DNA from: a virus
DNA length: 21,983 bases
Reading direction: 5' to 3' (one strand)
IMG/VR virus record: IMGVR_UViG_3300023178_000300
Location: 1-21,983 of that record
Shown here: piece after piece, positions 1-21,983 of the stretch
Position numbering within the stretch: position 1 is the first letter of the stretch
How the letters are laid out: every line of letters begins with the position of its first letter
Notes under the pieces: generated by a model
The model's input: only the letters and a program-made list of their open reading frames with translations
Told to the model about the DNA's origin: nothing
Database searches by the model: none
Translations under genes and position numbers: made by a program

Positions 1-1
1 A

Positions 2-664
2 TCACTAGGTGAAAGAATTGCTGCAAGTGGCGACCTTGCAAGAATTGTACAGGGTTATAAAGATAACCCAGACAATGCAATGGTTCAGGAATCGATGATG
101 GCATTCATGGAAAACATGGCTGATATTATTGACAATGAAGAATCAACCCAAGAACAACGAGAACAAGCGTTAGCAAATCTACAAGCACTAAATTCAGCAT
201 TTCCTGAAATCAGAACACAATTAGAATCTATGACAGGATTTGGCGCTAATGAAGCAAGACTATTCTTTAATGACAATATTGTAGACTTTATGCAAGGTCT
301 ACAAGAGGATTATGGATTTAGATATGGTACAAGAGGTTTCAGAAATTTCGGTAGTGGTCAACTTGCAATTCTACATGGTAGAGAAGCAGTTATCCCTGAA
401 GACACCGCTGCAGGACAGTTTGTAAAGAACTTCTTTAATGAAGATTACACCCCAAGAAGATTGTCTACACTCAGTTCAGAAATAGTAAATGCAGTAGAAC
501 AGTCTGGTATGAACGGTAGTGGAATGTCTGTTGTTATTGGTAAGATGGGTGGCGATAACTATGTCACTAACCAGACAACCAGAATGGGTGACCAGAATAT
601 CGCAGATGTTAAGTACATCGGGGGAGGTGGTGGAGACACCAATCCTCTCGCACTACCAAACTAA
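2..664 (+). CDS. Tape-measure-like virion protein, C-terminal end (partial)
   Basis: The reading frame is open from base 2, so the gene begins outside the window; about 220 C-terminal residues are visible. The first in-window ATG (80) is internal. The protein is acidic and helical at first (around the QEQREQALANLQ stretch), then has a Gly/aromatic-rich segment and the motif QLAILHGREAVIPED. The FG..ahLHGrEAViP type of motif is a familiar C-terminal signature of phage tail tape-measure and related tail proteins, which set tail length and occupy the tail tube. The tail is Gly-rich. This is the only + strand gene, and it marks the edge of the structural module. It ends with a stop overlapping the stop of the convergent HNH gene. 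The structural role is fairly secure; the exact protein is inferred. Confidence 0.65.
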   Translation, partial: SLGERIAASGDLARIVQGYKDNPDNAMVQESMMAFMENMADIIDNEESTQEQREQALANLQALNSAFPEIRTQLESMTGFGANEARLFFNDNIVDFMQGLQEDYGFRYGTRGFRNFGSGQLAILHGREAVIPEDTAAGQFVKNFFNEDYTPRRLSTLSSEIVNAVEQSGMNGSGMSVVIGKMGGDNYVTNQTTRMGDQNIADVKYIGGGGGDTNPLALPN

Positions 665-1173
665 CCCAAATACATTTCCCAACTAGGATGTTTCAGTTCG
701 ACATTGTCGATCTGTTTCTTTTTGCGTACCAGTTCGTAGTAGCCTGGTTCGTGTGGTTTAATTTTGGGGGAGATAAGTTTGTCGCCTTTTTTGGTATTAC
801 AGGGTCCACATGCGGCGACGATGTTTTCCCAATGTGTTTTCCCACCTTTGGATATGGGGAGTACATGATCTAAAGTAAGGTAACTCCGTGGAAACCGTTC
901 GAAACAATATTGACAAGTGTACATGTCTCGAATATAAAGGTTCGTCTTGGAAAACCGAGGTCTACCCTTCTTCCGCATCATTTCTTTCATCATGATTACG
1001 GCGGGGACCTTGGTTTCCCAACTGGGACTTCGAACCATCCAGTCGTCGTACCAGTCTAAGACATGCACCTTATCCATCCACATGTAGGTGATTGCGTCTT
1101 TCCATTTGATAGTACTTAGAGGTAAAAAGTTTATAGGTTGACCGTCTGCATTAAGTACCAGAACATCGGACAC
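661..1173 (-). CDS. HNH endonuclease (170 aa)
   Basis: This is a stand-alone HNH-family nuclease. The zinc-finger type core is clear: CQYC (Cys87, Cys90), LDHVLPISKGG (Asp102-His103 metal/general-base pair), then Asn117 and CGPCN (Cys122, Cys125, Asn126). The family nicks or cuts DNA with one divalent metal. The N-terminal region (MSDVLVLNADGQPINFLPLS) matches the leader seen in free-standing bacterial and phage HNH proteins, which suggests an intact gene. The start is GTG at 1173, preceded by GGAGAAAAAC; no in-frame ATG gives the full N-terminus. It is convergent with the tape-measure gene, sharing 4 bases (CTAA) so that both stops overlap. Its role could be homing, packaging or host-DNA degradation; the sequence does not decide. 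Confidence 0.88.
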   Translation of the reverse strand: MSDVLVLNADGQPINFLPLSTIKWKDAITYMWMDKVHVLDWYDDWMVRSPSWETKVPAVIMMKEMMRKKGRPRFSKTNLYIRDMYTCQYCFERFPRSYLTLDHVLPISKGGKTHWENIVAACGPCNTKKGDKLISPKIKPHEPGYYELVRKKKQIDNVELKHPSWEMYLG

Positions 1174-1208
1174 GTTTTTCTCCTACTAATTTGTGATATC
1201 CTCACAAA

Positions 1209-1238
1209 TATTTATGAGGATTATTTGCGAGATCTCAA
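1209..1238 (-). promoter_or_regulatory. Promoter candidate upstream of the HNH gene
   Basis: On the minus strand there is CATAAATA (1209-1216), one base from the T4 late octamer TATAAATA. A TTGAGA hexamer (1233-1238) lies 16 bases upstream. It is 36 bases before the GTG of the HNH gene and just after the stop of the 62-aa gene. The flanking CCTCA/TGAGG bases could also form a small hairpin. Confidence 0.45.
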
Positions 1239-1409
1239 TTTATTTACTTGCATCATGCAATGTTTTGCTTCTTCGTAATATCCTAGTGACGACAAGTGCG
1301 AAGCTGCACGTGCGTATCCAGCGACTTCACAAAAATTGCTGAACCCTGACCAAAATCCTGATAGTGGTGCGAATGTGTATTTCATTACTGCGTCCATTGT
1401 TATACCCAT
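1221..1409 (-). CDS. Small protein (62 aa) paired with the DUF1127 gene
   Basis: I do not recognise a named family with certainty. The C-terminal half (ARAASHLSSLGYYEEAKHC, then a basic tail NKLRSRK) resembles small Ala/Arg-rich alphaproteobacterial proteins in which a helix like RAAxxLxxLGxxEEA occurs, often near DUF1127 proteins. The N-terminal half (TFAPLSGFWSGFSNF) is aromatic and moderately hydrophobic. Its start overlaps the end of the DUF1127 gene by 10 bases, indicating translational coupling. ATG 1397 (residue 5), with GGATGGG upstream, is an equally good start. Coding by context and overlap is likely; the function is unknown. Confidence 0.6.
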   Translation of the reverse strand: MGITMDAVMKYTFAPLSGFWSGFSNFCEVAGYARAASHLSSLGYYEEAKHCMMQVNKLRSRK

Positions 1410-1645
1410 CCGTTCAGGTTTTTGTTTACTTCTGCTTGATAATGTTCTTCTGCAAGTTGACGAATCATTCCACGATGCAAACCCATGTCTGCGAGTTCAC
1501 GATCATTTAGACCTTGTAGTTGATTGATTGTTTCTTTTGCAAGTCTACGAGCCTTATATTTGACTGCGACTTCTTTGATGAAGGAATAAACACCTTCTTG
1601 CCATGCGTTAAACATGCTTGTTACTGACAGTACAACGTGTGTCAT
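1400..1645 (-). CDS. DUF1127 (YjiS-like) small protein, 81 aa
   Basis: The C-terminal motif INQLQGLNDRELADMGL followed by HRGMI is the hallmark of the DUF1127 family: a basic helix, then LsDreLaDiGl.R.dI. These short Arg-rich proteins are abundant in Alpha- and Gammaproteobacteria. One member from Rhodobacter sphaeroides (CcaF1) has been described as an RNA-binding protein affecting sRNA maturation and RNA turnover. Here the N-terminal half adds an amphipathic region (FNAWQEGVYSFIKEVAVKYK). The start ATG 1645 has a good AGGAG ribosome site 8 bases upstream. That site overlaps the stop codon of a possible 16-codon leader peptide. The next gene overlaps its 3' end. A cellular regulator carried by a phage points to an alphaproteobacterial host and to manipulation of host RNA or metabolism (inference). 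Confidence 0.8.
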   Translation of the reverse strand: MTHVVLSVTSMFNAWQEGVYSFIKEVAVKYKARRLAKETINQLQGLNDRELADMGLHRGMIRQLAEEHYQAEVNKNLNGWV

Positions 1646-1655
1646 CTGTTTTCTC

Positions 1656-1706
1656 CTAAATGTGATAAATGTATGATGTGATCCGAGCGCAGAACACCGT
1701 CTGCAT
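1656..1706 (-). CDS. Possible leader peptide (16 aa) upstream of the DUF1127 gene
   Basis: A 16-codon ORF (MQTVFCARITSYIYHI) starts at ATG 1706, behind a strong AAGGAG (1711-1716) with a 4-base spacer. Its TAG stop (1656-1658) lies in the AGGAG ribosome site of the DUF1127 gene, the usual geometry for translational coupling or leader-peptide control. It is too short to prove by composition alone. Confidence 0.35.
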   Translation of the reverse strand: MQTVFCARITSYIYHI

Positions 1707-1725
1707 TTTACTCCTTATACACATT

Positions 1726-1733
1726 TATTTAGT
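1726..1733 (-). promoter_or_regulatory. Late-promoter-like element (ACTAAATA) before the leader/DUF1127 unit
   Basis: The minus strand reads ACTAAATA, close to the T4 late octamer TATAAATA; a CTAAATA variant is used by several marine T4-like phages. A transcript starting 6-7 bases downstream would begin just before the AAGGAG of the leader ORF. No convincing -35 is present, as expected for a late promoter. Confidence 0.4.
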
Positions 1734-1737
1734 ACAG

Positions 1738-1764
1738 AAATTGGTCAGTAAGGGTGACCAATTT
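1738..1764. repeat. Perfect 10-bp inverted repeat, 7-base loop
   Basis: AAATTGGTCA (1738-1747) and TGACCAATTT (1755-1764) are exact reverse complements around GTAAGGG. The repeat lies directly upstream of the late-promoter-like element of the DUF1127 unit and downstream of the phasin terminator. It has no clean T-run, so it is more likely an operator or a back-up hairpin than a classic terminator. Confidence 0.7.
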
Positions 1765-1811
1765 GAGAAACCTGTTATGCGAAAAACGCAATAGTGACAA
1801 TACAACGCAAG

Positions 1812-1838
1812 AAAAAAGGGGATCCGAAGATCCCCTTT
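1812..1838 (-). terminator. Rho-independent terminator after the phasin-like pair
   Basis: On the minus strand a 10-bp stem (AAAGGGGATC/GATCCCCTTT, 1815-1838) closes a TTCG tetraloop and runs directly into a T-run (TTTTTT including the stem end). It starts 4 bases after the stop of the 74-aa gene. Confidence 0.92.
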
Positions 1839-1841
1839 GAT

Positions 1842-2066
1842 TTATTCTTTTTTAGAAACGAAACTATACATTTCCTTTGCTTTTTCCATTAGTTCTTCCA
1901 TGGAATACATTTTAGTTGCTTCTTTATATTCTTCCATTGCAACTTTACCCGCTTCAAACATTTTTTCCGTAAACTCACGGTTCATGTGATACTGTTGATC
2001 CATATAGTCTTTTGCAAGTTGTAACATTTCAGATCTAATTTCAAAAGGGTTTTTATTCGCCATCAT
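1842..2066 (-). CDS. Phasin-like small protein (74 aa)
   Basis: This is a wholly helical, charged protein: QLAKDYMDQQYHMNREFTEK, then GKVAMEEYKEATKMYSMEELMEKAKEMYSFVSKKE. The amphipathic heptad-like pattern with Phe/Met/Tyr spacing and the N-terminal PFE segment resemble short phasins, proteins that coat polyhydroxyalkanoate granules. It overlaps the preceding phasin-like gene by 4 bases (ATGA), so the two are translated together and may form a heteromer. ATG 2066 and 2063 are adjacent; either could be the start. A strong terminator follows. Phasin assignment is by overall character, without a diagnostic catalytic motif; a generic coiled-coil protein is the alternative. Confidence 0.55.
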   Translation of the reverse strand: MMANKNPFEIRSEMLQLAKDYMDQQYHMNREFTEKMFEAGKVAMEEYKEATKMYSMEELMEKAKEMYSFVSKKE

Positions 2067-2275
2067 TTTACCATCTTCGCCATAGCTGAACCTGCTGCAT
2101 TAGAAAATGCAGTGGTATGTTTCATTGCTTCTTTTGTGAATTCTGTTTGCAATTTGATGAACTCGTGCAGAGGCGCACTCATTGCTTCATCTTTAACCCA
2201 AGTGTTTACCCAAGTTGTTTTTGCGTTTTGTACTGCGTCGATCCATACGTTCGACAAATAGTCTGTTGAAAACAT
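2063..2275 (-). CDS. Phasin-like small protein (70 aa)
   Basis: This is a helical, mildly amphipathic protein with the pattern LHEFIKLQTEFTKEAMKHTT followed by AFSNAAGSAMAKMVK, resembling the core repeat of phasin-family proteins (hydrophobic residues every 3-4 positions, Ala-rich end). The N-terminus is Trp-rich (NVWIDAVQNAKTTWVNTWVK). The start ATG 2275 has AGGAGAAGATT upstream. It is the first gene of a two-gene cassette with its own promoter (2345-2375) and terminator (1812-1838). The pairing with a second phasin-like gene supports a shared role at storage granules or membranes. The function is inferred and no homologue has been confirmed. Confidence 0.55.
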   Translation of the reverse strand: MFSTDYLSNVWIDAVQNAKTTWVNTWVKDEAMSAPLHEFIKLQTEFTKEAMKHTTAFSNAAGSAMAKMVK

Positions 2276-2344
2276 AATCTTCTCCTGTGTTTGTGTGTGT
2301 TTATACGATGCAGCGCATATTTTTGTTTTATGCGCTACAGAGTA

Positions 2345-2375
2345 TATTTATATCATATCTTCAGTTAGAAGTCAA
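2345..2375 (-). promoter_or_regulatory. Composite promoter (TTGACT, 17 bases, TATAAATA) for the phasin-like pair
   Basis: On the minus strand TTGACT (2370-2375) is followed by exactly 17 bases and TATAAA (2347-2352). The TATAAA is part of a perfect T4 late octamer TATAAATA (2345-2352). The TGA in the -35 hexamer is also the stop codon of the PiT-like permease gene. It lies about 70 bases before the first phasin-like ATG. Confidence 0.7.
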
Positions 2376-3334
2376 GGATTAATAATATAATGAACAAATA
2401 AAACCAATGCGACTGATGCTCCAAGTCCTACCATCATTTTACCAAAATCCTTTGCAACCAATGGGAATACAGATTTGGTTTTCTTTTTACCGAAGTATGT
2501 TGCCATTGCAAGTTCACGTCCTGCAAGTAGACCAACGAAGACCCATGTTGTCGACATGGGAATATCATTCAGTTCCTTGAAGAAGTACAAACACAACCAA
2601 TAGAACAAGTCAATCAATGTCGCTGAACGAACATATCGTGTGTTGTGTTTCTCTAAAACAATTTGTTGAATCTTACCCCCACGTTCTCTGAACATGAAGA
2701 ACAGTCCTGCAACAAATACAAATGAAATGAGTATCATCAGATCTACTGGGACTTGACGTGGTAAGAACACTGCGATGTTTGCCATGTCATGTGACAACCA
2801 AGTCCACCACAATCCACCTGTTGCAACCCACTGAGCAATTAGCCAGAACTTTTTATTGCCCTCACTAACTGGTTGGGTTTCGTCGAACCATTTGTGTGCA
2901 AACTTATTGATTGCAAACCACACCGCATAAGCAAAGGCGGCGGCAACACCATATCCCATAATTGATTTCATCAACATTTTCTCCAACACAAATGTCGAAG
3001 CGAATACAGATAATACTAGGAAGGATGTTGATACTGGGACACCGATACGAGTAAGTGCAACTAGAATTGCAGGTGCTGCAGCGTGATACCACTGAACTTC
3101 TTGCCATGGTATCTTGTTTAGACGACCATATGAGATGTCGCCTCCGTTGACACTCCAACCATACCAGAGTGTCGCAAGTAGAACTGCCGAGGCGGCAATC
3201 CAAAGTGTTTTATAGTTAAATCTCTCATTATTTGATGCCATCCAAGTACCGAGAGTTTGTACTGAATCATTGGCAATGACCGCATACGCAGCCAGTAGGA
3301 ACCCAACAAGGCTCCATAAAGTTAGTAGTTCCAT
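2372..3334 (-). CDS. PiT-family-like phosphate permease (320 aa, multi-pass membrane)
   Basis: This is an integral membrane protein with about eight to ten hydrophobic segments. Two half-repeats carry the PiT (inorganic phosphate transporter) signatures. In the first half, AND at residues 21-23 (VIANDSVQTLGTW) pairs with GVPVSTS (99-105). In the second half, LSHDMANIAVF (180-190) pairs with DIPMSTTWVFVGLLAGREL (257-275). In cellular PiT proteins the paired (G/H)AND and PVSTT motifs of inverted repeats form the phosphate and cation site. At 320 aa it is shorter than typical bacterial PiT (about 400-500 aa), and the second motif has HDMAN for HGANDVAN, so transport is likely but not certain. 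The start ATG 3334 has GGAG upstream. It lies between Hsp20 and the phasin pair. It would be an auxiliary metabolic gene supporting phosphate supply during infection (inference). Confidence 0.72.
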   Translation of the reverse strand: MELLTLWSLVGFLLAAYAVIANDSVQTLGTWMASNNERFNYKTLWIAASAVLLATLWYGWSVNGGDISYGRLNKIPWQEVQWYHAAAPAILVALTRIGVPVSTSFLVLSVFASTFVLEKMLMKSIMGYGVAAAFAYAVWFAINKFAHKWFDETQPVSEGNKKFWLIAQWVATGGLWWTWLSHDMANIAVFLPRQVPVDLMILISFVFVAGLFFMFRERGGKIQQIVLEKHNTRYVRSATLIDLFYWLCLYFFKELNDIPMSTTWVFVGLLAGRELAMATYFGKKKTKSVFPLVAKDFGKMMVGLGASVALVLFVHYIINP

Positions 3335-3352
3335 CTACTTCTCCTTATGTTT

Positions 3353-3369
3353 AACGACTTTACATCGTT
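3353..3369 (-). repeat. Hairpin in the permease leader, copy 2
   Basis: On the minus strand AACGATGTAAAGTCGTT folds as AACGA/TCGTT around a 7-base loop. Its core ACGATGTAAAGTCGT differs at one position from the hairpin at 3390-3406. It ends 18 bases before the permease start codon. Confidence 0.6.
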
Positions 3370-3379
3370 GCTTACATAC

Positions 3380-3406
3380 AAAAAAAAGACACGACTTTAC
3401 CTCGTG
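3380..3406 (-). terminator. Second, weaker terminator-like hairpin after Hsp20
   Basis: On the minus strand CACGA/TCGTG (3390-3406) closes a GGTAAAG loop and is followed by TC and an eight-base T-run (3380-3387). It stands just downstream of the stronger hsp20 terminator, forming a tandem arrangement. Confidence 0.55.
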
Positions 3407-3416
3407 CCCATGTAAC

Positions 3417-3444
3417 AAAAAAAGAGGGTTCCGAAGAACCCTCT
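3417..3444 (-). terminator. Rho-independent terminator after Hsp20
   Basis: On the minus strand a 9-bp stem (AGAGGGTTC/GAACCCTCT) closes a TTCG tetraloop, followed by a seven-base T-run (3417-3423). It begins 5 bases after the Hsp20 stop codon and has the same loop as the terminator at 1812-1838. Confidence 0.93.
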
Positions 3445-3449
3445 GAGTA

Positions 3450-3893
3450 TTAGTCTTCTGTAAGGAAAGACTTTTGAATGTTGGTGTTAATACCAATAGT
3501 ACGTGGACGTTTCTCTTCTGGAATAATTCTTTCCAGACGAATTGTCAACATACCATCTTCCAAAACCGCATCTTGAACAATAATGTCATCCGCAAGCGTA
3601 AATTTGCGAGTGAACTTACGACCAGAAATACCACGATGGATATATCCTTCATCATCAGTTGACTTGTCCTTATCACCAGTAATAGTCAAGACACTTTCTT
3701 GATATTGAATATCCAAGTCTTCTTCCTTGTAACCTGCAAGCGCAAGTTCAATTCGGAAGTCAGTATCCGTTCTCTTTACAATATTAAATGGTGGGAAACC
3801 TGTTGCTTGATCTTGATGGTCAAAAATTCTGTCGATCATACGATCAAAGCCAACAGCATATGGTGATAGTGTATTAAAATGTGCTCTATTCAT
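3450..3893 (-). CDS. hsp20: Small heat-shock protein Hsp20 (IbpA type, 147 aa)
   Basis: This is an ATP-independent holdase chaperone of the alpha-crystallin family. The N-terminus (LSPYAVGFDRMIDRIFD) is IbpA-like. The alpha-crystallin domain runs from about residue 36 to 130: FPPFNIVKRTDTDFRIELAL, then AGYKEEDLDIQY, ESVLTITGDK, the Arg-rich YIHRGISGRKFTRKFTLAD and the closing GMLTIRLER. A C-terminal IGI sequence corresponds to the I-x-I motif used in oligomer assembly. The length is normal. Marine T4-like phages commonly carry this gene, probably to help fold replication or capsid proteins. It has its own composite promoter (3954-3984), a 5' hairpin, a good AAGGAG ribosome site and a strong terminator, so it is an independent cassette after RegA. 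Confidence 0.93.
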   Translation of the reverse strand: MNRAHFNTLSPYAVGFDRMIDRIFDHQDQATGFPPFNIVKRTDTDFRIELALAGYKEEDLDIQYQESVLTITGDKDKSTDDEGYIHRGISGRKFTRKFTLADDIIVQDAVLEDGMLTIRLERIIPEEKRPRTIGINTNIQKSFLTED

Positions 3894-3927
3894 AGCGTTA
3901 TCTCCTTTTAAAGCAAGATTAAAGTAA

Positions 3928-3952
3928 ATGCGAACCCTTTCGGCGTTCGCAT
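3928..3952 (-). ncRNA. 5' stem-loop of the hsp20 mRNA leader
   Basis: ATGCGAAC (3928-3935) pairs with GTTCGCAT (3945-3952); two further C-G pairs with one bulge close a GAAA loop on the minus-strand RNA. Because the -10 ends at 3956, the predicted transcript would begin at or inside this stem. A 5'-terminal hairpin of this kind can protect an mRNA from decay (inference). It does not cover the ribosome site. Confidence 0.5.
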
Positions 3953-3953
3953 C

Positions 3954-3984
3954 TATTTATAACACATTTTCTGCCAAATGTCAA
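3954..3984 (-). promoter_or_regulatory. Composite promoter (TTGACA, 17 bases, TATAAATA) for hsp20
   Basis: On the minus strand a perfect -35 TTGACA (3979-3984) is followed by a 17-base spacer and TATAAA (3956-3961). The latter lies inside a perfect T4 late octamer TATAAATA (3954-3961). An A-rich stretch (the end of regA) lies directly upstream and could act as an UP element. Confidence 0.82.
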
Positions 3985-3991
3985 TAATTTT

Positions 3992-4393
3992 TTATTTTCT
4001 ACCGATATTATATTTTACGGTCAAGTCCCAATCACCTTTTTCTTTATACGAAATGATTTTAATGTGATTTAGAGGAGCGACAGGGTCTTTGGTTTTTTCC
4101 TTGTCGATGATCCTAATAAGATCCCATTCCTCTAATAGATTGACAATTGTGTTTCTTCTCGACAAGTCTTCGTCTGTGAATGTGTTTGTCTTACCGTCGA
4201 GGATGAATAATTCTTTGAAGTGTAAAATGGAATACCTACCCTTCTTGTGCAAAATATGACAAGATTGGTACAGCCTTTTTTCCTTGCGTGATGAAATACC
4301 GATACGAGTTAGTGTCTCTTTTACTTTTAAAAAACTGTCATCGGAAGGTAGTTCAATCTCTACACCAACGCCCTTAAAAATATCTTCGTTCAT
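3992..4393 (-). CDS. regA: RegA translational repressor (133 aa)
   Basis: This is a T4 RegA homologue, an RNA-binding protein that represses translation of many early phage mRNAs, including clamp and clamp-loader genes and its own, by binding near the start codon. The match is close: FLKVKETLTRIGIS, LYQSCHILHKKGRY, ILHFKELFILDGK, DEDLSRRNTIVNLLEEWDLI, and a C-terminal KIISYKEKGDWDLTVKYNIG. The 133 residues are slightly longer than T4 RegA because of a few extra N-terminal residues. It follows gp62, as in T4, but with an 85-base gap holding two hairpins, which may be where its own expression is controlled. ATG 4393 has an AGGTGAAC ribosome site; an out-of-frame ATG lies just upstream. Confidence 0.95.
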   Translation of the reverse strand: MNEDIFKGVGVEIELPSDDSFLKVKETLTRIGISSRKEKRLYQSCHILHKKGRYSILHFKELFILDGKTNTFTDEDLSRRNTIVNLLEEWDLIRIIDKEKTKDPVAPLNHIKIISYKEKGDWDLTVKYNIGRK

Positions 4394-4435
4394 AATACAT
4401 GTTCACCTTTTTTATAATTTATTTGTTATGGGTGG

Positions 4436-4453
4436 TGTTGATCATTATCAACA
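4436..4453 (-). repeat. Hairpin in the regA leader (7-bp stem)
   Basis: TGTTGAT (4436-4442) and ATCAACA (4447-4453) are exact reverse complements around four bases. The hairpin lies between gp62 and regA, about 45 bases before the regA start. Confidence 0.6.
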
Positions 4454-4454
4454 A

Positions 4455-4480
4455 AAGTTATTTATTATTTTAAATAACTT
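4455..4480 (-). repeat. AT-only hairpin overlapping the gp62 stop (10-bp stem)
   Basis: AAGTTATTTA (4455-4464) and TAAATAACTT (4471-4480) are perfect reverse complements around TTATTT, spanning the gp62 stop codon. The unit AAATAACTT is repeated once more in the gp62 coding end (about 4491-4499). Confidence 0.65.
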
Positions 4481-4880
4481 AACCCCCTACAAATAACTTC
4501 TGGTGAACATCTTCTAGTTGATCTTTACTAAGAACTTTCAAGTATTGTTTTGCAACGGTACGATTGCATTGATAGACTTCTTGGATTGCATCAAGGTCAT
4601 CATTCTGTTCTGCCTTGTGCCATTTAGAGAACCGTTTACGTTTCCTCAACATACCATTATAGTAGTCAAAGGAACCTATAGGAAACATGTCTGGTCTCTG
4701 GTTCATTTCGTTTGCATGAAGAATAGTATCTTCAAAGTAAGAGAAACCACGGTTGATAATGTACATGTACTCACCGTATTCTTTCTCTGCCATTTCTGGA
4801 TTGTCGTTCCCACGAATGATATCTTTCTTAAACTCAGATACTGCATTCATGAAATCAAAAGGTGTGTGTTCCTTAGCCAT
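4479..4880 (-). CDS. 62: Sliding-clamp loader small subunit gp62 (133 aa)
   Basis: This is the small subunit of the phage clamp loader, which with gp44 opens the gp45 ring and places it on primer-template DNA. It is non-ATPase and diverged in sequence. Family features visible are the central INRGFSYFEDTILHANEMNQ helix pair, the YYNGMLRKRKRFSKWHKAEQ basic segment (compare GKRYGKWAK in T4 gp62), and the C-terminal helical part ending LEDVHQKLFVGG. It is shorter than T4 gp62 (187 aa) but similar to the short forms in marine T4-like phages. It lies just before regA, as in T4, but four genes separate it from gp44. The start ATG overlaps the stop of the 95-aa gene (TAATG), so translation is coupled. 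Confidence 0.85.
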   Translation of the reverse strand: MAKEHTPFDFMNAVSEFKKDIIRGNDNPEMAEKEYGEYMYIINRGFSYFEDTILHANEMNQRPDMFPIGSFDYYNGMLRKRKRFSKWHKAEQNDDLDAIQEVYQCNRTVAKQYLKVLSKDQLEDVHQKLFVGG

Positions 4881-5167
4881 TAATCAAAATCCACATCTTG
4901 TCCCCAATGTTCCATGCGGTCATCTTCTTCTCTCATTCTACGACCCATGTAGTCGTGATATGATTCACGTTGTTCGGGTTTTTCTTCGTCGTAATCTGAA
5001 ACAACACTCAGATAACTTTCATATGGAATAGTATAACCGCATCCACGCAAAAAGTCAACAAAAGATTCTAGTACTTCATCAAGATTGGCATCATCAGGCA
5101 CTGTGTATTCAATCGTAGCACCCTCTTCACCAAAGAGATTATTATGGGTTTCAATAAATTTCATCAT
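4880..5167 (-). CDS. Conserved-type phage protein of unknown function (95 aa)
   Basis: I do not recognise a characterised family. It is a strongly acidic protein with a predicted alpha/beta start (FIETHNNLF, ATIEYTVPDDANLDEVLESF), a hydrophobic motif FLRGCGYTIPYESYLSVV and an acidic, Arg/Glu-rich tail (MGRRMREEDDRMEHWGQDVD). The FLRGCGY.IPY segment has the look of small proteins found in marine T4-like phages. The start is ATG 5167 or 5164, behind GAAGG. It overlaps the zinc-ribbon gene by 17 bases upstream and abuts gp62 with a TAATG overlap. The position in the clamp-loader operon suggests early expression. Confidence 0.7.
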   Translation of the reverse strand: MMKFIETHNNLFGEEGATIEYTVPDDANLDEVLESFVDFLRGCGYTIPYESYLSVVSDYDEEKPEQRESYHDYMGRRMREEDDRMEHWGQDVDFD

Positions 5168-5351
5168 TCTTTACCTTCTCTATCTCTATTAATACTTCAT
5201 TTAAATCTTTACCGCATTGTTTACATGCAGTAACTTCATGTGGACCATCTGCAGTTTGTAACTTTACTTTGAAGAGGTTTGCTTTATCGACTTTCTCACC
5301 ACAATAGAAACATGTGTGTTTCTTGATCAGTCGTTTCATCCATTCACTCAT
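5151..5351 (-). CDS. Small zinc-ribbon protein (66 aa)
   Basis: Two CxxC knuckles, CFYC (residues 14-17) and CKQC (43-46), about 25 residues apart and separated by beta-prone sequence (NLFKVKLQTADGPHEVTA), form a treble-clef or zinc-ribbon type metal site. The N-terminus is basic (MKRLIKKH) and the C-terminus is a charged helix (LNEVLIEIEKVKN). No catalytic motif is visible; such proteins commonly act in nucleic acid or protein binding. It starts at a TAATG overlap with the nuclease-like gene and runs 17 bases into the next gene. The specific function is unknown. Confidence 0.72.
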   Translation of the reverse strand: MSEWMKRLIKKHTCFYCGEKVDKANLFKVKLQTADGPHEVTACKQCGKDLNEVLIEIEKVKNDEIY

Positions 5352-5851
5352 TAGATCCTCAATTCTTTCACTGCTTTAAGTGGGATGTTTCTGAACATCT
5401 CACCTTCCGAAATTTCTTTATTGGGACTATGTTTGAGTTTGCACCTTAGAATGTTTTTACTATCAACCAACAAAACTCTGTTGCACAAGTCGTTCAATTG
5501 AACATAGAAGAGTTTACAATTACTTGATAATGGGAAGGGAATACTGTTTGTAAATTCTTCGCCTTGTTTCCATAGACGATCTTTTCTTTCTGGACAGTGT
5601 ACTGTGTCAAAATAAAATGATCTATCACCCTTCCATGCTAACCTAACTTCAATTTCCCAACATATAGTTACTTCGTCTTTTTCATTCAAAGTCAGTAGAT
5701 CTATCCCATATCGATTAGGGTTTTCTATTGTTCGAAGGTTTGAATTATGAGATCGAAGATGTCGGTTTATAAATTCAAGTGCCGCATCCTTGCCTGGTTT
5801 ATCAGTTTTATTGTGTAAACTTGGATCAAAAGTTTTGTACTTCCCCTGCAT
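5351..5851 (-). CDS. PD-(D/E)xK nuclease-like protein of unknown function (166 aa)
   Basis: No named family was recognised. An N-terminal helix (GKDAALEFINRHLRSH) is followed by RYGIDLLTLNEKDEV and ICWEIEVR. The order helix, G-I-D51 at the start of a strand, then E66-x-E68 on the next strand matches the layout of restriction-endonuclease-like (PD-(D/E)xK) folds. The usual Lys is replaced (E68 or R70), so catalysis is unproven. A Cys/His/Trp-rich middle (HCPERKDRLWKQGEEF) follows. It starts one base after the stop of the membrane-anchored Cys-His-Asp protein, and its stop overlaps the zinc-ribbon start. It is not part of the T4 core between 44 and 62, so it is an insertion with its neighbour. 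Confidence 0.65.
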   Translation of the reverse strand: MQGKYKTFDPSLHNKTDKPGKDAALEFINRHLRSHNSNLRTIENPNRYGIDLLTLNEKDEVTICWEIEVRLAWKGDRSFYFDTVHCPERKDRLWKQGEEFTNSIPFPLSSNCKLFYVQLNDLCNRVLLVDSKNILRCKLKHSPNKEISEGEMFRNIPLKAVKELRI

Positions 5852-5852
5852 T

Positions 5853-6593
5853 CTAATTATACCAATCTAACCAGACCTTGGCAACAACGTTAACCAAAGC
5901 AAACATACTTAACCCAATACCAATAATATTCAATGCCTTTAGAGACTTCATTTCTTCAAAGATTTTCTTATCAGTAGAGATTCTTTCAAGTATACTAATT
6001 TGATGGAGTTGTGGGATCCCTACTCCATCTTTCTTTTCTTGATAAATGTAACCCCATCCTTGAAAGTCAATTTTAGACAGAACTTTATCACCTTCGTTTA
6101 CAGCTTTATCAATTATACATTGGAAATCGCCAGGCAACCTATGAGCAATTGATAAATCAACTATCATAGGAATTTCAGTATCTGTCACAACAACTACATG
6201 AGTAGAAACCTGAGTGTGGCTATTTTGTTGAAAGGTTGTGTTGAACCCAACCATGTAATGTCTATCATTTATATGATCTACAGCACTAAGTTGAACTTCC
6301 ATCAAGTGAGACTTGATACCGTTTTGATTAAGTATATTGAAAAGAATGTCACTTACACTAATGCAGTAACCCTCTCCCATTTTACCAATCCCAGACTCAA
6401 TAAGTCTTTCAACGATTTCTTTTACTTTTTTATAGTCTTCAGTTGCGGGTAGGACATCACTAGTTGTAATAATAAATCCACCCGATCTTGCAGATGAACT
6501 AAAGTTATTATTGTAAGTTACGGTAATAGGTTTGGTTTTTATGTTATTACCAACCCAATTATTTGGTGCAACATTGGGTTTAGACTCCCACAT
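5853..6593 (-). CDS. Transglutaminase/papain-like protein with C-terminal membrane segment (246 aa)
   Basis: No named family was recognised. A Cys-His-Asp arrangement typical of transglutaminase-like enzymes is visible: GEGYCISVSDILFNILNQNG (Cys77 at the start of a helix), STHVVVVTD (His132 on a strand) and PMIVDLSIA (Asp146 on the next strand). The spacing suits that fold. The N-terminal 45 residues are Asn/Ser/Thr-rich and probably disordered. The C-terminal LNIIGIGLSMFALVNVVAKV (221-240) is a single membrane span followed by WLDWYN, predicting a tail-anchored protein with the enzyme in the cytoplasm. It starts one base after the gp44 stop and ends one base before the nuclease-like gene. 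A role in protein processing, attack on the host or interference with other phages is speculative. Confidence 0.6.
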   Translation of the reverse strand: MWESKPNVAPNNWVGNNIKTKPITVTYNNNFSSSARSGGFIITTSDVLPATEDYKKVKEIVERLIESGIGKMGEGYCISVSDILFNILNQNGIKSHLMEVQLSAVDHINDRHYMVGFNTTFQQNSHTQVSTHVVVVTDTEIPMIVDLSIAHRLPGDFQCIIDKAVNEGDKVLSKIDFQGWGYIYQEKKDGVGIPQLHQISILERISTDKKIFEEMKSLKALNIIGIGLSMFALVNVVAKVWLDWYN

Positions 6594-6594
6594 C

Positions 6595-7548
6595 TCATTT
6601 ATACTCCGATTCGATCATCACTTCAGTTAAGAATGCAACAAGGTTAATCTCCTGATCTGCAACGAACGCAGACTTGTACATGTAGTCTGCAGTCGTCACA
6701 CAGAAGCCAGGGAGACTACGAAACTCAACATATTTATCTGCAGAGTCGTAAATTCGACGGAACATTTCGTTCATATCTTGATCAGAGTTCTTTGCCACCC
6801 ACTTGCGCATTTCAGTAAAGTTCTTTGTCTTCAACATATGAAACACTTCGTCAATAGACTCTTGTTTCAGATTAATGAAGATTCCCTCATCAATAGAACC
6901 AGACGCTGCATAGGACTGCAGTTCTGTTAATACTCGACGGAAGTCTGGGAAGTATTTCTGTACGACTTTAGCGATAACACCTTTGTCATATGTAACACCT
7001 TCGTTGTCAAGAATTGCAAGTACACGTTTGTAGAACGCACCCGCAAGTGCAGGTTTCTCTTCATTGTCAATAGAGAAGTCAATCTCAGATAGACGTGAAC
7101 GCAGAGGTGAGATAATACGGTTCTTGAAGTTACACGTAAAGATGAAACCACAGTTAGAAGAGTATTCTTCGATGAAGTTACGCAATGCAGGTTGAACATT
7201 CGCTGCATTCAAATAGTCTGCTTCATCAAAGATAACATACTTGCGACCACCTGTCAGTGATACTGCAGATGCGAATGTAGAGATGTCGTAACGGATAGAG
7301 TCAATGTTTACGTTAAGAGATCCGTTCTTAACGATGTAGTCACAACCTAGTTCTTCTAACATAGCTTTCGCAATCGTAGTCTTACCTACGCCTGGTCCAC
7401 CTGATAGAAGTAAGTTGGGAATGTTTTCATCAGAGACAAACTTCGCAAACATCTTGCGAGTGTCTTCTGGTAGGATCGTGTCAGAGATTTTGTTTGGACG
7501 GTACTTCTCAACCCAAAGTACTTCGTTTGATTTTGCATCAATAGTCAT
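6595..7548 (-). CDS. 44: Clamp loader ATPase gp44 (317 aa)
   Basis: This is the large AAA+ subunit of the phage clamp loader. ATP-driven gp44/gp62 loads the gp45 ring at the replication fork. The motifs are plain: N-terminal VLWVEKYRPNKISD, Walker A SGGPGVGKTT, Walker B YVIFDEADYL, sensor region FIFTCNFKNRI and the SRLSEIDF arginine-finger segment. A helical collar domain (DFRRVLTELQSYAASGS and on) makes up the C-terminal third. The length matches T4 gp44 (319 aa). The start ATG 7548 has a GGTGAACT site. A terminator-like hairpin separates it from the upstream gp45 unit, while downstream genes follow with 1-base gaps or overlaps. Confidence 0.96.
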   Translation of the reverse strand: MTIDAKSNEVLWVEKYRPNKISDTILPEDTRKMFAKFVSDENIPNLLLSGGPGVGKTTIAKAMLEELGCDYIVKNGSLNVNIDSIRYDISTFASAVSLTGGRKYVIFDEADYLNAANVQPALRNFIEEYSSNCGFIFTCNFKNRIISPLRSRLSEIDFSIDNEEKPALAGAFYKRVLAILDNEGVTYDKGVIAKVVQKYFPDFRRVLTELQSYAASGSIDEGIFINLKQESIDEVFHMLKTKNFTEMRKWVAKNSDQDMNEMFRRIYDSADKYVEFRSLPGFCVTTADYMYKSAFVADQEINLVAFLTEVMIESEYK

Positions 7549-7570
7549 AGTTCACCACAATCATAATATA

Positions 7571-7606
7571 AAAGAAAAGATCAAAGGGGCGAGTTTCCCC
7601 GCCCCT
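7571..7606 (-). terminator. Terminator or attenuator between the gp45 unit and gp44
   Basis: On the minus strand AGGGGCG (7600-7606) pairs with CGCCCCT (7585-7591) around an 8-base loop, followed by a T-rich but interrupted tract (TTTGATCTTTTCTTTT). It stands 12 bases after the stop of the 87-aa gene and 37 bases before the gp44 start. The broken T-run suggests partial termination that would set a higher level of gp45 than of gp44/gp62. Confidence 0.7.
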
Positions 7607-7618
7607 CTAGCACAGTAT

Positions 7619-7882
7619 TTACTGTACTTTGTCTGCTAGTTCACCTGTAAGTGGTTCTGCAGGTGCTTCGATGTCTGCTTCTGCAGCCATTGCACCTTCA
7701 GGTGGTTGAGGTGCACGTTGGTTAACGTATGCAACCAGTTTGTTGCGTAGGGTCCCTACTCCTGCGAGTTCTTGACCCTCGAAACCGCCACGGCGTGATA
7801 CCGCATCGATAACGTTTACGACAGTAGAAATATCTGCCAGTGTAAGTTGGACTTGTTGCTGTCCTTGCATTTGATCATTCAT
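7619..7882 (-). CDS. Conserved small protein between gp45 and gp44 (87 aa)
   Basis: I know no function for it. The protein has a Gln-rich start (MNDQMQGQQQVQLTLADIST), a helical core (VVNVIDAVSRRGGFEGQELA, then GVGTLRNKLVAYVNQ) and an acidic Pro/Ala-rich tail. Similar small proteins with a Q-rich start and an iDAasrRG-F-g-EL core occur next to the sliding clamp in marine T4-like phages. It starts 6 bases after the gp45 stop with the ribosome site inside the clamp coding end, and the attenuator hairpin follows it. It would therefore be made together with the abundant clamp protein, possibly as a partner of it (inference). Confidence 0.8.
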   Translation of the reverse strand: MNDQMQGQQQVQLTLADISTVVNVIDAVSRRGGFEGQELAGVGTLRNKLVAYVNQRAPQPPEGAMAAEADIEAPAEPLTGELADKVQ

Positions 7883-7888
7883 TTGGAA

Positions 7889-8551
7889 TTACCCCTTTTT
7901 GTAAGTCGACTTAGAATCAATTGCCACGAAATACGTGACATCTTCACCTTTGAATTCAGAGATACCTTTCGAACAAAGCGTAACTCTATAATCCTGTGGT
8001 AGAAGTTTAAGGTTATCAGTTTTGATAATGATCTTAAACTCATCGTCAGTTTCACCAATTTCGACACCGTAGTCGTCGGTTCCTTCATTAGTACTGTCGA
8101 TTGCTTTGAGATAACACGTGCCGTTTTCTCCGACAAATGCGACCTCGCTAAACTGTAGAACGCCTGCGGCTTTCAGTACAGATTGCATATCGTCCCAAGA
8201 GACATCAACAACAACGTCTTGCGAAGGAATTTTGACATCCTTCTCAGGCGCTGCATGAATCATTGAAACGTCTGCGAACAAGTATTTAGTCCTACGTTTC
8301 CCTTCTGAGATGATGAAGTATTTATCATGGAATTCCACATCGGGATCTGTATAAAGCGATAAAATCGACAAAAAACGTGACATATCGTAAATACATGCTT
8401 CCGATGGGATCTGATCTGGTATAGTAGCAGACGCAATTAGAGTGCGTTCTGGTGTTATTGTCTTAAGAACATTACCCTCTTTCATCTGAATAGATTTGTT
8501 GATGGTAGCAAAACTCTTAAGAATTGTAAGAGTGCGTTCACTGAATTTCAT
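7889..8551 (-). CDS. 45: DNA polymerase sliding clamp gp45 (220 aa)
   Basis: This is the ring-shaped trimeric processivity factor for gp43; in T4 it also helps activate late transcription. The N-terminus MKFSERTLTILKSFATINKS matches T4 gp45 (MKLSKDTTALLKNFATINSG). Further matches are CIYDMSRFLSILSLY, YRVTLCSKGISEFKGEDVTY and the ending FVAIDSKST. The length is close to T4 (228 aa). I place the start at ATG 8551: the AAGGAG site lies 11 bases before it, whereas the ATG at 8560 is only 2 bases from the same site. A near-consensus promoter (8588-8616) lies just upstream, inside the end of the dehydrogenase gene. Confidence 0.95.
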   Translation of the reverse strand: MKFSERTLTILKSFATINKSIQMKEGNVLKTITPERTLIASATIPDQIPSEACIYDMSRFLSILSLYTDPDVEFHDKYFIISEGKRRTKYLFADVSMIHAAPEKDVKIPSQDVVVDVSWDDMQSVLKAAGVLQFSEVAFVGENGTCYLKAIDSTNEGTDDYGVEIGETDDEFKIIIKTDNLKLLPQDYRVTLCSKGISEFKGEDVTYFVAIDSKSTYKKG

Positions 8552-8583
8552 TATATACATATCTCCTTATGAGTCAATCTGAA

Positions 8584-9372
8584 CTATACTATACCCCAAA
8601 ACTCATCTTTTGTCAAGTCTTTTCTTCTAATCCGTTGATTATATTTTATAGACTCTTCAATCAAAGAAAAACTTGTCTCGTATTGTTTTGCGGTATGCAA
8701 TAGTGCTTGTGTGTCTTTGGGGAAGCAGTGACCACCCCAACCACGTTCATTAGTAACATAACTATGATCATCTCCAATTCTTTCATCAAGACAAAGATGA
8801 TATCTAACTTCTCCAAAGTCAATATCTGTAGCTTCACAGAAATCATAAAGTTGATTGAAGAAACTTACCTTCAATGCAAGGAAGGCATTCTCTGCATACT
8901 TGACTGCAATTGCTTCTTCATTCGTACAGTGATGAATACGAATTCTTTTGAAACGTTTTGTAAACAAATTAGACCAAAAACTATCTGGTGTATCGTTACC
9001 AATAATCATATATTTTTGTTTCAGAAAATCTTCAGTTGCCGTGTCTGCACGAAGGAACTCAGGACTGAAAGAAATGTGTTTATCTGGGAAAGCGGTTTGT
9101 AAATGTTCCCACCCCTCTAAACTAATCGTAGACTTTATAAGGATAGGAACATCTGGTGCACTATCAATTACCTCGTGCACGTTGTTTATATCACACGCAC
9201 CTGTCTTGTGTTGGGGGGTTGAAACACAAACAATCACACCATCTGTATCTTGACTAATTGGGTAGTTCCATTCCCGATACTGAGGATCTACGATCTCATA
9301 GTCAACCGTTTTGTTAAGTGCGCCAACAACAGCTTTACCAACAAAACCATAACCAGCTACTGTAATTTTCAT
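8584..9372 (-). CDS. UDP-glucose/GDP-mannose dehydrogenase family protein, short form (262 aa)
   Basis: This is an NAD-dependent nucleotide-sugar dehydrogenase, the family that oxidises the C6 alcohol of UDP-glucose or GDP-mannose to a uronic acid. It has a Rossmann motif VAGYGFVGKAV (5-15), CVSTPQ, the PEFLRADTA loop (104-112), a central helix VKYAENAFLALKVSFFNQ with the usual Lys and Asn, and the catalytic cysteine in GWGGHCFPKD (Cys216). It stops at 262 aa, lacking most of the C-terminal substrate-binding domain found in cellular enzymes (about 390-450 aa); the reading frame ends cleanly, so the gene is short, not visibly broken. It lies with cytidylyltransferase and glycosyltransferase genes in the same transcription block. 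The start overlaps the preceding gene by 4 bases (ATGA). Confidence 0.88.
   Translation of the reverse strand: MKITVAGYGFVGKAVVGALNKTVDYEIVDPQYREWNYPISQDTDGVIVCVSTPQHKTGACDINNVHEVIDSAPDVPILIKSTISLEGWEHLQTAFPDKHISFSPEFLRADTATEDFLKQKYMIIGNDTPDSFWSNLFTKRFKRIRIHHCTNEEAIAVKYAENAFLALKVSFFNQLYDFCEATDIDFGEVRYHLCLDERIGDDHSYVTNERGWGGHCFPKDTQALLHTAKQYETSFSLIEESIKYNQRIRRKDLTKDEFWGIV
8588..8616 (-). promoter_or_regulatory. 45: Sigma70-type promoter for the gp45 operon (TTGACA, 17, TATAGT)
   Basis: On the minus strand TTGACA (8611-8616), exactly 17 bases, then TATAGT (8588-8593). It lies within the last codons of the dehydrogenase gene, about 37 bases before the gp45 start, so the transcript leader would be about 30 bases. 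Confidence 0.85.
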
Positions 9373-9560
9373 CCTTGTTGTGCCTTATGCTGTGCAACAC
9401 CTGCTGCCTTTGCAAGTTCACTGAAACGATCTGCAGTTTGTCGAATCTCAGTTGCGTCAATATTAGATGCACCATATGATTCTACACTTCGTGCAATATT
9501 GTGTAATAGTATAACCATATCGCCATCTGTTAGTGGTTTACGTCCTTCAGGTAGTGGCAT
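9369..9560 (-). CDS. Small helical phage protein (63 aa)
   Basis: The function is unknown. The protein has a PLPEGRKPLTDGDMVILLHN start, a helix IARSVESYGASNIDATEIRQ and an Ala-rich C-terminal helix (ADRFSELAKAAGVAQHKAQQ). Nothing catalytic is seen. Its ATG (9560) has AAGGAAGAAG upstream. It overlaps the preceding 46-aa ORF by 14 bases and the dehydrogenase start by 4 bases (ATGA), so it is a coupled member of the sugar-gene block. The amino-acid pattern is well formed, and neither opposite-strand frame offers a better gene. Confidence 0.72.
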   Translation of the reverse strand: MPLPEGRKPLTDGDMVILLHNIARSVESYGASNIDATEIRQTADRFSELAKAAGVAQHKAQQG

Positions 9561-9687
9561 CTTCTTCCTTTCTAACTATAAAGTGTACCTTTACGATCCC
9601 CTGTTTTTCTTTTTTTATAAAGAATTCTAATCCATTTTTAATGAATATTTTTCTTAGTTCGTCTATAGTGGGATCTTTTTTCTCCAT
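9547..9687 (-). CDS. Very short basic protein (46 aa)
   Basis: The ORF starts at ATG 9687, overlapping the stop of the 56-aa ORF (TGATG), and ends 14 bases inside the next gene. The protein is Lys/Glu/Ile-rich (MEKKDPTIDELRKIFIKNGL, then IVKVHFIVRKEEDATT), with a helix-strand pattern. A ribosome site (GGAG) lies in the previous coding end. Stop/start overlaps on both sides support translation; no function is assigned. Confidence 0.55.
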   Translation of the reverse strand: MEKKDPTIDELRKIFIKNGLEFFIKKEKQGIVKVHFIVRKEEDATT

Positions 9688-9857
9688 CAGTTATTCTCCA
9701 ACAACCAAACACATTCACTGATATCTTCTGGAGACTCATAGATTTTAGAACACCTAGAGTATGGATGCGTATGGTATCCTGCATAATATGATCCATAACA
9801 TAATAATCCAACTATTGCAAAGAGTAGTATATTAAACACAATTATATTCCACGTCAT
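9687..9857 (-). CDS. Small single-span membrane protein (56 aa)
   Basis: The ORF starts at ATG 9857, overlapping the cytidylyltransferase stop by 4 bases (ATGA). Residues 3-24 (WNIIVFNILLFAIVGLLCYG) form one hydrophobic span, followed by YYAGYHTHPYSRCSK and an acidic end ending CVWLLENN. Two further cysteines (near residues 36 and 49) may form a disulfide if that end is periplasmic. The next ORF begins in its stop codon. The function is unknown; holin-like or spanin-like roles cannot be claimed from this. Confidence 0.6.
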   Translation of the reverse strand: MTWNIIVFNILLFAIVGLLCYGSYYAGYHTHPYSRCSKIYESPEDISECVWLLENN

Positions 9858-10267
9858 TTCATTTTCTCCAATACTCTATTCCTCAGATCAGAGGAAGAGA
9901 AGCGATGATCACGTTTGTTGAAATAAAGCTGGATACCTCGCTTCTTACAAATATCCTTGCCCGTAAAATCCTTTTCACGGTACTCTTCACCAAGGATCCT
10001 AACATCGATTTGATACATGGATAGTATATCATCTAAATCCGACTCTGTCAAGTACGGAATGATTTCGTCTACATAAGAAACTGCCTTTAACTGAGTGTAT
10101 CTTTCTACAACTGTTTGTATTGGAGAATTCTTTTCTTTACGATCATAAGAGGGATCCATCTGCAATCCACAGATCAAATAATCACATTGTTCTTTCGCTT
10201 CACGCAACATCTGAATATGTCCTGCATGAAGTAAATCAAACGCACTGCATGTAAACCCTACTTTCAT
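9854..10267 (-). CDS. Cytidylyltransferase-like nucleotidyltransferase (137 aa)
   Basis: The protein belongs to the nucleotidyltransferase superfamily with the HxGH signature (FDLLHAGHIQML; His14 and His17) and an SSSDLRNRV segment in place of the ISTT motif. The closest match by length and layout is glycerol-3-phosphate cytidylyltransferase (TagD/GCT) and related CDP-sugar/alcohol enzymes, which transfer CMP from CTP to a sugar or polyol phosphate. An ERYTQLKAVSYVDEIIPY stretch fits the usual core. I start it at ATG 10267, which overlaps the preceding stop (ATGA); the extended version to 10285 runs into the upstream gene without its own ribosome site. With the dehydrogenase and glycosyltransferase it suggests a sugar-modification pathway. 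Confidence 0.85.
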   Translation of the reverse strand: MKVGFTCSAFDLLHAGHIQMLREAKEQCDYLICGLQMDPSYDRKEKNSPIQTVVERYTQLKAVSYVDEIIPYLTESDLDDILSMYQIDVRILGEEYREKDFTGKDICKKRGIQLYFNKRDHRFSSSDLRNRVLEKMK

Positions 10268-10449
10268 TCTTCTTCCTGTTCCCAATATCTACAATAAAAG
10301 TGTTTGCCGTATAGGTCAATCTCGTGCTGCGGATAACCTTCGCTCAACAGCCAAGGAAGGATACTTTCATCTTCGCCTAAGTCTGCAGGTAAAGGTTTAG
10401 GAAATCCATACTTCCAACCACTGGGCGGATCACACATTGTTACTTTCAT
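10264..10449 (-). CDS. Small conserved-type phage protein (61 aa)
   Basis: The function is unknown. It has a compact sequence with a CDPPSGWKYGFPKPLPADLG start, an acidic middle, then LLSEGYPQHEIDLYGKHFYC and a RYWEQEEE tail. The PPSGW.YGFPK and GYP..EI....-YCR-W elements look like a small protein recurrent in marine T4-like phages, which supports a real gene. The start ATG 10449 lies just after the stop of the 193-aa gene (3-base gap). Its stop overlaps the cytidylyltransferase start (ATGA). Confidence 0.72.
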   Translation of the reverse strand: MKVTMCDPPSGWKYGFPKPLPADLGEDESILPWLLSEGYPQHEIDLYGKHFYCRYWEQEEE

Positions 10450-10452
10450 CTT

Positions 10453-11034
10453 CTAATCCCACAAACTTTCATAATATTTTCCAAACAGTCGGAATCCGTT
10501 TGAAATTCGTTTTTGATATTCATCATATCCTTCTTTATCAAACTTACGTGGCGACTTACCACATACCCACTCGTAGAGTTCATAATCTTCCATCGAACCG
10601 TCTTCATCTGGGAACAGGCGAAGTTGACAATCACCAACCCCTTTGTATTCAAGCGTTGACCCTACTGTTATCTCTGATTTTTCTTTTAGTTCTTCGTCTT
10701 CAATGAAGTAGTGATCTTCCCAAGAATCATCAACTTTGTTTTGGAAAGCGAATATCATCTCGTTCATAACGTAGTCCCATCGTTTAAAAAAGTATGGATC
10801 AATCTCACCGTCACGATTATATCGTTTAACCCACTCTTCACTTGGTCTTAAACTATCTGGTACATCACTAGCGTCTACGTTTGGTGTACCATGTTTCTCT
10901 TCTTTAAGTTGCTTAAGCATAGGTAGAATGATTAACGCAAGAGTATGATCCATATTCCAAGTATCCCACTTGTGAATAGTGATCTGCATTCCTGCACTAT
11001 CTCGTTCTTCATATGAGGGTATGTCGATCTTCAT
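10453..11034 (-). CDS. Conserved T4-like phage protein of unknown function (193 aa)
   Basis: Two parts are visible. The N-terminal part contains HKWDTWNMDHTLALIILPML followed by KQLKEEKHGTPNVDASDVPD, a pattern I associate with a protein widespread in marine T4-like phages. The middle has EEWVKRYNRDG and FKRWDYVMNEMIFAFQNK. The C-terminal part ends with KEGYDEYQKRISNGFRLFGK and YYESLWD. It is rich in Trp, Tyr and acidic residues, without membrane spans or a known catalytic motif. The stop of the upstream 74-aa gene overlaps its start codon (TAATG). A structural or regulatory role cannot be told apart from sequence. Confidence 0.8.
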   Translation of the reverse strand: MKIDIPSYEERDSAGMQITIHKWDTWNMDHTLALIILPMLKQLKEEKHGTPNVDASDVPDSLRPSEEWVKRYNRDGEIDPYFFKRWDYVMNEMIFAFQNKVDDSWEDHYFIEDEELKEKSEITVGSTLEYKGVGDCQLRLFPDEDGSMEDYELYEWVCGKSPRKFDKEGYDEYQKRISNGFRLFGKYYESLWD

Positions 11035-11258
11035 TATCCACCTACGTAAGTTTTATCCTTTGGTCTGTACCAAACTTTTTGTTCGTGAATACGACCTAAC
11101 AGTTCTTGTATCTCTATCATTTCTTCGTGTAGTTTTTCACTCGTCTCTCCTTGTGCAATTGCAAGTCCTCTACGACCCGCCTTTGCCCGAAGAGCCTGTT
11201 CAATGATTTCAATATCTCGAACTGTTAGGTTGAACTTTTTATTAGGTTTATTTGACAA
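11034..11258 (-). CDS. Small conserved-type helical protein (74 aa), TTG start
   Basis: The function is unknown. The helical core KFNLTVRDIEIIEQALRAKA is followed by a basic turn (GRRGL) and a second helix, SEKLHEEMIEIQELLGRIHE, ending WYRPKDKTYVGG. The NLTVRDIE-IE-ALR segment resembles proteins in other T4-like marine phages. No ATG gives this N-terminus: the start is TTG at 11258, with AAGGTG 4 bases upstream, inside the last codons of the glycine-zipper gene (11-base overlap). Its stop overlaps the next start (TAATG). Confidence 0.72.
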   Translation of the reverse strand: MSNKPNKKFNLTVRDIEIIEQALRAKAGRRGLAIAQGETSEKLHEEMIEIQELLGRIHEQKVWYRPKDKTYVGG

Positions 11259-11724
11259 ACTTCACCTTGTATTTTTTGCCATTGTCGTAGAAAGTAATTA
11301 CACTGTGTGAGTACACTTCTTCTGAAGTATTAGTGTAAGTAGTTTCGTCTCTACAACGAGTTTCTTGTTTGTAACCAACGATCTGTTTGTTACCCCTTTT
11401 CTTGTCGGCGGCAATCATACCACCAATCACAGCACCCGCTGCAGCACCATCATCCTTACCAGTAGCACCTTTGCCAAGCAATCCACCGATAATCATACCA
11501 CCAAGAACATCACCCGCACTGGCACCGCTACCAGTGTTTCCGTAAATGGGAACTTCAACATCCCAACATACCTTTGTGGTTGTTGGAACACTTCGTGTGA
11601 CAGTTCTGTAGTGATCTACCACAGATGCCTTGTTCACTTTACGAGAGTAAATAGAATCGTCGTTTGCAAATGCAGGCATTGCAATCACAGAAGCCAGTAG
11701 TGTCGTTAGAAAAATATTTTTCAT
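11248..11724 (-). CDS. Exported glycine-zipper protein (158 aa)
   Basis: It begins with a classic Sec signal peptide (MKNIFLTTLLASVIAMPAFA, cleavage likely after residue 20) and no lipobox cysteine. A mature N-terminal region (YRTVTRSVPTTTKVCWDVEV) precedes a glycine-zipper 2TM segment (GDVLGGMIIGGLLGKGATG, then AAAGAVIGGMIAADKK), and a short beta-rich C-terminus ends YDNGKKYKVKFVK. Such proteins (SlyB/17-kDa antigen type) insert in or attach to the outer membrane. Two cysteines, in KVCWD and ETRCRD, flank the zipper. In a phage this could alter the host envelope, for example by blocking superinfection or aiding lysis; both are inferences. It overlaps the upstream gene by 4 bases. Confidence 0.8.
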   Translation of the reverse strand: MKNIFLTTLLASVIAMPAFANDDSIYSRKVNKASVVDHYRTVTRSVPTTTKVCWDVEVPIYGNTGSGASAGDVLGGMIIGGLLGKGATGKDDGAAAGAVIGGMIAADKKRGNKQIVGYKQETRCRDETTYTNTSEEVYSHSVITFYDNGKKYKVKFVK

Positions 11725-11972
11725 TTTTCTTCATCCTTATCTGAGGTTAATAGGTTATCGTTTTTAGACATCAACCCTTCTTTGATATCATAGACCATCT
11801 CACCTTTTATCATTCCGATTATGGTGTTGGTCAAATCTACCTCACGCCTTAGATAACCTATTTTCTTTTCGAGTTTAGATAGTTCTGCGAGATAGAATTC
11901 TAACTCCTTTTCTTTGCGGAGTTTCTGTTCGATGAAATCTGTTATCAGAATTATACGTTGTTCTTCACTCAT
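11721..11972 (-). CDS. Coiled-coil phage protein (83 aa)
   Basis: This is a helical, heptad-rich protein: RIILITDFIEQKLRKEKELE, then FYLAELSKLEKKIGYLRREV, and DLTNTIIGMIKGEMVYDIKE. I associate this pattern with a small conserved protein of marine T4-like phages, function unknown. I start it at ATG 11972; a TTG two codons earlier is possible but has no better ribosome site, and no Shine-Dalgarno sequence is obvious for either. A consensus promoter (11950-11978) overlaps its first nine codons, so transcripts from that promoter would lack this start and would serve the downstream glycine-zipper gene instead. Confidence 0.75.
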   Translation of the reverse strand: MSEEQRIILITDFIEQKLRKEKELEFYLAELSKLEKKIGYLRREVDLTNTIIGMIKGEMVYDIKEGLMSKNDNLLTSDKDEEK

Positions 11973-11978
11973 TGTCAA
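11950..11978 (-). promoter_or_regulatory. Perfect-consensus sigma70 promoter (TTGACA, 17, TATAAT)
   Basis: On the minus strand TTGACA (11973-11978), 17 bases, TATAAT (11950-11955). An A-rich segment (11979-11999, the 3' end of the glycosyltransferase gene) precedes it, like an UP element. The spacer contains the ATG of the 83-aa gene. Confidence 0.75.
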
Positions 11979-11987
11979 CTAGTTTTT

Positions 11988-12848
11988 TTATTTTTTCTTG
12001 TAGTTTTTCTTTCTAGACTTTGCGTCTGCAGTTGCAGATACCCCAAGAGATCCGATTGCAGCCATATTACCTTTAAAGATATATGTTCCTACATGGTTCA
12101 AGTTCATCCAAGGACACATCCACACTTTAATACCCGCTTCTCTTGCTTTACGACAGAAGAAGTAATCTTCAGACAGATATCGTTTTGATTCTGGATCAAT
12201 GATACAGTCGAAGTATGCGGTAATTTCACGTGAACCATCAAAGTTCTCAGTGCGCACATGATCAGGTTTATAACGCAGTTCAGGATATGCATCACGATAC
12301 TTATCCAACACGTCACGACCAATCAACATAAATCCTGTACCCGCTTCACTTACTTCAATAGGTTCGTTCAATCTGAATTCACCTTTCATGCCCTTTACAG
12401 GATTGAACACGAAGTCTGAAGTGTAGTTTTCTAAGTGGAACGGATTTTCGTCTGCACGACCTTTTTGCGAAGCGACTTGCACTTTCTCCCAAGCGATAGT
12501 CTTCTTGGGATACGGACCAGTCATGATTTGATAGTTCTCAGGATCATGAACCGCAAGACCAAGAAGTGCAAGTACATCCTTTGCATTAAAATGGATATCA
12601 GAATCGATAAAGATCATGTGTGTACAATCTGATCTTAGAAACTCATCCACAACATAGTTTCTTGCACGTTGCACAAGACTTTCGTTGAACAGATAATAAA
12701 AACGAACATCAATACCTGCTTTTGTACAAAGCATCGCTAGATCGTTACATGATTTGGTGAATAGTCCAGAACAATTGCCACCGTACATCGGTGTTCCTAC
12801 GAATAGTTTGTAACCACGTAGTTGTTCTGTGGTAATTTTGATGTCCAT
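11988..12848 (-). CDS. GT-A fold glycosyltransferase (286 aa)
   Basis: This is a glycosyltransferase of the type common in marine T4-like phages. GYKLFVGTPMYGGNC begins the nucleotide-binding fold, and THMIFIDSDIHFNAKDVLAL contains the DxD metal-binding motif (Asp-Ser-Asp). VSEAGTGFMLIGRDVLDKY is typical of the acceptor region, and LSEDYFFCRKAREAGIKVW resembles the E/D-D-F..C.ka...G general-base segment. The basic C-terminus (SRKKNYKKK) is unusual. It would transfer sugars to phage DNA, virion or host-envelope targets. The start is ATG 12848, behind GGAGATCTGA. A late-promoter-like octamer lies 42 bases upstream. Confidence 0.88.
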   Translation of the reverse strand: MDIKITTEQLRGYKLFVGTPMYGGNCSGLFTKSCNDLAMLCTKAGIDVRFYYLFNESLVQRARNYVVDEFLRSDCTHMIFIDSDIHFNAKDVLALLGLAVHDPENYQIMTGPYPKKTIAWEKVQVASQKGRADENPFHLENYTSDFVFNPVKGMKGEFRLNEPIEVSEAGTGFMLIGRDVLDKYRDAYPELRYKPDHVRTENFDGSREITAYFDCIIDPESKRYLSEDYFFCRKAREAGIKVWMCPWMNLNHVGTYIFKGNMAAIGSLGVSATADAKSRKKNYKKK

Positions 12849-12889
12849 TCAGATCTCCATATTAAAACAATAATTAAAAGGTTCTTCCT

Positions 12890-12897
12890 TATTTATG
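12890..12897 (-). promoter_or_regulatory. Late-promoter-like octamer CATAAATA before the glycosyltransferase
   Basis: The minus-strand sequence CATAAATA matches the T4 late octamer at 7 of 8 positions. It overlaps the TAA stop of the DUF262/HNH gene. The spacing to the glycosyltransferase start (about 42 bases) suits a leader. Confidence 0.4.
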
Positions 12898-14278
12898 CGT
12901 TATCTCGAAGGGACTCAGGAATAAGTTCTGCAGGCAAGTCAGTTTTCAATTTAAGATTATCTTTGCGTGTTTGCATTACGATATTATTAGGTTCTGCAGA
13001 ACCACCATTTTTCGCCATCTTGACGTGTCCACCTTGAACAACAGTGGGATCATATAATTCTTCTGGTTTGATTTCAACACCTTCTGGTGTCTTGCCACCG
13101 TCACGATTGTAAACAATAAGCTTCGTCTCTTTTGTTGCAAGACGTTGTTCTTTCATCTCGACAGTGTATACATCTAAAGATTGGATGTTTTCTAAAATCA
13201 AACGTTGACGAATCTGATTCATCTTCGTCTGACGTGAACGCAAAAGTTCAGAGTAAATTGCACTACGACCATTTGAATACTCGTGAGTAGTTTTCTTATC
13301 GTCAAGAAGTTTTACATATGCTTTGTATGCATCAGTAATAAACTTTTGTGGTTCTGTAATCTTCAATGTCTTCTGACGATCTACAGAACGCCAAATAGTG
13401 AACAGATCTAGGATAAAGTTCTTGTGAAGTATGGTGGGAAACTCAGAAAACGATAACAACTCTTTCATGAACTTCTTAGTGAAAGTGGAAAACGGCGAGA
13501 CAAAAGAACCATAGTCTTCATCTTCGTAAATATTACGAAGAACACCAGTCGTAATATTTGCAGTAGTTTTACCGTTCTTGAAATCATCAAGAACAAAAAT
13601 AGCAAACAATCCTGCAAAGAAGTCATCAACGTCTCGGCGATTGTTGTGAGTCAATCCATTAATGTTTGGGAATTTTGTCGCATACTTTTTACCAAAGTCA
13701 CGACAAACACCTGCAACGGCAGTCAAAATTGGATTTCGACGTTCCGCCGCATTCAATGCAACGCCACGGTTTACAACATCAAAGATAGTTGAAAGATCTC
13801 GACGAGTTGCACTTGTAAGTACTTCTACAGTGATTGTACGGCTCTCAAAGATGATACGCAAATCAGCATCCATTGTTGAGTATGTGTTGTTTGTTTTGTC
13901 AATAACATAACGAACACCACCAAGGGAATATTCTCCATTTGGAATGGTAACTTTGTCTTTGTAGAAAAGAATCAATGTATTTGTACGGTTCCAAGAATCT
14001 AGGTTAAGATAAGTATAACCCTTGTCTTGCCAACGTGTATAGTATTCTTGATCCAGTTTATCAAATGAATTTGCAAGACAACTATCAATCTTTGCAACGA
14101 CGAAAAGCGATGGCGCTTTATTTGTCAACACAGACTCAACAAACGAAGACTGATCTTTTGGTGTCCATCGGTTAGGTGATTGGATATCCATGTCAGCTGT
14201 CATTTGTTCACAAATAGTGTTTACGAATGTTCCAACACGGAATTGTTTGGTTTGACGTTCGATGTCTGTGATAATCAT
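12893..14278 (-). CDS. DUF262-like protein with C-terminal HNH-like motif (461 aa)
   Basis: The N-terminal region resembles DUF262 (ParB/GmrS-like): NRWTPKDQSSFVESVLTNKA (36-55), YLNLDSWNRTNTLILFY (90-106; the Asp-x-x-Asn-Arg replaces the usual DGQQR loop) and FDVVNRGVALNAAERRNPI (166-184; compare FxxiNxxGvpLnxxE.R). The C-terminus has an HNH-like layout: VVQGGHVKMAKNGGS with His418, then EPNNIVMQTRKDN with Asn431/432 and Asn441. DUF262 joined to HNH is the plan of GmrSD-type systems that cut modified DNA and of related defence proteins; the DGQQR deviation means NTPase activity may be altered. It lies behind a strong promoter with an A-tract region. A role in excluding other phages is inferred. 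Confidence 0.72.
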   Translation of the reverse strand: MIITDIERQTKQFRVGTFVNTICEQMTADMDIQSPNRWTPKDQSSFVESVLTNKAPSLFVVAKIDSCLANSFDKLDQEYYTRWQDKGYTYLNLDSWNRTNTLILFYKDKVTIPNGEYSLGGVRYVIDKTNNTYSTMDADLRIIFESRTITVEVLTSATRRDLSTIFDVVNRGVALNAAERRNPILTAVAGVCRDFGKKYATKFPNINGLTHNNRRDVDDFFAGLFAIFVLDDFKNGKTTANITTGVLRNIYEDEDYGSFVSPFSTFTKKFMKELLSFSEFPTILHKNFILDLFTIWRSVDRQKTLKITEPQKFITDAYKAYVKLLDDKKTTHEYSNGRSAIYSELLRSRQTKMNQIRQRLILENIQSLDVYTVEMKEQRLATKETKLIVYNRDGGKTPEGVEIKPEELYDPTVVQGGHVKMAKNGGSAEPNNIVMQTRKDNLKLKTDLPAELIPESLRDNA

Positions 14279-14309
14279 AATTTATATCTCTCTCATTGGT
14301 TACAGATAT

Positions 14310-14338
14310 AATATAATACATCTGCAACCAAATGTCAA
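14310..14338 (-). promoter_or_regulatory. Sigma70-type promoter for the DUF262/HNH gene (TTGACA, 17, TATATT)
   Basis: On the minus strand TTGACA (14333-14338), exactly 17 bases, TATATT (14310-14315). It lies 32 bases upstream of the start codon. It is directly preceded by alternating A- and T-runs (14339-14383). Confidence 0.85.
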
Positions 14339-14345
14339 GCGTTTA

Positions 14346-14373
14346 TTTGAAAAAAAATCAAATTTTTTTCAAA
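14346..14373. repeat. A/T-tract inverted repeat upstream of the promoter
   Basis: TTTGAAAAAAA (14346-14356) and TTTTTTTCAAA (14363-14373) are perfect reverse complements around ATCAAA, followed by further A/T runs to 14382. Runs recur about every 8-13 bases, as in bent DNA or UP elements. It also separates the HAD-like gene end from the promoter. Confidence 0.7.
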
Positions 14374-14380
14374 AAACTTT

Positions 14381-14635
14381 TTACACTCGCCAGACCACGG
14401 TTTCTGAGTATGGAACTTCATAGTGATCTAACCACTGATGAGTGACTTCGTAATCTTTGTCTATATCACGTCTACATTCAATAATGACTTTGTATCCTGA
14501 TTTATACCATTGGATCATTTTATCAATCATCAAAACTGCAGGCTGTGCATTGTAGATACCATACTTGTCTTCTGGTGATCCTACCTTCCCCGCAATGCAA
14601 ATAGATTCCATGTCAACTATGATTGTCGGTGTCAT
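14381..14635 (-). CDS. Small HAD-like phosphatase-type protein (84 aa), probably degenerate
   Basis: The layout is that of small HAD-superfamily phosphatases: an N-terminal strand with the nucleophile motif (IIVDMES, Asp8), then KYGIYNAQPAVLMIDKMIQW, a strand (YKVIIECRRD) where families have T-x-R, and a C-terminal WLDHYEVPYSETVV. The usual second Asp of DxD is Glu10, and the motif II Thr is Glu or Cys, so catalysis is doubtful. At 84 aa it is shorter than the 100-150 aa capsule or nucleotide phosphatases it resembles. It overlaps the sulfotransferase gene by 4 bases (ATGA) and is the last gene before the A-tract region. Confidence 0.65.
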   Translation of the reverse strand: MTPTIIVDMESICIAGKVGSPEDKYGIYNAQPAVLMIDKMIQWYKSGYKVIIECRRDIDKDYEVTHQWLDHYEVPYSETVVWRV

Positions 14636-15405
14636 ACGAATAATCCTTCTACGTCAAAATCTGGAATGTCTGGTTTTCCATCTACCCAAACATATTCATG
14701 ATTATATTTCTTGTAAGGTTGTGTTGCGAAGTAGTCTTCCATGCAAACTACTTCTATATTGGGTACTTGTTGTTGAATGTATGCCATTCTTTTATAATTG
14801 TTGATTAACTGATGAATAGTTTGTTGAACAAAAATTCCATGCATGTCACCTTTAACTTTGCGTTTGACAACATCTTCACGATATTCCGTCCCTACGTGCA
14901 TATCAAAATGGTAATCCACTCCATGTACCAATCCATGTCTATGGTTCTTGAATCCATTTTGACCAAACCGGCCATCACTTCTCATCCCAACCCAACTAAG
15001 GACTTGTGCTTCCCAATCACGACGATATAAGAGGTACACTTTATCACAAGATGCCACAACTTCGACATCTCTTTCGTCCAAAGTCGGATCCTCGTTTAGT
15101 TCCCAAGTTTTAACAATATGATCGGGCATCAACTTAAAACAAATTGGTTCACCAGATTGGATACCCTTTAGATAGTCACCAAAAAAGTCACGATCTCGTG
15201 TAAAGGTTTTAACCAATGGGTTGTCTGGTTGTTTTCGAGCAATATCCAGTTCTTCCCAATGTCCCCTGTGACCAGCATAGTCCCAAGGACGTTCGTGACT
15301 GAATAGTTCTCCCTTATACGGAAGATCAAATTCTCTCGATTTTAAAAGGGTGAATGATGTACTTCCTGAACGGAAGTTTGTAAGAACACATACCGTATTT
15401 GTCAT
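14632..15405 (-). CDS. Sulfotransferase-family protein (257 aa)
   Basis: The protein belongs to the PAPS-dependent sulfotransferase family. The N-terminal TNFRSGSTSFTLLKS (9-23) is the 5'-phosphosulfate-binding loop (compare RSGST). The region CDKVYLLYRRDWEAQVLSWV matches the second PAPS-binding segment (YLLYR.D). The central part (FGDYLKGIQSGEPICFKLMP) and a C-terminal aromatic region (KKYNHEYVWVDGKPDIPDFD) complete the fold. Sulfotransferases of this type occur in marine T4-like phages with glycosyltransferases; the acceptor is unknown (sugar, protein or lipid). It starts at ATG 15405, shortly after the DUF4338 gene, and couples to the HAD-like gene. Confidence 0.78.
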   Translation of the reverse strand: MTNTVCVLTNFRSGSTSFTLLKSREFDLPYKGELFSHERPWDYAGHRGHWEELDIARKQPDNPLVKTFTRDRDFFGDYLKGIQSGEPICFKLMPDHIVKTWELNEDPTLDERDVEVVASCDKVYLLYRRDWEAQVLSWVGMRSDGRFGQNGFKNHRHGLVHGVDYHFDMHVGTEYREDVVKRKVKGDMHGIFVQQTIHQLINNYKRMAYIQQQVPNIEVVCMEDYFATQPYKKYNHEYVWVDGKPDIPDFDVEGLFV

Positions 15406-15416
15406 TTTATCTCCAA

Positions 15417-16517
15417 TTATCGAATGATGTCGATATCACTGTCTGCAGTCCATATCTCTAAATCATTGCGCAATCTATCTTCTTCTTTTAGTTTGTTGTA
15501 CCGTTTAGTTGCAAGTTTACGCCACCATTCAATGACATTATTTTGATAGAACTTATCATAGTTCTGCGCTTTAACGATTTCGTCTGTCTTACCATTGACA
15601 ATATCAATATAGTTTTCGATACCATAGTTAGACACATAGTAACGTTTCTGTTCTGTCAACGACTTTGCATCTTCGATTGTCTTTTTGAACTTATCAAGTT
15701 CCCCACCTTTGAGAGACTTCTTAATCAAACCAATGATGGCATTAGTCATCTTAAGTTTACGACTAGATGCGCCTTCTTTGACTAACTCACCACGACCAAC
15801 AATGTCTTCGACATACGCTACTAAGTCAAGGTAAGGTTTACCATGCAACATAGGAATGAAGTCGGACATAGTGTTACCTTTGTAACGCAACAACGGTTTC
15901 ATACCGTCATACATCGATGCACCCTTTGTATTTCCGTACAAGGATGTAGTCTCGAACATTACGAGATTCATTCCATATTTCTTGTTGAGTTTTTCTCTGA
16001 CTTCGTGCGTACAACACAGTGCAGCGAGAAGTTTACCACCAAGATAATTGTAACCAAACGGTTGACAGGGAACGATAACGAACCCCATCATTGCAGTCTT
16101 ATTGAAGTTAGTAAGATCTGGTACACCACCCAAGAGTTGATTGCGTGGTGCACAATTGATCACAGGACTACCGAAACGCATGAACCCTACAAACTGTCCA
16201 GTCTTCTTTTCTTTGACTGCAAGTTTCAGGGCCTTGCCAGGGATGGAGACCATGTTACTATGACTACTGATCATATTTAGACACGTGTCCCAAGTCATAT
16301 TATCAAGTTCGACGACTTCTAAATCCATGTCTTCTGGGGACATAGAGAAGTCGTCGAACATATCTGTATCAAATCCAAACCCTGGCAAGGTTTGCGGAAG
16401 TTCAGCAATCTGCGCCATCTTTTGGTCACGCATATATTGGTCAATCCTTTCGAACTGACCAAAGTAATTGTTAAAGATGTTTGCGCAGTGTAGTGCTTGT
16501 TCAGTATTAAGCTGCAT
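15417..16517 (-). CDS. DUF4338-like protein (366 aa), related to DruA of Druantia defence systems
   Basis: The core VGFMRFGSPVINCAPRNQLL (112-131), FVIVPCQPFGYNYLGGKLLA (148-167), CTHEVREKLNKKYGMN, FETTSLYGNTKGASMYDGM (190-208) and LLRYKG matches the DUF4338 family, found in many T4-like phages and as DruA in Druantia systems. Its biochemistry is not established in phages. A helical, charged C-terminal third ends AKRYNKLKEEDRLRNDLEIW-like (residues about 337-358) before a short tail. I start at ATG 16517; the frame also offers TTG 16523 and GTG 16520 just upstream, inside the end of the MazG-like gene (11-base overlap). It has no visible DruE, DruM or other Druantia partner. Confidence 0.78.
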   Translation of the reverse strand: MQLNTEQALHCANIFNNYFGQFERIDQYMRDQKMAQIAELPQTLPGFGFDTDMFDDFSMSPEDMDLEVVELDNMTWDTCLNMISSHSNMVSIPGKALKLAVKEKKTGQFVGFMRFGSPVINCAPRNQLLGGVPDLTNFNKTAMMGFVIVPCQPFGYNYLGGKLLAALCCTHEVREKLNKKYGMNLVMFETTSLYGNTKGASMYDGMKPLLRYKGNTMSDFIPMLHGKPYLDLVAYVEDIVGRGELVKEGASSRKLKMTNAIIGLIKKSLKGGELDKFKKTIEDAKSLTEQKRYYVSNYGIENYIDIVNGKTDEIVKAQNYDKFYQNNVIEWWRKLATKRYNKLKEEDRLRNDLEIWTADSDIDIIR

Positions 16518-16773
16518 CACCAAGAGATAAGTTGCTCCATGTTTTCAATTTTTCACGTTTTGCGTCTGCACACGCTTCTACATTATTCCAACTGATAAGA
16601 TCCCACTCATGTAACAGATTAAGCATACACATAACATCTCCGACTTCAGATTCCAATTTTGAATTGTTATCATAACCAAATCGGATCATCTTCGAAACTT
16701 CAATTGCAAGTTCATTGCACTCTTCCATAAGAATGACCATCAGTTCGTCTCGTTCGTCTAATTTAGTATTCAT
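16507..16773 (-). CDS. MazG-like nucleotide pyrophosphohydrolase (88 aa)
   Basis: This is an all-alpha NTP pyrophosphohydrolase-like protein. LMEECNELAIEVSKMIRFG (15-33) supplies the E-E-x-x-E metal site and LESEVGDVMCMLNLLHEW (40-57) the E-x-x-D site; the tail AKREKLKTWS is typical of short MazG forms. The family hydrolyses NTPs or dNTPs to NMP and pyrophosphate and is thought to reset nucleotide or ppGpp levels in infected cells. The annotated ATG (16773) overlaps the last bases of a consensus promoter; transcripts from it would begin downstream of that codon, so either a longer upstream transcript is used or translation starts internally (Met12). It overlaps the DUF4338 gene. Confidence 0.82.
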   Translation of the reverse strand: MNTKLDERDELMVILMEECNELAIEVSKMIRFGYDNNSKLESEVGDVMCMLNLLHEWDLISWNNVEACADAKREKLKTWSNLSLGDAA

Positions 16774-16800
16774 TATACCATACTCCTATGTGTTTGTCAA
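16772..16800 (-). promoter_or_regulatory. Perfect-consensus sigma70 promoter (TTGACA, 17, TATAAT)
   Basis: On the minus strand TTGACA (16795-16800), 17 bases, TATAAT (16772-16777). The TGA of the -35 is the stop codon of the oxygenase gene, and the final AT of the -10 belongs to the ATG of the MazG-like gene. It may supply DUF4338 and the genes after it. Confidence 0.75.
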
Positions 16801-17210
16801 TAGACTGTTATTGCAACACGCCTATCTGTTATACCATGAACTCCATGCCATTTATCAACTTCTAGTTCATGCCATTTTTTCGGTTTGATAACAACTTCTT
16901 TTATCTTATCACCAAACTCATCTGTGTACCACGCAGTGGAAACACGATCACCACCAGACTTCACAATATAATTAATTGCCGTAGTTCTTCCTGTGTCTAT
17001 ATGGATAGGCACATTGTCTTGTAAAGTTTGGTAACAGAACTTTTTGTATTCTGGAAATAGTTTCTTCAAGAATTGTTGTAAGTCAGGTTGACAATCGTGT
17101 ATTGTATACCTATCAGTATACCCACCAAAAAAGTTTTCAATCTCCAAAATTTTACCGATAGGCAAGATTAAGTTATCTGGAACTCTGGGCACATCCAACA
17201 GTCTATACAT
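16797..17210 (-). CDS. 2OG-Fe(II) oxygenase-like protein (137 aa)
   Basis: This protein has the signature residues of 2-oxoglutarate/Fe(II)-dependent oxygenases: NVPIHIDTGRTTAINYIV gives the H-x-D iron site (His70, Asp72). HELEVDKWHGVHGITDRRVA gives the distal His (His125, in the usual H-G-V..I..R context) and Arg131 for 2-oxoglutarate. The length fits the compact phage forms, which are common in marine T4-like phages; the substrate is unknown. I start at ATG 17210, with AAGGG upstream; the longer form to 17249 extends into the preceding MazG-like gene and adds only a poorly conserved N-terminus. Downstream it ends at a promoter. Confidence 0.82.
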   Translation of the reverse strand: MYRLLDVPRVPDNLILPIGKILEIENFFGGYTDRYTIHDCQPDLQQFLKKLFPEYKKFCYQTLQDNVPIHIDTGRTTAINYIVKSGGDRVSTAWYTDEFGDKIKEVVIKPKKWHELEVDKWHGVHGITDRRVAITVY

Positions 17211-17237
17211 TATACTACCCTTATACAAACTTGGCAA
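17209..17237 (-). promoter_or_regulatory. Sigma70-like promoter (TTGCCA, 17, TATAAT) at the oxygenase start
   Basis: On the minus strand TTGCCA (17232-17237), 17 bases, TATAAT (17209-17214). The -10 overlaps the ATG of the oxygenase gene (TATAATG), the same geometry as at 16772-16800. Weaker than the others because of the -35 mismatch. Confidence 0.5.
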
Positions 17238-17571
17238 GGTCTGGCGCAACCCAACCTTCAGGTTTTAGGACTTTTCCGTCCTCACGTTTGCGAACCTTTC
17301 CAGTGTCTGGATCGATCTTCGCAAAATTAGTTTTCATTACTTCTTCCCACGCACCTTCTCCGTCCCATCCTGCGGCACGAATTGCGCCCATAGTAACAAC
17401 AAGAATATCAACCAGTGCATCTAGTTGTTCGACCTTATCTTGATTTGATACTGCTTCTTGAAGTTCTTGATACTCTTCAGAAATCAATCCCAAGTACATT
17501 TCGTAGTTTTCAGGTGATGGTGATTGATCACACGCTGTTCCAAATGTGTCAATGTCTTTAAATGGATTCAT
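17221..17571 (-). CDS. MazG-like / phosphoribosyl-ATP pyrophosphohydrolase-like protein (116 aa)
   Basis: This is a second all-alpha NTP pyrophosphatase-type protein. ISEEYQELQEAVSNQDKVEQ carries the E-E-x-x-E site and LDALVDILVVTMGAIRAAGW the D-x-x-D pair of the family. It continues EGAWEEVMKTNFAKIDPDTG, then KVRKREDGKVLKPEGWVAPD, an arrangement usual in phage and bacterial members whose substrates are (d)NTPs. It is longer than and distinct from the 88-aa MazG-like gene two genes downstream; the two may act on different nucleotides. The start ATG 17571 has an AGGAAGG site and overlaps the stop of the 39-aa membrane peptide by 4 bases. Confidence 0.86.
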   Translation of the reverse strand: MNPFKDIDTFGTACDQSPSPENYEMYLGLISEEYQELQEAVSNQDKVEQLDALVDILVVTMGAIRAAGWDGEGAWEEVMKTNFAKIDPDTGKVRKREDGKVLKPEGWVAPDLAKFV

Positions 17572-17687
17572 AATGGTAACCTTCCTGTATAAAGATCAAT
17601 ACCTAAACTGATCATACCCATAGCAAACATTGATATAATAAACACTTGTGCAATGCGCACTGCAATATAATCTCCTAAGTTATTCAT
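17568..17687 (-). CDS. Small single-span membrane peptide (39 aa)
   Basis: The ORF starts at ATG 17687, overlapping the stop of the DUF2693-like gene (TAATG), with GGGAG 7 bases upstream. The peptide MNNLGDYIAVRIAQVFIISM is followed by FAMGMISLGIDLYTGRLPL, one hydrophobic span with few charges. A longer frame running to 17750 has no support, because its extension lies inside the upstream gene. The function is unknown. Confidence 0.6.
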   Translation of the reverse strand: MNNLGDYIAVRIAQVFIISMFAMGMISLGIDLYTGRLPL

Positions 17688-17932
17688 TATACAACTCCCT
17701 TCAAACGATCCCATCGAAAGGAACGCCAACCATTTGCATCCACATCCCAAACAACCTGTATTTCTTCATTTGGTTTACGATTTCGATTGATTTCATCATC
17801 ACTCGCAACTGGTTCTGGCAAAACCTGCGGATCTAGTGTTGCATTCATTTCACGAATTGTACCGTCTGCTTTCTCAAAAGAGATCTTAACTACTCCCACA
17901 CCCAAACGTTCTTTTAGTTCTTGTTTGTTCAT
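17687..17932 (-). CDS. DUF2693-like (SH3-fold type) protein (81 aa)
   Basis: The sequence fits the small DUF2693/SH3-barrel family of phages: an N-terminal helix KQELKERLGVGVVKISFEKA, the strand pair DGTIREMNATLDPQVLPEP, and the terminal VVWDVDANGWRSFRWDRLK. The family function is unknown; members recur near replication genes in T4-like phages. The start ATG 17932 overlaps the DUF465-like stop (ATGA), and its stop overlaps the next ATG (TAATG), so it is in a tightly coupled string running from gp43. Confidence 0.8.
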   Translation of the reverse strand: MNKQELKERLGVGVVKISFEKADGTIREMNATLDPQVLPEPVASDDEINRNRKPNEEIQVVWDVDANGWRSFRWDRLKGVV

Positions 17933-18105
17933 GATACCATCCTTTTCAAATTTTCGATTTCATCTTTTAATTTCAACTTTTCTATCTTCGCACGTTTGAT
18001 AGATTCTTCTGGTGCTTTCTCAGCTTCTAACGCTTCAACCATTGCATGTTGATGGTTGTGTTTCTGTATTAACCACAGTATCTTTTGTTCTGTCTTACTG
18101 TTCAT
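17929..18105 (-). CDS. DUF465 (YdcH)-like small helical protein (58 aa)
   Basis: The ORF starts at ATG 18105, overlapping the gp43 stop by 4 bases (ATGA), and ends in the ATG of the DUF2693-like gene. The sequence MNSKTEQKILWLIQKHNHQH, then EALEAEKAPEESIKRAKIEK and LKLKDEIENLKRMVS matches the DUF465 pattern: LI.KH..L...I and I..LKkeKLrLKDEI. These small coiled-coil proteins are widespread in Proteobacteria and phages, function unclear. Overlaps on both sides argue strongly that it is translated. Confidence 0.72.
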   Translation of the reverse strand: MNSKTEQKILWLIQKHNHQHAMVEALEAEKAPEESIKRAKIEKLKLKDEIENLKRMVS

Positions 18106-20636
18106 ACAAAGAAATCCTCCAATGTGTTTACTTTCTCAGGAACCCACCCAATAGCTTCAAGGATTGGTTCGATAGGTCCAAGGAAAACTTTCTCAAACTG
18201 CTTCTCGTAATCGATGTACTGTTGCAGTTCGAACTCTTTTGGTAGTACGCCTGGGAAGGATATCATGTTCTCCTTCACAGGGTTTGGTTGTTTAAGGTAT
18301 ACAAACTTGATCTTATCACCAGACTGGATAGACTCATATCTTTTGTCCAAGTCCTTTGACTTCAGGAACTGATTGAACAGGATGCACCCACGCACGTGCA
18401 TAGGACAACCCTTCTTGTAACCACCACGATCCATATACTTTTCGATGTTGTCAGTTCCTGAGTTCTTTGCGATATCTTCTGGGGGTAGATTATAGAACTC
18501 TTTCTTGAAGTTGGCAATAAATTCTTGCGTATCTTCTTCAGTACCTTCCATGATCACCTTGAATGCATCCTTCAGTTTGTCACGACAGATCTGGGGGGTA
18601 GACGAACGAACAGACTCCAAACCAGTCACAGAGATCTTAGGTTCCTCATAGTGGACACCCTCAGAGTTCAGTGCGTTCATGATGTAACGTTTCTTTGCAA
18701 TGAACACAGACTTGTCAGTGATCTTCTCACGTTTCATGAACATTGCTTGACGGAATGCACCCATTCTCTTTGCAAGTTCTTCATATCCTTTTTCAAGGAC
18801 ACCTTCAATCTTTGTACCACAGATCTGATCAAGAAACTTCTCACCTTGATCACGAGTGATATCGACAGTACCAAAAACCTCTTCAATCAGTGGACCAAAG
18901 TTTACATAGATGGAGTCGGTATCGATGTATACAATGTAGTCGACATCTTCTGTCTTTAGGATCTTGTTCAGATATTCATTCACAGACTTCTGTGCGTAAC
19001 GAATAGACAACTGACCAGAAGTAGTAATCGCCTCTGCGAATTCCATAATATAATACAGGAAGTAAATGTTCGCAGTCGCACCATACAAAGAGTTCATAGA
19101 AATCTTAATAGACATCTGCGAGTTGTGAAGTTGGGTCATTTCCCTTTTAAGTTTAGACTTCGTTGCAGGATCTTTTTCCACTTCCATTTGTTGTTCGACT
19201 GCAAGCATTTCTTTTTTGATTTGCTTTCGCCGTCCGTAGTACTCGTCAATGATTTCTGGGATGATTCCGATTTTGTCGTTGGAGAAGCAAACACCGTTTG
19301 CAGCGACACTAACATTAGGATCGTCATTTTGATAATTCCCTTCTAATACCATTTCTTGTGAAACAGATTCCAAACGTTGGGGAACCAGTGTTTCTGGTGA
19401 CATATTATACTGCAACATCAAGTGCGGATACAGTGAGTTCAAATCAAAAGACACCACCCAAGGATGCATCCCCACTTTGGGATCTTTCACATAACCACCA
19501 ACAAGTTCATCACCACGTTGGCCTGGCCCGTGTTTAAGTGGCGGAACCATACCCTCTTTCAGTAGACGACGATAGATAGTGGTCTCCCAATAACCCACCG
19601 TACCGAACGCATCACGACAGTTCACACCACCGTCATACGCAAGAGTCATCACCAACGACATCAATGCAACCTCATCTTCTAGTCGTTGGATCAACCAAGT
19701 ATCTTTGAGGTTATAGTCCAAGTAGAGTTGGGGGTTCTGTTCGTACAGTGCAGTAAGGTTACCATACTCAGAGTAATCCAACTTCTTCTCGCCCAACACA
19801 ACGTGTGCGATGTGATCTAACTTGTAGGTCTCCTGCGTACCATATTTGTACGCAAACTTCTTGAAAGTATCCAAGTAATCCACAACGTGAAGACCAGAAA
19901 TGGTCCACGTGTGTTGAGTCTTACCGAACATCTCTTTTGTATCTTTACGTAGACCTTTCCAAGGCGATAGTTCCTTCGCAGTGTTCTCACCACATATACG
20001 CATGATACGAGTCACTAGATACTGGATATCAAAGAACTCGACGTTCCATCCAGTAACAATGTCTGGGTAATCATTTTTCCAGATCTGAATGAACCGAAGA
20101 AGAAGTGCCTTCTCAGTGTCGAACTTCATGAACTGAATGTCTTCTGGATCGATGTCAGTGATTGTTGCGTACTTGTCATAGTCCTTACGTCCCAGAAGAT
20201 GGTACGTGTCAGACTTCGAAGACTTGTACGCAATCGAAGTGATCTCTTTATCTGCAGTTTCAATGTTTGCGTAACCATCACCAATATCAACCTCAATATC
20301 GAATGAGGCGATGTTGATCAGTTGCATATCAAAAGAAACTTTTGATGGGTATTTCTCTTGAATGAACTGTGCCACATAACTCTGTGTACCATTGATACTA
20401 AAGTTAGAAACATCTTTGTAGTCTTCTATAAACTGTTTCGCCTCCGACATAGAGTCGAAGGTTTTCTTTGCAAGTGGTTTGTTTCCAATCAAAGAACGGA
20501 AGTCGCCACCTGACTTAGATTGTAGATAGAAAGATGGTTTGAACTTTACTTTGCGGGAAAAACGTTTACCGTTCTCGTACCCTCTCCAAAGTATATTGTT
20601 ACCAAACCTCTCTACTGATGTGTAGAAAGAACTCAT
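18102..20636 (-). CDS. 43: Family B DNA polymerase gp43 (844 aa)
   Basis: This is the phage replicative polymerase. Exonuclease motifs: Exo I SFDIEVD (Asp113, Glu115), Exo II GWNVEFFDIQYL (Asp203), Exo III YNLKD (Tyr308, Asp312). Polymerase motifs: A VVSFDLNSLYPHLMLQY (Asp398), B KISMNSLYGATAN (511-523), C YIDTDSIYVNF (Asp572, Asp574). The KKRYI element follows. The C-terminal end, GWVPEKVNTLEDFFV, resembles the short clamp-binding tail of T4 gp43. T4 gp43 is 898 aa, so this is a somewhat shorter, complete enzyme with intact proofreading. It overlaps the upstream 93-aa gene by 4 bases (ATGA) and the downstream DUF465-like ORF by 4 bases. Confidence 0.97.
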   Translation of the reverse strand: MSSFYTSVERFGNNILWRGYENGKRFSRKVKFKPSFYLQSKSGGDFRSLIGNKPLAKKTFDSMSEAKQFIEDYKDVSNFSINGTQSYVAQFIQEKYPSKVSFDMQLINIASFDIEVDIGDGYANIETADKEITSIAYKSSKSDTYHLLGRKDYDKYATITDIDPEDIQFMKFDTEKALLLRFIQIWKNDYPDIVTGWNVEFFDIQYLVTRIMRICGENTAKELSPWKGLRKDTKEMFGKTQHTWTISGLHVVDYLDTFKKFAYKYGTQETYKLDHIAHVVLGEKKLDYSEYGNLTALYEQNPQLYLDYNLKDTWLIQRLEDEVALMSLVMTLAYDGGVNCRDAFGTVGYWETTIYRRLLKEGMVPPLKHGPGQRGDELVGGYVKDPKVGMHPWVVSFDLNSLYPHLMLQYNMSPETLVPQRLESVSQEMVLEGNYQNDDPNVSVAANGVCFSNDKIGIIPEIIDEYYGRRKQIKKEMLAVEQQMEVEKDPATKSKLKREMTQLHNSQMSIKISMNSLYGATANIYFLYYIMEFAEAITTSGQLSIRYAQKSVNEYLNKILKTEDVDYIVYIDTDSIYVNFGPLIEEVFGTVDITRDQGEKFLDQICGTKIEGVLEKGYEELAKRMGAFRQAMFMKREKITDKSVFIAKKRYIMNALNSEGVHYEEPKISVTGLESVRSSTPQICRDKLKDAFKVIMEGTEEDTQEFIANFKKEFYNLPPEDIAKNSGTDNIEKYMDRGGYKKGCPMHVRGCILFNQFLKSKDLDKRYESIQSGDKIKFVYLKQPNPVKENMISFPGVLPKEFELQQYIDYEKQFEKVFLGPIEPILEAIGWVPEKVNTLEDFFV

Positions 20637-20914
20637 TGTTTACCTTGTGTTGCTGTAATTGACTGCATCTTTAGTAGTATACCAGAAACAGCGTCCTCTG
20701 TCAAGAACCCTTTTACTGTGTCGTGGTCTTCTGTGATGCCAGGCAGAACAACTTGTTCCTTACCTTTGAACGCAGCGATCTCGTAGAGACCAGTCTTGTT
20801 TCCATAAGACATCTCGTTCTTGATGACACTCAGAGAGTATTCACCGAAGTCGACAATCGACTGTATACCTTTAGGGAAGTTTGTTTGTCTGAAAACTAGA
20901 TCTGAAAATCTCAT
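20633..20914 (-). CDS. Conserved phage protein upstream of gp43 (93 aa)
   Basis: The function is unknown. It is a beta-rich small protein: MRFSDLVFRQTNFPKGIQSI, then VDFGEYSLSVIKNEMSYGNK, GLYEIAAFKGKEQVVLPGIT, and EDHDTVKGFLTEDAVSGILL. The pattern of aliphatic strands, an LSV(I/V) turn and a GLYE..(A/V)F segment is one I associate with a protein widespread in marine T4-like phages. ATG 20914 has AAGGAG 7 bases upstream. Its stop overlaps the gp43 start, so it is the translational leader of the polymerase. Confidence 0.78.
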   Translation of the reverse strand: MRFSDLVFRQTNFPKGIQSIVDFGEYSLSVIKNEMSYGNKTGLYEIAAFKGKEQVVLPGITEDHDTVKGFLTEDAVSGILLKMQSITATQGKQ

Positions 20915-20926
20915 GACATTTCTCCT

Positions 20927-21139
20927 TTACATGGGGAATGTCGGTATCCCCGCTGTGGTGTCGTTTGCAATACATATAGCTTGCATATTATTTGGTGGTA
21001 TTCCATCTCGTCCACCAATTTGATTTACCAGTCGTTCTCTTGCCATGAAACATTCTGTCATGGTGTTGAATACACCGTCACCTGTTGTCATGACGTTACC
21101 GTTCCAGTACACGACCAATATCAACACCCAATTTATCAT
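20927..21139 (-). CDS. Small phage protein with hydrophobic N-terminus (70 aa)
   Basis: The function is unknown. It begins MINWVLILVVYWNGNVMTTG, a short hydrophobic stretch that could be a signal anchor, followed by FNTMTECFMARERLVNQIGG and PPNNMQAICIANDTTAG. The two Cys residues (TEC, AIC) and a helix with MAREr resemble small secreted or membrane-attached phage proteins. ATG 21139 has AGGTGATATT upstream. A promoter-like TTGACA-17-TAAATT overlaps its start and the gp46 stop. Confidence 0.65.
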   Translation of the reverse strand: MINWVLILVVYWNGNVMTTGDGVFNTMTECFMARERLVNQIGGRDGIPPNNMQAICIANDTTAGIPTFPM

Positions 21140-21158
21140 AATATCACCTGTTTGTCAA
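21130..21158 (-). promoter_or_regulatory. Promoter candidate between gp46 and the 70-aa gene (TTGACA, 17, TAAATT)
   Basis: On the minus strand TTGACA (21153-21158), 17 bases, TAAATT (21130-21135). The TGA of the -35 is the gp46 stop and the spacer contains the ATG of the 70-aa gene. The -10 matches the consensus at four of six positions. Confidence 0.45.
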
Positions 21159-21983
21159 GGACTAATCTCACTAAAGTTTTTGTTTTTCATAAATTTGATA
21201 TGTGACGTAAACTTCTCAGCGAACTGGTCCCCACGGTGAGAAATAACAAAGATGTTATCGTCCGTGTTTAGATTGTGGAGTGTTTCGATCAGACTGTCAA
21301 TACCAACGCCATCAAGTGCACCGTCAAGTGTTTCATCCAGTAAGAGTAAGTTTGTACTGACACTATTCCGCAACTTTGCGACTGAACGCCACGCAAGCAT
21401 AATAGATAGTGTAATACGAAGTTTCTCTCCCTCAGAGAATGAAGCATATGAGAAGGTGTCACGAAAACGAGACTTGATAACCTCGTTAAAATTTTCATCT
21501 AGTTGGAAGTCGACGAACAGATCGAACGCACCCAAATATTTATTAATGAGTTTGTTCATTACTGGAATGTACTGTGCAATAATTCTTGCTTTGATACCAC
21601 CGTCCTTCAATATAGTCGAAAGGACACCCAAGACACTTTGATTGTCTAGTAGTTCTGCACGATCCTTTTGTAAAACCTTTAATTCTTTTTCAAAAGATTT
21701 TAATTTTGATGTATCAACTTCTTCGACCAATGCTTCTGCATTGTCTAGATCATTTTTGTAAGACACAAGTGCATTCTTCGCAATCTTGATCTCACCACGG
21801 TTCTCTTTGATTTCTAAATTTTTGTTTTGAATCTCTTTTTCTATCTCTGAGATTTCTGCAATACGAGATTGGTATCCTTCGATTCGTTTATCGATTTCAA
21901 CCATACCGCTCTCAATTTGGACTTTCTTGTCTTCTTTTTCTTGGATAACTGTTTCTTTAAAGTCATGTTCGATCCCCTGTTTG
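21155..21983 (-). CDS. 46: Recombination endonuclease subunit gp46 (SbcC/Rad50-like), C-terminal part
   Basis: The reading frame is open at the window end; about 275 C-terminal residues are visible, and the first in-window ATG (21904) is internal. A long coiled-coil region (IAEISEIEKEIQNKNLEIKE, then SKLKSFEKELKVLQKDRAEL) leads to the C-terminal ATPase lobe. This lobe has the ABC signature SFSEGEKLRITLSI, Walker B LLLLDETLDGALD, and the H-loop FVISHRGD. The protein is the Rad50-like partner of nuclease gp47 and acts in resection for recombination-dependent replication and host DNA degradation. The N-terminal Walker A lies beyond the window. The position upstream of gp43 differs from the T4 order. 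Confidence 0.94.
   Translation of the reverse strand, partial: KQGIEHDFKETVIQEKEDKKVQIESGMVEIDKRIEGYQSRIAEISEIEKEIQNKNLEIKENRGEIKIAKNALVSYKNDLDNAEALVEEVDTSKLKSFEKELKVLQKDRAELLDNQSVLGVLSTILKDGGIKARIIAQYIPVMNKLINKYLGAFDLFVDFQLDENFNEVIKSRFRDTFSYASFSEGEKLRITLSIMLAWRSVAKLRNSVSTNLLLLDETLDGALDGVGIDSLIETLHNLNTDDNIFVISHRGDQFAEKFTSHIKFMKNKNFSEISP

Follow-up and report, generated by a model that had tools for sequence, protein, structure and literature searches.

The window, by which we mean the whole stretch of 21,983 nucleotides, is an IMG/VR virus record from a marine T4-like phage. On the minus strand its genes run in the order gp45, a small ORF, gp44, ORF246, ORF166, ORF66, ORF95, gp62, and RegA. 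The clamp-loader large subunit gp44 (6595..7548, minus strand) is identified by phrog_168 at E = 1.5e-108 and by Pfam Gp44_lid, and the clamp-loader small subunit gp62 (4479..4880, minus strand) by phrog_225 at E = 1.5e-30 and by Pfam Phage_clamp_A. The two are the upstream and downstream anchors of a variable interval, and RegA is encoded at 3992-4393 on the same strand.

The genes between the anchors are all on the minus strand. ORF246 (5853..6593) is predicted to be papain-/transglutaminase-like, with a candidate triad Cys77-His132-Asp146 and a C-terminal hydrophobic segment resembling a tail anchor. ORF166 (5351..5851) is a predicted PD-(D/E)xK nuclease with D51, E66, E68, [K/R]70, W73, R89, and K90 as its marked residues. 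ORF66 (5151..5351), small and zinc-ribbon-like (CxxC...CxxC), is what this interval usually holds, and ORF95 (4880..5167; phrog_935, E = 2.3e-5) is a small protein of unknown function with similar ORFs in contigs L009, L010, L011, and L025. One base separates gp44 from ORF246 and one base separates ORF246 from ORF166, and ORF166 overlaps ORF66 by 1 base. The preliminary description had placed four genes between gp44 and gp62, the two larger ones with 1-base gaps; its coordinates are correct, and three other IMG/VR contigs with the identical arrangement rule out an artefact of assembly. Of these, L003 differs from the window by few substitutions across the interval, with 3 synonymous and 2 nonsynonymous in ORF246 and 6 and 0 in the compared part of gp44. 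The GC contents of ORF246 (34.5%) and ORF166 (35.5%), compared to a mean of 38.8% (sd 3.4), are inside the range of the other genes and therefore give no evidence of recent foreign origin. An Rfam search of window positions 3900-7700 had no match.

Other minus-strand genes of the window deserve a mention. Sugar-nucleotide genes occur in the replication region near gp45, one for a UDP-glucose/GDP-mannose dehydrogenase-like protein (8584-9372; central domain E = 5e-27) and one for a cytidylyltransferase-like protein (9854-10267). A small protein at 1400-1645 has a DUF1127 domain (PF06568, E = 8e-11), a domain known mainly from bacteria; several relatives have similar ORFs, and in L185 one that looks alike is near an ORF166 homologue. 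The 320-aa multi-pass membrane-like protein at 2372-3334 looks by eye like a phosphate permease, but that identification was dropped as Pfam, PHROGs, and the PDB gave no match. Two small ORFs at 1842-2066 and 2063-2275 have no Pfam or PHROGs match, and the first has 75-81% identity to ORFs in L096, L105, and L107.

The gp44-gp62 interval among relatives

A set of 80 gp44-bearing IMG/VR loci was fetched, and the interval is readable in 78. Most of these intervals have a length of ~150-400 bases and hold 1-2 small ORFs. The zinc-ribbon ORF66 has a tblastn match in 56 of the 78, and since it is the usual resident, gp44 and gp62 stay separated in this clade also where ORF246 and ORF166 are missing. 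The cultured relatives Melnitz and DLP6 have a single small ORF at this place. ORF246 is present in 3/78 intervals (those of the window's twin contig, L027, and L046) and absent from the other 75, and ORF166 is present in 1/78; the closest relative by gp44, L009 at 90% identity, has neither. The expectation that the insert would be found in some phages only is thus borne out: ORF246 and ORF166 are carried by a minority of relatives, and the interval is variable in content.

Intervals exceeding 700 bases number 9 of the 78, and their contents, read by eye, are varied. Besides the three with ORF246 relatives, L036 and L040 have small ORFs, L072 an 846-aa protein with DNA-methylase-like motifs, L075 three metabolic-looking ORFs, L076 a region poor in ORFs, and L085 an HNH-like ORF. 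The L072 ORF (6147-8687) has its DNA-methylase-like ends (DPPYG and DPFMGSGSTGKAA) around a ~300-aa segment, possibly an intein. Genome plasticity of this kind is general among T4 relatives (PMC2993671), and in these marine T4-like phages accessory genes dock in the gap between gp44 and gp62.

ORF246, a predicted papain-like enzyme with a hydrophobic tail

The preliminary description had proposed a transglutaminase-like triad for ORF246 and three acidic residues (D51, E66, E68) for ORF166, so all six had been picked out without knowledge of homologues. In 13 ORF246-family sequences with identities of 25-70%, Cys77 (codon 6363..6365, minus strand), His132 (6198..6200, minus strand), and Asp146 (6156..6158, minus strand) are invariant, among 16 invariant columns of 246. 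Also invariant are G75, S81, D82, E99, G116, V134, and I149, and further along Y184, H197, I201, R204, and D208. If columns were interchangeable, the chance that all three named columns are invariant would be ~2e-4 for each protein, a rough figure, given that Cys, His, and Asp are often conserved in any case.

The AlphaFold2 (AF2) model from the 13 sequences has a mean pLDDT of 69, with core blocks at ~80-90 and some loops lower, and is unreliable for the N-terminal 36 residues and for 120-129. In it, Cys77 begins helix 77-90, His132 is within strand 129-137, and Asp146 ends strand 143-146. The papain-like core is defined by a Cys at a helix N-terminus, a His on strand 2, and a polar residue on strand 3 (PMC10318531). 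Foldseek against the PDB places first the SseI catalytic domain (probability 1.00, E = 6.4e-3), and also returns the C-terminal thiol-protease-like region of the Pasteurella toxin PMT (0.98), APC5867 (0.72), Mycobacterium smegmatis NAT (0.51), and several cathepsin B entries at low probability, with unrelated folds interspersed, query-normalised TM-scores of ~0.3, and a best E of 6e-3. SseI and the Pasteurella toxin domain are included in cluster III of the papain-like superfamily, along with N-acetyltransferases, deamidases, and transglutaminases (PMC10318531). Against viral models, Foldseek finds an uncharacterised phage protein at E = 4e-5 and two annotated giant-virus acetyltransferases. 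That phage protein, BFVD A0A6J5PMM7, is the best structural match of ORF246 at 12% identity, and is possibly another branch of ORF246-like enzymes.

Taken at model level, ORF246 probably has a papain-like fold, and the fold matches slightly favor deamidase or acyltransferase chemistry over proteolysis; possibly, it acts as a deamidase. The resemblance to SseI and PMT is one of fold only, and gives no hint of a toxin acting on people or animals. Searches of ORF246 and its relatives against Pfam, PHROGs, NCBIfam, and PADLOC gave nothing beyond chance, a profile search of PDB sequences had no match, and Pfam Transglut_core PF01841 had none in ORF246, its relatives, or the whole window record. Literature searches turned up no report of this insert or of the ORF246 family. 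No library searched here has a name for the ORF246 family, which is new within a known superfamily and stands out by its unusual membrane tail, without being categorically new.

That tail is the hydrophobic segment at residues ~220-238 (ALNIIGIGLSMFALVNVVA; 5880..5936, minus strand), a C-terminal span already marked in the preliminary description, with a Kyte-Doolittle mean of 2.05 over 19 residues. In 13/13 relatives hydropathy over 19 residues peaks in the C-terminal part, at 2.0-2.4 in the near clade and 1.5-1.9 in the distant clade. With the lower values of distant members (1.5-1.6 for L005, L190, and L191), the anchor may not be ancestral. ORF246 is probably fixed to a membrane by this segment, as judged from its sequence. 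Near-clade members have 3-4 Lys/Arg before the segment and 0-1 after it. The positive-inside rule relates such a charge bias to the cytoplasmic side, and so favors a catalytic domain in the cytoplasm.

Among cultured phages, tblastn finds one ORF246 homologue, in Synechococcus phage DSL-LC03 at 30% identity, and in IMG/VR, profile searches bring up roughly a dozen distinct relatives. These are directly behind gp44 in five lineages (the window, L046/L094, L095, L096, and L027/L105). In L097-L103 and L108, they adjoin on the opposite strand a capsid-gene-like ORF of ~440 aa that we take to be gp23, and in L109, L190, L191, and L195 they are among glycosyltransferase-like and other genes. With three kinds of site, the function is not tied to the clamp loader. 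The distant relatives at L190 4004-4675 and L191 4010-4681, in phage contigs of 155-160 kb, are surrounded by sulfotransferase-, glycosyltransferase-, and methyltransferase-like genes, and in those records gp44 is far away, ~115 kb in the case of L190. On a gp44 tree whose set includes loci fetched by ORF246 itself, presence at the site takes five changes, each nested among empty-site relatives. The ORF246 tree does not reject a single origin of the gp44-site copies (p-AU 0.376), hence both one gain followed by many losses or exchange and several gains fit. The ORF246 dN of 0.22 with saturated dS indicates purifying selection. Scans by tblastn of bacterial and archaeal genomes found no member of the ORF246 or ORF166 family, and plasmids scanned for ORF246 had none.

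If ORF246 instead faced the periplasm, it could modify peptidoglycan, capsule, or a receptor, and serve superinfection exclusion or lysis. The papain-like enzymes do include cell-wall amidases (PMC10318531), and the distant relatives in L190, L191, and L109 are near glycosyltransferase-like genes. However, by hydropathy there is no N-terminal hydrophobic segment of the signal-peptide kind, the charge bias favors a cytoplasmic N-side, and the fold matches are deamidase- and NAT-like instead of NlpC/P60 or CHAP. An outward-facing role is accordingly improbable.

ORF166, a predicted PD-(D/E)xK nuclease

In 22 sequences of the ORF166 family, 11 of 166 alignment columns are invariant: F8, D17, D51, E66, E68, W73, P87, R89, K90, E151, and F153. 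The D51/E66/E68 pattern is thereby kept as first proposed, although its motif is better read as D51...E68-V-[K/R]70. Position 70 is Lys or Arg across the family, with Arg in the window and Lys the usual motif residue. The AF2 model has a pLDDT of 89.1 and a pTM of 0.83, and Foldseek matches it to SPARDA nuclease chains, D212, DpnI, Hjc, BstEII, EcoRV, and others, the majority of the top matches being PD-(D/E)xK proteins. The modeled structure has a restriction-endonuclease-like fold, and ORF166 is a predicted PD-(D/E)xK DNA nuclease of replication type. The resemblance of the model to Hjc and D212 suggests a resolvase-like role. At the level of sequence profiles, the relative in L112 scores E = 3e-5 and 24.7 bits (cut-off 25) against PF24579 PDDEXK_14. 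A profile search of PDB sequences gave a weak match to Hjc 1gef at E = 0.46 that was not reproduced with a larger alignment.

By tblastn, ORF166 has homologues in 19 records of roseobacter-type phages at 22-33% identity, and a profile scan yields 199 IMG/VR stretches. The gene adjoins PhoH and glutaredoxin in SIO1/ICBM-type phages and ribonucleotide reductase (RNR) in CRP-212, and the IMG/VR loci adjoin, by eye, RNR-like, primase-like, and polymerase-like ORFs. Such neighborhoods suggest that ORF166 works in phage DNA metabolism.

A different account would have ORF166 act as a homing or marker-exclusion endonuclease of the free-standing type: by cutting an empty gp44-gp62 site, it would have let the cassette enter by recombination, with ORF246 as a hitch-hiker. 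T4 relatives commonly carry free-standing homing endonucleases, and these mediate spread into intercistronic regions (PMC2993671); the single ORF166 among 78 intervals and the HNH-like ORF of L085 also speak for this account. Unlike a homing gene, however, the ORF166 family is found repeatedly in one kind of neighborhood (RNR, PhoH, glutaredoxin), and ORF246 is at the site without ORF166 in four other lineages. We regard homing as an unlikely origin of the insert.

Separate cargo and its relation to known systems

A membrane enzyme and a nuclease, 1 base apart in the window and in three other contigs, could form a functional two-gene defense or anti-defense module in which one senses or activates the other, and the preliminary description had seen such logic in the pair. 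The wider distribution speaks against it. ORF166 was undetected in 9/9 other ORF246-bearing records searched, although absence in a fragment is weak evidence for each record; ORF246 is at the 44-62 site without ORF166 in L046, L027, L095, and L096; and relatives of ORF166 are found in podoviruses and other phages with no ORF246 nearby. PADLOC models had no match at E <= 1 for ORF246, ORF166, or the relatives tested. With no pairing and no PADLOC match, the module reading is rejected as very improbable and the genes are treated as separate cargo. Adjacent genes should not be called a module unless they are shown to travel together. Least probable of all is that the insert proteins are structural or regulatory replisome parts, such as clamp-loader accessories, for despite ORF246 being within the clamp-loader operon in five lineages and 1 base from gp44, it is missing from 75 of 78 intervals, has relatives far from gp44, and has a tail-anchor-like segment.

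We therefore prefer, with a probability of about 0.55, the reading that the gp44-gp62 gap is a cargo spot, that ORF246 is a host-directed papain-like membrane enzyme, and that ORF166 is an independent DNA nuclease, both activities being predicted. ORF246 and ORF166 seem to be separate passengers of this variable site, not two parts of one weapon. Two unrelated accessory genes would thus occupy a variable cargo spot within an essential replication operon, and their close spacing suggests that they would be co-transcribed with gp44 and made during replication. In ORF246, Cys77 would be the nucleophile, with His132 and Asp146 completing the triad, and the enzyme would belong to the deamidase/transglutaminase/N-acetyltransferase group. 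With the tail anchored in the host inner membrane and the catalytic domain in the cytoplasm, the thiol would attack a carbonyl group in a membrane-proximal protein of the host (or phage). The reaction may be deamidation, cleavage, or acyl transfer on that protein, most likely one of the host. ORF166, working independently of ORF246, would nick or cut DNA, likely branched intermediates of phage replication and recombination, or host DNA.

A bolder and rather doubtful extension is that ORF246 founds a family of tail-anchored papain-like phage effectors that disable a membrane-associated host protein and have spread among marine T4-like phages by docking behind essential genes, gp44 and the capsid gene being examples. 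As an example of a target for such effectors, one might tentatively name a membrane-bound antiviral sensor or defense protein, disabled by deamidation, cleavage, or acylation. Accessory genes at sites of this kind often target the host or its defenses, and as a possible host-directed effector ORF246 is of interest. From this work emerges a phage enzyme family that has no name yet and is recognizable by its conserved predicted Cys-His-Asp site and membrane-anchor-like tail; it occurs in several phage groups, and its members are concrete candidates for screening.

Among known proteins, the only annotated phage homologue of ORF246 that we found is WJZ48036.1 of Synechococcus phage DSL-LC03. It keeps the triad, but has a longer C-terminus with a weaker hydrophobic segment, and its gene, unlike ORF246, lies between nucleotide-metabolism and sugar genes. 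With cluster III of the papain-like superfamily, ORF246 shares the Cys at a helix N-terminus followed by His and Asp on successive strands. It differs in having no profile match to the named families, and in its additional C-terminal membrane-anchor-like segment with a preceding conserved H197...S200-I201...R204...D208 motif.

For ORF166, the nearest named family is PF24579 PDDEXK_14, a phage putative PDDEXK endonuclease, matched by the relative in L112 and not by ORF166 itself. Its homologues in SIO1, ICBM1-3, the CRP phages, and P12053L are hypothetical proteins encoded by PhoH/glutaredoxin or RNR, and they keep D51, E66, and E68 where aligned. SIO1 and the ICBM phages are Zobellviridae, and so of other phage groups than the window; there the gene is in a replication/nucleotide operon, with no ORF246 seen alongside. 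Archaeal Hjc resolvases, SSV D212, DpnI, and the SPARDA nuclease resemble ORF166 in the modeled fold and in a D...ExK-type core. Identity to these nucleases is 7-19%, Arg replaces the Lys in the window, and the ORF166 family adds to their core the invariant residues W73, R89, and K90.
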